This document shows, piece after piece, positions 1-64,000 of a stretch of 64,000 nt of DNA; within the stretch, counting starts at the first letter, position 1; the number at the start of each line of letters is the position of its first letter. The notes beneath the pieces are model-generated. The model made no database searches and was not told where the DNA came from. It saw only the letters and a program-made list of their open reading frames with translations. This DNA comes from Salinivirga cyanobacteriivorans. Its GTDB lineage: Bacteria > Bacteroidota > Bacteroidia > Bacteroidales > Salinivirgaceae. The stretch lies in NCBI RefSeq assembly GCF_001443605.1, contig NZ_CP013118.1, forward strand, positions 1,271,075 through 1,335,074, read 5' to 3'. Made by a program: the position numbers and the translations under genes.

Positions 1-338
1 TCCAGGGCAATATCCACAAAATCGATCAGATATTTACTAAAATCAAGGCTTGATGACCAACAAGCCGTAAGTAACATTGACCTTAAATCTTTATTACTTG
101 TATTTTTTAGTAACGAAACAATTGTCTGAACACCATCAGTATGCTTAATATCCTGGAATACAGCTGATATCTTATCCTTGATTTCCGTACTATTGCTAGT
201 TACATACAAATCCGCCAGATAAGGTAAATATGTCACATTTCCATCCTTCCTGATATCATCAATAGCCTCAATTTGTTTCTTACTTTCTTCAGCCTTCAGT
301 CCCTCAATAATCTTTTTACTTACTTTCTTATTTTCCAT
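1..338 (-). CDS. HEAT-repeat-like protein, C-terminal part cut by window edge
   Basis: Reading the minus strand from the ATG at 338 gives an open frame of about 112 codons that runs off the left edge, so only the N-terminus is visible. The product begins MENKKVSKKIIEGL and is rich in alternating helix-like stretches (for example GNVTYLPYLADLY, TDGVQTIVSLLKNTSNKDLR), which resemble HEAT/armadillo-type helical repeats used for protein binding. There is no signal peptide, so it is probably cytoplasmic. It is divergent from the lipoprotein gene at 453, with a 114-base AT-rich spacer between them. The repeat assignment is by pattern only, and the function is unknown. Confidence 0.6.
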   Translation of the reverse strand, partial: MENKKVSKKIIEGLKAEESKKQIEAIDDIRKDGNVTYLPYLADLYVTSNSTEIKDKISAVFQDIKHTDGVQTIVSLLKNTSNKDLRSMLLTACWSSSLDFSKYLIDFVDIAL

Positions 339-452
339 GGCGTATTATTTTTTACAAAAATAATGTTTTTGTGTTGCTTGCATAAAACGATTAGTTGTTT
401 TATATTTCCCTAAAATTATTTAATTTTACAAAAACTAAAATCAAAATTAATT

Positions 453-1364
453 ATGCCAAAGGTTTTCAGGCTCTTGATAATCACAACCTTATCAATCATT
501 ACGATTAGCGCATGTGTTCAGGATAAATCGAAAAAAATCGAAAAAGACCTGGCTAGTGAGAGCCAGAAACAAGCAGAACAACTAAAAAAGGACTTCAATA
601 AAGCCAAGCAGGTATTTTATTCTCTCCCCTCTCCCATTGAAACTGCTATGCTAATAAAAAGAAGTGGTGTAGACTATACGCCTGAGCTGCTGAACCCTAC
701 AGAAAACCAAAGTAGCTATGTAAGCACTTACAAACTTGCCATGAATCTGGGCGTATACAGTGCCAATATTAGCTATGCAAGCATATTCGAACAGTCACAG
801 GTTGCCATTAAGTATATGGCAGCAGCAAAAAAACTGGCTGAAAACCTTGGAATTCTAAATGCAATCGATCAACAAACCATACGTAGACTAGAAAACAACA
901 TCAACAATCGAGATTCATTAATGGATATTATTTCTGAGACTTTCATGAATTCTGATGGTTTCCTAAAAGAAAACGGCAGACCAGAAACCGCCGCTTTGCT
1001 TATTGCAGGGGGCTGGATAGAAGGTCTCTATCTTGCAACGCAACATGCAAAACTTGAACCCAAAAACGAAGAGATTATTGATCGAATCACAGACCAAAAA
1101 ATGTCATTACAATCCCTCATTCAGCTTTTATCTACATACAAAGGCAGTAAGGATGTAGACCAGGCCCTTGAGTCCCTTAAAAGAATCAATTCAATTTATA
1201 AAAATTTCAAAATGGTTAGCTCAGACATTGAGTCTATCACTGATGAAAGTGAAAGAAAAACCGTTTTGACAGCAAAAGCAGACGTTTATCACGATAAAAG
1301 CCATATCAAAAAACTCACCAGTGTTGTAGATTCCATCAGAAGTGGAATTGTACAACCTAACTAA
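453..1364 (+). CDS. Predicted lipoprotein, paralogue of the one at 47361-48281
   Basis: A 303-residue protein with a lipoprotein signal: hydrophobic residues 5-20 end in SAC, so Cys21 is the likely lipidated residue. A charged linker (25-48) follows, then an all-helical domain. Residues from about 58 onward (PSPIETAMLI, NLGVYSANISYAS, GGWIEGLYLATQ) align along their length with the lipoprotein at 47361-48281 (PSPYQAAIFI, NLGVYGADMAYIT, GGWIESMYLMTH), so the two are paralogues. I recognise no characterised family. Expected location is the periplasmic face of a membrane. A strong hairpin terminator at 1384-1411 follows directly, so it is probably transcribed alone. Confidence 0.85.
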   Translation: MPKVFRLLIITTLSIITISACVQDKSKKIEKDLASESQKQAEQLKKDFNKAKQVFYSLPSPIETAMLIKRSGVDYTPELLNPTENQSSYVSTYKLAMNLGVYSANISYASIFEQSQVAIKYMAAAKKLAENLGILNAIDQQTIRRLENNINNRDSLMDIISETFMNSDGFLKENGRPETAALLIAGGWIEGLYLATQHAKLEPKNEEIIDRITDQKMSLQSLIQLLSTYKGSKDVDQALESLKRINSIYKNFKMVSSDIESITDESERKTVLTAKADVYHDKSHIKKLTSVVDSIRSGIVQPN

Positions 1365-1383
1365 ACTACTGCAAATGGTGAAT

Positions 1384-1411
1384 AAAAAACGGAACTTTGT
1401 TCCGTTTTTTT
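1384..1411 (+). terminator. Intrinsic terminator after the lipoprotein gene
   Basis: ACGGAAC pairs with GTTCCGT around a TTT loop, with six A on the left and seven T on the right, 20 bases after the stop codon of the gene ending at 1364. It is a textbook hairpin plus T-run. Confidence 0.85.
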
Positions 1412-1540
1412 ATGGAAAAAAACCTATTAAACAAAAGGTTTCAGAGGGTGTTTATCAAAGGGGCACAATTTTCGCATGAATATATCTTGATTTATTCAAC
1501 ATGAAATATTTTATTTGTGGTCAAATTAAATAAATATACT

Positions 1541-2221
1541 ATGAAACGAATTGCCTTATTAGTTGTAACATTGATGACAGGTCTAGCAGTCTTTGCTCAA
1601 ACTGGCAAAGAGTACGAAAAAATGGCTCAGGAAGCCTACAAAGCAAAGAATTATCCAAAAGCGTTTTTAGATTACACACGTGCAGTTGAAACCTACGAAT
1701 CTGAAGGTGTAACCGACACAGCGCTTTATTACAATGCAACCATTACCGGATACAAAGCACGGAAATTTAACGAATTAATTCCATATGCTACTAAAGCAAT
1801 AGAATTAAAGCATGAAAAAGCACATTTGGCTTATTATATCAAAGCAATTGCTTACGATAAGCTTGATAAAAATACTGAATACCTCAAAACACTTGAAGCA
1901 GGACATGAAGCTTATCCATCATATGGAAGAATTAGCAAAAAACTTGCTGTAGCATATTTGAAGAAAGGTATGGAGCCCTATAAAAAAGGAGCTGAAATTG
2001 TTCAAAGTGCAGAATCATTGCGTGAATCGAAACCAGAACAATACAAAAAAGAAATTGAAAAAGCCAATGCTAATTTCGAAGAAGCCAAAAAAATATTTGA
2101 AAAAGCATACGAAGCAAATCCAAAAGAGGAGCAAGTGCTCAAATCATTAGCTGCAGTGTATCAAAGTTTAGAAATGGAAGATAAAGCCGCTAAAATAAAC
2201 AGCGAACTAAAATCTCTTTAA
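1541..2221 (+). CDS. Exported tetratricopeptide-repeat protein
   Basis: The product is 226 residues when started at the ATG at 1541, which gives a clean signal peptide (MKRIALLVVTLMTGLAVFA, cut before QTG). An upstream GTG at 1517 would place eight polar residues before the signal and is less likely. The mature protein is Lys/Glu/Ala-rich with TPR-like helix pairs (YEKMAQEAYKAKNYPKAFLD, AIELKHEKAHLAYYIKAIAY, AYEANPKEEQVLKSLAAVYQ). TPR proteins act as scaffolds for protein-protein contacts, so a periplasmic role is inferred. It stands alone, facing the barrel gene at 2283-3416 across a bidirectional terminator. Confidence 0.85.
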   Translation: MKRIALLVVTLMTGLAVFAQTGKEYEKMAQEAYKAKNYPKAFLDYTRAVETYESEGVTDTALYYNATITGYKARKFNELIPYATKAIELKHEKAHLAYYIKAIAYDKLDKNTEYLKTLEAGHEAYPSYGRISKKLAVAYLKKGMEPYKKGAEIVQSAESLRESKPEQYKKEIEKANANFEEAKKIFEKAYEANPKEEQVLKSLAAVYQSLEMEDKAAKINSELKSL

Positions 2222-2231
2222 AATATAAGCT

Positions 2232-2269
2232 AAAAAAAACGCCTTCTCAACACGGGAAGGCGTTTTTTT
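2232..2269. terminator. Bidirectional terminator between convergent genes
   Basis: ACGCCTTC (2239-2246) pairs with GAAGGCGT (2256-2263). The left side carries eight A and the right side seven T, so the hairpin ends transcripts from both the TPR gene and the convergent barrel gene. Confidence 0.9.
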
Positions 2270-2282
2270 GTGGGGTTATATT

Positions 2283-3416
2283 TTACCTGAATGAAACACC
2301 CAAACCTATATTATACATAGAATAATCCTGGTAAACATATGTAGCATGCAGCGTAAGAAGGGCAAGCTTCAATCTAAATCCAACTGAAGTATTGATTGAA
2401 CTGTATTGAATATTCGCATCAATTGGATCCCTCATTTCATTGTCGCTATCCAGTACCGTTACAATATAATCACCATTAGTATCATCTGATGCATTGTAAT
2501 CGGGATCAGAAGCCGGAATATAATCAGGAAGCAAATAATTTCCGTTCAAAGCAATATTAAAATTACTTGCAGCATAACCAATACTTACATAACCTGTAAG
2601 CACCGCAATTTTTTTCGAAATAATCAAATTGGTATTCCATGCTGAGCTGGTAAGGGTAAGATCCTGGGTCCGGTAATAATCGTTTGCAATACCTTCTTCT
2701 GTAGTAGGCAATTGAGGATCTACAACCTCAAATGGCACATCAATATAATCGGTCGGGTAATACTCTACTTTATTATAAGTACCGCTCAAACGGCTCCAAC
2801 CAAATTGCGCAGACATGTCAAAAGGTAACTTTTTAAAGCCCGGAATCCATTGTTTAAAGTCATGGCGCAAACCAAAACCAAACATTCCGACTTTTCCAAA
2901 ATCACCTAACCCAACCTCGGGAAAAAAACGAAATGATAAATCCGTGCCTTTAAAAACTCCAACACCAACCTGCATCATTGGCAAAGGAACCATAGCAAAC
3001 CCTGTACCCGAAGGTAAATCGTATAAATTACTGATTGTATTTCCATTTCCCATATCAAGACCAACACTTGCACCATCGCCACTTCCAGCAATAGTTGGAC
3101 TTTCAGAATCAGGTCCGGGTAGCAAAAAATTCCATGTATAGTTATCTAAATCGAAACTTTCGTCCTGCGTGGGAACCATCGCTAGCGTAGCATTTATGGT
3201 AACATCAAAACCAAACAGCTGGTGCGGCTTTGCAGTGTTGTACCAACCGGCATTCATGGCGGTCCCAAACCCTTTACCAAAGGGTTCAAGATAGGCTTCT
3301 GTTAATTTCTCCATATCGGAAGCACCGGAACTTAAAAAGCGTGACACTTCGCTCTGAGCCATTGATGATAGTGGCACCACCATGGCAAACAACAGGTAAA
3401 ACAAATTCTTCTTCAT
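2283..3416 (-). CDS. Outer-membrane barrel protein, DUF6588-like
   Basis: The product is 377 residues with a signal peptide (residues 1-20, ending SSMA before Q). The mature start, SEVSRFLSSGASDMEKLTEA, followed by GFGTAMNAGWYNTAKPHQLFGFDVTI, matches what I recall of the DUF6588 family of Bacteroidota. The rest is alternating amphipathic beta-strand with many aromatic residues and ends in a strand closing with Phe-Arg (YNIGLGVSFR), as in outer-membrane beta-barrels. Substrate and function are unknown. The gene is a single unit with its own terminator. The family name is from memory; the barrel nature is read from the strand pattern. Confidence 0.75.
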   Translation of the reverse strand: MKKNLFYLLFAMVVPLSSMAQSEVSRFLSSGASDMEKLTEAYLEPFGKGFGTAMNAGWYNTAKPHQLFGFDVTINATLAMVPTQDESFDLDNYTWNFLLPGPDSESPTIAGSGDGASVGLDMGNGNTISNLYDLPSGTGFAMVPLPMMQVGVGVFKGTDLSFRFFPEVGLGDFGKVGMFGFGLRHDFKQWIPGFKKLPFDMSAQFGWSRLSGTYNKVEYYPTDYIDVPFEVVDPQLPTTEEGIANDYYRTQDLTLTSSAWNTNLIISKKIAVLTGYVSIGYAASNFNIALNGNYLLPDYIPASDPDYNASDDTNGDYIVTVLDSDNEMRDPIDANIQYSSINTSVGFRLKLALLTLHATYVYQDYSMYNIGLGVSFR

Positions 3417-3662
3417 AATATAAGCAATTTAATTATTATCTAATATTGAGTTTATAAACGATCCTGATCTTTGTAAACAGAAATTTACTAATTTTGATTA
3501 TCGCAAACAAAACTACCAATAGACGAATTTACATAATTAATTGGAAATTATAACAATCGATAAAAAGGGTTGGTTCAGATAAAAAAGTTAATATAAAACA
3601 AACAGACAATATTTCTAAACACCAAAACAGAAGAAATGTCAAACCAATAAATTTACACAGGA

Positions 3663-4037
3663 ATGAAAAAGATCATACAAACACAAAATGCACCAAAAGC
3701 CATTGGACCATATAGTCAGGCTACCGAAACAAATGGAATGTTGTTTATATCCGGGCAATTGCCAATTAACCCCAAAACCGGAGAAATGCCTAAAGATGTA
3801 AAAGCGCAGACCAAACAATCACTTGAAAACACAAAACATATCCTTGAAGCAGCCGGTATGACTATGGAAAATGTTGTAAAAGTAACCGTTTTACTACACA
3901 ATATTGAAGATTTTGCTGCTATGAATGAAATATATGCAGAATATTTCACAGAAAACCCGCCGGCAAGAGCTGCATACGAGGTTGCCAACCTCCCGAAAGG
4001 TGCACTAGTAGAAATTGAATCTATTGCGGCCAAATAA
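3663..4037 (+). CDS. ridA: RidA family reactive enamine/imine deaminase
   Basis: A 124-residue protein, the normal size of RidA/YjgF/UK114. Family landmarks are present: AIGPYSQA (residues 13-20), [10 protein letters not shown], and the C-terminal [21 protein letters not shown], in which Arg102 corresponds to the catalytic arginine of E. coli RidA. The enzyme hydrolyses 2-aminoacrylate and related enamine/imine intermediates made by PLP enzymes such as threonine dehydratase, protecting other PLP enzymes in the cytoplasm. It works as a trimer with active sites between subunits. It has an AT-rich upstream region and no obvious operon partner. Confidence 0.95.
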
Positions 4038-4233
4038 ACCCAAAAGTACATTTTTATGCCATAGCCGCACATTTCAGATAAAAAATGCCTGTTGCAACAA
4101 ATCAAACAAAACAGATATCAAATCCACAAGAATATTCTGTTTATCAACAATCCTGCACTTTTTTGTCTGATTTTTTTAAATTTATTGATTTATTGCGTAT
4201 TATTGCTGATAAATAGCCAAAAATACTATAAAA

Positions 4234-5637
4234 ATGATCAAGTCGCTGGCTGTGGCATTTAATTTTCTCGTAATATTAATACTTTCCAATATCTTTGGAG
4301 GAGTATCTGTTACACAAAACATCCCAGAGGAAGTGGATGCCGGCGATCAGTTTACCGTAAGTGTAACAATCGACAAGAGCAATATTGGGGCATTTGGAAG
4401 GTACCAAATGGAACTACCCAATGGCTTTGAAGCCAAAGCAAAAGAATCGAATGGGGGTTCATTCAACTTTTCTGACCAAAAAGTTCGTATACAATGGTTA
4501 ACCCTCCCCTATGATGACCGATTTACGATCACATTTGATGTTATTGTTCCGGCAACTGTATCAGGTGATTTTCAGTTAAGGTCAAGCTTTGCATTTATTA
4601 AAGACAATAGCCCCACTGTTGAAGAAATACCAGCACACACCATAACTGTAAAAGGCAGCGAGAGTGCCGAAGACCTTACAGCCACCAATACTTATAATTA
4701 CAAAGGCGTTCGCATGAAAGAAATTGACTGCATACGCCAGAAACCCTACCTGAACCAAAACGACGAAATTATTGTAAACCTTTTGGTCGTAAATAAGGTA
4801 GGCATAAACCAATTTGGAAAAATACAGGAACAAATTCCACGTGGATACAAAGCCATTAGCTTGCGTAGTAAAAATGCAATGTTTACAAATAATGGCAGAA
4901 TACTTAAATTCATGTGGATGCAATTCCCCAGCGACGAACATTTTGTAGTTACCTATAAACTCATCCAAACAGAAGAAATTCCCAACCAGGCATTTCTCAT
5001 TAAAGGAGAAATGACCTATACCAGAAACGGAAGAAACCACGTAATAGATATTGCCGAACGCCAAATTGACCTGGAAGAATTTGCCGAAGAAGATCTGGTT
5101 GTGGATAACACTCCAATGCCCGAAGACGACGAAAAAACAGATCTGTTGGATGCTGGAGACCGTTTTGCAGGAACAGACTACACTGCTGACAACCAAACAG
5201 GCACCGGCACTGACGATCAGCAAACCGGCGACGAAACCTATACCGACAATCAAACACAAACACAACAAGACCAACAAACCACCGGATACACCCAGGATGA
5301 TGAAAACGAAACCCAAACCTATCGTGAAACCAATTATGCAATTGCAGTTTCAAAAGGCATTACTTATCGTGTGCAGGTAGCGGCAGGACACAAACTTGTT
5401 AATGAAGCATATTTCAGAAGAAGAAAACTAAAAGAAAATGTTCAGATAGAAATCCATCAGGGATGGCACAAATATACCGTAGGCTCTCATCATGTATACA
5501 AAAAAGCACGGGACCATCGCAATATGATATGGGAAACCACACCCATTAACGATGCATTTGTTTGCGCCTACAACAATGGCCAGAGAATTACTGTGCAGGA
5601 AGCCCTGATGATTGCCAATCAGAAATGGTATAAATAA
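4234..5637 (+). CDS. Exported protein with paired Ig-like domains and C-terminal SPOR-like domain
   Basis: A 467-residue protein. A hydrophobic N-terminus (residues 5-22) acts as signal or anchor. Two similar all-beta modules follow, about 25-140 and 165-280 (SVTQNIPEEVDAGDQFTVSV and RQKPYLNQNDEIIVNLLVVN). A low-complexity Thr/Gln/Asp-rich linker lies at about 290-365 (TDYTADNQTGTGTDDQQTGD and on). The last 95 residues begin ITYRVQVAAGHKLV and look like a SPOR-type fold, which in other proteins binds denuded peptidoglycan. The gene is followed after 2 bases by the barrel gene at 5640, so the two are probably co-translated. A role at the cell wall or outer membrane is inferred. Confidence 0.75.
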   Translation: MIKSLAVAFNFLVILILSNIFGGVSVTQNIPEEVDAGDQFTVSVTIDKSNIGAFGRYQMELPNGFEAKAKESNGGSFNFSDQKVRIQWLTLPYDDRFTITFDVIVPATVSGDFQLRSSFAFIKDNSPTVEEIPAHTITVKGSESAEDLTATNTYNYKGVRMKEIDCIRQKPYLNQNDEIIVNLLVVNKVGINQFGKIQEQIPRGYKAISLRSKNAMFTNNGRILKFMWMQFPSDEHFVVTYKLIQTEEIPNQAFLIKGEMTYTRNGRNHVIDIAERQIDLEEFAEEDLVVDNTPMPEDDEKTDLLDAGDRFAGTDYTADNQTGTGTDDQQTGDETYTDNQTQTQQDQQTTGYTQDDENETQTYRETNYAIAVSKGITYRVQVAAGHKLVNEAYFRRRKLKENVQIEIHQGWHKYTVGSHHVYKKARDHRNMIWETTPINDAFVCAYNNGQRITVQEALMIANQKWYK

Positions 5638-5639
5638 TT

Positions 5640-7061
5640 ATGAAAGCATCGATATTTTTCAAATATATTTTGGGTATTGCCCTTTGCTGTTTTATACTTT
5701 TTCCAATCGAGCTCTTCAGCCAATTGGACGAGGAGTATGAGACCACCCTTCTACTTGAAGAAGAAGATGAAACTGATGTTTTTAATACCGTTTTTAAACC
5801 CGTGATTGGTATCGGAGAGGGTATGTTTACCTTTTTGGGTGACGTTAAAACCAAAACACCCTATAATCCAATGCAAGGGTATTGGGGAACCAAGGCAGTA
5901 ATCTCAAGAACCATTGGGAAAAGTTATGAATTTGACCTATACTTTATTTTCGGTAAGTTCGGAGGCACACAAAAAGGATACAATGAGGAAAGCTCAGTAG
6001 TACCCGTAGAAGGCAATGATAATGTTGTGGAAACTTACCTCAGAAACAGTAATAATAAAAACTTTTACACAGATATTACAGCATCAGGAGTTGCATTCAC
6101 CTACAATTTCATCAATGCATTTAACAGAAAACGCCCTATCTTGCCTTATGTTTCCATAGGTATTGAAACTATTCAGTTCAGACCCAAAACAGATTTAACC
6201 TATACCGATGACAATGGCAATCAATTACCATATCATTATTGGAGCGATGGAACCATAAGAAACGTTTCTGAGTCAAGCGGCCAGTCATCAGTTATCATCT
6301 CAAGAGACAGGGAATATGAAACAGATGCAAGAAATGCTTCGGGCCAGGACTACTCATTCTTTTCCTTTGGTGTTCCGGTAGAAGTAGGCGCAAATATTAC
6401 AGTTACCGACCGTTTAACACTAAGACTGGGCAATGCATTCCATTTTGCATTTACTGACTATATCGACAACTATAGCAATAGCACCAACATAATCGAAAAC
6501 GATCATTTTAACTACACCTATGCCTCATTAAGACTCGATATGTTTAGCCCGGCCGAAGAAATTATAGCCGTTGAGAACTTTAAAAACATTAAGTTTACCG
6601 TAACAGACAACGAGGATCAGGATAGTGATGGTGTGGATGACTTTAACGATGTGTGTCCGGATACTGAACCTGGCGTAAAAGTAGATTTCCGTGGATGCCC
6701 GTTTGATGAAGACCGTGACGGGGTACCCGATTATAAAGACAAACAAAAAGGCACAACCCTCGAAGCCCTTGGAGTTAGAGATAATGGAATTCGCATACTG
6801 GATATGCATGTAATATCGATGCTCTATGAGCCCGAAGCCGTAAAACGTAAAGATATTTACAATTATTACGAAAAAGCAGGCGGAGAAGCAAAAGAATACG
6901 ACGGGATACCTGACAAATTTAAACATCTTGACGAAAATGAAGATGGATGGATCTCACCCAAAGAACTGCAACAAGCGATTAACGACTTCTTCGACTTTAA
7001 ATCAAAGCTGAAAGCAGACGATATTTACGAACTCAAAGAATTCTTTTTCCACCAGGATTGA
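5640..7061 (+). CDS. Outer-membrane barrel protein with thrombospondin type 3 and EF-hand calcium motifs
   Basis: A 473-residue protein with a signal peptide (about residues 1-30). Residues about 55-310 are a predicted beta-barrel (GAFTYNF-like strands, LRLGNAFHFAFTDYIDNY). Residues about 320-365 carry Asp-rich type 3 thrombospondin repeats (DQDSDGVDDFNDVCPDTEPG, DEDRDGVPDYKD), which bind calcium. The C-terminus has an EF-hand-like loop (HLDENEDGWISPKELQQAI). An OmpA peptidoglycan-binding domain would be usual after such repeats, but none is seen. Its neighbours are the SPOR-like protein (2-base gap) and the TlpA-like lipoprotein (4-base overlap), so this looks like an envelope operon. Confidence 0.8.
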   Translation: MKASIFFKYILGIALCCFILFPIELFSQLDEEYETTLLLEEEDETDVFNTVFKPVIGIGEGMFTFLGDVKTKTPYNPMQGYWGTKAVISRTIGKSYEFDLYFIFGKFGGTQKGYNEESSVVPVEGNDNVVETYLRNSNNKNFYTDITASGVAFTYNFINAFNRKRPILPYVSIGIETIQFRPKTDLTYTDDNGNQLPYHYWSDGTIRNVSESSGQSSVIISRDREYETDARNASGQDYSFFSFGVPVEVGANITVTDRLTLRLGNAFHFAFTDYIDNYSNSTNIIENDHFNYTYASLRLDMFSPAEEIIAVENFKNIKFTVTDNEDQDSDGVDDFNDVCPDTEPGVKVDFRGCPFDEDRDGVPDYKDKQKGTTLEALGVRDNGIRILDMHVISMLYEPEAVKRKDIYNYYEKAGGEAKEYDGIPDKFKHLDENEDGWISPKELQQAINDFFDFKSKLKADDIYELKEFFFHQD

Positions 7062-8284
7062 AAAAATTAGCCGTCATAATTGTTGGGTTATCCATCATGG
7101 CCGGGTGTAGCAAACACAAACACCAGTTTAAAATACCTATAAACAATAACACACAAGATACCCTAACTGCAGAAATTTACAATACATGGACCGGACTTAC
7201 CGATTCAGTTTTAAATATTGTTCCCGGCAAACAAACTCTGGTGCTCGACACCTTTGACCTCAAAAGCATTTACATTAATAAATATCCTGAAATAACATTT
7301 TTTGCCTGGGACAAAGCACACATCAATATCACGCAAAAGCATATTCAGACTGATTCAATTAACGAAGCTATAATTGCTCATCAGCTGTGGACGCAAAAAA
7401 TAGCTACCGGCGAAACAAGTTCAAAATTCAAATGGCCCGGCAATCTCTCAAATTACAGATACATTAAAGGCTGGATTAAATACGATGATGCACTTTATGG
7501 TCTGTTTAACGATACCACATATCAAATAGCACCAAATACATTTAGCGGCTACAGACTAAAAAGCTACCCTGCCGCCTATATGCTATTGCATAAATATACA
7601 GACACCACCGGCATGTGGATAAACGATTATGTAAAACATGTATTAGAAAAACTCAACCATGCCGGCACATCAACCGGAGTTGAGAAATTGTTCCTGAGTC
7701 TCTATTTTAAACCACACAAGGTTAACCTGAGAAACGATAGTGTACTTGACGCACTCTCGAAATATAAACCCGGGGTTTATAAAGAATTAAAAGCCTACTA
7801 TAAAAAGCGTGTACAAAAGGCCAGTATCAAAAAAGGTGACAAATTTCCGCATTTACAGGGCACTACAGTAAACAGGACAAAGAGCAATATTGAATTCAAT
7901 GCCCCATATACTCTTATTGATTTTTGGGCCACCTGGTGCATACCCTGCATTCAGCAAATGCCCACACTAAACAAATACGCAAAACAGAACAAGCAGCATT
8001 TTGAAATTATATCCATTTCAGTAGACAGCAAAAAAGATTTTCCAAAGTGGCTAAAATATGCGCATAAACACAATGCCATCAACCATATTTGGGTTAGCGA
8101 CACAACTAATGTACGAAAGCAGCTGGGCATAAAAGGGCTTCCGCATATGATGCTTGTTGATGCATCGGGGACCATCATCGACCCGGATTTCCCCCATATG
8201 AGCAATCCACTGGCAAAAAAATGGCTAAGTGCTTTAATTACTAAAAGTCAGACTACAACAGCATCTTTACAACCCGGGAGCTAA
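7058..8284 (+). CDS. TlpA-like thioredoxin-fold lipoprotein, TTG start
   Basis: A 408-residue protein. The start is TTG at 7058, overlapping the previous stop codon (TTGA). It gives a good lipoprotein signal, MKKLAVIIVGLSIMAGC, with Cys17 lipidated, and no in-frame ATG nearby does better. Residues 20-255 are an N-terminal region of the kind found in Bacteroidota redoxins. Residues 258-395 form a thioredoxin/TlpA domain with WATWCIPC (Cys294, Cys297) and the cis-proline loop GIKGLPHMMLVD. It should reduce or isomerise disulfides in exported proteins, tethered to a membrane. The overlap with the barrel gene indicates translational coupling. Confidence 0.88.
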   Translation: MKKLAVIIVGLSIMAGCSKHKHQFKIPINNNTQDTLTAEIYNTWTGLTDSVLNIVPGKQTLVLDTFDLKSIYINKYPEITFFAWDKAHINITQKHIQTDSINEAIIAHQLWTQKIATGETSSKFKWPGNLSNYRYIKGWIKYDDALYGLFNDTTYQIAPNTFSGYRLKSYPAAYMLLHKYTDTTGMWINDYVKHVLEKLNHAGTSTGVEKLFLSLYFKPHKVNLRNDSVLDALSKYKPGVYKELKAYYKKRVQKASIKKGDKFPHLQGTTVNRTKSNIEFNAPYTLIDFWATWCIPCIQQMPTLNKYAKQNKQHFEIISISVDSKKDFPKWLKYAHKHNAINHIWVSDTTNVRKQLGIKGLPHMMLVDASGTIIDPDFPHMSNPLAKKWLSALITKSQTTTASLQPGS

Positions 8285-8356
8285 AAAAAGTCGAGAAAAA
8301 AACACGATTAATTTGAGATTTCAAAATATTGCATTACTTTTGCCATCCAATTACCG

Positions 8357-8438
8357 GCGGATGTGGCGGAATTGGTAGACGCGCTAGACTTAGGATCTAG
8401 TGCCGCAAGGCGTGTGGGTTCGAGTCCCTCCATCCGCA
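8357..8438 (+). tRNA. tRNA-Leu (anticodon UAG)
   Basis: Acceptor stem GCGGATG (8357-8363) pairs with CATCCGC (8431-8437), with discriminator A at 8438. The anticodon stem CTAGA/TCTAG encloses CTTAGGA, giving anticodon TAG (8391-8393). A long variable arm (TGCCGCAAGGCG region) and the T-loop GGTTCGAGTCC mark a class II leucine tRNA. CCA is not encoded. Confidence 0.97.
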
Positions 8439-8446
8439 CAACATTT

Positions 8447-8477
8447 AAAACCGCCCTTGAAAGAGAGGCGGTTTTTT
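8447..8477 (+). terminator. Intrinsic terminator after tRNA-Leu
   Basis: AAACCGCC pairs with GGCGGTTT, with a short loop and a run of T (8472-8477), nine bases after the tRNA 3' end. It separates the tRNA from the trigger factor gene. Confidence 0.9.
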
Positions 8478-8513
8478 GCTAATTGTACAATTTGAAACTT
8501 AAGGATTGATATA

Positions 8514-9863
8514 ATGGAAATCACGCTCAACAAGACCGACGATTTAAATGGTGTAATCAACGTTAACGTAACACCGGACGATTATCAGGAGAAGGTAGAT
8601 AAGGTTTTGAAAGACTACCGTAAAAAAGCAAATATACCGGGTTTTAGACCTGGTAAAGTACCAATGGGATACGTTAAAAAAATGTATGGAAAAGCCATCC
8701 TGGTAGACGAAATCAACAAAATGCTCTCGGAGTCGCTTGTCGACTATCTGAAAAAAGAAGAGCTTAATATTCTGGGTGAGCCACTTCCTTCGCAAGACAG
8801 TGAATCAATTGATTTTGACAATCAGAAAGAATTTGATTTCAAGTTTGACGTAGCATTTGCACCTGAATTCGAGGTTAAACTCAGTAAGCGTGAAAAACTC
8901 AATTATTACGTACTTAAACCGGACGAAAAATTAATTGATGACACCATTAACAACTATGCATACCAAAATGGTGAAAATGTACAGGTCGACGAAATCACTG
9001 AGAAAGAAGAAACCCTTAAAGGCGACATAGTGCAACTTGATGCCGACAACAATCCATTGGAAGATGGCATTAAGAAAGAAAATGGACTTATGTCGCTGCA
9101 GGTGATGAAAGACGAGGACATTAAAAAGCAATTTGAAGGCAAAAAAGTGGGTGATGCCGTAGACTTTGACCTTAAAAAAGCTTACCCAAATGACACTGAA
9201 ATAGCCTCGTTGCTCGAGATCTCCAAAGAAGATGCAGCCAAAGTAGAAGGTAATTTCCGTATCACAATAAATGAAATTAACAAATTCACCCCGGCCGAAG
9301 TAAACCAGGAGCTTTACGATAAAATTTACGGAGAAGGAACTGTTACTTCAGACGAACAATTCCGTGAAAAGATTGTAGAAGAAATCAAGGAAAATTTCAA
9401 ATACCAGAGCGAATATAAATTTATGCTGGATGCGAAAGAGAAACTGATCAAAAAATTAGATCTCGACCTTCCGGATGAATTTCTTAAGCGTTGGTTAGAT
9501 GCAACAAATAAAGAACTGACAAAAGAACAAATCGAAGAAGAATACGATAAGTTCAAGGAAGATATGCAATGGCAACTCATTGTAGATAAGATATATAAAG
9601 ACAATGACTTCAAGGTTGAAGAGTCTGAAGTAATGGATTATGCTAAAGAGTCAACACGCCAGCAATTTATGCAGTATGGCCTTAGCTATATCCCGGACGA
9701 GCAACTTGAAAACTATGCCAAAGAAATTGCTAGCAAACCAGAAGAAAGAAGAAAAATTCTTGATAAATTAGCTGAAAACAAAGCAGTGGAATTCATTAAG
9801 GAATCAGTAAAAGTTGAAGAAAAAGAAGTTTCACTAGACGAATTCAATAACTTTTTTAAATAA
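8514..9863 (+). CDS. tig: Trigger factor, ribosome-associated chaperone
   Basis: A 449-residue protein, normal for Bacteroidota trigger factor. The N-terminal ribosome-binding domain contains the signature loop [21 protein letters not shown] (about residues 39-59), whose GFRPGK contacts ribosomal protein L23. The middle region (about 150-245) takes the place of the peptidyl-prolyl isomerase domain but is divergent from the FKBP consensus. The helical C-terminal arms (about 260-430) cradle nascent chains. It binds polypeptides emerging from the ribosome. It is followed after 8 bases by clpP and then clpX, the common bacterial tig-clpP-clpX order linking folding and degradation. Confidence 0.97.
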
Positions 9864-9871
9864 TTTGGGTT

Positions 9872-10564
9872 ATGGCAGCACAAAATAATGACGAATTCAG
9901 AAAATATGCAACAAAGCATTTAGGGATAAGCAGCATGGCATTGGATCAATACAACAACGCCGTGACCAACAACTTTATCTCCCCCACCATTATCGAAGAA
10001 CGCCGGCTGAATATTGCCACCATGGACGTATTCTCACGGTTGATGATGGATCGTATTATATTCCTTGGGCTGCCGATTGACGATTATGTAGCTAATATTA
10101 TTCAGGCACAGCTACTATTTCTTGAATCGACAGACCCGAGCAAAGACATTCAAATCTACTTTAATTCACCCGGAGGCTCCGTATACGCAGGTTTAGGTAT
10201 TTATGATACCATGCAGTATATTTCAGCCGACGTAGCCACCATATGTACAGGAATGGCTGCTTCAATGGGTGCTGTTCTGCTCACAGCAGGTACAAAAGGT
10301 AAGAGATCTGCGCTTAAACACGCCCGCGTTATGATTCACCAACCAATGGGTGGTGCGCAGGGCCAGGCAGTAGATATCGAAATTACCGCCAAACAGATTC
10401 TTCAATTGCGTAAAGAGCTTTATGAAATTATTGCAGAACATTCTGGTAATTCTTTCGAGAAAATTGAAAAAGATTCTGATCGCGATTACTGGATGACTGC
10501 TGCAGAAGCAAAAGACTACGGTATGATTGATGAAGTTCTGGACCGAAACAAAAAGAAAAATTAA
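9872..10564 (+). CDS. clpP: ATP-dependent Clp protease proteolytic subunit
   Basis: A 230-residue serine protease that forms two stacked heptamers and degrades substrates unfolded by ClpX. The catalytic triad is visible: Ser131 in [10 protein letters not shown], His156 in MIHQPMGG, and Asp205 in DSDRDYWM. The N-terminal extension of about 25 residues before the core may include a propeptide. It lies 8 bases after tig and 133 bases before clpX. A perfect 13-bp hairpin between clpP and clpX suggests that clpX also relies on its own promoter. Confidence 0.98.
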
Positions 10565-10585
10565 AACATAACTTCTCTACAACTG

Positions 10586-10622
10586 GAATGCAGAACCAAA
10601 TCTGGTTCTGCATTCTTGTTTT
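10586..10622 (+). terminator. Hairpin terminator between clpP and clpX
   Basis: GAATGCAGAACCA (10586-10598) pairs perfectly with TGGTTCTGCATTC (10603-10615) around AATC and is followed by TTGTTTT. It should end or reduce clpP transcripts before clpX. Confidence 0.8.
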
Positions 10623-10629
10623 AAAACCT

Positions 10630-10637
10630 TATATTTG
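10630..10637 (+). promoter_or_regulatory. Bacteroidota -7 promoter box upstream of clpX
   Basis: TATATTTG matches the phylum's TAnnTTTG -7 consensus and lies 60 bases before the clpX start, just after the clpP terminator. No convincing -33 TTTG box is seen at the usual spacing. Confidence 0.55.
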
Positions 10638-10697
10638 TAGCACAGTTTTTGGACAGTCTTTTAATACAAAACCTAAAAACAGGAAAAAAGAAATACA

Positions 10698-11909
10698 ATG
10701 AATAAATGCTCATTTTGCGGTAGAAACGAGAAAGATGTAAACTTGCTAATTGCAGGTATTAGCGGCCATATTTGTGATTCTTGCATAGAGCAGGCACACG
10801 GTATTGTCAATGAAGAAATGAAGCGCAAAAGCAGTTTCTCTTCATCGAAGCTTGAACTCAGAAAACCACATGAAATTAAAGATTTCCTCGACCAATATGT
10901 CATTGGGCAGGATACAGCTAAGAAATTCCTTTCTGTTGCAGTATACAACCATTACAAACGCGTTACACAAGCCTCCGATGATGATACTGAGATAGAAAAA
11001 TCCAACATCGCTTTAGTTGGTCGTACAGGAACAGGTAAAACACTCTTAGCCCGAACCATTGCCAAAATGCTCGATGTACCATTTACAATTGTTGATGCTA
11101 CAGTGCTTACAGAAGCTGGTTATGTGGGAGAAGACATCGAAAGTGTACTTACACGTCTGCTGCAAGCTGCAGATTACGATGTTGAAGCTGCAGAGCGCGG
11201 CATTGTGTTTATTGATGAGCTGGACAAAATTGCCCGTAAAGGCGATAACCCATCTATAACACGCGATGTGTCAGGTGAAGGTGTGCAACAAGGGTTGCTA
11301 AAATTACTCGAGGGCTCGGTAATAAATGTACCGCCCCAGGGTGGACGCAAGCACCCCGATCAAAAAATGATTGCAGTCAACACAAAAAACATACTTTTTA
11401 TGTGTGGGGGCGCTTTTGACGGAATTGACCGCAAAATTGCCAACAGGCTCAACACCACAGTGGTAGGGTATGCTGCTGCTAAAGAAACAAGTCACATCGA
11501 TCGCGAAAATCTCTTGCAGTACATTGCACCACAAGACCTGAAAAGCTTTGGCCTGATACCCGAAATAATTGGCCGTTTGCCGGTATTGACCTACCTTGAT
11601 CCGCTTGACCGGGATGCACTGAAGAAAATACTTGTTGAACCTAAAAACTCCATTATAAAGCAATACAAAAAACTCTTTAAAATGGATGGTATCGAGTTAT
11701 CTTTTGACAGCACAGTATTAGATTTCGTTGTGGATAAAGCAATTGAATTTAAACTTGGGGCCAGGGGACTGAGATCCATCTGTGAGCACATCATGGTAGA
11801 TGCCATGTATGATGCACCCTCAAAACAAAAAGATAAGGTGCGCATTACCCTAAAATACGCAAGAAATAAGCTTTCAGATATTGATGCACAAAGATTAAAA
11901 GTAGCCTAA
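10698..11909 (+). CDS. clpX: Clp protease ATP-binding unfoldase subunit
   Basis: A 403-residue AAA+ unfoldase that recognises substrates and feeds them into ClpP. The N-terminal zinc-binding domain has Cys4, Cys7, Cys26 and Cys29. Walker A is GRTGTGKT (108-115), Walker B is VFIDELDK (Asp173, Glu174), and the pore loop is GYVG (141-144). The C-terminal small domain includes [11 protein letters not shown]. Length and order are normal. Its stop codon overlaps the convergent DUF4294 gene by 3-4 bases (11906-11909), with no terminator between them. Confidence 0.98.
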
Positions 11910-12556
11910 TCTTTTTTATTAGGCAGTGGAAGCGGCTCTAATCGGCCGCTTTCTATTTTTACAACAATTTCTTCAATAAGCCGATCCTCTCCCCTTGGAT
12001 TATATTCGGTTTTAAGGTTCTCACCAAAAATCCTTGCCAGAGACTGCCAAAACATGGCCGACAATTTACCCCTGAGTGCTCTCACCAGGTTATAAGAAGT
12101 ATAGCCGGTTTCGCGGTCAATCAATTTTAGCAAGATCCGACCTTCAGAAACTTTTAATTTTTTCAGTTCATCCATATAGCGGTCGCGCAAGGCTTTATCA
12201 TAAGCACGCAAAAACCTTCGCTGCTGGCGCTCCGTATCTAATTCAGGCAGTGTATCATAAATACTTTGAAGTATATCAACAGCCAGTCGGGCATAAGGAT
12301 AAACACGGCGAACTTTTTTAGCTAACCTAATATATTTAAGATTCATAGGGGTTCTGCGCGAAAGATCACGTGTCGGATAAATGGTTATGGTACGTAAATC
12401 AACAAGGGCTATGGTATCTTTTCCTTCAATAACCATGGGCAATACATAATAACCATAGCTGGCCGTATCTGTCTGGGCGCAGGTTACCTGACTATGCAGC
12501 ATACCCAAAAGATATACGAAAAAGAATAAACTATTTGCTTTGATTATCCTTTTCAT
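11906..12556 (-). CDS. DUF4294 family exported protein
   Basis: The product is 216 residues from the ATG at 12556, which begins a signal peptide ([20 protein letters not shown], cut near TCA-QTD). A longer frame extends upstream to 12877 but overlaps the divergent hydrolase gene and lacks family similarity. The mature part ([76 protein letters not shown]) matches the DUF4294 family of Bacteroidota as I remember it. Function is unknown. Conserved charged residues around DRETG and GEDR are notable. Confidence 0.85.
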
Positions 12557-12658
12557 TAATAACTGATTTTCTAATTTTGCCAAATACAAGCATGCAATTT
12601 TAAGAATCAAGTTTAATACCGATTTACAATACAAGAATAACGAATTAAACCAATAAAT

Positions 12659-13495
12659 ATGCAAATATTTAACATCGAAACAGGAAAATTTAAAGCTGAT
12701 GGCGGTACCATGTTCGGAGTCGTACCCAAACAACTGTGGCAAAAAAAATATGAAGCCGATGAGCATAACCTGTGCAGCATTGCAGACAGGGCCATGCTGA
12801 TTGACACCGGCGACCGCAAGGTACTGGTAGACACCGGCATTGGAATCAAACAAGATGAAAAATTCCTGGCCTTCCATTATTTACATGGCGATGATACACT
12901 TGAGAAATCGCTAAACGCGCAGGGCTTTAAGCCCGAAGATATCACAGATATTATACTCACACACCTACACTGGGACCACTGTGGTGGTGTATTAAACAAA
13001 AACAGCGATGGTGAGATTGTAGCAGCCTTCCCCAATGCACAAATATGGGTAAGCCAAATGCAATGGAACTGGGCAACAAATCCAAACATCAGGGAAGCGC
13101 CTGCATTTCCGCAAGAAAATATCCGTCCCATGCAGGAAACCAATAAAGTTAACTTCGTGAAACAGGAAGGCGAAATCATACCAGGTATTGAGGTAAGGCT
13201 TTTCAATGGGCACACCAAAGGTTTAATGCTGCCCCTGATCAACAAAGGCGGTAAAAAGGTATTTTTCGCCGGCGATCTGATTCCCGTAATGGCCAATATT
13301 CCATTGGTTTACGTAGCGTCTTATGACATACTACCATTGGACACCATTGCCGAAAAAGAGCGCATTCTGCAAGAAGCCCTGGAAAATAACTGGACCATTG
13401 TATTGCAACACGATGTGAGTGTAGAAGCCTGCACAGTAAAGGACACACCCAAAGGCATCAGAGAAAACCAACTATTGAAAATCGCCGAAATATAG
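12659..13495 (+). CDS. Metallo-beta-lactamase-fold hydrolase, lactonase-like
   Basis: A 278-residue MBL-fold enzyme without a signal peptide. The metal-binding motif THLHWDHCGG gives His102, His104, Asp106 and His107. Further ligands are probably His185 (NGHTKG), Asp206 (AGDLIP) and His251 (LQHDV), so a two-zinc site is complete. Layout and size resemble the AHL-lactonase/AttM and related esterase branch, but the substrate cannot be told from sequence. The gene stands alone between DUF4294 (divergent) and the decarboxylase. The terminator-like hairpin at 13665-13685 lies downstream. Confidence 0.85.
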   Translation: MQIFNIETGKFKADGGTMFGVVPKQLWQKKYEADEHNLCSIADRAMLIDTGDRKVLVDTGIGIKQDEKFLAFHYLHGDDTLEKSLNAQGFKPEDITDIILTHLHWDHCGGVLNKNSDGEIVAAFPNAQIWVSQMQWNWATNPNIREAPAFPQENIRPMQETNKVNFVKQEGEIIPGIEVRLFNGHTKGLMLPLINKGGKKVFFAGDLIPVMANIPLVYVASYDILPLDTIAEKERILQEALENNWTIVLQHDVSVEACTVKDTPKGIRENQLLKIAEI

Positions 13496-13664
13496 TTTGG
13501 TTTGTTTCAGAGGACACCTGATGGATGCTCCATAACAACTTCATCAAAACAAACTGCATCAAATGATTATAAATGCACTTCATTTAAAACTATAAATATA
13601 TCCAAATAGCATAAACCAGCACTATTATATTTCAACATAATCAAAATATATCTTATCAGTTTTC

Positions 13665-13685
13665 GGCTGTAAAACAGCCTTTTTT
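13665..13685 (+). terminator. Intrinsic terminator upstream of the decarboxylase promoter
   Basis: GGCTGT-AAA-ACAGCC is followed by six T. It lies 170 bases after the hydrolase stop and just upstream of the -7 box at 13711, so it insulates the decarboxylase gene from upstream transcription. Confidence 0.75.
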
Positions 13686-13710
13686 AGCATGTACATCAAA
13701 AAATTGTTAG

Positions 13711-13718
13711 TAATTTTG
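13711..13718 (+). promoter_or_regulatory. -7 promoter box for the decarboxylase gene
   Basis: TAATTTTG fits TAnnTTTG and lies 33 bases before the ATG at 13751, directly after the terminator at 13665-13685. A -33 box is not clear. Confidence 0.55.
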
Positions 13719-13750
13719 CGCGATATTTAAATCAAACAACCGGACAAGAC

Positions 13751-15676
13751 ATGTACTACTCAGTATTAATTGTTGATAACGACACATCTGCCCTGGAAAA
13801 GAGCATCCAGGAACTTTCAGGAAGAGGATTAAATACCATAGCCTGCTCCACCTTTGAAAGTGCGTGCGAAAAACTAAAGGAAGATGGTACCATTCATGTA
13901 ATTCTCTCGGAATGGTCGCTGCCCCAGAGCCGCAAAAACAAAAAACGCATCGAAGGCACAGATATATTCAAAAAATTTATGGCCCTCAGAAATGAGGTCA
14001 ATATATTTATTTATACCTCTATCACCGATATTAAACAGCTATCGACAGGTGGCATTACCGATGGCTACTTTTTTAAAGAAGACAATGTTTACGGCGATAT
14101 TTTCAATAAAATTACTGCTGCAGTAGATGAGAAAAAAAGTGCCCCGTTTTACGAAAAACTGGTGCAGTATGCCCGTAAATCGAAGGATTCGTGGCATACC
14201 CCGGGACATGCTTCCGGCAATAGTGTTAAAAACTCACCTTATGTAAAAGATTATTTTGAGTTTTTTGGCGAAAACCTTTTCAAAAGCGATGTTTCGGTAT
14301 CTGTTCCGGAACTCGATTCATTGCTCCATCCTGAGGGAGTTATAAAAGAAGCTCAGGAACTTGCAGCAAGAGCCTTCAATGCACGGTATACCTATTTTGT
14401 AACCAATGGCACCTCCACAGCCAATAAAATACTGATACAAACCCTGCTCAAACCGGGCGACGCCATATTACTGGATCGCAACTGTCATAAATCGGCCCAT
14501 TACGGCGTCATCATTGCCGGTGCAGAGCCCATTTACCTGATGCCTTCGGTAAACAATAAATACGGCATTTTCGGGCCCATCCCAAAGAAAAGTATCATCA
14601 AAGCTATGGATGACGCATTGGCCCAAAACAAAAAACTCAAGGCCATCATCCTTACCAATTGTACCTACGATGGTCTGATTTACGATATTGAAGACATCGT
14701 GAAAGAAGCACATAAGCGCAACATCAAAGTAATTGTAGATGAAGCCTGGTTTGGTTATGCCAACTTCCACCGGGAGTTCTACCCCACAGCCATGGCTGCA
14801 GGAGCCGACTACGCCACTCAATCGACCCACAAAACCATGAGTGCCTTTTCGCAGGCATCAATGATTCATGTGAACGACCCTGATTTTGAAGATATCCAGG
14901 ATTTTTTCATGGAAAACTATAACATGCACGCCTCCACCTCGCCACAGTATCCGATGATTGCATCACTCGATGTGGCGCGCAAGCAAATGGCCATGGAGGG
15001 ATATTCATTGCTCAGCCGGGTTTTCAAACTGTCTGACGAATTAAAATCGTCTATCAACTCCCTTTCAAAATTCAGGGTACTGGAACAACAGGACCTTATA
15101 AGCGATGAAATAAAAGACGACAATGTACGCGTAGATAAAACCAAAATCACCATCGACATCAGTAAATCAGGCTTAAGCAGCAAAGAGATTGAACATATTT
15201 TGGTAAACAAACACAACATCCAGATCGAAAAAACCACGTTTAACACCATATCAATTCTGCTGACTATTGGTGCCACCTATTCGCGTATAAACCGCCTGTA
15301 CCTGGCACTAGAAAGCATTGAAAACCAATCTGGTAATCGTAAAAAGGACAGTGGATCATCTAAAATCATCAAAGATTTCAAACTCGCCCTGTCGCCCATC
15401 AAATACCGCCCGCGATTTGCATTCTATGCCGACAGCGAGGAAACTGCCTTACGGAACAGCCTGAACCGCGTATCTACCATGATGGTCACCCCTTACCCAC
15501 CTGGGATACCGCTATTGGTGCCCGGCCAGCTCATTACACAGGAAATTATCAATGCCCTGGTTATGTACCGCGATTATGGTGTAGAGATACACGGACTTAA
15601 TAACGGACTGGTGCAGGTGATGCCTGAAGAAGAGGAAGAGCGGCTCAAAAAAGAGGGTTTTAGCATTTTAAGCTAA
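13751..15676 (+). CDS. PLP-dependent Orn/Lys/Arg-type decarboxylase
   Basis: A 641-residue fold-type I decarboxylase. Residues 1-125 form a receiver-like wing domain (MYYSVLIVDNDTSALEKSIQ). The PLP domain follows, with HTPGHASG (149-156), FVTNGTSTANK (216-226), DEAWFGY (330-336) and the Schiff-base lysine Lys361 in QSTHKTMSAFSQ. The C-terminal domain closes with PYPPGIPLLVPGQ and HGLNNG. Family members decarboxylate arginine, lysine or ornithine, consuming protons and making polyamine precursors. The nearby antiporter and arginine deiminase make arginine the favoured substrate, but this is inference. It has its own -7 box and terminator upstream. Confidence 0.9.
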   Translation: MYYSVLIVDNDTSALEKSIQELSGRGLNTIACSTFESACEKLKEDGTIHVILSEWSLPQSRKNKKRIEGTDIFKKFMALRNEVNIFIYTSITDIKQLSTGGITDGYFFKEDNVYGDIFNKITAAVDEKKSAPFYEKLVQYARKSKDSWHTPGHASGNSVKNSPYVKDYFEFFGENLFKSDVSVSVPELDSLLHPEGVIKEAQELAARAFNARYTYFVTNGTSTANKILIQTLLKPGDAILLDRNCHKSAHYGVIIAGAEPIYLMPSVNNKYGIFGPIPKKSIIKAMDDALAQNKKLKAIILTNCTYDGLIYDIEDIVKEAHKRNIKVIVDEAWFGYANFHREFYPTAMAAGADYATQSTHKTMSAFSQASMIHVNDPDFEDIQDFFMENYNMHASTSPQYPMIASLDVARKQMAMEGYSLLSRVFKLSDELKSSINSLSKFRVLEQQDLISDEIKDDNVRVDKTKITIDISKSGLSSKEIEHILVNKHNIQIEKTTFNTISILLTIGATYSRINRLYLALESIENQSGNRKKDSGSSKIIKDFKLALSPIKYRPRFAFYADSEETALRNSLNRVSTMMVTPYPPGIPLLVPGQLITQEIINALVMYRDYGVEIHGLNNGLVQVMPEEEEERLKKEGFSILS

Positions 15677-15728
15677 CTCGCATTTATAAAAATTTTTTCA
15701 GGTTGATTAATTTAAGCTGTTTCGAAAA

Positions 15729-17252
15729 ATGGAATATGGATTATTATCTCTAACCCCGGCAATTGTAACCATTATTGTGGCACTGGCCACAAGGAAAGTT
15801 GCATTTGCACTTTTTATGGGTATTGTTGGTGGTGCAATAGTGGCAGGAAGCTTCACCTTCGCCGGCTTTTTTGAACATATGTGGGAATACCTGCTGGTTT
15901 CGTTTACGGAGCCCGAACGACTTAAAATTGTGCTTTTCATATTGCTCATAGGCGGATTATTAGAAATAATAAACCGATCTGGCGGATATGGAAAATTTGC
16001 AGCCACCCTCTCTAAAAAACTTAACAGCCCGCGCAAAAGCAGGCTATCGACATGGGGTTTGAGTATGACCCTGTTTTTTGACGATTATGCCAATGTACTC
16101 ATTTCAGGAGCCTCCATGCGTGAAATCAATATCCGGAATAAGGTTACACCTGCTATGCTGGCATACATTGTAGATGTGGTAGCCATTATGGCGAGCATCA
16201 TGATCATCTCTACATGGGCCTCATTCGAAGGATCAGTAATGGCAGAGGCCGGTGCCGAAGTTGGTGTGGAAAAATCGATCAGTCTGTTTTTTATTGAGTC
16301 CATTCCTTTTCATATGTACACGGTACTGGCAATTTTTCTCACTTTTTTAGTAGCCCTTACCGGCAAATGGTTTGGCTACAGGCTCGATACAGCACCATTA
16401 CCCGATATCACAGCAGAAAAAAACCGGGGCAACAGTGTACGCATCTATCATGTACTGGCGCCCATACTTACCTTGCTGGGTTTTGCCATAGCTTCGATGT
16501 TTGCTGTAGGGTCAGCCATACTAATTCGCAGCAATGAGCCACTCACTATGATCAACATACTGGGCAGTGCACCATCTGTTGACTTATTGATTTTAAGCAC
16601 AATTGTCGCCATATCGGTTGCTGTTTGGCTGACAAAAAAAGACAAGCTGCTCAATTTTTCAAAAATTGGTAAAGGTTTCCTGAACGGCACAAAAGGTATG
16701 GTTGGAGTAAGCCTGGTGATTTTATTGGCCACGGGGCTTTCAGCTGTATCTGAGACATTAGGTACCGGAGAATTTATTACCGGAAGTGTAGCTGATTATA
16801 TCTCACCGGAGATGTTGCTATTCATCATTTTTGTGGTATCAATGCTCATTACCGTTGCCACGGGCTTTAGCTGGAGTTCAATGGCTATAGTTATGCCCAT
16901 TGCTTTTCAAATGGCCATGGCCAATGGTATGGAAGCGAGTTTGCCAGCCATTTCAGCTGCTGTAATAACTGGAGCAGTAAGTGGGGAGCATATTATTCCG
17001 TTTTCAGAAAAAGCCGTTATGAGTTCAGCTGCCACTAAAATAGCACCGGTTTATCATATCAAAACCATGTTTTTTCAGACCATTACAGCCTTTCTGGCAG
17101 CGGGAGCCGGTTATATTTTACTCGGGCATGGATGGCCGTTGTGGTCGGCATATTTATTGCCTGCAACTTTTGTTGTAATCCTGCATTTTCTTTTTGCCCG
17201 AAGAAACAGGATTGCATCAACAGCAACCCATGACAAGAAAAACGCACAGTAA
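15729..17252 (+). CDS. NhaC-family Na+/H+ or metabolite antiporter
   Basis: A 507-residue polytopic protein with about 12 hydrophobic segments. Motifs typical of the NhaC (PF03553) family are visible: FFDDYANVLISGASMR (about residues 116-131), MASIMIISTWASFE and the C-terminal VITGAVSGEHIIPFSEKAVMSSA. The family exchanges sodium for protons, and some members exchange organic acids. It lies 52 bases after the decarboxylase and probably shares its transcript, which raises the possibility of substrate/product exchange or pH control linked to decarboxylation. Inner membrane. The specific cargo is not decidable from sequence. Confidence 0.88.
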   Translation: MEYGLLSLTPAIVTIIVALATRKVAFALFMGIVGGAIVAGSFTFAGFFEHMWEYLLVSFTEPERLKIVLFILLIGGLLEIINRSGGYGKFAATLSKKLNSPRKSRLSTWGLSMTLFFDDYANVLISGASMREINIRNKVTPAMLAYIVDVVAIMASIMIISTWASFEGSVMAEAGAEVGVEKSISLFFIESIPFHMYTVLAIFLTFLVALTGKWFGYRLDTAPLPDITAEKNRGNSVRIYHVLAPILTLLGFAIASMFAVGSAILIRSNEPLTMINILGSAPSVDLLILSTIVAISVAVWLTKKDKLLNFSKIGKGFLNGTKGMVGVSLVILLATGLSAVSETLGTGEFITGSVADYISPEMLLFIIFVVSMLITVATGFSWSSMAIVMPIAFQMAMANGMEASLPAISAAVITGAVSGEHIIPFSEKAVMSSAATKIAPVYHIKTMFFQTITAFLAAGAGYILLGHGWPLWSAYLLPATFVVILHFLFARRNRIASTATHDKKNAQ

Positions 17253-17331
17253 GCCATTATTAGATTAGCATACTAACAAAACTGCAAACAGGATCGAAAA
17301 ATAATTATACAATCAAGACAAAAAGTTATAT

Positions 17332-17339
17332 TAAATTTG
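17332..17339 (+). promoter_or_regulatory. -7 promoter box upstream of the arcA leader
   Basis: TAAATTTG matches TAnnTTTG and lies 30 bases before the remnant gene at 17369. It probably drives the arcA transcript, with the decayed gene as its 5' leader. Confidence 0.5.
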
Positions 17340-17368
17340 CAGCGAATAAAAAATAAAAAGATAAGCGT

Positions 17369-17629
17369 ATGATACGCAATTCAAGAATGCGTATTGTTGC
17401 TGACATAACTTTATTAGGCCTAGTTTCCAGGGCATGTGAAAAGGAAGGATAACTTTTACAATCATAGAAATGGGCAACAAAATACGAAGGTAATTACCTC
17501 CACAACTGGAAACATGGTAAATGGATAGCTTACAACAAAGATGGAAATACACATAGAGTAGAGACTTACGAAAAGAGAAAACTCGTAGATTTAAAAAAAA
17601 CACAAAAGAAACACAAAATAAGTCAGTAA
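17369..17629 (+). pseudogene. Decayed MORN-repeat (YwqK-like) lipoprotein gene
   Basis: An ATG at 17369 opens a 27-codon lipoprotein-like signal (MRIVADITLLGLVSRACEKE) that stops at TAA 17450-17452. A second stop, TAG, follows in the same frame. The same frame then stays open to 17629 and encodes a MORN-type repeat: KYEGNYLHNWKHGKWIAYNK, then DGNTHRVETYEKRKLV. MORN lipoproteins normally hold many such repeats, so this is a shortened remnant with at least two in-frame stops and a probable internal deletion. It ends 2 bases before arcA and now forms most of the arcA 5' leader. Translation of either piece is unlikely to give a working protein. Confidence 0.7.
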
Positions 17630-17631
17630 TT

Positions 17632-18888
17632 ATGGATACATATCAAATCAGGGTGAATAGTGAGATCGGAGAACTGGAAGGGGTAATAGTACATTCTCCG
17701 GGCAAGGAAGTAGAAAACATGACGCCCAAAAATGCAGAGCGGGCCTTGTACAGCGATATACTGAACTTATCGGTTGCCCAAAAGGAATATGGTCATTTCA
17801 AAAATGCATTGGCTAAACATGCACCTACTTTTGAGGTTAGAGAGCTGCTGCAGGATGTATTAAGTAACCAACGTGTGAAAGAGACCCTGATTGATCATAT
17901 TTTCGATAACGAACATACCATGGCCAGCCGGCATTTCCTGCTGGGGCTGTCAGATGAAGAACTTGCAAGGCAGTTGCTTGAAGGAGTGATTTTGGTAAAA
18001 GACAACCTGACCAAATATTTTAGTAAAGAGCGGTATGCTTTAAGGCCATTACATAACTTTTTCTTTACGCGCGATGCAGCCATGGCAGTACGCGACAAGG
18101 TACTTATCGGCCGAATGGCCAACCAGGTACGAGGTCGTGAGGCTTTAATTATGCAAGCCATTTTCGATTACCACCCCATGTTCAGAACACAAACGGTAAA
18201 TCCGGTGCAACATGCCACATTTAATGATAAAATTTCCATAGAAGGCGGAGATGTGCTTGTGGCACGTGAGGATGTGTTGCTCATTGGTACCGGCACCCGC
18301 ACCTCATCACAGGGTATCGACTTTATTCTGGAACAGATTGAAAGTAAGGAACAGGTAAGACACATTATTGTGCAGGAACTTCCTGAAACACCCGAATCGT
18401 TCATTCACCTTGACATGGTGTTTACTTTTCTTGACAAAAATAAATGCATGGTATTTGAGCCCATCGTTATGAAGCCTAACCGCTACCAGACAGTACACAT
18501 CACAATCGACAACGGGAAAGTGAACATTAAAAACGAAAAAAACATTGTGGAGTGTCTGAATAACCTGGGATTTGATCTTGAACCAGTATTTTGCGGAGGC
18601 ACCAAAGACCCATGGGCGCAGGAAAGAGAGCAGTGGCACAGTGGCGCTAATTTTTTTGCGCTTGCGCCGGGTAAAGTTCTGGGATATGCGCGCAATGTTT
18701 ACACCATGGAACAAATGAACAAGCACGGATTTGAGATCTTAAGTGCCGAAGATGTTGGTTCAGGAAAAGTTGATATCAGCAAGTACGAAAAGTATGTAGT
18801 GGCTGTTGAGGGTTCAGAACTGCCACGTGGTGGCGGTGGTGCACGATGTATGACCATGCCATTTAAAAGGAAACCAATAACGTGGTAA
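17632..18888 (+). CDS. arcA: Arginine deiminase
   Basis: A 418-residue protein of the guanidino-group-modifying superfamily that converts arginine to citrulline and ammonia. Landmarks are the N-terminal GELEGVIVHSPGKEVENMTP, the FTRD motif (NFFFTRDAA), the EGGD motif (SIEGGDVL), HLDMVFTFLD, and the catalytic cysteine in RGGGGARCMTMP (Cys406). Length is normal. No ornithine carbamoyltransferase or carbamate kinase gene is nearby, so the classical ATP-yielding arginine deiminase pathway is not encoded here as a unit. The decarboxylase and antiporter upstream suggest a shared role in arginine use or acid resistance. Confidence 0.93.
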   Translation: MDTYQIRVNSEIGELEGVIVHSPGKEVENMTPKNAERALYSDILNLSVAQKEYGHFKNALAKHAPTFEVRELLQDVLSNQRVKETLIDHIFDNEHTMASRHFLLGLSDEELARQLLEGVILVKDNLTKYFSKERYALRPLHNFFFTRDAAMAVRDKVLIGRMANQVRGREALIMQAIFDYHPMFRTQTVNPVQHATFNDKISIEGGDVLVAREDVLLIGTGTRTSSQGIDFILEQIESKEQVRHIIVQELPETPESFIHLDMVFTFLDKNKCMVFEPIVMKPNRYQTVHITIDNGKVNIKNEKNIVECLNNLGFDLEPVFCGGTKDPWAQEREQWHSGANFFALAPGKVLGYARNVYTMEQMNKHGFEILSAEDVGSGKVDISKYEKYVVAVEGSELPRGGGGARCMTMPFKRKPITW

Positions 18889-19011
18889 GCACATCAGAGA
18901 TACGAAGCTTAAGGTATTTAGGTATTTTTACAATGCATTTCAGCATCTTTTTGTACTTTTAGCTTTCAAAAAATTGCATCAGTAAAATAATAACGGCGAA
19001 ATTGTCAAATA

Positions 19012-20970
19012 ATGCAGAGGCTGATTATTGCCATACTCATATTCCTGTTTAGTGCTACAACCCTGATTGGTCAAGAAGAAAGGGATTCGTCAGATGCCAG
19101 AGGAGCTGGTATTGTGCAACGGTCTTTTAAAGACACCTTGCCAAAACCTGATACCTTAATCTATTCCTGGAAATATGCAGAAAATAGTTTTATTAAACTT
19201 TATGCAGAATTTGATACCACGCTTCTTTCCATTCAGCTACCTGAAGCCTATAGGAGAGAGTGGACAGGATTTGTTTATCTGGGTAATCCGGGATCTGCGG
19301 TACAAAATACTTTCTTTTCTGAAAGACATGATATTGAAGTAAACTGGCAAATAAAAAATTTCTACCCATACCTTAAAACCCACAAAAAACAAAAATTTTA
19401 CAACACCAAAACTCCGTTTACACAAATGCAGTTTGTAAGCGGTGGTGAAGACTATGAGTACTTCACATTCAACCACACACAAAACTACGATAAGCATATT
19501 AACCTGGGTATGTCTTACGAAATTTTCAATTCTGAAGGATACCTCAATTACCAGTCAACCCGGAACAGGAACTTCAGCTTTTGGACAGACATCGACTATG
19601 AGCGCTATAAAATGTATGGCTCCATTAACTTTAACGCTATCAATGCTGATGAAAACGGCGGTATAAGGACGGACTATTTACTCACGGACTCATCAGTCAG
19701 CGTGCAGGATATGACTACAAAACTGAGTAACGCCAACAACCGTTTTAGTTATTTTATAGCAGCCATCGATCATCAGTATCGTCTGTTAAATTTTGGGCAA
19801 GACAGCATTTATAAAAATGGCTTATGGCTCTCGCACCATTTTTCATTTGATAAAATGCAACGACTCTACACCGATGAGGGAGATGAATATACCGACCCCG
19901 TGACTGAAGAGGTCTTTAACTTTTATGCCAATACTTACAATGGTACCCGTAGTTATGATACCACCTCATTTATAGATTATAAGAACCGTGCTGCCATCAT
20001 GTTTCAGTCCAGGGGTAAAACAAAAATCGACATGGGCCCCTTTGTGGAACATCATCAAATTAAAAACACAAATTTTTATCGTGATACCCTCTTTACGTAC
20101 AATAACGATACTACCTACGAAACCATATCCGTTGGCGGGCAGGCTACGATTAAAAAATCAGACGATTTTAAGGTTGACCTTCAGACACTTTATTACCCTT
20201 TCCAGGATTATAACTACCAAAATTACCAGATTACAGCAAATCTTGTAAAGTGGCAAAAATTGTGGAACGATACACTGTACATGCACCTCATGTTGTACCA
20301 CATGGAAAAAACGCCTGATTACCTATTGGGACAATATTTCTCCAATCACCTTAAATGGGTTAATAATTTACAGGATGAAAACGAACGAAAACTTCAGTTC
20401 AACCTCCGGCTCATAAAATCGAGGTTCAATTTGCAATTCACGGTTGACCACCTTGACAACTATATCTATTTCGATCAAAATATGAAAGTGGCTCAGCACG
20501 ATCAGGAAATTATGATGTTTGGTGCCAAGCTAGGTAAAAAGTTTACTTTTTTTGAGCACTTCAATCTCGAAATGAGCCTTATGGGGCAATATACTGCTAC
20601 AGACTTTATTGATGTCCCGGAATTCAGTGCAAAAGGAAACTTTTTTTATAAACGCCAAATCAAGTTTAAAAACACGGAAGGTGTCATAGACCTGTATGGA
20701 GGTTTCTCAGGCAGAATTCACACCAAGTATTATGCCCCTGCATACGCACCAGCCATTGCCCAGTTCTATCTCCAGGACGAAAAACTTATTGGCAACTACC
20801 CTGTACTCAATGTATTTGTTGGAGCAAGGGTAAAACGGTTCCTTTTCTCCCTCCGTTTCGACCACGTGAACAGCGGTTTAATGAGAGGTGTGAGTTACTA
20901 TTCTGCTTATAATTATCTTCTGAGGCCCCGCAATCTGCGGTTCAGCGTTAGTTGGAATTTTTACAACTAA
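19012..20970 (+). CDS. Putative outer-membrane porin, Porin_10-like
   Basis: A 652-residue protein with a signal peptide (MQRLIIAILIFLFSATTLIG, cut before QEE). The mature protein is dominated by aromatic-rich beta-strands separated by polar turns (FFSERHDIEVNWQIKNFYPY, TFNHTQNYDKHINLGMSYEI, FSLRFDHVNSGLMRGVSYYS) and ends in WNFYN, a typical outer-membrane closing strand. Organisation and size match the Bacteroidota putative-porin family (Porin_10, as I recall it). Substrate unknown. It is followed by a 790-base non-coding spacer. Confidence 0.8.
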   Translation: MQRLIIAILIFLFSATTLIGQEERDSSDARGAGIVQRSFKDTLPKPDTLIYSWKYAENSFIKLYAEFDTTLLSIQLPEAYRREWTGFVYLGNPGSAVQNTFFSERHDIEVNWQIKNFYPYLKTHKKQKFYNTKTPFTQMQFVSGGEDYEYFTFNHTQNYDKHINLGMSYEIFNSEGYLNYQSTRNRNFSFWTDIDYERYKMYGSINFNAINADENGGIRTDYLLTDSSVSVQDMTTKLSNANNRFSYFIAAIDHQYRLLNFGQDSIYKNGLWLSHHFSFDKMQRLYTDEGDEYTDPVTEEVFNFYANTYNGTRSYDTTSFIDYKNRAAIMFQSRGKTKIDMGPFVEHHQIKNTNFYRDTLFTYNNDTTYETISVGGQATIKKSDDFKVDLQTLYYPFQDYNYQNYQITANLVKWQKLWNDTLYMHLMLYHMEKTPDYLLGQYFSNHLKWVNNLQDENERKLQFNLRLIKSRFNLQFTVDHLDNYIYFDQNMKVAQHDQEIMMFGAKLGKKFTFFEHFNLEMSLMGQYTATDFIDVPEFSAKGNFFYKRQIKFKNTEGVIDLYGGFSGRIHTKYYAPAYAPAIAQFYLQDEKLIGNYPVLNVFVGARVKRFLFSLRFDHVNSGLMRGVSYYSAYNYLLRPRNLRFSVSWNFYN

Positions 20971-21393
20971 TTACCGATAATTTACTTTTTTAATCCAACT
21001 GCTACCAAAATAGCCAGGCAATCTATAAGTACAGATTAGTTGCATATGGTGTTTAAACCTTATTTTTTATTCACGTCCTGTTTTGTAAATGAATATGATA
21101 GCTGGCAAATGACCATTGATTACTAGTAACCGTCCCCTTAAATCTTTCTATTTTGGGTGTCTCGTTCTATTTCGTTCAATATAACTAAACTGTGTTACAT
21201 AAATTCAGGCATCAATGATGGTTGATTTCTTTTTTAAAAATTTCTCGTCACAAAGGCCACGATAAAAAACGCTACCAACGCTACGGGTTGTCACGTTGCG
21301 AACGTTGCGCCTTCGTTGCGGGTGCTGCGTGAAATATAATACCAAAACATCATTGGTAAGAGAAACGATGAAACCTCCATGACAAAGCTGTTG

Positions 21394-21492
21394 ACACACA
21401 CGCGCATGATTATTTGGAACTTTACAGGTAAAAAGCTTTAAAACAGGGAATAGGAGGTTCCATCCCGATTGGTATCGGGACAGGTAGTGACC
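21394..21492 (+). repeat. Hairpin-bearing spacer repeat, copy 1
   Basis: It begins ACACACACGCGCATGATTAT and ends with the block at 21456-21492, which starts GGTTCCATCCCGATTGGTAT. The core TCCCGAT-TGGT-ATCGGGA is a perfect 7-bp inverted repeat. Copy 2 at 21546-21615 has the same two blocks in the same order with a shorter gap (about 34 instead of 62 bases). Confidence 0.75.
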
Positions 21493-21545
21493 TTTGAAAA
21501 TTAAAAATAAACATATGAAACAAGCATGATTAAAATAATTATTAA

Positions 21546-21615
21546 ACACACACGCAGGAATGATTATTTTACATCATGCGGTTCCATCCCGTTTTCATCG
21601 GGACAGGTAATGACC
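21546..21615 (+). repeat. Hairpin-bearing spacer repeat, copy 2
   Basis: It repeats the ACACACACG...ATGATTATTT block and the block at 21580-21615 beginning GGTTCCATCCCGTTTTCATC. The hairpin core is TCCCG-TTTTCA-TCGGGA-like, with arms shorter than in copy 1. It ends GACAGGTAATGACC against GACAGGTAGTGACC in copy 1. Confidence 0.75.
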
Positions 21616-21762
21616 ACTAAAATCAAAATTATAAACAGATGAAACCACCTGTTTAAAGCTTCCGCCGCGATGGATTGGAACCGTTATTCTTTTATCCATG
21701 TTAATCAATGATCATATTTCAGCTATCTAAGCAAAAAATCAAATTACTATAAAGCAAGAGGC

Positions 21763-23121
21763 TCAACCCCAAAACCCATAGAAAACGTGGCCAATAAGAA
21801 AGTAGAGCAACAGTCCCATGATATCGTTTACGGTAGTAATAAAGGGTCCGGTTGCCAGCGCCGGATCGATTTTAAGTTTATTAAGGCCCAACGGCACAAA
21901 AGTTCCGAAAACTGAAGCAAAAATAATGACAACTAAAAGTGCACTGCTCACCGTAACTGTTAAGGCTAAAGAATCGCTATCGATAAAATTATAGAGCAAT
22001 AATATTGCCGCCAAAGAAAGTCCGTTTAGCATGGCAACGCCCAACTCTTTCATCAATTTTTTGAAATTAGACTCAATACCGAGCGAGTTGCTGGCCAGCC
22101 CCTGCACAATGATGGCACTCGACTGTATTCCAACATTACCGCCCATGGCTGCAATAAGTGGAATAAAGAAGGCCATTTCAGGGTAAAGCGACAATTGGCC
22201 CTCGTAGAGTTCAATAACCTTAGCGCCAAACACACCACCAATCATCCCAATCATCAGCCATGGCAAACGGGCGCGCAAAAGCTGCCAAACATTGTCGGAA
22301 GCTTCCACATCTGAAGAAATACCAGATGCCATCTGATAGTCGCGTTCAGCCTCTTCCCTGATCACATCCACCACATCATCGATGGTAATGCGGCCTTTAA
22401 GCCTTCCAATGCCGTCGATAACAGGCAAAGCAACGAGGTCGTACTTGTTCATAATGTTGGCTACCTCTTCGGCTGATGCATCAACCGATACCGAAATTAC
22501 ATCTTTATCGTAAACATCGGCCACCTGGTCGCTTTTCGTAAGTAGAAGTTTTTTCAGTGAAAGGGTGCCTTTCAGAATACCATCGTTGTCAATAACATAC
22601 ACAAAGTAAATTTCGTCTATATCCTGAGCCTGCCCACGCATTTCGCGCAAACAGGTGGCTACGGTCCAGTTTTCGTTAACAGTAATTAACTCCTTGGCCA
22701 TCAGACCACCTGCAGTATCCTCATCGTAGTTCAGCAGGTCGGCAATATCTCCCGCATGCTCACGGTCGGCAATATTGCTCAGCACATCGGCCTTTACATC
22801 GTCGGGTAATTCGGCAATAATATCTGCCGCATCATCGGAGTCCATCCGGTCGATGAATTTACGAGCAAGTATATCTCCGGGAACATTCTCAAGCAAGCGT
22901 TCCCGGTCATCCTCTTCAAGCTCCACAATCACATCTGCTGCCCGCATAGGCTCCAATAAAATAAACACAAACTGCGCCTCTTCGAGGTTTAATTCTTCAT
23001 AAACCTCAACAATATCGGCAGGGTGAAAATCCTGCAGCATACTGGCGGTCTTGCGCTTATCCTGTGCGTCAATCGCAGACTTTAATTCCTCTATAAATTC
23101 CCGGGTGAGCTCAAAATTCAT
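21763..23121 (-). CDS. mgtE: MgtE-type magnesium transporter
   Basis: A 452-residue protein. The N-terminal helical MgtE domain (about 1-125) includes DMLQ-type repeats (MLQDFHPADIVEVYEELN, RMDSDDAADIIAELPDDV). Two CBS domains follow (about 130-255, including VASCLREMRGQ-like and DKDVISVSVDASAEEVANIM), then five transmembrane helices (about 285-452) with the pore region MAFFIPLIAAMGGNVGIQ and LATGPFITTVNDIMGLL. The cytoplasmic domains sense magnesium and close the channel. The gene is probably co-transcribed with rsmA, 18 bases upstream on the same strand. Confidence 0.96.
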   Translation of the reverse strand: MNFELTREFIEELKSAIDAQDKRKTASMLQDFHPADIVEVYEELNLEEAQFVFILLEPMRAADVIVELEEDDRERLLENVPGDILARKFIDRMDSDDAADIIAELPDDVKADVLSNIADREHAGDIADLLNYDEDTAGGLMAKELITVNENWTVATCLREMRGQAQDIDEIYFVYVIDNDGILKGTLSLKKLLLTKSDQVADVYDKDVISVSVDASAEEVANIMNKYDLVALPVIDGIGRLKGRITIDDVVDVIREEAERDYQMASGISSDVEASDNVWQLLRARLPWLMIGMIGGVFGAKVIELYEGQLSLYPEMAFFIPLIAAMGGNVGIQSSAIIVQGLASNSLGIESNFKKLMKELGVAMLNGLSLAAILLLYNFIDSDSLALTVTVSSALLVVIIFASVFGTFVPLGLNKLKIDPALATGPFITTVNDIMGLLLYFLIGHVFYGFWG

Positions 23122-23139
23122 GACAACGGGATTTTTAAA

Positions 23140-23895
23140 TTATTCTAATAAATTACAAATATGCTCAAAATCTTCCGGTCTTAACTGCTCCGGACGCATA
23201 TTAAATATCTCTTTACCCGAAATTTCCGGGTTTATAACGCTTTTTAAACTATTTCTGAGTGTTTTCCTGCGCTGATTAAAGGCAAGCTTTACAACCTTAA
23301 AATAAACTTTCTCATCACAGTTTAGCCTCTCCCGGTTGTTACGTTTTAATCTGATTACCCCGGACTTTACTTTGGGCGGTGGAAAAAAAGAACCGGGCTG
23401 AACTGTGAATAAATACTCCACTTTGTAAAAAGCCTGAACCAGCACACTTAAAATACCATAAGTTTTACTTCCTGGTGCGGCCACTACTCTATCGGCCACC
23501 TCTTTTTGGAACATGCCTACCAATTGGTGTATTTCATCGCGATGCTCCAACATCTTAAATAAAATCTGGCTTGAAATGTTGTAAGGAAAATTCCCAACAA
23601 CATCAAATCTGTTTGCAAAATGTGTGCTAAAATCGGTTTTTAGAAAATCTCCGGCAATGACTCTTTCATGAAGATCAGGAAAATTTGCTGCAAGGTATTC
23701 AACCGATTCATCATCTACCTCAATTACCTTAAGCAAATCGGGAAAACGTTTAAGCAAAAACTGAGTTAACTTACCCTTTCCCGGCCCGATTTCCAACACC
23801 GGCACACCATTCATGTCCACTGATTCAGCGATTCGTTGTGCTATGGAATCATTGGTTAAAAAATGTTGTCCCAGGGTTTTCTTTGGTCTTACCAT
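23140..23895 (-). CDS. rsmA: 16S rRNA dimethyladenosine transferase
   Basis: A 251-residue Rossmann-fold methyltransferase that dimethylates the two adjacent adenosines in helix 45 near the 3' end of 16S rRNA. The N-terminus KKTLGQHFLTND, the SAM motif VLEIGPGKGKLT (33-44) and the catalytic motif NFPYNISS (102-109; the usual form is NLPY or NIPY) are all present. Length is normal. It lies upstream of mgtE on the same strand and is divergent from the flippase-like gene, with an 80-base spacer. Confidence 0.97.
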   Translation of the reverse strand: MVRPKKTLGQHFLTNDSIAQRIAESVDMNGVPVLEIGPGKGKLTQFLLKRFPDLLKVIEVDDESVEYLAANFPDLHERVIAGDFLKTDFSTHFANRFDVVGNFPYNISSQILFKMLEHRDEIHQLVGMFQKEVADRVVAAPGSKTYGILSVLVQAFYKVEYLFTVQPGSFFPPPKVKSGVIRLKRNNRERLNCDEKVYFKVVKLAFNQRRKTLRNSLKSVINPEISGKEIFNMRPEQLRPEDFEHICNLLE

Positions 23896-23975
23896 CTTCG
23901 AAATATTTTAAATCGTAAAATTAGCAAATAGTCTTAGAAAGCCGTATTTTTATCTTTCTAAAAAATTTGACCTGC

Positions 23976-24932
23976 ATGCCTGCAAACCATCGAAAATTCT
24001 GGGTAATACTTTTCAAAAGCTTAATTTTTATTGCTTCATACGGTTTTGTAGCCTATCGCGTTTATGCCGACGACCAACTTAGCAACTTGCTCTTTAATGG
24101 CACAGTTCACAATGAGTCGGCCTGGTTATGGTTGGTGTTTTTATTAATGCCGGTCAATTGGTTTATTGAATCGGAAAAATGGCGGTTACTTCTTAAACCA
24201 ACAGAAAAGGTTAGGTTACTTCAGGCTTTTGGCGGTGTGCTTGCCGGGCTCAGCATTGCTATTTTCACACCCAATCGAACCGGGGAGTATGCAGGCCGAA
24301 TATGGATATTACGTCAACGCAACCGGTTGGCCGGTATATCGGTAACCATTGCCGGAAGTATTGCGCAAAGTGGTGTTACTTTTATTGTTGGAATAATTTC
24401 AGGATGGTTATGGCTCAACCAAAATACAGAAGCAACTTTTACCACACCGACGCAACTTGGCCTGGCAATTTTTACTGTTGCAGCCGGTTTTATTACGTAC
24501 ATTTCGCTACCCAAAATTGCATTAAAAATCAGCCGGCTACAAACCCCAAAAGTTATTACCAAAATTAACGACGGAATAAAAAACCTGAACAGGAATCTAC
24601 TACTTAAAGCGCTGTTAGTCTCTGGTTTACGATATGCCATTTTTATGACTCAGTTTATTTTGCTTTTATTCTATTTTAAAACAGGTATTTCGGTTTACGA
24701 AGCCTTCCTGAGCATAGGCATGCTCTACGCCGCCATGTTGGTTATACCAACCATTACCATTGCCGAACCCGGGGTAAGAGGAAGTCTGTCGTTGCTAATT
24801 TTTGGAGTTTTTTCTACAAATGAGGCAGGAATTCTGGCGGCTTCATTAACTTTGTGGATTATAAACCTGGCCATACCGGCGCTCCTTGGTGCGCTGTACC
24901 TGGCTGCCCTTAAAATCGATAAACTATGGTAG
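23976..24932 (+). CDS. Integral membrane protein of the lysylphosphatidylglycerol synthase/flippase-like family
   Basis: About 318 residues from the ATG at 23976; a TTG nine bases upstream would add only three residues. There are about eight hydrophobic helices. Family-like motifs are GVLAGLSIAIFTPNRTGEYAGRIW (written here only as a region, about residues 90-113) and NPAEPG-type IAEPGVRGSL near residue 265. These resemble the AglD/MprF-N transmembrane family, thought to move or handle polyprenyl- or lipid-linked substrates. It overlaps the DUF456 gene by 7 bases. Inner membrane; the precise substrate is unknown. Confidence 0.8.
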   Translation: MPANHRKFWVILFKSLIFIASYGFVAYRVYADDQLSNLLFNGTVHNESAWLWLVFLLMPVNWFIESEKWRLLLKPTEKVRLLQAFGGVLAGLSIAIFTPNRTGEYAGRIWILRQRNRLAGISVTIAGSIAQSGVTFIVGIISGWLWLNQNTEATFTTPTQLGLAIFTVAAGFITYISLPKIALKISRLQTPKVITKINDGIKNLNRNLLLKALLVSGLRYAIFMTQFILLLFYFKTGISVYEAFLSIGMLYAAMLVIPTITIAEPGVRGSLSLLIFGVFSTNEAGILAASLTLWIINLAIPALLGALYLAALKIDKLW

Positions 24933-25408
24933 AATTCTTACTCATTGTCCTGGCGGCGCTGCTTTTGCTTATAGGGCTTATTGGATGTATTTTACCGGTT
25001 ATACCCGGCCCGCCAATTTCTTTTGTGGGACTGCTGGTGCTAGAAGCTACAGAGAAAGTTGATTTTTCAAACAATTTACTTTTGCTCATGTTTGCTTTAG
25101 CAGCCATTGTAACAGTATTAGACTACATTATACCCATCTGGGGAACCAAAAAGTTTGGTGGCACACGCGCAGGTGTAATCGGCAGTACATTGGGCCTTAT
25201 ATTCGGACTGATATTTTTTCCACCAATTGGTATCATTATTGGCCCTTTTGCCGGAGCTGTTATAGGAGAAATGATTCAAAAAGACGATTTTAACAATGCA
25301 CTTAAAAGTGGAATAGGCTCTTTTATTGGATTTTTGCTAGGCACAGGAATGAAGTTAGTTGTATCATCAATTATGATTTATTACTTTTTCAAAGAAGTAT
25401 TTGCATAA
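24926..25408 (+). CDS. DUF456 domain membrane protein
   Basis: A 160-residue, very hydrophobic protein with four to five helices and Gly/Pro-rich repeats (LIGLIGCILPVIPGPPISFV, FGLIFFPPIGIIIGPFAGAV, IGEMIQKDD). This is the pattern of the DUF456 family, in which two related halves carry glycine-zipper-like helices. Function is unknown. It starts 7 bases inside the end of the preceding flippase-like gene and is probably translated with it. Confidence 0.85.
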   Translation: MVEFLLIVLAALLLLIGLIGCILPVIPGPPISFVGLLVLEATEKVDFSNNLLLLMFALAAIVTVLDYIIPIWGTKKFGGTRAGVIGSTLGLIFGLIFFPPIGIIIGPFAGAVIGEMIQKDDFNNALKSGIGSFIGFLLGTGMKLVVSSIMIYYFFKEVFA

Positions 25409-25472
25409 AATAAACCTGACACAAACTTTTTAATAAAAAAGTTGTTGAAGAAAACTTACACACATAAAAACT

Positions 25473-26150
25473 ATGACTATGAGAAACAAAATCATGGATC
25501 CCCTGGGGAAATTAATGGGCTTACGCTATAAGTCGCATCCGTGGCATGGAGTTGATCCGGGCCCGGAAGCACCGAATCTAATTACCGCCTACATTGAAAT
25601 GGTACCAACAGATACTGTAAAATATGAAGTGGACAAATCAAGCGGGTACCTCCGCATCGACAGGCCACAAAAATACAGCAATGTAATACCTGCACTTTAT
25701 GGTTTTTTTCCACAAACCTATTGCGGAGAGAGTGTAGGTAAATTTTGTGCCGAAAAAACAGACCGCAAGGAGATTCAGGGAGATGCCGACCCACTTGATG
25801 TGTGTGTGCTGACCGAACGCTCAATTTCACATGGAGACATTCTCGCTCATGTGATTCCCATTGGGGGTTTTCGGATGATTGACGGCGATATGGCTGACGA
25901 CAAAATTATTGCTGTATTAAAAAACGACGCCGGCTATGGTCATTATACCAACATAAATGATGTGCCACAAGCAGTAGTAGAGAGATTAAAACACTATTTC
26001 CTTACATACAAGGATATTCCGGGCAAAGAACGCATTTCGGAAATTACCCATACTTATGACGCCGATGAGGCCATAAAAGTAATAGAATTTGCCATGGACG
26101 ATTATCATCATAGATTTGATAACCTCGAAAGTGTGCTGGATAAAGTATAA
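25473..26150 (+). CDS. ppa: Inorganic pyrophosphatase, family I
   Basis: A 225-residue soluble family I pyrophosphatase that hydrolyses diphosphate to two phosphates and pulls biosynthetic reactions forward. The metal-binding signature DADPLDVCVL is present, as are IEMVPTDTVKYEVDK (the substrate-binding region) and ALYGFFPQTYCG. Length is slightly above the 175-residue bacterial norm because of N- and C-terminal extensions common in Bacteroidota. The start could be the ATG at 25473 or the next in-frame ATG two codons later. It is 64 bases after the DUF456 gene. Confidence 0.93.
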   Translation: MTMRNKIMDPLGKLMGLRYKSHPWHGVDPGPEAPNLITAYIEMVPTDTVKYEVDKSSGYLRIDRPQKYSNVIPALYGFFPQTYCGESVGKFCAEKTDRKEIQGDADPLDVCVLTERSISHGDILAHVIPIGGFRMIDGDMADDKIIAVLKNDAGYGHYTNINDVPQAVVERLKHYFLTYKDIPGKERISEITHTYDADEAIKVIEFAMDDYHHRFDNLESVLDKV

Positions 26151-26233
26151 TTTCTATATTGCATGTGGATTAATTGATTTCGACAAAATGAAATCTGGCT
26201 AATGCGAATGATTGGTAACTATTATCTTACCCA

Positions 26234-27451
26234 ATGAAAAACATAGGTAAAGCAGAAATCATATTTCTTATTTTGACCCTTGGGGCGGTCATTCTATTTA
26301 TCAGCCTTGAAAAACGGCATTTTACCAATATTCAGCCGCCAAAAATGCCAAAAGTAACGCCTGATACCATTTGGCACCAGCACCTTAGGAGCGACCTTGA
26401 CCGTGTGCTCATCAAGAAAAATAAATTCGGGTTTAACGGTGCGCTAATGGTAGGCTGGGATAATGAAATAATTTATGAAGGATATGTAGGTTACGAAGAC
26501 TATGCCAACCACGATAGCATCACGGCTGCAACAAGATTTCAAATAGGTTCGGTTAGCAAACAATTTACGGCAGTAGCTATTTTGCAACTCTATGCAAATG
26601 GCCAATTACACCTCGATGATTCCATTGGAAAATATTTCCCGGACCTACCCTACCAGGGTTTTACCATACACCATTTACTGGTACACCGGAGCGGCTTATC
26701 AAATTACATCTATTTCATTGATAAAATTGTAGAAGATAAAGGCAAAACCTACACCAACGAGGATATTATCAGGCTTTGGAAAGAACATGAACCCCTGCCC
26801 TACTACCCTCCTAACAGACGGTTCGATTACAGTAATTCGGGATATATGCTTCTGGCATCTATTATTGAAAAAGTCAGTGGCATGTCATACCCCGAGTATA
26901 TGCATAAGAATATTTTCGAACCCCTTGGAATGGACGATACCTTCGTTTACATAGCCGGGCAAAACGATACGCTACCCCATTTGGCCGAAGGCTACAAATA
27001 CCACTGGAAAGTGGTTACTGAGGCATACCTGAATGGCACCTATGGCGATAAAGGCATTTATGCCACTGCAAGAGATCTTTTTAAGTGGGACCAGGGCCTT
27101 TACAGCAAGACTATTTTACCTACTGATACCCTTCAAAAGGCATTTAAGCCAATGGGTAAGCCCAAACACTTTAAACACAACTACGGGTATGGATGGCGTA
27201 TATTTGAACATAAAGGCAAAAAAATATACTACCACGCAGGCTGGTGGCAGGGATTTAAAACTCTGCTCATCAGGGTGCCGGAATACAAGCTAACAATCAT
27301 TGTGATGAAAAATATTAAAACCGGTGCGATGTTCAGTCGCCACGAACTATTGCGCATTATCATTGATCGGTATCTGGCAGCGCCACTCGAAGCATTAATA
27401 CCTGATCTACCTCAATTTCAGCAATGCTACATACCGATTGAACTTAGTTAA
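26234..27451 (+). CDS. Serine hydrolase, class C beta-lactamase/penicillin-binding fold
   Basis: A 405-residue protein with one N-terminal hydrophobic segment (about residues 8-24), which is a signal anchor or uncleaved signal. The catalytic domain has the SxxK motif SVSK (Ser106, Lys109), YSN (199-201) and, near the C-terminus, HAGW in place of KTG. This set is typical of esterase/D-aminopeptidase-like members rather than true beta-lactamases. It probably acts in the periplasm on peptides, esters or cell-wall fragments. It ends immediately against the convergent tautomerase gene, with no spacer between the stop codons. Confidence 0.87.
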   Translation: MKNIGKAEIIFLILTLGAVILFISLEKRHFTNIQPPKMPKVTPDTIWHQHLRSDLDRVLIKKNKFGFNGALMVGWDNEIIYEGYVGYEDYANHDSITAATRFQIGSVSKQFTAVAILQLYANGQLHLDDSIGKYFPDLPYQGFTIHHLLVHRSGLSNYIYFIDKIVEDKGKTYTNEDIIRLWKEHEPLPYYPPNRRFDYSNSGYMLLASIIEKVSGMSYPEYMHKNIFEPLGMDDTFVYIAGQNDTLPHLAEGYKYHWKVVTEAYLNGTYGDKGIYATARDLFKWDQGLYSKTILPTDTLQKAFKPMGKPKHFKHNYGYGWRIFEHKGKKIYYHAGWWQGFKTLLIRVPEYKLTIIVMKNIKTGAMFSRHELLRIIIDRYLAAPLEALIPDLPQFQQCYIPIELS

Positions 27452-27796
27452 TCACTTTTCGAAAGTAGTGCGGTTGTGCCCAAACATATTGCGAGGCTCA
27501 TCCACAAATTCAATGTAAACCCTGTCAGGCTCAATATCAAACTCTTTCATGATCAAATCGCATATGGCTGCCGATAACGCTTTCGTATCTGGCAACCCAA
27601 TGCTCTTAAATTCCACGAAAGCCACCGGGTCGTCAGATAACCCAAAATGCATTGCCTGACTGTCGGCAATTGAAGTCATTACAAAACGATCAGGTTTTTT
27701 CAGTGCTTCAACAACGAGTTGGTGCATTGATTTTAGCGCTCTGTGCTTTTGCTCTCCCGACAAAAGCTTGTTCATGGAAATCTTAAAATATGGCAT
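27452..27796 (-). CDS. Tautomerase-superfamily protein of the MIF type
   Basis: A 114-residue protein, the exact size of MIF/D-dopachrome tautomerase proteins and longer than the 60-residue 4-OT type. Pro2, which becomes the N-terminal catalytic base after Met removal, is present (MPYFKISMN). The C-terminal region VYIEFVDEPRNMFGHNRTTF resembles the MIF core. Members tautomerise phenylpyruvate-like keto acids. The physiological substrate in bacteria is not known. The gene is alone, convergent with the serine hydrolase. Confidence 0.85.
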   Translation of the reverse strand: MPYFKISMNKLLSGEQKHRALKSMHQLVVEALKKPDRFVMTSIADSQAMHFGLSDDPVAFVEFKSIGLPDTKALSAAICDLIMKEFDIEPDRVYIEFVDEPRNMFGHNRTTFEK

Positions 27797-28068
27797 AACT
27801 TTTTTTAGGCAAATTATATAAAAGTGTTCCTTCTGCCAAAACTAAGCATGATTTTTAATGTATTTAATAATACAAAAAGCAGTATCTTTATATGCAATTA
27901 TGCATTACGTTTTTGAACATACCAAAACACATAAAGGACACATCAGACTGGATCGTTTTCTGATGTTTCTTTATATTTTCTCTGATCTGTAGTTCAAACG
28001 CTCTCAAACAAGCGCCGCTGGCGTTATCAAAACAACCTTTCAATCAATTTTTATCAATACATCAATTA

Positions 28069-29316
28069 ATGAATGCTTACTACAGGTATCTGAACTCGCT
28101 GGTAAACAAAAACAAACAGGAGTTTGGAAATTACGAAAATATCAATTGGATTAACCTCTGGAACACCGATGAATTAGAAGCAACCAGGCAAAAACTCATC
28201 AGGGCAAGTGGAGGACAAACTTTATTTAAAGGTACCAAACCCTATGTCAATCAAATATCAGATGGTTGTAAAATTTGTGGTGCGGGTGCCTGGAGCTGTC
28301 TCTTCATAACCGGAAAATGCAATGCCAACTGTTTTTATTGCCCTTCTCCGCAAAAGCAGGATGAACCGCCCGAATCTCAGGGAATCACCTTTCATACCCC
28401 GTTGGCATACGCAGAATACATCAATTATTTTGATTTCAAAGGCGTGAGCTTTAGCGGTGGAGAGCCGCTATTGGTTAAAGATCGCGTTATGCAATACCTG
28501 AAAGCCATAAGGTCGCTGTGCAATCCTGAAATTTATATCTGGATGTACACCAATGGCATTTTATCGGACGATAAAGTGTTTCGTGAACTGGCTGACAACG
28601 GATTAAACGAAATTCGTTTCGATATTGGTGCCACTAATTATAACCTCAACGGAATAAAAATGGCGAAGGGTCTCATTCCCAACATCACCGTCGAAATCCC
28701 GGCCATACCCGAAGAAAAGGAACGATTAATGAAACTCCTGCCTGAAATGATAAATGCAGGAGTTACCAACCTTAATCTGCACCAACTAAGACTAACACAC
28801 CACAACGCCGACAAACTACTCAAGCACGATTACACCTATATACCCGCCGAACGACCTATTGTGCTCGAATCGGAATTGGCAGCACTGGAAATAATGTCTT
28901 ATGCCAAAAATACAAAACTACCTATCGGTATCAACTATTGTTCATTCTATTTTAAATACAGGTTTCAAAAAGCCGGATATCGAAAAATACTGGCCAATAA
29001 ATTAAAACGCCCCGATGATTTTATAACAGAAAAAGGGTTTTTAAGGAAAAGAAACGGAACAGCAGTAAATTATGAGGGGTTAACTCTATATGATGAGAAT
29101 AAGCCTAAAGCAGCAATAGAAACCGACAACCTGGTACTTAAGCATAAAACATATGGAGTACACCGCTCACTCGCAAAAAGAGTGGATGTGGATGACCGTG
29201 ATCAAATAGCCATTACTGATCTGCTAACCAGCACAAAAGGAAACATACCCGAACGTGCAGATTTATTTGACCTCTGGCAATATGAGTTTATAGAGAAAGG
29301 ACTGCGCGAGTACTAA
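28069..29316 (+). CDS. Radical SAM enzyme with an extra N-terminal cysteine cluster
   Basis: A 415-residue protein. The radical SAM iron-sulfur motif CNANCFYC (Cys84, Cys88, Cys91) is followed by the SAM-binding FSGGEPLL, matching the superfamily. Just before it lies CKICGAGAWSC (Cys67, Cys70, Cys77), which may bind a further metal or cluster. The overall arrangement resembles uncharacterised pyruvate-formate-lyase-activating-like enzymes. The C-terminal half (about 290-415) has no known fold that I recognise. No obvious glycyl-radical or peptide partner gene is adjacent, so the substrate is unknown. The 272-base upstream spacer holds no other gene that I can see. Confidence 0.85.
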   Translation: MNAYYRYLNSLVNKNKQEFGNYENINWINLWNTDELEATRQKLIRASGGQTLFKGTKPYVNQISDGCKICGAGAWSCLFITGKCNANCFYCPSPQKQDEPPESQGITFHTPLAYAEYINYFDFKGVSFSGGEPLLVKDRVMQYLKAIRSLCNPEIYIWMYTNGILSDDKVFRELADNGLNEIRFDIGATNYNLNGIKMAKGLIPNITVEIPAIPEEKERLMKLLPEMINAGVTNLNLHQLRLTHHNADKLLKHDYTYIPAERPIVLESELAALEIMSYAKNTKLPIGINYCSFYFKYRFQKAGYRKILANKLKRPDDFITEKGFLRKRNGTAVNYEGLTLYDENKPKAAIETDNLVLKHKTYGVHRSLAKRVDVDDRDQIAITDLLTSTKGNIPERADLFDLWQYEFIEKGLREY

Positions 29317-29333
29317 CCTGATAATTTACACAT

Positions 29334-30176
29334 TCAGTTATCACCGTCCAAATCAACATATTGACCAGCTACCCACCCTTCTATTTCTGCTTTAACACGA
29401 TACCAACCATCATGTTCTTCAAAAATAGTTAAACCGGTTCCTTGTGGCAAAGGCTCTGCCACCCGCGCTGCTTCAATATCGGGTAACTTCCTTATGTTTA
29501 AAAAGGGCACATTTACTACACCGAGAGGTTTGTTAAGCGGAGCGCCCTCTTCATCACGATCGTTTATTATGCGTTGGCGCAGTTTATCCAAAGGAAATGC
29601 CGGACCAGGATCTTGCTTGCGTCCCGGAGATATTTCTTCATGGCCCAATATTTCTTTAATGGCCGGATAGCGATCAATGAGCAGATCACATAACGTTTCA
29701 ACTGCTTCAATTTGCTTTTCAGTATACAAATGCCAATAACGTGCTTTCGACTCGTTTCGATGCACAGCCTCCATCACTTCATCAGCAGCAAATTTTTTAC
29801 CGAACCAGGAGGTATATGCAGTACCAGATTTAGTCAGTACACCGGCATTATCGATCTCTATTCCTATAGAATATTTATTTAGCCCTGTTCGCATCTTCCA
29901 ACTGCTTTTTCCTGCATGCCAGGCAACAGTATCAAAAGGAACCAGCTGAAACACTTTTCCATCGCGATCAACGACAAGGTGGGCAGAGGCTTTTACATTA
30001 TCTTTACAAAGATATTCGGCCGAAGACCTCCCATTCCGGCCAGCCGTATAATGCAACACAATGGTATCAGGCATACCTGCACTAAAATGAACCGTATTCT
30101 TCGGACAGTTCATTTGCTCCACATCGTCACCTTCTAAAAGATGCTTTTCATTGATACTGAAATTAAATTTATCCAT
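29334..30176 (-). CDS. N-acetylmuramoyl-L-alanine amidase with SH3 domain (endolysin-like)
   Basis: A 280-residue protein without a signal peptide. The Amidase_2 (AmpD/T7 lysozyme) domain covers about 25-200: TIVLHYTAG gives zinc ligand His42, and GHEEISPGRKQDPGPAF gives His179 and Asp189, the 10-residue spacing seen in AmpD. A bacterial SH3-like domain covers 215-278 (VPFLNIRKLPD, GWYRVKAEIEGWVAGQYVDL) and should bind cell wall. It would cleave the amide between MurNAc and L-alanine. Lack of a signal, plus the holin-like gene immediately upstream and overlapping by 8 bases, argues for a phage-type endolysin rather than a housekeeping amidase. Confidence 0.88.
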   Translation of the reverse strand: MDKFNFSINEKHLLEGDDVEQMNCPKNTVHFSAGMPDTIVLHYTAGRNGRSSAEYLCKDNVKASAHLVVDRDGKVFQLVPFDTVAWHAGKSSWKMRTGLNKYSIGIEIDNAGVLTKSGTAYTSWFGKKFAADEVMEAVHRNESKARYWHLYTEKQIEAVETLCDLLIDRYPAIKEILGHEEISPGRKQDPGPAFPLDKLRQRIINDRDEEGAPLNKPLGVVNVPFLNIRKLPDIEAARVAEPLPQGTGLTIFEEHDGWYRVKAEIEGWVAGQYVDLDGDN

Positions 30177-30633
30177 AATACTTGTTCCGGTCTTCTTTAC
30201 GAAGGAAAGGCATATCTACCCGGCTGGTCACTGTGCTGGCCACTTTTTCAGTAGAACGGCCAATAATATAACCACCTACACCCAACTTGAGTAAACCCCA
30301 GAAATTTGGATTCAAAGTATTAGCTATGCCCTGCTCCCCCTCATTTAAAAGGAAAGCGGGTTCAAAGAAATAAGCATATACCACAATAAAACCAAAAGCC
30401 AACATTAAAATTGGCCGCCAGCTACGCTGCAACCAGTTGCCACGGGCTTCTGTTATTAAAACCTCTCGTTGGGCTTCCTGCAGGTTGCCCATAGCATCAA
30501 AAACCAATTCAGAAAGCTGATTTTTGGCTTGCATTTTTTCCTCATCGGAAGTAGCAATCTTATCGATTACCTGGCCACCATTTTTGATCAGATCATTGGC
30601 GCCTTTGCTGAATAGTTTAGATAAAAATGGCAT
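30169..30633 (-). CDS. Holin-like protein (3TM holin family)
   Basis: A 154-residue protein. An amphipathic N-terminal part (1-65; DEEKMQAKNQLSELV) is followed by WLQRSWRPILMLAFGFIVVY (about 66-90) and NPNFWGLLKLGVGGYIIGRS (about 107-128), two clear hydrophobic segments, then a charged tail. The WLQRSWRP motif before the first helix is what I recall from phage and gene-transfer-agent holins of the 3TM type. Holins open the inner membrane so that endolysin can reach the wall. It overlaps the amidase gene by 8 bases, forming a lysis pair. No other phage gene is present nearby. Confidence 0.8.
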   Translation of the reverse strand: MPFLSKLFSKGANDLIKNGGQVIDKIATSDEEKMQAKNQLSELVFDAMGNLQEAQREVLITEARGNWLQRSWRPILMLAFGFIVVYAYFFEPAFLLNEGEQGIANTLNPNFWGLLKLGVGGYIIGRSTEKVASTVTSRVDMPFLRKEDRNKYYG

Positions 30634-30848
30634 AAAACACTGTTTTTATGGTTTTGCTTGAATAAGCAAATTACGAAAAAATGTTTTACTCTACCTGGTT
30701 TAAACGCTATATGCTGCTCATTACTGAGAATAAACTTACGTTAAAATATTGTTATTCTAATGATTATACCACACACTCTACTATAAATTGATGTAATTTT
30801 ATTCTTGAAAATTCAAAATCAATTCTAATTAATCACAAATTCACAGTT

Positions 30849-32582
30849 ATGAAAAAAATTACTGCGCTTTTAATGATGCTGTATTTTATGGCATTTATAT
30901 TTTCCTCTTGCGAATTAGTGGAGGAAGAAGACGATGAACAACCCTCAGAGGAGTATATTAACGAAACAATTGATACTGACGTTACATGGCAGGGTGGGAC
31001 CTACATTATTGAAGGCACCTTAAGGATAGAAAATGGTGGGCATCTGACTATAGACCCCGGCACAACAATAAAATTTGAAGATGGTGGAAGAATATCAGTC
31101 GCAGGAGCTAACTCAGCCCTAACTGCAGTGGGAACAGCCAATGCCCAGATTACATTTACCAGCGTTTCCAACACACCATCAGCCGGAAGCTGGGACTATA
31201 TCAATTTTGAATCGACGGCAACAGGTACAAGCAGCCTTCAGTACTGCATCATTGAATATGGAGGAGGTTATGCCGCAACATACGGTGGGGCACTTTGGCT
31301 TGAGGGGCCATCAATCAGTGTTGACCACTGCACAATAAGCAATTCTGCGGTTTATGGTGTGGTGTGCGACGATGATTCGGAATTTACCAGTTTTACCAAC
31401 AATACACTTATGGATAATGATAGTTACGATATTTACATTGAAGGTAATGCTGCCCACACTATTGGCTCCGGAAATGTAATTGATGGCAGTGGTATTTTGG
31501 TCGATGGCGACACCTATACTCAATCGGAAGCCACCTGGAGCCTGCAAACAGCACCTTTTACCATTGACGGAACCCTGTATGTTCAATCTGATGGCGGGGC
31601 AACATTAAATATAGCAGCCGGAAACACCATTCAATTCACAGAGGGATCTCAAATGACAGTAGGTAGTGACGGCTATGGCACATTCAAAGCCATAGGAACA
31701 GAAAGCCTTCCGATTCTTTTCACATCAACATCAACTCAGAAACAAGGAGGACAATGGGATTACATAGGTTTTGAAAATGGTTCAGTAAATAGTGAACTCA
31801 GCTATTGCATAGTTGAAGCTGGCGGAGGCTATGCTTCATATGTTGGAGCCATAGACATTAACGATGCAGCTGTATCTATCGATAATACTGAAATCAGGTT
31901 ATCGGCCACTTATGCCATTACACTTGACAATGCCGGTAGTTTTGCATCTTTCAGCAACAATAATATCCATGATGTAGATAATTATGTGATGCAAATTTAT
32001 GGCAATTGGGCGCATACCATTGGCACTGGTAACAATTACGGAGAAGATGATCTGGGTATTTTAGTACATGGAGATGATTTTGAACACACAAATGAAACCT
32101 GGCTATTCCAGTCCACAGCTTATGTAATTGATGGTACACTCAGCATTGAATCAGCGTCTGGCTCCACATTGGAAATAGAGGCAGGAAGTACCATTAAGTT
32201 TACCGACGGTTCTGAAATCACTGTAGGTTATTCAGAATTTGGGAAGCTTGTTGTGAATGGCACCTCTGTTTTACCTGTTACATTTACTACTGCAGCACCT
32301 GCAGGCGGGGAACAGCCCGGCGACTGGGATGGAATTTTCTTTGAATCGAACACAATGAACGGCTCCATTCTGAACTATTGCAACATTTCTTATGGAGGAG
32401 GTTATGCCACAACATATGACAACGGCAACATCAACCTTGATGATGTTTCTTCAGGAGAGCCCACGATCAGTAATTGCATTATTTCTTATTCAGCAGGTTG
32501 GGGCATTTATAATAGCAACTCATCACCAACACTTATTAGCAATACTTATAACGGAAACGAGAACGGTGACATAGGAAATTAA
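30849..32582 (+). CDS. Lipoprotein with three internal right-handed beta-helix repeats
   Basis: A 577-residue protein with a lipoprotein signal (MKKITALLMMLYFMAFIFSS, then Cys21). The stretch after it, ELVEEEDDEQPSEEY, is strongly acidic, as in surface-export signals of Bacteroidota lipoproteins. The rest is three copies of a unit of about 160 residues. Each has an IDGTL/IEGTL opening, an IEAG/IDPGTTIKF strand, a FTS/FTT ladder, a YCIIEYGGGYA-type core (YCIIEYGGGY, YCIVEAGGGY, YCNISYGGGY) and an asparagine-rich turn. This suggests a parallel beta-helix, used in adhesion or polysaccharide binding. No catalytic site is evident. Followed by a terminator. Confidence 0.85.
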   Translation: MKKITALLMMLYFMAFIFSSCELVEEEDDEQPSEEYINETIDTDVTWQGGTYIIEGTLRIENGGHLTIDPGTTIKFEDGGRISVAGANSALTAVGTANAQITFTSVSNTPSAGSWDYINFESTATGTSSLQYCIIEYGGGYAATYGGALWLEGPSISVDHCTISNSAVYGVVCDDDSEFTSFTNNTLMDNDSYDIYIEGNAAHTIGSGNVIDGSGILVDGDTYTQSEATWSLQTAPFTIDGTLYVQSDGGATLNIAAGNTIQFTEGSQMTVGSDGYGTFKAIGTESLPILFTSTSTQKQGGQWDYIGFENGSVNSELSYCIVEAGGGYASYVGAIDINDAAVSIDNTEIRLSATYAITLDNAGSFASFSNNNIHDVDNYVMQIYGNWAHTIGTGNNYGEDDLGILVHGDDFEHTNETWLFQSTAYVIDGTLSIESASGSTLEIEAGSTIKFTDGSEITVGYSEFGKLVVNGTSVLPVTFTTAAPAGGEQPGDWDGIFFESNTMNGSILNYCNISYGGGYATTYDNGNINLDDVSSGEPTISNCIISYSAGWGIYNSNSSPTLISNTYNGNENGDIGN

Positions 32583-32621
32583 TTAACCGACAAAAAAACA
32601 ATTTTGGATTTTCTCATTTTT

Positions 32622-32655
32622 AAAAGCCATTGCAATGAAAGCGATGGCTTTTTTA
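32622..32655 (+). terminator. Intrinsic terminator after the beta-helix lipoprotein
   Basis: AAAAGCCAT pairs with ATGGCTTTT with a further TGC/GCG closing region, followed by TTTT. It lies 40 bases after the stop codon. Confidence 0.8.
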
Positions 32656-32872
32656 TTAAATCAGGGGTCGCGCTGAATAACAGGTAACATTACTGTTTTA
32701 ATCACCCTTTTTCCAAAACGTTTATTAAATATCAGTAAATTACAATTTCAAATAAATGCAAACATACTAACTCACAAACTGTTATCATTAAATAAGCTAT
32801 TTCTTTCACAACTAATAATTTGAAGGCAAAAGCACAAAAAGGAACCAACATACCACAAAAAACTTACAATCA

Positions 32873-34384
32873 ATGACCATACACAACACAGCAGCAATGC
32901 CTTCTTTTAATGATTTCATTAACGCATTTAAACAAACTTTAAAAAGTGTGTTTTATGAACGCGACGACATCAAAAAATTCATTCATAACAGGGGCTTTCC
33001 GGCAACTGTACTGCGCGATATTATGTCTACCAATCCTTTTTCAGTAGCTATACCCCAAAAGTATGGTGGACGCGGCGGTAATACAAGAGAATTACTAAGC
33101 CTAATGGATGCAGCGTCTTATGAATCACTGCCCCTTTCTTTAATGTTTGGGATCAACATGGGGCTTTTTTTAGGCCCGGTAAATAAATATGCACAGGAAC
33201 CTATTAAAGGAGAAATATTCAACCGTTTTTTGAATAAACAAAACATGGGTGGATTGATGATAACTGAGCCAGGATTTGGCAGCGATGCATTAAACATGCA
33301 GACAAACAATTTGCGGCAGGGTTCAAAATATCATATCAAAGGGGTTAAACACTGGCAGGGCCTCACTGGAATGGCCGATTACTGGTTAATGACTTCACGT
33401 AGACAAATCGCCGGTGGAGCGCTCGCCCGCGACATTGATTTTTTCATTGTCGATGCGCAACAACCTGAGCAACAAATCAAGGTGGATGAATTGTATAATA
33501 ACATGGGGTTGTATCCGATTCCGTACGGCAAAAACCTCATTGATATACATGTACCCGAAGCCTACAAATTGGAACCCGACACCACGGGGCTAAAGCTCAC
33601 CATGGACCTGTTACACCGAAGCCGCTTTCAATTTCCGGGTATGGCCATCGGCTTTATTCGCCGCATGTTAGACGATGCCCTGCATCACACGCAGCAACGG
33701 TTCATTCGAGGCAAACCACTGATTGCACTGGACCAGGTTAAGCAACAGATTGCCAGTATTCAAAGTGCATTTACCATAAGCTCAGCCATGTGCGCACGCA
33801 GCAGTGAGGCAAGCGGCATAGAACATAACCTCACCGGTGCCACAGTGGAAGCCAATACAATGAAAGCCCATGTAACAGAATTGATGCATGAAGCGGCACA
33901 AACACTGACACAACTTTTAGGCGCCAATGGATATAAAACAGAGAGTGTGGCCATAAGGGGAATTATTGATTCCCGACCTTTCCAGGTTTTCGAAGGCTCC
34001 AATGAAATGCTCTACACCCAAATTACTGAAATGGTGACCAGGCAAATGAACCGGCTTAAAAATATGAATCTTGCGTCTTTTCTGAAAAACTACGAACTGA
34101 CCCAACGCACATCGTCACATTTTAAGGGACTGACAAATTTTACCATCGACGAAAATTTACCACAACGTAAACAAGTAGGACTTGGTAAAATCCTGAGCCG
34201 AATTATATCGGCCGATTATGTTGCAACACTTGGAAACAAAGGCTTTCGCAACGATCTGGTAAGTAATAGTATCGATATGATTAAACAAGAGGTATCCGGC
34301 CTTGTCAATTCATTTCATTACAGCAAACAGGTGCTTCCTGTGACAGACTACAACGGTAAAAGCTCATGGGCAGATTATTCGTAG
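32873..34384 (+). CDS. Acyl-CoA dehydrogenase family protein
   Basis: A 503-residue flavoprotein of the acyl-CoA dehydrogenase superfamily. The N-terminal helical domain is followed by the FAD-binding region GGLMITEPGFGSDALNMQTN (about 122-141) and the motif FEGSNEMLYTQ (near residue 375). The catalytic glutamate cannot be assigned with certainty. The C-terminal extension of about 110 residues after the core is longer than in the 380-residue family members. It would oxidise an acyl-CoA, passing electrons to an electron-transfer flavoprotein. It is monocistronic; no beta-oxidation partner is adjacent. The 290-base upstream spacer holds only the terminator. Confidence 0.88.
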   Translation: MTIHNTAAMPSFNDFINAFKQTLKSVFYERDDIKKFIHNRGFPATVLRDIMSTNPFSVAIPQKYGGRGGNTRELLSLMDAASYESLPLSLMFGINMGLFLGPVNKYAQEPIKGEIFNRFLNKQNMGGLMITEPGFGSDALNMQTNNLRQGSKYHIKGVKHWQGLTGMADYWLMTSRRQIAGGALARDIDFFIVDAQQPEQQIKVDELYNNMGLYPIPYGKNLIDIHVPEAYKLEPDTTGLKLTMDLLHRSRFQFPGMAIGFIRRMLDDALHHTQQRFIRGKPLIALDQVKQQIASIQSAFTISSAMCARSSEASGIEHNLTGATVEANTMKAHVTELMHEAAQTLTQLLGANGYKTESVAIRGIIDSRPFQVFEGSNEMLYTQITEMVTRQMNRLKNMNLASFLKNYELTQRTSSHFKGLTNFTIDENLPQRKQVGLGKILSRIISADYVATLGNKGFRNDLVSNSIDMIKQEVSGLVNSFHYSKQVLPVTDYNGKSSWADYS

Positions 34385-34531
34385 GGAGTTGCTTATTATC
34401 AATAAAGAAAAAAAATCACTCCTGCATGTTAGTGAGAAAATGGTTCCATGTTCAGCAATAGGGTGTTTGATATTTCTGTTTGCGTACAAAAACAAATAAA
34501 TCCGATAAAACTGCATCAAATCGGCTTTAAA

Positions 34532-35014
34532 TTACTCAAGAAAATCATCTGGATCGAAGGGTATATCATCGTCTGGGTCTTGATCGTGCGGGCCTACGCC
34601 CGGTGGATTGAACAATCCCCAGCGATCAATTATATAGTTCCATTTATCGAAACCAGCTACCCAATCGATGAACAATAACCGGTATTCTTCTATCAATTTG
34701 CGCACAATATCAAAATATTCAACATACTCAAACCCAAAATCTTCCAGTGAATGGTTTTGTATCATTAAATCCATTGCAGCCTTACGGATTAAAGCTGCAT
34801 TTTGCATTCTGATATCCTATAAATCGCCTCCTTCAGCACCTGCAACCTTAACCGTAAGCATAGCTGCATCTGATAACATTTGCATTTTTATATCCTGCAA
34901 AATCTCGTTATCTTCCGGTATTAAAGCGATAATCTCTTTTACCGTATCATAAATCTTACGTCCTTTTTTATAAATCGGGAGGTTTTCAGGTTTGATTTCT
35001 TCAAATTCATCCAT
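34532..35014 (-). pseudogene. Small helical protein gene interrupted by one in-frame TAG
   Basis: Two minus-strand open frames are in the same phase and separated only by TAG plus three codons: ...AGAEGGDL-stop-DIRMQNAALIRK... The upstream part (start at the ATG at 35014, or 35041 or 35065) ends at the TAG at 34817-34819. The downstream part, through 34532, ends in an acidic tail (PHDQDPDDDIPFDPDDFLE). Read through, they make one protein of about 160 residues, helical and similar in layout to small four-helix-bundle proteins of Bacteroidota, as I remember them (ELPIYKKG start, WNYIIDRWGLFNPPGVGP end). A single nonsense change best explains the break. The downstream piece could in principle start at its own ATG (34807). 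Confidence 0.7.
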
Positions 35015-35325
35015 ATTGTTAGCTGTTATGAACTCAATCATATTACCCGCTCCCAAAAACAGCAAAGCTCATTCAAAATAATCAGTAAGCACCGGCATTT
35101 CTTATAGTTCAAGGGCACTACCTATTCGTGAACCAAATAATAGCTAGAATAAGGTTCAGTTTAGGTAATTTTCTATAAAACCTCCTAAATTTGGATTTTA
35201 AACCATGGCTTAAGTCAAATCCTTTTCCATTTAATATAAAATTTATTTTTTTATATTTAATTATCTTATATTCAATATTCAAGCATATTAATAACTATTG
35301 GAGTTTAACTGAAAAATTATCTGTC

Positions 35326-36165
35326 ATGAACAAAGAAAAAAACAAGGACTTGAATCAGAAAATTGATAATGAACTTAAGAAAAAAGAATTGCAAAAGAAG
35401 TATGGAGCAGACTTTAGGGGTGAAGGCAACATTTCGCCAGAATTGGAAAATCAATGGTTAAATTATATTGATGAGTTCGAAAAGCAATTCAACAGCACTA
35501 CAGAACAAATAAGCGTTTGGGAGTACATTGGCCAACCTGCCTATCAAAAAATAAACGAGTTAAGTCCTAACGAAATTTCTAAAGAACTTGAACGAGTACT
35601 CGCTGTAATGCGCGAAAATAATATTTACCTGGACACTTTTTGTGAGGTGGATGATAATGAGCTCTATCGTTTTATAACCGAAGAGCTTTTTGTTTACGAA
35701 ATTGATAATATGAATATCCCAGGCATGTCAACTAATTTCATATACGAAGAATTCCATCCAAATGCTAAATTTGATATTGAAATGGCCTTCGACAACTTTT
35801 TCACGTCTACTATGCAAAAACATACAAGTATTGATGGTAAGGGGTATGACTTGACATATGTTGACACAAAAAACCACAAAAATGCGATAAATGAGCCAGT
35901 CGATAAAAAAACTGTGATCGAAAAAATCAATAACTTTCTAAATACCTTCGATTACTTCGAAATCATCTCCAATGAAATATTAGAAATCACTATTAATCAG
36001 GATAAAACAGATGCACAAATTGATTTTCGCATACATATTAATGGCCGATTTCATAAAAGCAAAGAGACAATTACTTATAAAGGAAATGGTTTTTTCAAGC
36101 TAAAGCCAAGCGAATATGGAGGTTGGGATATTTACCACATCAATATGCCGGGATTAAAATTCTGA
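35326..36165 (+). CDS. Unrecognised cytoplasmic protein
   Basis: The product is 279 residues from the ATG at 35326; the longer frame from 35191 adds a hydrophobic stretch coded in AT-rich leader DNA and is less likely. The N-terminus is Lys/Glu/Asn-rich and helical (MNKEKNKDLNQKIDNELKKK). The middle has NELYRFITEELFVYEIDNMN and FIYEEFHPNAKFDIEMAFDN. The C-terminal 80 residues alternate beta-strand and loop (AQIDFRIHINGRFHKS). I do not recognise the family. Base composition is more AT-rich than in the flanking housekeeping genes, and it lies between a broken gene and a toxin-antitoxin pair, so it is probably accessory. Confidence 0.65.
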   Translation: MNKEKNKDLNQKIDNELKKKELQKKYGADFRGEGNISPELENQWLNYIDEFEKQFNSTTEQISVWEYIGQPAYQKINELSPNEISKELERVLAVMRENNIYLDTFCEVDDNELYRFITEELFVYEIDNMNIPGMSTNFIYEEFHPNAKFDIEMAFDNFFTSTMQKHTSIDGKGYDLTYVDTKNHKNAINEPVDKKTVIEKINNFLNTFDYFEIISNEILEITINQDKTDAQIDFRIHINGRFHKSKETITYKGNGFFKLKPSEYGGWDIYHINMPGLKF

Positions 36166-36281
36166 AAATCAATTACTGCACAATACAGAATGTGTATAGG
36201 CGAGTGTTAATTGCTATTTATCAGATAATTAGATATATGTCGAATTATATAAAATTGTAAAATAGTTGTAAAAGATGTGTT

Positions 36282-37235
36282 TTAATAATTTCCTTTCAGT
36301 TGAGAAATCAATCTAAGAAAAGATTCAGCAATGAGTTTCTCATCAGGTATTTCAGCATACGCATAGATGGATAACTCCTTAATATATGCTTCCTTCAGCT
36401 TTTCCCAAACACGCTCAAAGTCAGATACCAATATTGACTCATTTAGCTTATACTGCCCCCAACCTTTGGGCTCATCAAATGATTGTTGATCGTGTAATAG
36501 AAGGTTATTGAAACGTTCTCTAAAATTCGCACTAGTAATAAACTCTTTACCCTCCTTTGTTTCCAATAAATAATACAGATCATAAAAGTGCCTTATCTTT
36601 GATCTAACACCTTCCAAAGAATCTTCTTGAAAAGAAAAACGAATCAGCGAAACGAGTTTCTCAATTAAAGTTTGAAAGCGATCCAAAACATTTATTCTAA
36701 AAGGCTGCAAATTAAAATCATTGATTGCTTTTTCATTACCAGTCTCTCTTAAAAATGTAGCTATAAAGCTTTCAATTTCTCTTTCCTCATAAGGATAAGG
36801 ATTGGCGAAATAATTGGTTTCAACAATTACGAAATTTTCATCTTTAAGCTTATCATCAACAGGATAGACATAGGCACTCTTGCGAAAACGTGAACCTTTA
36901 CTAGTAAGCCTTGCTATTTCTAATTCTTTCAAACCACCAGCAACAGTCTTTTCAATTTTGCGTATTTCACTCTTAATTCTATTACCGGAAAATTCAGGAT
37001 TCTGTATCACAGCCAAATCAACATCTGTAGAAAAACGATTGATCAATTTATAAGCTTTTGAAAGTGATGTTCCCCCTTTAAACACAACTTGATCTCGATT
37101 CGGATAATTTGATAAGTTCCAAAGCATATAGGTTATCCAATAATCCTTCACGATAAAATCCGGCTTGATTTCCAGATGAATTGAAGCCATTTGAATTGCA
37201 TCATTAAATAACTTTGTTTGATTATGTAGATTCAT
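36282..37235 (-). CDS. AbiEii-type nucleotidyltransferase toxin
   Basis: A 317-residue nucleotidyltransferase of the AbiEii/AbiGii family. The active-site pattern KGGTSLSKAY (about residues 54-63) followed by RFSTDVDLAV (70-79) has the GS and DxD metal-binding residues. In type IV toxin-antitoxin systems this enzyme arrests growth, and it can abort phage infection. The start chosen (ATG at 37235) overlaps the antitoxin stop as ATGA, and four extra upstream codons are possible. It lies downstream of and coupled to the AbiEi-like antitoxin. Expected in the cytoplasm. Confidence 0.88.
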   Translation of the reverse strand: MNLHNQTKLFNDAIQMASIHLEIKPDFIVKDYWITYMLWNLSNYPNRDQVVFKGGTSLSKAYKLINRFSTDVDLAVIQNPEFSGNRIKSEIRKIEKTVAGGLKELEIARLTSKGSRFRKSAYVYPVDDKLKDENFVIVETNYFANPYPYEEREIESFIATFLRETGNEKAINDFNLQPFRINVLDRFQTLIEKLVSLIRFSFQEDSLEGVRSKIRHFYDLYYLLETKEGKEFITSANFRERFNNLLLHDQQSFDEPKGWGQYKLNESILVSDFERVWEKLKEAYIKELSIYAYAEIPDEKLIAESFLRLISQLKGNY

Positions 37236-37957
37236 AGTATATTCCATTTAGTTGCATTCGGCAAACAGGTGCTCGATACTCCGATTTTATATTTCGTGAT
37301 TGGATTGAGTGATTTTGAGAGAGGTTCAACAGCCCTGTTACCTAACACCCGTTCAAGCATTGCTCCCAAAAAAGCCCGTGTTGCAGGCGGATATTTTTTC
37401 GCCAAACGAATCATTTGAATTTGATCACTTTCATTTGAATTTTTCACAATTTCAAATAGTCTTTTACACGCATCATCAATGGTGGTATCGGGAATTTTTT
37501 TGATAAAACGAATAGCATCCAAAATCTGTAAAAACGGAATATTCTTTTCTGTAATGGTATTCTTCTGTTTGACAAAACTAATTTTGTATAATCCACGCTG
37601 CAAGGTCGGTCGCGTTTCATTCCGCCCAATTTGTATAGTATTACTGACCTGAGTTGTTAAGCCCAGCTTTGTGTAAATCGAATAACCAGTGAGGTATCCG
37701 GTAAGATTATCTCCTTTACCTAATAAGTCTTTTACTACCTGGTACTGATCAGGCGGAACCAAACCAAAACTGGTTTCTTTAGGTTTATAATATTTACCTT
37801 TTGAAAGTTTTGCAATCTCCCCTTTAGCTACCATTCTGTTCAGTGCCTTGATGATTGCTTCCCGATCATTCACATCAGGGTTAAAGTCCCTATAGGTGAA
37901 TACATAACTAATAGGAAGCCTACTAATTGTATTTCTTATATAATCAGATACTTGCAT
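37232..37957 (-). CDS. AbiEi-like antitoxin/transcription regulator (DUF6088 type)
   Basis: A 241-residue protein. The N-terminal part (about 10-60) is a winged helix (FTYRDFNPDVNDREAIIKAL, MVAKGEIAKLSKGKYYKP), the usual DNA-binding module of AbiEi. The rest (about 70-241) includes LTGYSIYTKLGLTTQV and resembles the AbiEi C-terminal domain that neutralises the toxin. Antitoxins of this type repress their own operon by binding inverted repeats, and a perfect 15-bp inverted repeat lies just upstream (37986-38021). The stop codon overlaps the toxin start (ATGA). Confidence 0.85.
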   Translation of the reverse strand: MQVSDYIRNTISRLPISYVFTYRDFNPDVNDREAIIKALNRMVAKGEIAKLSKGKYYKPKETSFGLVPPDQYQVVKDLLGKGDNLTGYLTGYSIYTKLGLTTQVSNTIQIGRNETRPTLQRGLYKISFVKQKNTITEKNIPFLQILDAIRFIKKIPDTTIDDACKRLFEIVKNSNESDQIQMIRLAKKYPPATRAFLGAMLERVLGNRAVEPLSKSLNPITKYKIGVSSTCLPNATKWNIL

Positions 37958-37973
37958 CTACTTATAGTTTCTG

Positions 37974-37981
37974 CAAATATA
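37974..37981 (-). promoter_or_regulatory. -7 promoter box of the AbiE operon
   Basis: The minus-strand sequence TATATTTG matches TAnnTTTG and lies 17 bases upstream of the antitoxin start at 37957. The inverted repeat begins 5 bases further upstream, over the expected -33 region. Confidence 0.65.
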
Positions 37982-37985
37982 CGAT

Positions 37986-38021
37986 AAATGTCCAGTTTTT
38001 AAATAAAAAAACTGGACATTT
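37986..38021. promoter_or_regulatory. Perfect 15-bp inverted repeat, probable AbiEi operator
   Basis: AAATGTCCAGTTTTT (37986-38000) and AAAAACTGGACATTT (38007-38021) are exact reverse complements separated by 6 bases. The site overlaps the promoter region of the AbiE operon, in the position of the repeats bound by characterised AbiEi proteins. Binding by this antitoxin is inference. It could also form a hairpin, but it has no T-run on the operon strand that would suit a terminator. Confidence 0.8.
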
Positions 38022-38130
38022 TAAGCTTTAAAATCATTATCATTTCCCCGTAGCAAATTGTCATCGGGGTTGTTTAAGGTATTTTTTGAGTACGGAGGTT
38101 TGGAATATGCTCATGAATAAATTGAATTAA

Positions 38131-38216
38131 TGTTCTGCTGCTTTATTTCCCAAATATAGCAAAGTTTACATAAAATGCAGGGTGTAGCCGGAAAATTGTA
38201 ATAGTACAGCAGAACA
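38131..38216. repeat. 10-bp inverted repeat pair in the mnmE/AbiE spacer
   Basis: TGTTCTGCTG (38131-38140) and CAGCAGAACA (38207-38216) are exact reverse complements around 66 bases of AT-rich sequence. The pair lies between the AbiE locus and mnmE, where the accessory patch ends. It could be a remnant of a small mobile element or a chance pair; no target duplication was identified. Confidence 0.5.
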
Positions 38217-38231
38217 ATGCGGTCTGTGGGT

Positions 38232-39626
38232 TTATTTGCCTATACAAAAATTCTTGAAAATATGGCCCAGCACATCATCGGGGGTGATGGTTTGGCCGGT
38301 GATGTCGGCGATGTGGTCTAAAACCTGGCGAATTTCGAAGGAGAGCAGGTCACCCGGGAGCTGGTTTTCGAGGCCTTCAGTGATGCGCTCAATGCCTTCG
38401 TGAATGTGCTGCAGGGCTTCTACATGGCGAATATTGGTGACCAACAATTGATCTTCGTTTTCAAGGCCACGGGTGCCATGCTCCACAAGTTTCTGAATTA
38501 GGACTTCAATACCGCGTTCCTCCAATGCCGAAATACTGATAACATCTTCTCCATCGAAATACTGCTCATAATTTTTGTCGGCATGCTCTAAAAGGTCGAC
38601 CTTATTGGCAACCAAAATTACAGGAACCTCTTCTCCTGCCTCATTACGAATTTTCTGCAACGCTTCCTTCACGGGTGTTTCATCGGCACGTGCATCAAAA
38701 AGGTAAAGTACCACGCGCGCCCTGGAAACTTTTTGCAGAGTGAGTGCAATGCCTTTTGTTTCTATTTCATCGGTAGATTCACGAATGCCGGCTGTATCGA
38801 TAAACCGGAACTCATAACCGTCAATCACCATAGTATCTTCAATTACATCGCGGGTGGTTCCGGCAATTTCGCTCACTATGGCACGATCTTCATTTAAAAG
38901 TCTGTTAAGCAGTGTTGACTTACCCACGTTGGGTTCACCCACTATGGCCACAGGAATACCATTTTTAATGGCATTTCCGAGCTCAAATGATTTCGATAAT
39001 GAAAGTACTTCCTTATCTATTTCTGCAAGCAAATCAAAAAGCTGTTTACGGTCGGCAAATTCGACATCCTCCTCACTAAAATCGAGCTCCAGCTCAATGA
39101 GCGAAGTAAAATCCATTAACCGCGTGCGCAATTGTTCCAGTTTAGATGAGAATTCGCCTTTCATTTGTCGCATGGCCACTTTATGCGCCATGCGGTTACG
39201 TGAGCTAATGAGGTCGGCAACTGCTTCGGCCTGCGAAAGGTCCATTTTACCATTCATGAATGCCCGCTGGGTGAACTCACCCGGCCTGGCAACACGGGCA
39301 CCTGCCCCCACAAAAACTTGCAAAATACGATGTTGAATATATACTGAACCATGGCATGCAACCTCTACCATATCTTCGCCTGTGTAAGATTTGGGTGCCT
39401 GAAATCGCGATACCATGACCTCATCAATTGTTTCATCCTGATATACAAACCTGGCAAATTGCTGATGATTCACTTCCAGTGATTCTAAGGTTTTTTTAGA
39501 TTGTATAAACTCAGCAGCAATGCTAACAGCTTTTTGTCCACTGAGCCGAATAATTGCGATGGCACCTTCACCGGGAGCAGTAGAAATGGCACAAATTGTA
39601 TCGTCAAAATCTGCTAAATGCCTCAT
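38232..39626 (-). CDS. mnmE: tRNA uridine-5-carboxymethylaminomethyl modification GTPase
   Basis: About 464 residues from the ATG at 39626; the longer frame to 39674 runs into the antiporter gene. MnmE with MnmG modifies U34 of tRNAs reading codons ending in A/G. The N-terminal folate-binding domain (DTICAISTAPGEGAIAIIRL), the GTPase domain with G1 GEPNVGKST, G3 DTAGIRE, and NKVD, and the C-terminal FCIGK with the catalytic cysteine are all present. It is the last gene of a minus-strand run, 7 bases after the exchanger. The coding end (38232) is followed by the 210-base spacer toward the AbiE locus. Confidence 0.97.
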   Translation of the reverse strand: MRHLADFDDTICAISTAPGEGAIAIIRLSGQKAVSIAAEFIQSKKTLESLEVNHQQFARFVYQDETIDEVMVSRFQAPKSYTGEDMVEVACHGSVYIQHRILQVFVGAGARVARPGEFTQRAFMNGKMDLSQAEAVADLISSRNRMAHKVAMRQMKGEFSSKLEQLRTRLMDFTSLIELELDFSEEDVEFADRKQLFDLLAEIDKEVLSLSKSFELGNAIKNGIPVAIVGEPNVGKSTLLNRLLNEDRAIVSEIAGTTRDVIEDTMVIDGYEFRFIDTAGIRESTDEIETKGIALTLQKVSRARVVLYLFDARADETPVKEALQKIRNEAGEEVPVILVANKVDLLEHADKNYEQYFDGEDVISISALEERGIEVLIQKLVEHGTRGLENEDQLLVTNIRHVEALQHIHEGIERITEGLENQLPGDLLSFEIRQVLDHIADITGQTITPDDVLGHIFKNFCIGK

Positions 39627-39633
39627 ATCTGTG

Positions 39634-40689
39634 TTATCCTTTTGTTGAATAATAGCTAAACAATTCCCAGGCAATGTACATTACATAAATCACAATAAGT
39701 GTCCATCCGGCTTTTTTTCCAAGCCGCCAACGGTTGGCAATAAATATCAGCAACATCAGCACAATACTACCAAGTAAAATTAATGCCGATGTAAAAAGGG
39801 TTTCATTACCTACATGAATTGGTTTATTGTAAAGTGTGAGAAAAACAATCCAGGGCAAACCTAAACCCACCAATACATCAAACACATTGGAACCAATGGC
39901 ATTGCTTATACCCATATCGCCCTTACCTCTTTTAGAGACCAGCACAGAAGAAATCAGGTCCGGGATGGAAGTACCGGCAGCCAGTACGGTTAATGCAATA
40001 ATTGCTTCAGGGATATCAAAAAAGTGGGCTACCTCAATGGCGCTTTCCACCAGCACCCAACTAAAAAATGCGATCCATACTATACTTGCAAGAAACTGTC
40101 CGATATAGTGCCTAAAGGGGAACATTAACTTAAAAACAAAATTAATTATGCCCGGTTTCTTAACGGCAGGCTCATCAGCTTCGACAGGCTCCGGTTCAGG
40201 TTTATACTGCACCCAATGCTTCCATTTCATTACTACCCAAACGTACATTGCATACAAGACCAGCAGTAAAATGGCTTCCCACCAAAGAATTGCCCCATCA
40301 AGAAATGTAAAAACAAGCAGTAACACACTTAACAAATAAAACCCAAGATCGCGCACCACGGGTTTCCAATTAATTACTGCCGTGCGTACAACTGCAACTG
40401 CACCACTGATCACAAGCAAATTGAAAAGGGCTGAACCTAGGATTGTTCCTACGCCAATTTCTCCATGTCCGCCTATTTCCCCGGATTCGGCAGGAACAAA
40501 AACCGCAAACAGAGCTATAAACAGCTCCGGAGCCGAGGAGCCAACAGCCATAAGTGTGGCACCTGCCACGTCTGAAGGCATTTTAAGTTTTGTACCAATT
40601 TCATCTAGCGCCGGAATAAAATACCGATCACAAATTACACCCAATGCGTAAAAAGAGGCAAGTAATATGAGTATATGAATAACTATCAT
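39634..40689 (-). CDS. Calcium/sodium exchanger, NCKX-like
   Basis: A 351-residue protein with two alpha-repeats: VAGATLMAVGSSAPELFIAL (about residues 42-61) and IALTVLAAGTSIPDLISSVL (about 231-250). Aspartate in GTSIPDL and the following KGDMGISNAIGSNVFD are typical of potassium-dependent NCKX exchangers, whereas bacterial CaX/NCX-type YrbG proteins usually have Glu or Asn there. About ten transmembrane helices with a charged central loop (EPEPVEADEP). Inner membrane; extrudes calcium against sodium. It overlaps the DUF6155 gene upstream by 4 bases (ATGA) and precedes mnmE. Confidence 0.9.
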   Translation of the reverse strand: MIVIHILILLASFYALGVICDRYFIPALDEIGTKLKMPSDVAGATLMAVGSSAPELFIALFAVFVPAESGEIGGHGEIGVGTILGSALFNLLVISGAVAVVRTAVINWKPVVRDLGFYLLSVLLLVFTFLDGAILWWEAILLLVLYAMYVWVVMKWKHWVQYKPEPEPVEADEPAVKKPGIINFVFKLMFPFRHYIGQFLASIVWIAFFSWVLVESAIEVAHFFDIPEAIIALTVLAAGTSIPDLISSVLVSKRGKGDMGISNAIGSNVFDVLVGLGLPWIVFLTLYNKPIHVGNETLFTSALILLGSIVLMLLIFIANRWRLGKKAGWTLIVIYVMYIAWELFSYYSTKG

Positions 40690-41213
40690 TGCTTGTGTTT
40701 TAATTGATACCGGGCATATAACAATTCAAAGTTCCTTCTGTTTGACCATTGCGCGTCATTTACGCGGGCTACAATTTGCCGGCAACGGCTTTTAAAATCA
40801 GAAAGTATGCCATTTTTATGCATATAATCTAAAGCATTTTTGAATTGTGTCTCAAAACTTTTAAAAAATGCCACATTTGTGCGATTTTGCTCAATCGTAA
40901 AGAGTATGGCAATCTCAATGGCGTAAAGTCGTATATCCGCAATAATGTCAGGCGGCACACCAAGGAATGATAATTCCCTTATGGCTTTCTGGCCTATGCT
41001 TCGCCGGGCTTTAATTCTTTTGCCATAAACCGGAAAATACTCTTTACTGATTCTGGCTTTCCACTCATCAATAATTTTCCTGATATCAGGATTAAGCAAA
41101 AAGTCGTAATATTTTTTTACTTCCTTCGAAGTTGTATACAGTTCAATTATCTGGTCTTCCAGGTCCTCTTTAGATAATTGGCTGAAATATTTTTTTAGTT
41201 GTTGTTTTCCCAT
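40686..41213 (-). CDS. DUF6155-like protein
   Basis: About 175 residues from the ATG at 41213 (MGKQQLKKYFSQLSKEDLED), which fits the start I recall for the DUF6155 family; the longer frame to 41291 runs inside the kinase gene. The protein is helical and rich in charged residues (VKKYYDFLLNPDIRKIIDEW, KARRSIGQKAIRELSFLGVP). No catalytic motif is seen, and there is no signal peptide. It sits between a sugar kinase and the exchanger, overlapping the latter by 4 bases, so it belongs to that operon. Function unknown. Confidence 0.75.
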   Translation of the reverse strand: MGKQQLKKYFSQLSKEDLEDQIIELYTTSKEVKKYYDFLLNPDIRKIIDEWKARISKEYFPVYGKRIKARRSIGQKAIRELSFLGVPPDIIADIRLYAIEIAILFTIEQNRTNVAFFKSFETQFKNALDYMHKNGILSDFKSRCRQIVARVNDAQWSNRRNFELLYARYQLKHKQ

Positions 41214-41220
41214 ACTCAAA

Positions 41221-42099
41221 TCAATTACCGTTTTCCGCAGCAATATAGTTTTCATTACTTCTGCATACCGCTCCGGCAAAACTGATTCCACGCTCTATAG
41301 CCAGTTCAAAATGTGTTCTGTTTTTAATAGCCTCTATACCATATGAAACAAAGCCTGCAGTAAATCCATCGCCAGCGCCTACAGAACTTACAACATCTAT
41401 TTCAGGCACCTGGAATATGAAATGTTCATCATTAAACACTGCTTCTACCGGACCAGCGCCCTGGGTTAAGATATATTTTTGAGCACTATGCTTATTCAGG
41501 TATTTTTTCCAGTCATCATGACTTTTGCTGCCGGTAATATGAAAAAGATCTTCTGCAGAAACCTTAACCAAATCTGCCAGCTCAATCATACGCGCAATTC
41601 TTTCATATCTTTCAGGATGCTCATCAAGGTGTTTGCTTCTGATATTTGGATCGTAAACCACATTAACATTATTTTTCCGCGACTTTTCAATGACATCCAG
41701 CACATTGCCGAAATTGTGGTCATCTATGGCATAAAAAGATCCCGTTACGAGAAACTCTGCATTAGAGAAGTCTATTTCAAAAGGGTGCCCATTTAAGCGT
41801 TCATCCCTGTAGAAATTGTAATTCGGCACCATTTGTGCATTTAAAAAAGCAAGTGCAAGGTTACTTTTCGCCTTTGCTACGGGTCTATAGCAATCGGTGC
41901 CAACCCCATTTTTTTGTAAAAACAACCTTGATTGATTTCCTAAGAAATCATCGGCATAAAAACCCGCAAAAGCAACATCCTTTCCTGCGCGACCAATTGA
42001 TATGGCAACATTATACATACTTCCGCCATGAACCGATGCTGCGGGCTGATTATTTTTAAAAAGTATATCGTATACAGCCTCTCCGAGTGTGTAAATCAT
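41221..42099 (-). CDS. PfkB-family sugar kinase, fructokinase-like
   Basis: A 292-residue ribokinase-fold kinase. The N-terminal signature region (GGSMYNVAISIGRAGKDVAF, about residues 25-44) and the C-terminal signature VVSSVGAGDGFTAGF with catalytic Asp near residue 248 are both present. The family phosphorylates fructose, ribose and similar sugars. Nothing nearby points to a particular sugar. It is the first gene of the minus-strand run to DUF6155, the exchanger and mnmE (gaps 7 bases or less, or overlaps), so it probably drives the operon. Confidence 0.9.
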   Translation of the reverse strand: MIYTLGEAVYDILFKNNQPAASVHGGSMYNVAISIGRAGKDVAFAGFYADDFLGNQSRLFLQKNGVGTDCYRPVAKAKSNLALAFLNAQMVPNYNFYRDERLNGHPFEIDFSNAEFLVTGSFYAIDDHNFGNVLDVIEKSRKNNVNVVYDPNIRSKHLDEHPERYERIARMIELADLVKVSAEDLFHITGSKSHDDWKKYLNKHSAQKYILTQGAGPVEAVFNDEHFIFQVPEIDVVSSVGAGDGFTAGFVSYGIEAIKNRTHFELAIERGISFAGAVCRSNENYIAAENGN

Positions 42100-42238
42100 A
42101 ACAAATCTTTATCATAGATCAATTTTCAAAAGTACAAAGCGTTTATGAAATAATATGCAATTCATAAACTTTTTTACCACTATTCGTTGTTAATCAGAAT
42201 AAGTTATCTTTTTTCGTTATAAACCATAAGTGTTTTTA

Positions 42239-42246
42239 TATATTTG
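42239..42246 (+). promoter_or_regulatory. -7 promoter box supporting a downstream TTG start
   Basis: TATATTTG matches TAnnTTTG. It lies inside the longer reading frame that begins at the GTG at 42230, so transcription from it would exclude that start and leave the TTG at 42266 as the first codon. Confidence 0.5.
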
Positions 42247-42265
42247 GTCAATAATACTGAATATT

Positions 42266-42748
42266 TTGAAGTATACAATTTATATATTGGCAGTGGTTTT
42301 TATTTTAATCACGAGTTGCAAAGAAGAGAAAGACTGCCTTGATTATGGGGGCAATAGTGGTTTAATTTTATATGAAGTCGAAATGGGCAAATGTTACAGT
42401 GTGCTCGATACATCGAAGATCGTTGTAAATGATACTGTTTTATTCAAAAAATTACCCCAATTCACGATTGACAGTGTGCAAAAAAGCCTTGGTTGTGCAC
42501 CAAGCCCATCACGGCCGGCACTCGATTTTGATACAATAACACTCTTAGGCGCCAAAACAGAAGCAAAAGGTTGTATTGTTACTTATGAAAGAAAAGTAAA
42601 CTATAGCGAGGCCGACAATAACATTATATATACAATTGATATACACGAATGTGGCGAGTGCAATGAAAACCGCATAAGCATGAATTGGGTTGCCATAAAA
42701 AAGCGTAAAAATATAGATAACCTTCAAGTATTAGTAAGGTACCACTAG
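42266..42748 (+). CDS. Small predicted lipoprotein with many cysteines
   Basis: About 160 residues from TTG 42266, giving MKYTIYILAVVFILITSC with Cys18 as the lipid site. The GTG at 42230 would add 12 residues but overlaps a good -7 box (42239-42246). The mature part has several further cysteines (KDCLD, GKCYS, LGCAP, GCIVT, HECGEC), suggesting disulfides in the periplasm or at the surface. Family not recognised. It is divergent from the kinase gene and 89 bases before siaB. Confidence 0.7.
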   Translation: MKYTIYILAVVFILITSCKEEKDCLDYGGNSGLILYEVEMGKCYSVLDTSKIVVNDTVLFKKLPQFTIDSVQKSLGCAPSPSRPALDFDTITLLGAKTEAKGCIVTYERKVNYSEADNNIIYTIDIHECGECNENRISMNWVAIKKRKNIDNLQVLVRYH

Positions 42749-42802
42749 ATCCCTTAATATATCATTAACATTTAATGTCAGGCCCTAATAAACAAAAATT
42801 TA

Positions 42803-42810
42803 TATATTTG
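42803..42810 (+). promoter_or_regulatory. -7 promoter box upstream of siaB
   Basis: TATATTTG matches TAnnTTTG, 27 bases before the siaB start. No -33 box is evident. Confidence 0.5.
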
Positions 42811-42837
42811 TTTTTAATGTAAAGAAGCAAACGGCAA

Positions 42838-43389
42838 ATGGCCTTTAACTTAGAAAATTGGATAGCTCAAAAAACACAGGAGCAAGTTATATTCACTTTT
42901 AAAGGTGAATTATCAGAGTCCATGCTGACCGATTTGCTTGTAATTGTTGAAAATAAACTTGAAGGAGTAGAGGCCAGTAAAAAAATCAGGAAGAAGGTGT
43001 ACAATGTTGCTATTGAGTCTTTACAAAACCTTTTTCATCATTCGTGCCCTGTGTTTTTGAATGGCACACAAAAAAAAGATGTTCGATATTCAATTATGAT
43101 AATTACCTATAGTAAAAATGCCATAAAAGTTACAACAGGCAATTTTGTAGATGAACAAAAATCGAATTTCTTAAAAAAACATATAGATAAAATTAACAAA
43201 TTATCAAAAGATGAGCTCAAAATACTCTACAAGGACATACTTGACAACCAGCAGTTTAGCGACAAAGGTGGTGGAGGTTTAGGCCTTGTAGACATTGCGC
43301 GGAAAGCTGAAAATAAGATTAATTATAATTTTTATTCTGATAAAAAATCATTATCTTTTTTCGATTTTAGTATTGAGATTAAACAATAA
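42838..43389 (+). CDS. SiaB family protein kinase (DUF6272-like)
   Basis: A 183-residue protein resembling SiaB/DUF6272 of the histidine-kinase-ATPase superfamily. The N-terminal part (FTFKGELSESMLTDLLVIVE) and the glycine-rich ATP-lid-like segment SDKGGGGLGLVDIARKAEN (about residues 141-159) fit. In Pseudomonas, SiaB phosphorylates SiaC and SiaA removes the phosphate. It is followed 13 bases later by a SiaC-like gene, so the kinase-substrate pair is kept. No SiaA-type phosphatase or SiaD cyclase is in view. Cytoplasmic. Confidence 0.85.
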   Translation: MAFNLENWIAQKTQEQVIFTFKGELSESMLTDLLVIVENKLEGVEASKKIRKKVYNVAIESLQNLFHHSCPVFLNGTQKKDVRYSIMIITYSKNAIKVTTGNFVDEQKSNFLKKHIDKINKLSKDELKILYKDILDNQQFSDKGGGGLGLVDIARKAENKINYNFYSDKKSLSFFDFSIEIKQ

Positions 43390-43402
43390 ATGAAAAGACA
43401 AT

Positions 43403-43783
43403 ATGGATCCAATAAAAATTGAAGGTACTCCAAAAACGCCAACGGTCAATTTTAACGCTGAAAAAGGGAACATCGAAATTAAAGGCCGTTCAATACCTGA
43501 GAACTCTATTGAGTTTTACAAACCATTGGTAGACTGGTTAGAGGAATACATGAACAACCCCAAAGAATTAACAGAGGTGGATATTCAATTGGAGTATTTC
43601 AATACCAGTTCTTCAAAATGCATTCTCGATGTTTTCAAAAAGCTTGAAGCCATTTACAAAGGTGGTAATGAAGTAGTTATTAACTGGCACTACGAAGAAG
43701 ATGATGAAGATATGCTTGAAGCTGGTGAAGATTACCAATCTATTATAAAAATTCCATTTAAAATGATGGAAATCGAAGAGTAG
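43403..43783 (+). CDS. SiaC family regulatory phosphoprotein (DUF1987)
   Basis: A 126-residue protein with the DUF1987/SiaC pattern: TPKTPTVNFNAEKGNIEIKG, then GRSIPENSIEFYKPLVDWLE, then FNTSSSKCILDVFKKLEAI, where the Thr/Ser in NTSSSK is the expected phosphorylation region. In Pseudomonas, unphosphorylated SiaC binds and activates a diguanylate cyclase. It lies directly after siaB and is convergent with the TerB-ABC exporter gene, 62 bases away. Its partner here is unknown. Confidence 0.88.
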   Translation: MDPIKIEGTPKTPTVNFNAEKGNIEIKGRSIPENSIEFYKPLVDWLEEYMNNPKELTEVDIQLEYFNTSSSKCILDVFKKLEAIYKGGNEVVINWHYEEDDEDMLEAGEDYQSIIKIPFKMMEIEE

Positions 43784-43845
43784 TTTGTATAAGTACAAAA
43801 ACATATAATGCCTCTGGAATTCGCTTTCAGAGGCAACTTTTATTT

Positions 43846-46800
43846 TCAGGATTTCACCCGCTCCACTACCTTCTCGATCCAGGCAAACAATTTCACCAAC
43901 CACCTTTTGTAAAGAATTATAAAAGATAATATATTCATTAGCCACAGCACAATGAGATTTACCCAATAAGTCGGGAAAAAACTACCAAGGAATTTCTTAT
44001 ATGGCGAATAAAAATGCGCACGGATAAACTCAGGTTCTGGATCTTTATATATTGGATCCATCTTTTGATATAAGCGCCCGTTATACTCTATAATACGATC
44101 AAAAGAATTGCTATTACGCACAAACTCGCTAAGTTGATCATTGGCATTATTCATCTTTAGCCTTATAAATGATTCATTGTCCATGAGTTTTGCTCGTTTT
44201 TCTTCCAGAAGTTCATCCTTCTGACGAGAGGCACTATTATAAAGGTTGATATAATATTTACGCATATCTTCCAACAATCGATGCACATTTTGAATAACTT
44301 GTTGATTTATGGCATCAGGCGTAATTTGGTCGGTTTGAGCGAAACTAAACAGCTCATTCTCCTGTATTTGCTTTTTCAACTCTTCTCTTACAAGCCGCAA
44401 GTTGTAGGCAAACTTCTCTGGATTTGTGTCATCATTATTTAACTGCCGCTCGATAGTGTTGAGTTTATTTTCGATCTCTTTCAACCAATAATCCTTATGG
44501 TAAATAGCCTCACTCATGACCTTGTTGTATGGATAATAATCCTTTTCAAAAGCATTATTCTTATACTGATGCACAGCCAACCCTTCATAGGCCCAGCGGG
44601 CCGCAATAATTTCCCCGTACCATGGTATTGAGGTTGGTGAAGATACACTGGGGTTTAGCTGATCATATCTTACAATTATACCACTCAGGATAAGTTGTGG
44701 AATAACCAAAAATGGAATTAGTATGTAAATGGTAACTACCGTTTTAAATAAGTCAGAAATAATAAGCCCCATCATATTGGCTACACTCCATGCAGAAAAC
44801 AGCATGAGCCAATAGTGAAAATTCATTCCGGGTATTTCCATCACGGAATTTCCGACAAGCACAAAAAGCAAAGCCTGCAAGGCACTTATAAATAGCAATA
44901 TTGCAACCTTCGAGGTTAAATAGCTAAACCAGCTTAGGTTTAAAAAGCGCTCTCTGCGCAATATTTTGCGGTCTTTAATTATTTCCTCGGCACTAACTGT
45001 TAGGCCAATAAATATGGCTACAATTACAGACATGAAAATATAGACCGGGAGGTTATTATTTTCGAAAAGTGTATACCCTAGTTTATTAGTGGCATCGACA
45101 TTATAAAACTTTACAATAAAGGAAAGTATGAATGCAAGTAACGGCGCTTCGAGCATATTAATTAACATGTATTGTCTGTTAGAAAACTTCGACAATACGT
45201 CGCGCATTACAAATACCCTGAACTGCTTTAGCAATCCCGGTGCCTTAAAGTCAATTTTAGGCAGGCTCCGCTTTTCTTTTTCCTTGAAGAGGTATGGGTT
45301 TTTGTCGGAGCGCAGAAACTTTCTGGACCATTCTGATGGACCTATTTTACGGGTTTTAGTTAGATTTCCATATTCATCAAGTACATTTGCTTCGACAATG
45401 TTGAAAATTTGCTCACTATTAACGTTACCACAACAATGGCACTCACTTTCATTCCAGTCAGCCTGGTGAATGCGGGATTTGAAGTACATAATAGAATCAA
45501 CGGGGTTCCCATAATAAATCATGAAACCGCCATAATCAAGCAACAACAACTTATCGAACATTTTAAATATATCGGAGCTTGGTTGGTGAATCACAACAAA
45601 AATGAGTTTGCCCTTAAGCGTTAATTCTTTTAGCAGGTCCATGATATTCTCTGAATCCCGCGAAGAGAGGCCACTGGTAGGTTCATCAAGGAAGAGTACA
45701 GATGGCTCCCTGATTAATTCCAGTGCAATATTGAGTCTTTTCCGTTGTCCGCCACTGATTTTTTTATTTAGCGGACTACCCACGGTCATATCTTTTATCT
45801 CATACAAGCCCAAATTTTGTAGTGCAGTGACAACCTTTTTTAAAATGATAGGTTTCGACAGGTTTCCAAAGCAGAGGAGTGCATTATAATACAGATTCTG
45901 AAAAACTGTTAGCTCTTCAATTAGCAAATCATCTTGTGATACATAACCGATGAGTCCCTGTATTTTATCCTCCTCCTCATGAATGTTGTACCCGTTAATA
46001 AGCACCTCTCCCTCGGTGGGTTTATGTATCCCATTCAATACATTTAAAAGTGTACTTTTACCAGCACCTGATGCCCCCATAATGCCAATAAGGTTTCCGG
46101 ACTCTTCAGTGAAGGAAATTTTATGCAATCCAATATGACCGTTGGGGAATTGGTACGATACCTTTTTTACATCATACTTTATAAGTTCGTCGCGTGTAAG
46201 GTCACTGAAAGCGCTAATAATATCGCTATAGTAAATGGGTTTTATGCGGGAATTGCGCATTGAAGAACCAAAAGTCAACACATAAACTTTGTCTTGCTGT
46301 ACAAGTTGGCCATTAAGATAGAGCTCATCATCTCCAATATAGCGCATTACATACATATTGGCCTCTACAATAGAGAAAACCCTCACCTGCCCCCTCATAC
46401 CCGGAGTCTGGATATGATTAACCAACATATCCGGATCATTTTTTTGGTCATCAATCACCAATAATTGCGAACTATTAGGCAGGCGATCAAAATCGTAGAG
46501 TACAAAAGCCTTTATTTTAATAAATTCTTTATCGGGGATGTAAAATGTAGATGCTACGGTCTCAACAAATTCTAACTCCTGATCTGAGATTTCATTATCG
46601 GTTTTAATGAACTCCAGCAAACGAAAAAGTACAACACGTTTTTGTTGGTGTGTGAGTTCATTATTAATTTCAGTACATATCTTAAGTACTTTAACAGAGC
46701 TTAAGGCAATGCTTTTTTTGCGCTTATGCTTTACACTTAATTTTTTCTGATATATAGAGTAATAGTAATCGTAAACCTGCAAATACTCATTTGCCAGTTC

Positions 46801-46920
46801 CTGGTTAAGCATTTGATTGAGAAAAGAATTCACAACAAGTCTTCTGTCGCTACCATCTGCCAATGGCTTGGCAATAATGGCAAATAGCTGCATTAAAGCT
46901 TTAAGAATCCTTTCGCTCAT
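43846..46920 (-). CDS. Large ABC exporter with N-terminal TerB-like domain (1024 residues)
   Basis: The N-terminal 1-150 is helical and resembles a TerB-like domain (LLEFIKTDNEISDQELEFVE). Residues 185-245 are beta-rich, then the ABC ATPase: Walker A GASGAGKST (282-290), signature ISGGQ (388-392), Walker B VLFLDEP (408-414). A cysteine cluster ECHCCG (about 493-498) follows. The ABC-2 membrane part has about six helices (from about 590), with a large coiled-coil-like loop of about 200 residues before the last helix (LNTIERQLNNDDTNPEKFAY and on). The order ATPase-then-membrane is of the ABCG type. Substrate unknown. It follows the small secreted protein gene by 11 bases. Confidence 0.88.
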   Translation of the reverse strand: MSERILKALMQLFAIIAKPLADGSDRRLVVNSFLNQMLNQELANEYLQVYDYYYSIYQKKLSVKHKRKKSIALSSVKVLKICTEINNELTHQQKRVVLFRLLEFIKTDNEISDQELEFVETVASTFYIPDKEFIKIKAFVLYDFDRLPNSSQLLVIDDQKNDPDMLVNHIQTPGMRGQVRVFSIVEANMYVMRYIGDDELYLNGQLVQQDKVYVLTFGSSMRNSRIKPIYYSDIISAFSDLTRDELIKYDVKKVSYQFPNGHIGLHKISFTEESGNLIGIMGASGAGKSTLLNVLNGIHKPTEGEVLINGYNIHEEEDKIQGLIGYVSQDDLLIEELTVFQNLYYNALLCFGNLSKPIILKKVVTALQNLGLYEIKDMTVGSPLNKKISGGQRKRLNIALELIREPSVLFLDEPTSGLSSRDSENIMDLLKELTLKGKLIFVVIHQPSSDIFKMFDKLLLLDYGGFMIYYGNPVDSIMYFKSRIHQADWNESECHCCGNVNSEQIFNIVEANVLDEYGNLTKTRKIGPSEWSRKFLRSDKNPYLFKEKEKRSLPKIDFKAPGLLKQFRVFVMRDVLSKFSNRQYMLINMLEAPLLAFILSFIVKFYNVDATNKLGYTLFENNNLPVYIFMSVIVAIFIGLTVSAEEIIKDRKILRRERFLNLSWFSYLTSKVAILLFISALQALLFVLVGNSVMEIPGMNFHYWLMLFSAWSVANMMGLIISDLFKTVVTIYILIPFLVIPQLILSGIIVRYDQLNPSVSSPTSIPWYGEIIAARWAYEGLAVHQYKNNAFEKDYYPYNKVMSEAIYHKDYWLKEIENKLNTIERQLNNDDTNPEKFAYNLRLVREELKKQIQENELFSFAQTDQITPDAINQQVIQNVHRLLEDMRKYYINLYNSASRQKDELLEEKRAKLMDNESFIRLKMNNANDQLSEFVRNSNSFDRIIEYNGRLYQKMDPIYKDPEPEFIRAHFYSPYKKFLGSFFPTYWVNLIVLWLMNILSFIILYKRWLVKLFAWIEKVVERVKS

Positions 46921-46931
46921 TTATGGAATAA

Positions 46932-47339
46932 TTAATGCTCAAACCCAATCAAAAGATAAACAATTCCAGAACTTTGGATATTTGTATCGAGTCTGGCTTC
47001 GATAATACAATCGGTTGTTGATGAAAAATATAAGTCCCAATAGGGAGTATTGTCATAGTCTTTGTTGGAAAAAAGCAAGTTACGTTCTTTATCGTAAACA
47101 TTAAAAACAATAGTCTGATTGTCTCTGGCACCACATGCTACCAACCTGTATCTGTTATCTTCATAAAAAGTAGCGTGAAACTCTGCAACCTCCTCTCCTG
47201 CCAGCAATGCACGGTACTGCTGACCATCAGAAATATATTTATCTTTGAAATAATTCTGGCATGTTTCCATGATTCCTGCAGGCTGCGCAGAACTTAAAGT
47301 TACAATGAAAAATAGTGGTATTATCAATAAATATTTCAT
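46932..47339 (-). CDS. Small exported protein of unknown function
   Basis: A 135-residue protein with a signal peptide (MKYLLIIPLFFIVTLSSA, cut before QPA). The mature 115 residues are beta-rich with a few cysteines (ETCQNYF, VACGARD, TDCIIEA) and end in SGIVYLLIGFEH. I do not recognise the family. The gene is 21 bases after the lipoprotein gene and 11 bases before the exporter gene, so all three form one transcript. This makes it a possible cargo or accessory subunit of the exporter, which is inference only. Confidence 0.75.
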   Translation of the reverse strand: MKYLLIIPLFFIVTLSSAQPAGIMETCQNYFKDKYISDGQQYRALLAGEEVAEFHATFYEDNRYRLVACGARDNQTIVFNVYDKERNLLFSNKDYDNTPYWDLYFSSTTDCIIEARLDTNIQSSGIVYLLIGFEH

Positions 47340-47360
47340 TCTCCAGTGCTTTTTATAGTT

Positions 47361-48281
47361 TTAAACTGCTTCGCCTTTTACAATGAAGGCACGAATCTCA
47401 CCAATTTTTTCCTTTATTTCATGGAGTGTTGCTCTATCCATGGTAACATTTGTCCTGGTTTGAACTTTAGTTAATTTATTATCAGGATCGGTCTCAGATT
47501 TTATATAAGCATAATCAATACTAACCCTTTCATAAATATTAGCCAGGTCCAGGAGTTTACCTACCAGTTTTTCGTAATCCTTATCGCGGTTAGTATATGG
47601 TGCTAACAGTTCAAGTAAGTTGTCAAGTGGTATTTTGTTTTCTCCAACACGTTGTATTAAAGCATCATTGACCTTTTCACCTAAATGAGTCATCAAGTAC
47701 ATACTCTCAATCCAACCGCCTGAAATAACCACACACGCCAGGTGCTCCTGATCATTATCTTTAAAATAGCCGTCGGCACTGCGATATGTATTACCCAGTA
47801 TTTGCAGTATTGAGTCCTGATTACCTATATTATTTTCGATACGTTCAATTGTACTTTTATTAAAAGCCCCCATCAACTGGAGTTTCTCGGCCAAACCCTT
47901 AATTACACTGAAATAATTCATGGCATCAGGAGATTGCTCATAAAGTGTTATGTATGCCATATCCGCTCCATAAACTCCAAGATTAGCAGACCGGAAGAAA
48001 GTAGAATTATAATGTGATGTTTGAAGATCGTTTAAAACTTCACTATTGTATGGCAGCTCCTGATCGTTGATAAAAATTGCTGCCTGGTAGGGTGATGGCA
48101 CACTAAAAAGTTTATTATTAAGCTTTACAATGCGGGATTGCGATGAATCCGATGTCTGTGTTATAACTTTTTGTTTTATTGCATCATCCTTAGTTTTCTG
48201 ACCGTTCTTGCAAGAAGAAAAAAATAGAATAAATGGTAATACCATTAATAAAACAATGAAACACCGCTTTATGTAAACCAT
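47361..48281 (-). CDS. Predicted lipoprotein, paralogue of the one at 453-1364
   Basis: About 306 residues from the ATG at 48281 (MVYIKRCFIVLLMVLPFILF, then SSC with Cys24 as lipid site); the longer frame to 48371 adds a non-signal extension. The mature region from PSPYQAAIFI to the end matches the lipoprotein at 453-1364 in order and in many identical positions (NLGVYGADMAYIT, RIENNIGNQDSI, GGWIESMYLMTH). It is the first gene of the run lipoprotein, small secreted protein, TerB-ABC exporter. Helical; no known domain. Confidence 0.82.
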   Translation of the reverse strand: MVYIKRCFIVLLMVLPFILFFSSCKNGQKTKDDAIKQKVITQTSDSSQSRIVKLNNKLFSVPSPYQAAIFINDQELPYNSEVLNDLQTSHYNSTFFRSANLGVYGADMAYITLYEQSPDAMNYFSVIKGLAEKLQLMGAFNKSTIERIENNIGNQDSILQILGNTYRSADGYFKDNDQEHLACVVISGGWIESMYLMTHLGEKVNDALIQRVGENKIPLDNLLELLAPYTNRDKDYEKLVGKLLDLANIYERVSIDYAYIKSETDPDNKLTKVQTRTNVTMDRATLHEIKEKIGEIRAFIVKGEAV

Positions 48282-48539
48282 AATTATAATTTTACACGTG
48301 TATTTAGTGCAATTAAGCAAAAAAAAAGTAATTCTACAAGGTAAATTCCCCTGATATGAGCACATAAACATATTTTTAACACGAAAATGTTATTTTTACA
48401 AAAAAAACATCAAATCATTCGTACGAATAATAACAATATTACATATGCTTTTATCTGACAAGACTATTGTGTCAGACAAAACCGGGCAAAAAATTGAATG
48501 ACGCGAATAATTTTTCGCACAAAATTAAAACATAATCAT

Positions 48540-50696
48540 ATGAAGAATCTAGTATTAATATTTGCTGTTTTTGTTGTAGCACTTGCAAACCCATCCTGGG
48601 CACAAGATGATAAATTCACTATGGAAGATGCTGTGATTGGCCAATGGAGGGGACTTTACCCCAGGTCTATTTATGGATACTGGCAACCTCAAACCCACAT
48701 TTTAACCTATTCGCAGGAGAACAAAATCATAAGATTTGATGCAGATACAAAACAAAAAGACACACTACTTACACTTAAAAACATAAATGCCGCTTTAAAA
48801 GCAGCAGAAGCCGATTCATTAAAACGATTATCAAGCCCAGACTGGATCGATAATGAACGTTTACTTTTTAGAAATAAAAATAAATTCTATGTGTATAGCA
48901 CAGTCGATAATAGCATAAAAAAAACATTTACATTTCAACCAACAGATAACAATTTCGATTATCCTGATGAATTATCAAAAAACATGATTGCTGTTACAAA
49001 TGGAAATAGTTTGTTTATTATCAAACCAAACGCAAGAATAACTGTAGCACAGTCAAGAGATAAAGATATTGTTTATGGCCAATCTGTTAGTCGCAGAGAG
49101 TTTGGGATATCGAAAGGTACATTTTGGTCACCTAAAGCGAACTATCTGGCTTATTATATTAAAGATAATTCAGATGTTACAGATTATCCACTTGTAGACA
49201 TTACAAGCAGAACAGCAGAGGCTGAGATGACGCTCTATCCAATGGCCGGCACACCAAGTGAACATGTTAGTCTTGGTATTTATAATGTTGATAAGAACCA
49301 AACCATCTACATAGAAGATGAAAATGCAGAATCAGAACAATACCTGACAAATATTTCCTGGGGTCCAAATGAAGAATACATATACATACAGGTGCTCAAC
49401 CGCGAGCAAAACCATATGAAATTTAATAAGTACGATGTAAAAACCGGTGCTTTTGTTAAAACGCTCTTCGAGGAAAAACATGAAAAATATGTTGAACCCT
49501 ATCATAAAATTCATTTTGTACCCGGGGATGATGATAAATTTGTTTATCAAACCAGGAGAGATGGCTATAATCATCTGTACCTGTATACAACCGACGGCAA
49601 AGAAAAAGGCCAGATTACCAGTGGTAATTGGGAAGTAACACAATTTTTAGGTTTTGGGCCCAAAGGTAGGTATGCCTACTACGTATCAACCGAAGGAAGC
49701 CCTTTAGAACGTCATGCTTATAAAATAAATATTAAGAATTCGCAAAAAAAGACAAAGATCACGCAAAGTCGTGGCTATCATCGGGTCAAATTATCCTCCG
49801 ACGCCAATTACCTGTATGACCGGTATTCATCAACAGACGTACCGGGCATATCACAAGTGATAAATACCAACACCCTTGAAAAATATACATTAAAAAAAGC
49901 GAAAAATCCATTAAAGCCTTATGCACTTGGAGAGATGGAAATAGGCACTATTAAAGCCGGTGATGATAAAACTGATTTATATTATCGCTTAATAAAACCA
50001 ACAGATTTCGACTCCACAAAAACTTACCCAGCCATAGTTTACGTCTATGGAGGGCCCCATGCACAGTTAATTAGCAATAGATGGATGGGCGGTGCGAGAA
50101 TGTGGCAACAATATATGGCCCAAAACGGATATGTAATGTTGACTATTGATAATCGTGGATCGGCAAACCGCGGCCTTGACTTTGAAAATGCCACACACAG
50201 ACAATTGGGAAAACTCGAAATGAAAGACCAATTGAGAGGTATAGAGTTCCTGAAGCAACTGGGCTATGTAGATACGACCAAATTAGGTGTTCATGGATGG
50301 AGTTACGGAGGATTCATGACAACATCTCTGATGACACACCACCCGGAGGTTTTCCAGGTTGGTGTTGCAGGTGGCCCGGTCATTGATTGGAAGTATTATG
50401 AAATTATGTATGGCGAACGCTACATGGATACACCCGATGAAAACCCGGAAGGATATAAATCAACCAGCCTGATTGACATGGCTCCCGAATTAAAAGGAAA
50501 ATTGCTTATTATACATGGCGGCATGGACCCAACGGTAGTGCAACAACACAGTCTTGCTTTTTTAAGAGCCTGCATTAAAAACAACATTCCGGTGGATTAC
50601 TTTGTGTACCCTCAAGCAGAACATAATGTCAGGGGTAAAGACCGAATTCATCTTATGCAAAAAGTAACAGATTACTTCAATGATTATTTGAAGTAA
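48540..50696 (+). CDS. S9 family (dipeptidyl peptidase IV-like) exported peptidase
   Basis: About 718 residues from the ATG at 48540, which starts the signal peptide MKNLVLIFAVFVVALANPSW; the ORF start 14 codons upstream is less likely. A beta-propeller N-terminal domain (about 30-450) precedes the alpha/beta-hydrolase domain with GWSYGGF (Ser588), GGMDPTV (Asp663) and AEHNVRG (His695). The GWSYGGF nucleophile elbow is the S9B type, which releases X-Pro or X-Ala dipeptides. Expected in the periplasm or outer membrane, for peptide nutrient use. Monocistronic with a terminator downstream. Confidence 0.92.
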   Translation: MKNLVLIFAVFVVALANPSWAQDDKFTMEDAVIGQWRGLYPRSIYGYWQPQTHILTYSQENKIIRFDADTKQKDTLLTLKNINAALKAAEADSLKRLSSPDWIDNERLLFRNKNKFYVYSTVDNSIKKTFTFQPTDNNFDYPDELSKNMIAVTNGNSLFIIKPNARITVAQSRDKDIVYGQSVSRREFGISKGTFWSPKANYLAYYIKDNSDVTDYPLVDITSRTAEAEMTLYPMAGTPSEHVSLGIYNVDKNQTIYIEDENAESEQYLTNISWGPNEEYIYIQVLNREQNHMKFNKYDVKTGAFVKTLFEEKHEKYVEPYHKIHFVPGDDDKFVYQTRRDGYNHLYLYTTDGKEKGQITSGNWEVTQFLGFGPKGRYAYYVSTEGSPLERHAYKINIKNSQKKTKITQSRGYHRVKLSSDANYLYDRYSSTDVPGISQVINTNTLEKYTLKKAKNPLKPYALGEMEIGTIKAGDDKTDLYYRLIKPTDFDSTKTYPAIVYVYGGPHAQLISNRWMGGARMWQQYMAQNGYVMLTIDNRGSANRGLDFENATHRQLGKLEMKDQLRGIEFLKQLGYVDTTKLGVHGWSYGGFMTTSLMTHHPEVFQVGVAGGPVIDWKYYEIMYGERYMDTPDENPEGYKSTSLIDMAPELKGKLLIIHGGMDPTVVQQHSLAFLRACIKNNIPVDYFVYPQAEHNVRGKDRIHLMQKVTDYFNDYLK

Positions 50697-50726
50697 AAAA
50701 TAGCCAGATACAGTAAAACAATACTG

Positions 50727-50774
50727 CACAAACCCATCCTGGTTTTTACCGAATCAGAATGGGTTTGTGTTTTT
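50727..50774 (+). terminator. Terminator after the S9 peptidase gene
   Basis: CACAAACCCAT (50727-50737) and ATGGGTTTGTG (50759-50769) are perfect reverse complements around a 21-base loop, followed by TTTTTA. It lies between the convergent peptidase and asd genes. Confidence 0.75.
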
Positions 50775-50777
50775 ATA

Positions 50778-51767
50778 TCACAACCACCCCTTTTGCTTCA
50801 GATGCATAGCAATTTGAACCGCATTCGTAGCAGCGCCTTTACGCAAGTTATCAGCAACAATCCATAAATTTAAAGTATTGGGAAGAGATTCGTCGCGTCG
50901 CAGGCGACCTACAAAAACCTCGTCGCGTTCATGGCTATTAATGGGCATTGGATAAACATTATTAAAAGGATCATCTTCAACCACCATGCCTGTTTCGTTA
51001 TTGAGTAATTCGCGAATTTCCGCTATATCAAAATCGTTGTGGAAGGTTACATTGATCGACTCGGCATGTCCGCCTGTAACAGGAACCCGAACAGCTGTTG
51101 CGGTTATTCCAATGGTTTGATCTGACAAGATTTTTCTTGTCTCATTCACCAACTTCATCTCCTCTTTAGTGTAGCCATTATCGAGAAACTCGTCACAATG
51201 CGGAAGGCAGTTCTGATCAATTTTGTGCGGATAAACCTTATTTGCCGCTATACCTTTTCGTTCATTATTCATTTGATCTACAGCATCCTTCCCGGTACCT
51301 GTAATAGATTGATAAGTAGAAATTACCAAACGTTTAATTTTATATTTAGAATGTAGCGGAGCTAAGGCCATCACCATTTGAATTGTACTGCAATTCGGAT
51401 TTGCTATAATCATATCATCAGCGCCCAACACGTTAGCATTTACCTCAGGTACCACTAATTTAATATCGTTATGCATACGCCAGGCGCTGCTGTTATCTAT
51501 TACTTTGCATCCAACTTCGGCAAAGCGTGGAGCCCAATGCTTTGATACGTCTCCTCCAGCTGAAAACAATGCTAAATCGGGTTTAAGATTAAGTGCTTGT
51601 TCGGGTTCAACTATCGTATAGCTTGCCCCCATGTACTCCACCTTCTGGCCTGCCGAACGGGCCGAGGCCACAGGAATAAGCTCATCGACAGTAAAACCAT
51701 ACGCATCAAGGACTTCCAACATTTTCCTTCCAACCAAACCTGTAACACCTACAACAGCAAGTTTCAT
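50778..51767 (-). CDS. asd: Aspartate-semialdehyde dehydrogenase
   Basis: A 329-residue NADP-dependent enzyme that reduces aspartyl phosphate to aspartate semialdehyde for lysine, methionine, threonine and cell-wall diaminopimelate synthesis. The nucleotide motif GVTGLVG (7-13), the active-site ANPNCSTIQM (Cys126), and TGGHAES near residue 234 with the catalytic His are present. Length is normal. It stands alone, convergent with the peptidase. Confidence 0.95.
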   Translation of the reverse strand: MKLAVVGVTGLVGRKMLEVLDAYGFTVDELIPVASARSAGQKVEYMGASYTIVEPEQALNLKPDLALFSAGGDVSKHWAPRFAEVGCKVIDNSSAWRMHNDIKLVVPEVNANVLGADDMIIANPNCSTIQMVMALAPLHSKYKIKRLVISTYQSITGTGKDAVDQMNNERKGIAANKVYPHKIDQNCLPHCDEFLDNGYTKEEMKLVNETRKILSDQTIGITATAVRVPVTGGHAESINVTFHNDFDIAEIRELLNNETGMVVEDDPFNNVYPMPINSHERDEVFVGRLRRDESLPNTLNLWIVADNLRKGAATNAVQIAMHLKQKGWL

Positions 51768-51905
51768 AACCTAATAATTTTTAACGGTGAAATATGTGAA
51801 TAATAGATTGATTATTGATTGTACGTAAAAGCAATTATTTGTATTTTTCAATTCAATAATTATTGCGTTTGCTTTAACCTTAAACAATCACAAAATTAAT
51901 AAAAG

Positions 51906-54900
51906 ATGCGAATAATTGCGCTATACCTTTTCACCGGATTACTATTATGCTCAAACATAACGCAAGCCCAGCTTTCGGAGTCCTTTACAGACATGAACTT
52001 TACGACCAACCCGGAATGGACAGGCGATACTGGAAAATTCACCGTACTAGACCCGCCCAATTCAGGTGACGGTAGTATAGACGAAACGTGGAACGACGAT
52101 GGTAGTCTATTGCGTTCGGAAGCCGATAGTGGCGACGCGGCATTAGTTACTGCATCATCAAGAGCTTATGGCGAATGGCTTTTCTCAATTGCAGATGGCA
52201 GAGGATGGGCAATATCAGGATCAAATGATTTTTATGTTGTTTTGATGAGCGATACGAACAATCCTGAACAATTAAAAGATGGCAGTCGCGATTTTAACGG
52301 ATACTATTTAAGGTTCGACGGGAATGAAGGCGACAGCTTTACTTTGCATAAGCAAACCGGGACTACAAGTACATTAATATTAAATTCCAACTTCCCCGAT
52401 GGCGATGATGCCACGACCTCTAAAACATACAGCGTAAAGGTCTCCCGCAATAATAGTGGAGAATGGAATTTATTTATTGAAGAAGGCCTGTACCTCGACC
52501 CTCAAAATCTCCTTGGCACAGCAACAGATAACGAAGTTACGACCTCATCATTTTTTGGTATTGTGACCAATATTGCCAACCCCGGACCTGAGCGTGTAGC
52601 TTACATAGATCAAATTATTACAAGAGATATTATTGCCGATGACCAGCCACCGTTTATTACGGAATATATGGTAACCAGTACTAAAACCATTGATTTACAT
52701 TTTGATGAATACACAGACTCCGTTACTGCGCACAATATTTCAAATTACAATCTGCAAGGCACTGGCTCACCAGATTTGGTAGGTTATGTACACGATAATC
52801 ATGACAAATTACGATTGACATTCAATTCAGGATTACAGGCAAGCCAAAGCTTAACGCTTGATGTTTCTGGTGTAGCAGACCTCGAAGGAAATACAATTGA
52901 TACCAGCATTCAGGTCATAACGCCTGCCATACTCAACCAAAACATAACCGAATCATTCAGTGATTTTAACCTTAACACCAACCCTCAATGGCAGGGAGAA
53001 GTTTCAGATTTTGAAATTCTTGATCCCCCCACCGAAGGAGATGGAAGCTTTAGCTCAGAATATGTCACAGACGGCGCCATGCTGCGCTCACGGCAGAATA
53101 CCGGAAACAAGGCCATTACTTTCGAGGCCCTGCGCTCTTTTGGCCAGTGGTCTTTTACCATAGCTGACGGTGCCAATTGGAGTATTTCAAGTACGAACGA
53201 CTTTTACATTTTACTCAATGCATCAACCAATGATCCGCAATTACTTAAGCCTGAAAATATGGACTTTTATGGCTATTACCTGAGGTTCGATGGTGGTGCT
53301 GACGACAGTTTTGTACTCTATAAACAAACGGGAACCCAATCTGCCCCGATCATTGAAACAGGCTTTCCCGAAGGTAGTGACGCAGGTACTCCCCTGCCCT
53401 ACAGCGTTAAAATTACCAGAACTGAAACAGACGGATGGAAACTCTACATTGATGAAGGTGTATATGAACAAGCATCAACATTGAGAGGAACTTCTGCAGA
53501 TCAGGAAATCACAACAGGTAATTATTTTGGTATTTGCACCAACATCAGCACGCCATCTGAAGAGCGTGTTGTTTACCTGGACAGTATTTATATTGGAGAA
53601 ATAATTTACGATACCATTCCGCCTGCACTAGAACAGATATCGGTACAAAACGCAAATACGCTTTCGCTGAGTTTTTCAGAATCGCTGGATACTTCACTTA
53701 TTACAACCGCTAATTTTGAGGCAGCAAAAGCTGGTGTGCCACAATCATTAAATTTTGATGCAAATGGCAGTATTATAAATCTATACTTCCCAAACGATTT
53801 TACCAACCGCGAACAAGACACCTTATATATTTCTGGCCTACAAGACATTGAAGGCAATTTAGCGAATGATACTTCAGCAAACTTTACCTACTTCATTCCC
53901 CTTCCCGGTGAAATTGTTATCAATGAAATTCTGTTTGATACATACCCACCTGTAGGCCTGCCTGAATACGATTATATTGAGCTTTACAACCGATCCGAAT
54001 ATACTATAAATATTAAAGACTGGACTTTACAAATTGGTGAAGACAACTACGTTTTCCCGTCGCATACTATAATGCCTGAAAGCTACTTAATAATCACGAG
54101 CAGCGCAGCCACCGATGCGTACTCCATTTATGGTGAAACACTTGGACTCATCAGCACATCAGCATTAACAAATGATGGAAAGCCTGTAACGCTAAAAGAC
54201 TCAAGCGGACAGGTAATTCATGATATCAGTTATACACCAAATTGGTATCATGACCCTGAAAAAGAAGATGGCGGCTGGAGTATTGAACAAATAGATCCGG
54301 ATACATGGTGTGCACAAGCCAGCAACTGGCATGCATCAGAAAACGCTGTTGGCGGCACACCCGGCTCCATAAACTCTGTTGATGCACAAAATCCTGATAA
54401 CACAGCCCCATCAGTGGTGTCAGTTTCAGCAATTGATGACAATACCATAATAGTACAATTTTCTGAGAGCGTACCAGCCCAGCTTATAAACTCCGACAAT
54501 ATAACCATTAGTCCTGATCCTGGAAATGTGGTATATTCCACCAACCCCGAATACCCAAAGATCTGGCAAATTGCCACCACACAAAGCCTGCCTCCCAGAA
54601 CAGCAATGGAGATCACTATTAGCAATATAGTTGATTACTGTGACAATGCCATGGCAGATACAGTAATCAGCTTTTACTTTGTCCCATCAGAATTTCAGCA
54701 AATAATCTTCAATGAAATACTGGCCGAGCCCAACAGTGAAACCGGAATTGCTTATGAATATCTTGAACTATACAACAGAGATTCTTTAAATGTATCGCTA
54801 CAGGGATGGACTCTACAAGCAGGAAGCAGAACATGGACCCTTCCAGCCAATGTTATTCCCCCCAACGGTTACTTACTCATTTTACCCGAATATATGGCAG

Positions 54901-56318
54901 CTCATCCCGATGCACCGGAAAATGCAATTTACCTCTTCGACGATTCTGACCTTAGCGATGGCGGCACATTGCTTCAGCTCAATAACGCAGATGGCAAAAA
55001 CATCACATGGGTGGACTATGACGACCAATGGCACGATAACAATTTAGCTGAACTTGGCGGCTATGCACTTGAGCGGATTGACACTGAGCATCTTTGCGGT
55101 GGATCAGAAAACTGGCGCACAAGCACATCAGAAAATTTCGGTACACCAAATATGCAAAATGCTGTTTTTGCTGAAAATGCCGACAATGAAAAGCCAGAAG
55201 CTTTATATTACATTCTTCCGGGCGACACTACCATTCAAATTGAATTTGACAGCCCCTTATGGCCCGAAGCATCCATCGAAAATCTAACAAGCAACGATGT
55301 TAACATTTCAAATCTGCACATACCACACCCAAAAGGCAGGGAAATCATCATGGAGCTTACAGCACCACTTGCACATGATATAAATTACACCATTACGCTT
55401 AACAATTTTGAAGACTGCAACCGCAATGTAATGGAGCCAACAACTTTCAATTTCAAAAAGCCGGTTGCACCTGAGGAGCACGATCTTGTAATTAACGAAA
55501 TTTTGTTTAACCCGCCCGAAGCCTGCGATGATTTTGTTGAGATTTACAACATAAGCGACCAATACCTTGCGATGGACCAGATGTACATGGGCAAACTTGA
55601 TGAATCGGGACAACCCGATGATATTAACAAGGTTACAACCAAAAGGTATGTTTTACCACCTGAAAAATATTACATACTTACGAGTGCATACGATTGTTTA
55701 GAGGACGCCTATACACCTGTACATAAAAACCAGACACTATTAACCAATCTACCATCATTAGCCAATGATGCCGGAGCTTTTGTTTTAATGGAATCCGGCG
55801 GTAACGAAATTGACAGACTGGAATACAATGAATCAATGCACCATGCGCTGTTGGATGATCCTGATGGGGTGTCACTGGAAAGGATTTCACCTTTATCGGC
55901 GTCAGACAACCCTTCAAACTGGCACTCTGCAGCTGCTGATGTAGGTTTTGCTACGCCAACAAGAGAAAACTCTCAATATAATACAGAAAAAACTGACACA
56001 GACAATATTTCGCTCACCAATGAAACCCTAAGCCCCGACGGCGACGGCTACCAGGACTATCTAAAGATTAATTACCGCTTCGCTGAACCTGGTAACATTC
56101 TTACGATTAGGATACTTAATCACCGTGGATTAGTGGTACGCAATCTTTTAAACAATGAGTCGGTTTCGTCGGAGGGATTTGTTACATGGGATGGCACAGA
56201 CGATGATGGCCAAAAGTTGCCTGTAGGCATTTACATTATTTACGCAGAATGGTTTGATAACACTGGCAACCAGGGTGAATCAAAACAAACCTGTGTAATT
56301 GCAGGAGGATTGAAATAA
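51906..56318 (+). CDS. Large modular secreted protein with duplicated lectin-like and three lamin-tail domains
   Basis: A 1470-residue protein with a signal peptide (MRIIALYLFTGLLLCSNITQ, cut near A-QLS). Two copies of a lectin/laminin-G-like module sit at about 25-235 and 345-565 (GYYLRFDGNEGDSFTLHKQT versus GYYLRFDGGADDSFVLYKQT), each followed by an Ig-like domain. Three lamin-tail domains follow (VINEILFDTYPP, IFNEILAEPNSE, VINEILFNPPEA). The last 95 residues (ETLSPDGDGYQDYLKINYRF) are an FlgD-Ig/gliding-type C-terminal domain, the sort seen on type IX-secreted proteins of this phylum. It is probably surface-associated or released. No catalytic domain is seen. Confidence 0.85.
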   Translation: MRIIALYLFTGLLLCSNITQAQLSESFTDMNFTTNPEWTGDTGKFTVLDPPNSGDGSIDETWNDDGSLLRSEADSGDAALVTASSRAYGEWLFSIADGRGWAISGSNDFYVVLMSDTNNPEQLKDGSRDFNGYYLRFDGNEGDSFTLHKQTGTTSTLILNSNFPDGDDATTSKTYSVKVSRNNSGEWNLFIEEGLYLDPQNLLGTATDNEVTTSSFFGIVTNIANPGPERVAYIDQIITRDIIADDQPPFITEYMVTSTKTIDLHFDEYTDSVTAHNISNYNLQGTGSPDLVGYVHDNHDKLRLTFNSGLQASQSLTLDVSGVADLEGNTIDTSIQVITPAILNQNITESFSDFNLNTNPQWQGEVSDFEILDPPTEGDGSFSSEYVTDGAMLRSRQNTGNKAITFEALRSFGQWSFTIADGANWSISSTNDFYILLNASTNDPQLLKPENMDFYGYYLRFDGGADDSFVLYKQTGTQSAPIIETGFPEGSDAGTPLPYSVKITRTETDGWKLYIDEGVYEQASTLRGTSADQEITTGNYFGICTNISTPSEERVVYLDSIYIGEIIYDTIPPALEQISVQNANTLSLSFSESLDTSLITTANFEAAKAGVPQSLNFDANGSIINLYFPNDFTNREQDTLYISGLQDIEGNLANDTSANFTYFIPLPGEIVINEILFDTYPPVGLPEYDYIELYNRSEYTINIKDWTLQIGEDNYVFPSHTIMPESYLIITSSAATDAYSIYGETLGLISTSALTNDGKPVTLKDSSGQVIHDISYTPNWYHDPEKEDGGWSIEQIDPDTWCAQASNWHASENAVGGTPGSINSVDAQNPDNTAPSVVSVSAIDDNTIIVQFSESVPAQLINSDNITISPDPGNVVYSTNPEYPKIWQIATTQSLPPRTAMEITISNIVDYCDNAMADTVISFYFVPSEFQQIIFNEILAEPNSETGIAYEYLELYNRDSLNVSLQGWTLQAGSRTWTLPANVIPPNGYLLILPEYMAAHPDAPENAIYLFDDSDLSDGGTLLQLNNADGKNITWVDYDDQWHDNNLAELGGYALERIDTEHLCGGSENWRTSTSENFGTPNMQNAVFAENADNEKPEALYYILPGDTTIQIEFDSPLWPEASIENLTSNDVNISNLHIPHPKGREIIMELTAPLAHDINYTITLNNFEDCNRNVMEPTTFNFKKPVAPEEHDLVINEILFNPPEACDDFVEIYNISDQYLAMDQMYMGKLDESGQPDDINKVTTKRYVLPPEKYYILTSAYDCLEDAYTPVHKNQTLLTNLPSLANDAGAFVLMESGGNEIDRLEYNESMHHALLDDPDGVSLERISPLSASDNPSNWHSAAADVGFATPTRENSQYNTEKTDTDNISLTNETLSPDGDGYQDYLKINYRFAEPGNILTIRILNHRGLVVRNLLNNESVSSEGFVTWDGTDDDGQKLPVGIYIIYAEWFDNTGNQGESKQTCVIAGGLK

Positions 56319-56334
56319 ATCGCATAAAATTTAA

Positions 56335-56362
56335 AAGGCACCTGACAAAAGCCAGGTGCCTT
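56335..56362 (-). terminator. Terminator for the M13 peptidase gene
   Basis: AAGGCACCTG (56335-56344) and CAGGTGCCTT (56353-56362) pair around 8 bases. On the minus strand it is followed by TTTTAAATTTT, so it fits the M13 peptidase transcript better than the plus-strand one, which lacks a T-run. Confidence 0.75.
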
Positions 56363-56384
56363 CGAGAGTGAACTCACCTAATTA

Positions 56385-58418
56385 TTACCAAATATAAGCT
56401 CTTTGCTCCTCAGAGAGGAACATATAATCACCTTGTTTGGCGCCAAAGGCTTTGTGGAACTCCGGCATATTGCGAAGTGGTTCATTTACCCGGTTTCTAC
56501 CGAGAGAATGAACATCCACTTTGGTGAGCCTTACCTTCTCCTTATCGCGGATATTTTGTGCCCATACATGCGCATAGGCAAGGAAAAATCGTTGTAATGG
56601 AGTAAACCCGTCAATTTCCTTGCCATTCTTATATTGCTCTGTGTTTTTCAAAGCGGTTAAGGATATATTTAGCCCACCTAAATCGGCGATATTCTCTCCC
56701 AGAGAGAGTTCGCCGTTGGCCATTATGGTATCAATAATATTCACATTATTATATTGCTCAACCAATTTTTGTGATCTTTCATTAAAACGTTCAGCATCAT
56801 CTTTGGTCCACCAATCTGTCATATTACCATTTTTATCATAAAGGCGCCCTTTATCATCGAAACCATGGGTCATTTCGTGTCCGATTACCATACCTATAGC
56901 GCCATAATTCACGGCATCATCGCCATTTTGGTAGAAAAACGGAGGCTGCAGAATTCCTGCAGGAAATACTATTTCGTTATAAGCCGGGTTATAATATGCA
57001 TTAACCATTTGTGGTGGCATAAACCATTCAGACTTATCTACTGGCTTATTAATTTTGCTCAGCATATCTTTGTAGTTCCATTTGCGAGCCCTCATGATGT
57101 TTGCCAAATAATTATCGTCTTTGATGTCCAGTGTACTGTAATCTTTCCATTTGTCAGGGTAGCCCACCTTTACCTTTATGGTATTTAGTTTTTCAAGGGC
57201 CAGTGTTTTCGTGCTATCTCCCATCCAGGGAAGTACTTTAATACGCTCAGCGAGGGCAAGTTTTAAATTTCCTACAAGTTTCTCCATGCGTTCTTTAGCC
57301 TCTGGCGGAAAATATTTATTGACATAAACTTTTCCAATTGCTTCACTAAGCACGCCATTTGTAGCGTTCAGCACTCGTTTCCATCGTGGTCTGATTTGCT
57401 CTTGGCCACTCAGGGTTTTACCATAAAAGGCAAAATTCTGATTTACAAAATCTTTGCTTAAAAATGATGCATTTTTGTCGATCATGTGCCATTTAAGGTA
57501 CCATTGCCAATCCTTAATATCTACTTCAGCCAACATGTTATCCAGCTCCTCAAAAAAGTCTGGCATACCAACATTAATTTCTCCGGGTTCGGCTAGTCCC
57601 ACACTTTTGAAGTAGGTTTTCCAATCGAAGTTATCCATCAAGGCATCAACCTCGCTGAGTGGCATTTTATTGTATGTAAGTTTTACATCTCTAAGTTGTT
57701 CCCTGGTAAGCGAAGCTTTTGCCAAACGAGTTTCAATGTCCATAATTTTTTCAGCTGCCTTGCTGGCCTCATCAGAATCGGCTCCTGCAAGTTCCAGCAT
57801 TGTTTGAACATGGTTTAGATACTTTTCACGAATATTTTCAGCATCTTCTCCTTTATCGAAATAGTAACTTCTATCAGGCAATCCAAGTCCGCTTTGCGAC
57901 AACTGTGGTATCTGGAAATCAGAGTTGATCTTGTCCGGAGAACCATAAAAACCAAATAAGAAGCCCATGCCCTGGGTCTTATATTCGGCCAGTAGTGCTT
58001 GCATATCTTCAACTGAAGCAATCGATTCTATTTGTTCAATATAGGGTTTGAGTGGTTCAGCTCCGGCCTTTTCAATGGCTGCAGTATCCATACCGGTAGC
58101 GAACATATCTTCAATTTTACGTTCCACAGAACCCGGCTCTGCATTTGCCCCAGACATTTCTTCCACGATAGCCTTGAGTTTTTTCTCGTTTTTGTCGGCT
58201 AACTCTGTAAAAGCACCATGACGAGATTTATCTGCAGGTATTGGATGCGACTTCATCCATCCGCCATTGGCATATTGATTAAAATCTTCTACCGGACTTG
58301 CGGTCAGGTCCATATCTTCTTTTTTAATGGGTTTTTCTTCGCCGTTGTTGTTCATATCACATGATGTAGTTATACTGGTGATTAATAAAACAAGGGCAAA
58401 AATCATGATTTTTTTCAT
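56385..58418 (-). CDS. M13 family zinc metallopeptidase, lipoprotein
   Basis: A 677-residue neprilysin-type endopeptidase. The signal ends in TSC (Cys20), so it is probably lipidated. The catalytic HExxH is VIGHEMTHGF (His514, Glu515, His518). The third zinc ligand and its partner lie in GENIADLGG (Glu575, Asp579), and NAYYNP (473-478) is the substrate-binding motif. Length matches bacterial PepO-like enzymes. It should cleave short peptides in the periplasm or at the surface. It has its own terminator; its 5' spacer toward alr (about 270 bases) holds no gene. Confidence 0.94.
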   Translation of the reverse strand: MKKIMIFALVLLITSITTSCDMNNNGEEKPIKKEDMDLTASPVEDFNQYANGGWMKSHPIPADKSRHGAFTELADKNEKKLKAIVEEMSGANAEPGSVERKIEDMFATGMDTAAIEKAGAEPLKPYIEQIESIASVEDMQALLAEYKTQGMGFLFGFYGSPDKINSDFQIPQLSQSGLGLPDRSYYFDKGEDAENIREKYLNHVQTMLELAGADSDEASKAAEKIMDIETRLAKASLTREQLRDVKLTYNKMPLSEVDALMDNFDWKTYFKSVGLAEPGEINVGMPDFFEELDNMLAEVDIKDWQWYLKWHMIDKNASFLSKDFVNQNFAFYGKTLSGQEQIRPRWKRVLNATNGVLSEAIGKVYVNKYFPPEAKERMEKLVGNLKLALAERIKVLPWMGDSTKTLALEKLNTIKVKVGYPDKWKDYSTLDIKDDNYLANIMRARKWNYKDMLSKINKPVDKSEWFMPPQMVNAYYNPAYNEIVFPAGILQPPFFYQNGDDAVNYGAIGMVIGHEMTHGFDDKGRLYDKNGNMTDWWTKDDAERFNERSQKLVEQYNNVNIIDTIMANGELSLGENIADLGGLNISLTALKNTEQYKNGKEIDGFTPLQRFFLAYAHVWAQNIRDKEKVRLTKVDVHSLGRNRVNEPLRNMPEFHKAFGAKQGDYMFLSEEQRAYIW

Positions 58419-58626
58419 ATCTAAAACCTTTTTAAATTATTTTTCGGGTTGTTTAAAATCTCAATGAATACGCAAAAAAGTCACCAAAAAACATAACTTA
58501 CTGATTCCTTTCAGGTTGAAAAACAGCCGGCATTTGCCATAAGGTGAAATCAGGCAGAAATCCGTACGTTTTCGAACACCGGGTGCACAGTATTACTTTA
58601 AATTAGCATATGATGCACCTTACAGT

Positions 58627-58658
58627 TTTGGGAAAAGTACTCAGAAACTCTATATTTG
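58627..58658 (+). promoter_or_regulatory. Full -33/-7 promoter upstream of alr
   Basis: TTTG (58627-58630) and TATATTTG (58651-58658) are separated by 20 bases, the best full Bacteroidota-type promoter in the window. It lies 79 bases before the chosen alr start at 58737. Confidence 0.65.
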
Positions 58659-58736
58659 TTGTAAAGACAAAACAATAAACACAAAAGCATAGTGGAACGT
58701 AATTTGCGAAATTCCAGGAAACTTAAAAAGATCAAT

Positions 58737-59891
58737 ATGTCAGCCAATTTGCGCACCTGGATCGAAATAGATAAAAAAGCCTATTTACATAACCTGGAGT
58801 TTTTGAAAAGTATATTCAAAGACACAGATATTTCGTCAGTCGTAAAAGGTAATGCTTATGGTCATGGCATAGAACAAATCGTTCCACTAGCACAAAACGC
58901 AGGCATTAATTACTTTTCGGTGTTTTCACTGGAGGAGGCCTGCAGGGTACATAGCGTAAAAAACAAAGATGCACATTTAATGATTATGGGCTACATCCCC
59001 AACGACTCCTACGAGTGGGTTATAGAACATGACATTAGTTTTTTCATTTACGAACCGGGAGACCTGAACAAAGCAATTCTTGCTGCAAAAAAAGTAAAGA
59101 AGAAGGCTAACATACACCTGGAACTGGAAACAGGCATGAACCGTACCGGTTTAGATGATTTGAACCTTAATAAGGCCATTAAAATCATTAAAGAAAATAA
59201 AAATCATGTCAACATAAAGGGAGTATGCACTCACCTGGCTGGTGCCGAAAGCATTGCCAACCACGTAAGAATTAAAAGACAAATCATTAACTATAACAGG
59301 CAGCTTAACCAAATAAAAAAACAGGGTTGCGAACCGGAAAAACTACATATGGCCTGCTCAGCAGCTGCTATCTCATACCCCAGAACAAGAAAAGATTTAA
59401 TTCGTACGGGAATTCTCCAATATGGTTTTTGGCCAAGCTTTGAAACACGAATTGCCTTCATGCAAAAATATAAACATACAATTGACCCACTCAGACGGGT
59501 CTTAAGCTGGAAAAGCCGCGTAATGCACATCAAAACCGTTGAGCCCGGAGAATTTATAAGCTATGGCACAGCATTTTTTGCCAGTGAGAAAAAGAAAATA
59601 GCGGTAGTACCTGTTGGTTATGCAGATGGTTTTAATCGTTCGTTAAGCAATAATGGGCGGGTACTGATTCATGGAAAAATCGCATCAGTAATCGGACTGG
59701 TTAACATGAACATGCTTATAGCCGACATTACGCATATTAATAATGTAAAACCCGGCGACGAAGTGGTTCTTATTGGTAAACAGAAAAACAACATCATCAG
59801 AGTTTCTTCTTTTAGTGAGTTTACACAGCAGGTAAATTACGAACTGCTCACAAGATTACCCGGAAGTATACCTCGAATTATCAAAAACTAA
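58737..59891 (+). CDS. alr: Alanine racemase
   Basis: About 384 residues from the ATG at 58737, which begins MSANLRTWIEIDKKAYLHNL; an upstream GTG at 58692 adds 15 unrelated residues. The fold-type III PLP enzyme makes D-alanine for peptidoglycan. The PLP lysine is Lys37 in SVVKGNAYGHG (the usual form is VKADAYGHG), and the catalytic tyrosine is Tyr276 in GEFISYGTAF. Length is normal. No D-Ala-D-Ala ligase gene is adjacent. The following small helix-turn-helix gene is 98 bases downstream. Confidence 0.93.
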   Translation: MSANLRTWIEIDKKAYLHNLEFLKSIFKDTDISSVVKGNAYGHGIEQIVPLAQNAGINYFSVFSLEEACRVHSVKNKDAHLMIMGYIPNDSYEWVIEHDISFFIYEPGDLNKAILAAKKVKKKANIHLELETGMNRTGLDDLNLNKAIKIIKENKNHVNIKGVCTHLAGAESIANHVRIKRQIINYNRQLNQIKKQGCEPEKLHMACSAAAISYPRTRKDLIRTGILQYGFWPSFETRIAFMQKYKHTIDPLRRVLSWKSRVMHIKTVEPGEFISYGTAFFASEKKKIAVVPVGYADGFNRSLSNNGRVLIHGKIASVIGLVNMNMLIADITHINNVKPGDEVVLIGKQKNNIIRVSSFSEFTQQVNYELLTRLPGSIPRIIKN

Positions 59892-59989
59892 CATTCAGAT
59901 AACAAATAAGTAACGGATTTTGGCAACTTTTTTGCAGGAATTACGTCTAACTATTATATGTCTAACCTTAAATCAGTATTTTACAAATC

Positions 59990-60184
59990 ATGAATGAACT
60001 ATTGCAAGACAAAACAAATCAAAAAATTCTTGAATTACTGGAACAAAACAACGACATGACTCTCGGAGGCATTGTTAAGAACCTTGGCATTTCTGCAGAA
60101 CGGGGACTTCAGCACATGATTAGCCTTAAGCGTCAGGGACTTGTAAAAGTAGAAGATCACTCAAGATATGCACTCAACCTTTAG
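59990..60184 (+). CDS. Mini winged-helix DNA-binding protein
   Basis: A 64-residue protein: KILELLEQNNDMTLGGIVKN, LGISAERGLQHMISLKRQGL, VKVEDHSRYALNL. The helix-turn-helix followed by a short beta wing matches a winged-helix fold with almost no other domain. It may regulate a nearby gene, or be a small stand-alone regulator. No sensing domain, so partner or ligand is unknown. It stands alone after alr; the downstream spacer of about 170 bases holds no visible terminator. Confidence 0.75.
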   Translation: MNELLQDKTNQKILELLEQNNDMTLGGIVKNLGISAERGLQHMISLKRQGLVKVEDHSRYALNL

Positions 60185-60356
60185 CGATCAATCTGCAAGG
60201 CAATAACTCCTATCCGGGAACTCTCCAAAGCAACCTAAAATATAATTATGAGCTGCATTCTGGAGTTTCTCTATCACTCTATTTTCTGAAAATCCACAGG
60301 CAAATAAGGAATAAACCCTTCAGTGTATAGCAATAATACGCATTCAATAATGGTAT

Positions 60357-61460
60357 TTACAATTTAAATGCGCGGCCTTTCCAATGGTACCTTCGTCTGA
60401 AGCGGTTGTACAAACCTTTGAATACAACTACTGGAAGCATTAACATTTGCGGAACATGGAGTATTACATTTAGGAGTACTGCCTGTTTGCTAACTATTGA
60501 CACAAGCACCCTCATTAACAGAACTGTTAATATAAAAAAGTATATTAAAAATAAATCTCCACTCAGGAATACGAGAAGTGGACCCGGTACAATTAAGACC
60601 ACAAAAAAAGTTGCCAGGAGCCAATTGTTTCCAAAAAAAGCAGGCGCGCTTCTGGCTACACCATTTAATGATTCACTGAAGCTGTGATACATGCGACAAC
60701 TAATTTCATTGTGACCAGGTAAGGTTTCCACTTTGAAACCTGCTTCTTTCATTTTGCGCATTATGGCAATATCCTCAACAGGATCGATACGAACCTGCTT
60801 GTGCCACTGATGATGCCTATAATTATCAGCATCAAATACCATACATTGCCCATTGGCTGCGGAGAGGGCCGGCCGGGAAGAAGCTCTAACCAAGTTTAAT
60901 GGCAACAAACTGAGCAATATCCAATTAATTAAAGGAACAATTAACCGTTCACCAAAAGTTTTGGTTACCTGTACCGGAAAAAACGATAAAAGATGAAGTT
61001 CATTTTCATGAAAATGCGCCACAACTTTTTGCACGAAATCTCTACTAACACGCACATCGGCATCAAGATAGATAATAATTGAGCTTTTCACATTTTTAGC
61101 TAATTGGTAGCATGCATGATTTTTTCCACTCCAACCATCAGGCACATCAATCCCTTTTATTACACTAAGAGCCGGGTTATTCTTTTTTACTTTATCCAGG
61201 TAAGCTCCTGTGCCATCAGATGAATTATCATCATACACAGTAATGCGAAATCCCCTGTAAGATTGCTGTTCGAGATCTTTTAGTATGCTGGGTAAATTAT
61301 ACGCTTCATTTCTGGCAGGAATCAAAATATCAACCAATGGCTCACCTTCTACCCGCATATTTGTCAACTCCCTTTTAAAAATTAAGTTCAACAGAGATAC
61401 CAACAAGCGGATTACGGCAAATCCAATAACGATCCAGGCTCCTAAATTTATCCAGTCCAT
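60357..61460 (-). CDS. Family 2 glycosyltransferase, carotenoid operon
   Basis: A 367-residue protein. An N-terminal membrane helix (about 6-28) precedes the GT2 domain: VDILIPARNEAYNLPSILKD, DDNSSDGT, YLDADVRV and VEDIAIMRKM as the acceptor-site region. Three to four helices lie in the C-terminal 100 residues. The layout matches GT2 enzymes beside carotenoid genes (CruC-like), which would attach a hexose to a carotenoid hydroxyl made by the hydratase in this operon. It is the last gene of the run; its start overlaps the acyltransferase gene by 13 bases. Confidence 0.83.
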   Translation of the reverse strand: MDWINLGAWIVIGFAVIRLLVSLLNLIFKRELTNMRVEGEPLVDILIPARNEAYNLPSILKDLEQQSYRGFRITVYDDNSSDGTGAYLDKVKKNNPALSVIKGIDVPDGWSGKNHACYQLAKNVKSSIIIYLDADVRVSRDFVQKVVAHFHENELHLLSFFPVQVTKTFGERLIVPLINWILLSLLPLNLVRASSRPALSAANGQCMVFDADNYRHHQWHKQVRIDPVEDIAIMRKMKEAGFKVETLPGHNEISCRMYHSFSESLNGVARSAPAFFGNNWLLATFFVVLIVPGPLLVFLSGDLFLIYFFILTVLLMRVLVSIVSKQAVLLNVILHVPQMLMLPVVVFKGLYNRFRRRYHWKGRAFKL

Positions 61461-62053
61461 TTTCGTTGTTGTTTTTTAATATGCATATAAAAATCATTAT
61501 AAGCCAGCTCTATATCACCTTCTTCATTGAATAATTCACCATAGACCCACAGGCCCGGTCTTCTGTGAGAAAAATAATCTGTAAGGGTAACTAACATGAG
61601 CACAGAAATACCATTAGAATTATTTATAATCTTATTAATCCCTTTTTGGAATTTTATGTAATCAACATGCTGAGATTGAATTATTCCCTGCGGATACAAT
61701 AAAACCATGTTTTTACTTTCTCCTAATATCGAAGAAGTATATTCCAAAGACTCCATTACACTTCTGTTTCCCTTTTGAACTGAGTATGCCCCAACATATC
61801 TGAAAGTAGGATGCCTTCGCAATTGTTCAAGCATCATCATCACATGAAAACGTTTTTTCCAGTAGCGTCTGTTTAAATTCAGCACCCAAAAACCATCCCA
61901 CCAGGAGTGATGGTTGGCTATTACTAATAATGGTTTATCGGCATCAATTTCGGGTATAAAGACATTAACCTGGTTAAAAGCCCTGCTAATGGCAATACGG
62001 GAATAAACACCGTAGAACCAACGATAAAAAGCCAGATGACGGGCTTTTATCAT
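61448..62053 (-). CDS. PlsC-type acyltransferase, carotenoid operon
   Basis: A 201-residue protein of the lysophospholipid acyltransferase fold. The catalytic HxxxxD motif is in ANHHSWWDGFWV (about residues 47-58), and a Pro-rich substrate loop VLLYPQGIIQ follows (about 117-126). Such enzymes next to a carotenoid glycosyltransferase (CruD-like) attach a fatty acyl chain to the sugar. It overlaps the hydratase gene by 4 bases and the glycosyltransferase by 13, so translation is coupled. Confidence 0.82.
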   Translation of the reverse strand: MIKARHLAFYRWFYGVYSRIAISRAFNQVNVFIPEIDADKPLLVIANHHSWWDGFWVLNLNRRYWKKRFHVMMMLEQLRRHPTFRYVGAYSVQKGNRSVMESLEYTSSILGESKNMVLLYPQGIIQSQHVDYIKFQKGINKIINNSNGISVLMLVTLTDYFSHRRPGLWVYGELFNEEGDIELAYNDFYMHIKKQQRKWTG

Positions 62054-62712
62054 ATCAGATAGTTTTTAAGATTAACGATGATAAAAAATATAATTTGAGC
62101 TAAAAAAACAGCAGCAGCAACAGTGTAGCCTCTTGTAAATTTTAAAGGCACAAAAAGCACATGCATTACAAAAGCAATTATCCACCATGCTACATAGTTA
62201 TTGAAAGGCACAATTATAGCTTCCCAGGTCCACATACCAGTATAGATCGCAAATGGCTCAAGAGCAATATCAAAAATAAGCATCATGGTAGCAGCAGCCA
62301 CCGGTACCAGCCACTTATTCTCGATTCTTTGCCGGGCGATTAAATTAGTTGCCAGTACGAGTAAAAGCCAATTAACACCTATAAACAGTGGTGTTTCGAA
62401 AACCTTTACTCCAAGCACGTCTCCATAAGCGTAATTACCAAAAGGCCAGCCTGTATTCACACCAACAACTTCAATTCCATATCCCAAAACATACACTAAA
62501 ACAAATATGAATATATGCCGCCAGTTTAAGTCTTTCCATACAGCTAAAAACAACACAACTAAACTAAAAAGAAGATTTAGTACTGTAAGGTCAACAAAAA
62601 AGTCACGGGTATAAGGAATCAAAAATCCCAAAACACCAATAATATAAACCGAAATAACTGTGCGTATTAGCCTGGCATTAGTCACAGTGATATTTTTCAA
62701 TAACTTTTTCAT
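62050..62712 (-). CDS. cruF: CruF-type carotenoid hydratase (DUF422)
   Basis: A 220-residue membrane protein with about seven helices. The family pattern GYGIEVVGVNTGWPFGNYAY (about 83-102) and the conserved FDIALEPFAIYTGMWTW near residue 155 fit the DUF422/CruF group. CruF adds water across a terminal C-C double bond of an acyclic carotenoid end, giving the 1'-hydroxy group used for glycosylation. It overlaps the desaturase gene by 4 bases (ATGA). Confidence 0.85.
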   Translation of the reverse strand: MKKLLKNITVTNARLIRTVISVYIIGVLGFLIPYTRDFFVDLTVLNLLFSLVVLFLAVWKDLNWRHIFIFVLVYVLGYGIEVVGVNTGWPFGNYAYGDVLGVKVFETPLFIGVNWLLLVLATNLIARQRIENKWLVPVAAATMMLIFDIALEPFAIYTGMWTWEAIIVPFNNYVAWWIIAFVMHVLFVPLKFTRGYTVAAAVFLAQIIFFIIVNLKNYLI

Positions 62713-64000
62713 TTTTTCGACTTTTGGTTTTCATTTTCAATATCATTACTTACAATTCCCGCTGAAGCAATGCACAATGGAATTCCTCCTCCGGGATGCA
62801 CACTTCCTCCCACAAAATGCAATCCCCCGAACCGTTTAACCCTGTTGGGATGACGCATAAAAGCTGAGAATCGACTATTGGAACTACTTCCGTAAATAGC
62901 ACCCCCGGCAGACGAGGTATTTTCTTCAATTGTAACCGGTGTTCCTATAGACTCGCTCACTATGTGTTTATTGACATCTACATCAAGCATTCTGCTTAAC
63001 TTGTTTATGATATTTGTTCGCAATTCAGCCATCATTTCTTTAGTGTACTGTCCCTGGTTTACTGGTGCGTTAATCATCACAAACCAATTTTCCATTCCAG
63101 CAGGTGCATCTGTTCCGGTAACCTTATTGCTTATAAAAACATACACAGTTGGATCATAATAAAGCTGCTTTTTACGAAAAAGATACCTGAACTCTTCTTT
63201 ATAATTTTCTGCAAAAAAGATATTGTGCAGCTCCAGGCCAGGGAAAGTATGGTTAATACCCCAATAAAAAATAACCGCTGAACTTGATTTTTCCATTAAT
63301 CTAACGCGCAGAGGGATTTTCCTTGCTGGCATCAGGTGCTTATAAAAACCAGTAACATCCATATCACTGACGACCCTGTCTGCAAAAAAACGACTACCAT
63401 TTACTCTACCCCCTCTAACCTTGTTATTCTGAAACAACACCTCTTCTACCCTCGAATTAAAGTTGAAGACAACTCCCAATTCGCGAGCATGATTCACAAG
63501 TTGTGTAATAATATCATACATACCCTTATCAGGAAAATAGGCTCCCTCGCTATGCTCAAGATGGGCAATCATATTCAGAGTAGCAGGTGCCCTGTAGGGA
63601 TTAGACCCATTATAGGTACCATAGCGGTCAAAGAGCTTCACCAAATGCTTACTCTTAAAGCTGCGTTTATTACGCTGGTGCATAGAAAGCAACATATCTA
63701 ATTTATGGAACTTTTTAGCTACTTTTTTACCTGCTTCAGACCTGAATGTCTCCCATCTGGCAAATGGTCTGAAAATAAACAGCCCAGCAGAAAGATTGTA
63801 CATCTCTTTCACTTTATTAAGATAGTTATGCACGCGCCAAGCAGGTTCTCCAACTTTTTCACAAGCTTCGGATGCAAATCGATGCGGGTCGGCCCAGGCA
63901 TTTAATACGGTTCCATCCTCATAATGATATTTACAAACATTTTCTAGCTTATGATACTTAAAGTTAGTTTGAGCCGATGATTTACCAATGGAAAATAGCT
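62709..64000 (-). CDS. CrtI-family carotenoid desaturase, start cut by window edge
   Basis: The minus-strand frame from 62709 stays open past the apparent GTG at 63833 to the window end (... NAWADPHRFASEACEKVGEP, then WRVHNYLNKVKEMY), so the true start lies beyond 64000. The visible 430 residues include the CrtI-type C-terminal FAD-binding part HFVGGSVHPGGGIPLCIASA. Such flavoproteins insert double bonds into phytoene or into hydroxylated carotenoid ends (CrtD-like). Which one cannot be told here. It leads the operon with CruF, acyltransferase and glycosyltransferase genes. Confidence 0.88.
   Translation of the reverse strand, partial: LFSIGKSSAQTNFKYHKLENVCKYHYEDGTVLNAWADPHRFASEACEKVGEPAWRVHNYLNKVKEMYNLSAGLFIFRPFARWETFRSEAGKKVAKKFHKLDMLLSMHQRNKRSFKSKHLVKLFDRYGTYNGSNPYRAPATLNMIAHLEHSEGAYFPDKGMYDIITQLVNHARELGVVFNFNSRVEEVLFQNNKVRGGRVNGSRFFADRVVSDMDVTGFYKHLMPARKIPLRVRLMEKSSSAVIFYWGINHTFPGLELHNIFFAENYKEEFRYLFRKKQLYYDPTVYVFISNKVTGTDAPAGMENWFVMINAPVNQGQYTKEMMAELRTNIINKLSRMLDVDVNKHIVSESIGTPVTIEENTSSAGGAIYGSSSNSRFSAFMRHPNRVKRFGGLHFVGGSVHPGGGIPLCIASAGIVSNDIENENQKSKK

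What the first reader, a model, noticed from the sequence alone, without database searches (positions are those of the whole stretch)
29334..30633. Solitary holin-endolysin pair without a phage
The sequence shows an AmpD-type amidase with a cell-wall SH3 domain but no signal peptide, overlapping by 8 bases a protein with a WLQRSWRP motif and two hydrophobic helices typical of 3TM holins. No capsid, tail, integrase or regulatory phage gene is nearby; the neighbours are a radical SAM enzyme and a surface lipoprotein. In gene transfer agents and contractile-injection systems, lysis genes can be located away from the particle genes. A host-controlled lysis module that releases particles or surface material is a possible reading. 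Conserved holin and complete zinc ligands suggest selection.
Basis: partly seen in the sequence, partly recalled or inferred. Interest (0 to 1): 0.75.

Follow-up and report, generated by a model that had tools for sequence, protein, structure and literature searches.

The report
Phage-free holin and endolysin pair
A Bacteroidota bacterium carries a lone two-gene cell-bursting unit of viral origin, apparently inserted between two ordinary genes without any virus; a near relative of its pore gene sits directly behind giant Tc-type toxin genes, so the unit probably lets cells release their contents in a controlled way, but its cargo here is unknown.

Summary
Window 30169-30633(-) encodes a PF11351 holin; 29334-30176(-), overlapping it by 8 bases, an Amidase_2-SH3 endolysin. 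It is the only PF11351 gene in the 4.81-Mb genome. No structural phage gene was found nearby, nor sheath, portal, terminase or capsid genes genome-wide (partly insensitive). In a congener the flanking genes are neighbours without the pair, so it probably arrived as a bare insert of about 1.4 kb. Four other Bacteroidota carry the same pair, intact, 52-72% identical, at other sites. The gene-transfer/injection-particle reading finds no support: 0 of 13 holin genomes have a sheath gene. Best clue to function: in one Bacteroidales MAG the holin closest to this clade lies 56 and 82 bp behind two TcA-type toxin genes, the layout of Tc-linked type 10 secretion systems. No TcA-type gene lies within 100 kb of the window; the rest of this genome was not searched for Tc. 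Verdict: a domesticated, horizontally moving, T10SS-like pair; function unproven. Related holin cassettes often sit beside DUF6266.

The parts
30169..30633 (-). holin gene, 154 aa, PF11351 (GTA_holin_3TM); first gene of the pair
   Evidence: five rows aligned
29334..30176 (-). endolysin gene, 280 aa, Amidase_2 plus SH3_3, no hydrophobic N-terminus; second gene of the pair
30169..30176 (-). 8-base overlap of holin end and endolysin start
   Evidence: spacing in close relatives 3, 3, 3 and 18 bases, in two distant ones overlaps of 4 and 1
29601..30071 (-). Amidase_2 domain (residues 36-192) with candidate zinc ligands H42, H179, D189
   Evidence: ligand role recalled
29352..29501 (-). SH3_3 domain (residues 226-275)
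30340..30423 (-). main hydrophobic stretch of the holin (residues 71-98)
29317..30739 (.). stretch that stands where congener G004 has about 178 bp of spacer: the inferred insert
   Evidence: homology of the remaining spacer is weak, 62%; no convincing target duplication or end repeats
30631..30670 (-). two small inverted repeats just upstream of, and over, the holin start codon; possible control site, not shown
   Evidence: 15 of 200 shuffles fold at least as well; not at the same place in 4 relatives

Best explanation
A phage lysis pair captured by bacteria and used as a host-controlled release device of type 10 secretion (T10SS) type. Proposed working: an unknown signal turns on the two-gene unit; the holin collects in the inner membrane and opens it; the signal-less amidase passes through, binds peptidoglycan by its SH3 domain and cuts it; the cell, probably one of a small subpopulation, releases its cytoplasmic content. 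Shown: the two genes and their domains, their pairing, the missing phage, probable insertion at the site, intactness in relatives, and a close relative of the holin directly behind TcA-type toxin genes in another Bacteroidales genome. Inferred: activity, regulation, lytic rather than non-lytic release, and that a cargo exists in this organism.
For: Families. The same pair in window, L026, L039, L040, L041: holins 57-72%, amidases 52-64% identical, all open frames, no phage context. Probable insertions at two sites: between radical SAM and lipoprotein genes (adjacent in congener G004), and next to an SppA-like gene in G136 (no holin or amidase hit in the stretch fetched around that gene in 19 of 19 other genomes of the family, 18 of which keep both genes on its other side). 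Holin behind two TcA genes: L047 and L048, 2879 and 2759 aa, TcA_TcB_BD 3.3e-102 and 9.6e-104, holin 56 and 82 bp downstream on the same strand; that 84-aa fragment scores higher with all five of this clade (57-69% identity) than with any of the phage holins in the set (up to 57%). PMC13284979 (passages): the T10SS core is a holin plus a peptidoglycan hydrolase, spanins optional. PMC10847048 (passages): T10SSs lie within Tc toxin operons and release by lysis. Family activity: the PF11351 holin TeaA of phage ICP1 collapses the proton motive force when expressed without phage (PMC7182436, passages).
Against: No cargo, regulator or spanin recognised beside the pair; no TcA-type ORF in 264 kb around it nor on the 163-kb contig of G136, and the rest of the genome was not searched for Tc genes. 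The contigs of L047 and L048 end inside the holin, so an amidase there was not seen, and both come from one MAG. Patchy: 1 of 6 genomes of the family, 1 close orthologue in 20 of G136's family. The five holins form one side of a branch with support of only 79/20, among phage holins. No expression or lysis data; T10SSs differ in whether they lyse the cell.
Confidence: 0.5

Rival explanations
1. Stranded phage lysis genes: a fragment of phage DNA recombined into the chromosome and persists without benefit.
For: The holin is a common phage type (473 relatives in IMG/VR) and phage holins surround the five in the tree; presence is patchy; no regulator or cargo recognised nearby.
Against: Both genes are intact in 5 of 5 carriers at about 52-72% identity, always with the same partner, whereas none of 80 viral holin loci and none of 80 viral amidase loci examined holds the partner in the stretch fetched. 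Independent chance capture of exactly these two genes at different sites is unlikely.
Confidence: 0.2
2. Anti-phage or altruistic-death device: the pair bursts the cell early during infection or stress, in the way that satellite or host factors disturb lysis timing.
For: Solitary, mobile and patchy like defence genes; an AbiE-type pair lies about 6 kb away; a phage satellite protein is known to upset the lysis timing of a phage with a PF11351 holin (PMC7182436, passages).
Against: No PADLOC model matches either gene; no recognised defence genes beside the nearest orthologues (by eye only).
Confidence: 0.12
3. Cargo of an undescribed small mobile element that moves holin-endolysin pairs.
For: Different sites in every carrier; related holin cassettes are multi-copy in Butyricimonas and some lie near genes that look like recombinases (by eye).
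Against: No convincing target duplication or end repeats at the window insert and no recombinase among its scanned neighbours.
Confidence: 0.12
4. Remote lysis genes of a gene transfer agent or contractile injection system.
For: PF11351 carries the gene-transfer name; putative lysis genes outside the particle cluster are reported in Rhodobacter (PMC3423380, passages).
Against: No sheath, portal, terminase or capsid match in the genome; 0 of 13 holin genomes have a sheath gene. Caveat: G102, whose holin lies among genes that look phage-like by eye, was also negative with the portal, terminase and capsid models.
Confidence: 0.04

Closest known systems
Type 10 secretion systems (ChiWXYZ of Serratia, ChiH/ChiP of Salmonella, YenLC of Yersinia entomophaga)
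   Same: phage-derived holin plus peptidoglycan hydrolase outside a phage; spanins can be absent; a relative of this holin stands behind TcA genes, as T10SSs lie in Tc operons
   Different: Bacteroidota; PF11351 holin and an Amidase_2-SH3 enzyme; no cargo or regulator recognised next to the window pair
Bcn5-type bacteriocin loci of clostridia (PMC9527704, passages)
   Same: holin and N-acetylmuramoyl-L-alanine amidase outside a phage, SH3b domains in the setting
   Different: there a bacteriocin and a sigma factor accompany the pair, and the holin is of the BhlA family
RcGTA lysis genes rcc00555/rcc00556 of Rhodobacter capsulatus
   Same: holin plus endolysin away from particle genes
   Different: no GTA genes found in this genome with the models used; rcc00555 is described as a putative lysozyme
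Phage lysis modules with PF11351-type holins (for example L095, L096; TeaA of ICP1)
   Same: holin up to 53% identical in viral contigs
   Different: surrounded by phage genes where viewed, and without this amidase in 80 of 80 viral loci examined
DUF6266-holin-endolysin cassettes of Butyricimonas/Odoribacter and of family f135
   Same: PF11351-type holin beside an amidase or M15 peptidase, no phage structural genes noticed by eye in those viewed
   Different: amidase shorter, without room for SH3; one or two DUF6266 genes beside it; several copies per genome; no DUF6266 in this genome

Membership tests
PF11351 GTA_holin_3TM | score above the curated cut-off | tested here: met
   52.4 bits against 24.8
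PF11351 GTA_holin_3TM | three transmembrane helices | tested here: inconclusive
   one strong hydrophobic stretch, a second below threshold; three long helices in the model
Type 10 secretion system | holin and peptidoglycan hydrolase encoded together outside a phage | tested here: met
Type 10 secretion system | hydrolase without its own export signal | tested here: met
   no hydrophobic N-terminus, read by eye from the sequence; no signal-peptide program was run
Type 10 secretion system | linked or co-regulated cargo | tested here: inconclusive
   no TcA-type ORF within about 100 kb of the window; TcA beside a relative's holin; rest of the own genome not searched for Tc
Type 10 secretion system | holin-dependent protein release | not testable with these tools
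   needs experiment
Gene transfer agent lysis module | GTA structural cluster in the same genome | tested here: inconclusive
   no portal, Terminase_6N or HK97 capsid match, though these models ring in Caulobacter; but they are silent too in G102, whose holin neighbourhood looks phage-like
Contractile injection system release | sheath gene in the same genome | tested here: not met
   no PF04984 match in the own genome, 0 of 13 holin genomes; the model rings in 30 of 393 of the order
AmpD equivalog | NCBIfam cut-off of 143 bits | tested here: not met
   108.4 bits, plus an added SH3 domain
Prophage remnant | other phage genes in the flanks | tested here: not met
   9 window neighbours: structural labels only on one protein that looks like a serine beta-lactamase by eye

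The most novel reading that the evidence does not exclude
Bacteroidota use a family of mobile, phage-free holin-endolysin units as T10SS-like release systems: one branch, to which the window pair belongs, serves Tc toxins in at least one species, and a second, repeatedly multiplied branch releases DUF6266 proteins, which would thereby get a first function.
Probability: 0.3. Interest if true: 0.78.

Novelty: new variant of a known kind. Interest (0 to 1): 0.55.

Why it matters
Release by T10SS is described, in the passages read here, for Yersinia, Serratia, Salmonella and clostridia. A bare, mobile holin-endolysin unit in Bacteroidota, with a relative placed behind Tc toxin genes, would extend it to a phylum for which I saw no such report in the listings of ten searches of the held open-access papers (subscription journals and preprints are not covered). 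It would also give a testable function to DUF6266, for which that library holds no paper.

Tried and rejected
Contractile or GTA particles elsewhere in the genome: no match. Weak point: G102, whose holin lies among genes that look phage-like by eye, was also negative with portal, terminase and capsid models, so those three negatives are not decisive.

AmpD recycling enzyme: rejected. Defence system: no PADLOC match to the pair. Transposition signature: no convincing target duplication or end repeats; one 9-base direct repeat (29211 and 30719) roughly brackets the insert, but its left copy lies inside the radical SAM gene and such repeats are common by chance. Base composition of the insert is not deviant. 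Conserved control site upstream: hairpins in the window only, and 15 of 200 shuffles fold as well. Sigma-70-like sites are not above chance (3 against 4.8 expected); terminator-like sites were 3 against 1.1 expected, two of them the same place inside the holin gene.

A viral source carrying the same pair: not found. 80 of 473 holin relatives were kept, 0 with the amidase (77 of the 80 holins were recovered as ORFs); 80 of 93 amidase relatives were kept, 0 with this holin. The single-protein amidase scan found none. L215 (57%, without SH3) and L216 (46%, with SH3 region, beside another possible holin) show the amidase type in viral contigs. 71 phage and 260 plasmid records hold amidase matches, all under 60% identity; 9 phage records hold holin matches, all under 60%.

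Fold comparison of the holin gave nothing significant (none at E<=0.001; sequence search, best E 0.085). The DUF6266 model matched fibronectin-type-III-like sandwiches over residues 107-207 (Z up to 8.7; none at E<=0.001 by Foldseek in PDB), a common fold that shows no function; one viral match at 9.5e-6.

Tree: 54 of 57 chosen loci gave a holin; L102, L060 and L070 were left out because no holin ORF was found; the label 'phage' on several rows is by eye. For the neighbour scan 55 of 66 listed proteins were used (the 10 pair genes and one overlapping ORF dropped; ORFs under 120 or over 900 aa, or cut by the end of a locus, were never listed); for the control 47 of 55. Of 39 families in the neighbour scan only 25 were shown. 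The holin model used 25 and the DUF6266 model 50 sequences.

Full report
WHAT IS THERE. Window 30169-30633(-) encodes a 154-aa protein of PF11351 (GTA_holin_3TM; 9.8e-14; phrog_3427 holin 2e-31). Overlapping its end by 8 bases, 29334-30176(-) encodes a 280-aa Amidase_2-SH3_3 protein whose best PHROG matches are amidases and endolysins. Its first residues hold no hydrophobic stretch. H42, H179 and D189 (the AmpD-type zinc ligands, as recalled) are invariant in 7 of 7 aligned rows. It is the only PF11351 gene of a 4.81-Mb single-contig genome.

NO PHAGE AROUND IT. 55 neighbour proteins of the window pair and its four close relatives gave 39 PHROG families. None of the 25 shown is a terminase, portal, capsid or sheath. 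The three structural labels shown were traced to two proteins: window 26234-27451 (phrog_382 and phrog_22561; a serine beta-lactamase-like protein by eye) and L026:10995-12764 (phrog_53; an SppA-like peptidase by eye). The same scan of 47 proteins around four phage-type holins gave 112 families, with terminase, sheath, baseplate hub and primase among those shown. In the whole genome, sheath, portal, Terminase_6N and HK97 capsid models found nothing. Portal, terminase and capsid models were also silent in G102, whose holin neighbourhood looks phage-like, so they are weak tests. Across 393 genomes of the order, 13 hold PF11351 and 30 a sheath gene, with no genome in both lists; about one is expected by chance.

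IT PROBABLY ARRIVED ALONE. In congener G004 the radical SAM gene and the beta-helix lipoprotein gene that flank the pair are neighbours, 281 bp apart, without it. Weak homology (62%) with the window spacer resumes near 30740, so about 1.42 kb stands where the congener has about 178 bp. There is no convincing target duplication and no deviant composition, and no recombinase among the scanned neighbours. Loss in the congener is not excluded, but 1 of 6 family genomes carries the pair (one of the other five is only 85% complete). A second case: G136 carries the pair next to its SppA-like gene. All 20 genomes of that family have this gene; in the stretches fetched around it, only G136 shows a holin or amidase, while 18 of the 19 others keep both genes that stand on the other side in G136 (the nineteenth lies at a contig end). 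Only 1 of those 20 genomes has a close orthologue of the holin (a second has a distant match of 31.9 bits).

THE PAIR IS KEPT TOGETHER. One scan of 84,980 species genomes gave 56 relatives. Three of these (Reichenbachiella versicolor, a Prolixibacteraceae MAG, a Flavobacteriales MAG), together with G136 from the order search, have the same holin followed by the same amidase-SH3 gene; the gap is 3 bases in three of them and 18 in the Flavobacteriales MAG. Holins are 57-72% and amidases 52-64% identical, all frames open, neighbours different in each and without phage genes by eye. A sample of 395 genomes of the phylum gave matches in 16, none but the own genome with a score of this grade (276 against 89.8 bits). 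In a tree of 54 holins these five are one side of a branch with weak support (79/20) and lie among phage holins. The origin is therefore most likely phage, the present state cellular.

THE BEST CLUE TO FUNCTION. Two contigs of one Bacteroidales MAG (L047, L048) end inside a holin whose 84 visible residues score higher with all five of this clade (57-69% identity) than with any of the other holins in the tree set (best phage identity 57%). Directly upstream on the same strand, 56 and 82 bp away, stands in each a complete ORF of 2879 or 2759 aa with TcA_TcB_BD (3.3e-102, 9.6e-104), ABC_toxin_N and Neuraminidase-like domains; the second was also compared with solved structures and is related to TcA subunits. 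The two ORFs differ (about 66-78% DNA identity over the aligned pieces), while the holin ends are 99.6% identical over 257 bases, so the same cassette seems to stand behind both. In Yersinia entomophaga a T10SS releases the Tc toxin by lysis of a subpopulation, and T10SSs are embedded in Tc operons of other species (PMC10847048, passages). The core of T10SS is stated to be a holin and a peptidoglycan hydrolase, with spanins dispensable, and whether release is lytic differs between reports (PMC13284979, passages). A PF11351 holin, TeaA of ICP1, collapses the proton motive force when expressed without phage (PMC7182436, passages). I therefore read the window pair as a T10SS-like release unit.

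LIMITS. No TcA-type ORF lies in the 264 kb around the pair or on the 163-kb contig of G136. Whatever follows the L047/L048 holins lies beyond the contig ends. Nothing is known of expression, regulation or outer-membrane passage. Hence 'works like a T10SS' is about an even bet, and 'is a T10SS' is open.

A WIDER PATTERN. Related holins recur in Bacteroidota outside evident phages (by eye): with an M15 peptidase (L052, L053), with a short amidase-like gene (L024), with a distant holin and the SH3 amidase (L022, L023), and in cassettes with DUF6266 (PF19781). Of 67 holin places tested, 32 have DUF6266 within 3 kb: 19 together with an amidase, 6 with an M15 peptidase, 7 with neither found by the profiles used; 22 have none of the three (a few places were fetched twice). 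By the record titles, four Butyricimonas genomes have 8, 7, 5 and 4 such holin loci. DUF6266 has no PHROG match in five members tested, is present in 58 of 393 order genomes, in 3 of the 13 with PF11351 (G121, G293, G355), though not in this one, and is in no paper of the library. Its model (mean pLDDT 90.8) ends in a fibronectin-III-like sandwich. It is a candidate cargo of those cassettes; that is inference.

Noticed in passing
L047:1305-10252, L048:1639-10252: Two TcA-type toxin genes in one Bacteroidales MAG, each followed at 56 and 82 bp by a nearly identical holin of the window's type; the contigs end inside the holin.
   Followed up: partly
L050, L054, L057, L063, L082, L083, L091 and others; L202-L206, L212: Multi-copy cassettes of PF11351-type holin, amidase or M15 peptidase, and DUF6266 in Butyricimonas/Odoribacter and in family f135; candidate phage-free release systems with DUF6266 as cargo.
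   Followed up: partly
window 36282-37957 (-): AbiEi/AbiEii-type toxin-antitoxin pair in a GC-poor stretch (about 34450-38000), probably a separate acquired island.
   Followed up: partly
L198, L199: In G442 two loci hold a PF11351-type holin between a gene that looks like a recombinase and two large genes (535-547 aa, one tested with an ATPase-like PHROG match, and over 1540 aa) of unknown function.
   Followed up: partly
L039:6052-9552 (-): 1166-aa protein without any Pfam match directly beside the holin pair in Reichenbachiella, divergent.
   Followed up: partly
L216:5321-6744 (+): A viral contig pairs an amidase-SH3 46% identical to the window's with a different small upstream protein that may be a holin, beside genes that look like tail genes.
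   Followed up: no
L317:1188-5513 (-): A 1441-aa protein that looks like Cas9 by its first residues (recalled), about 84 kb left of the pair in the same genome.
   Followed up: no
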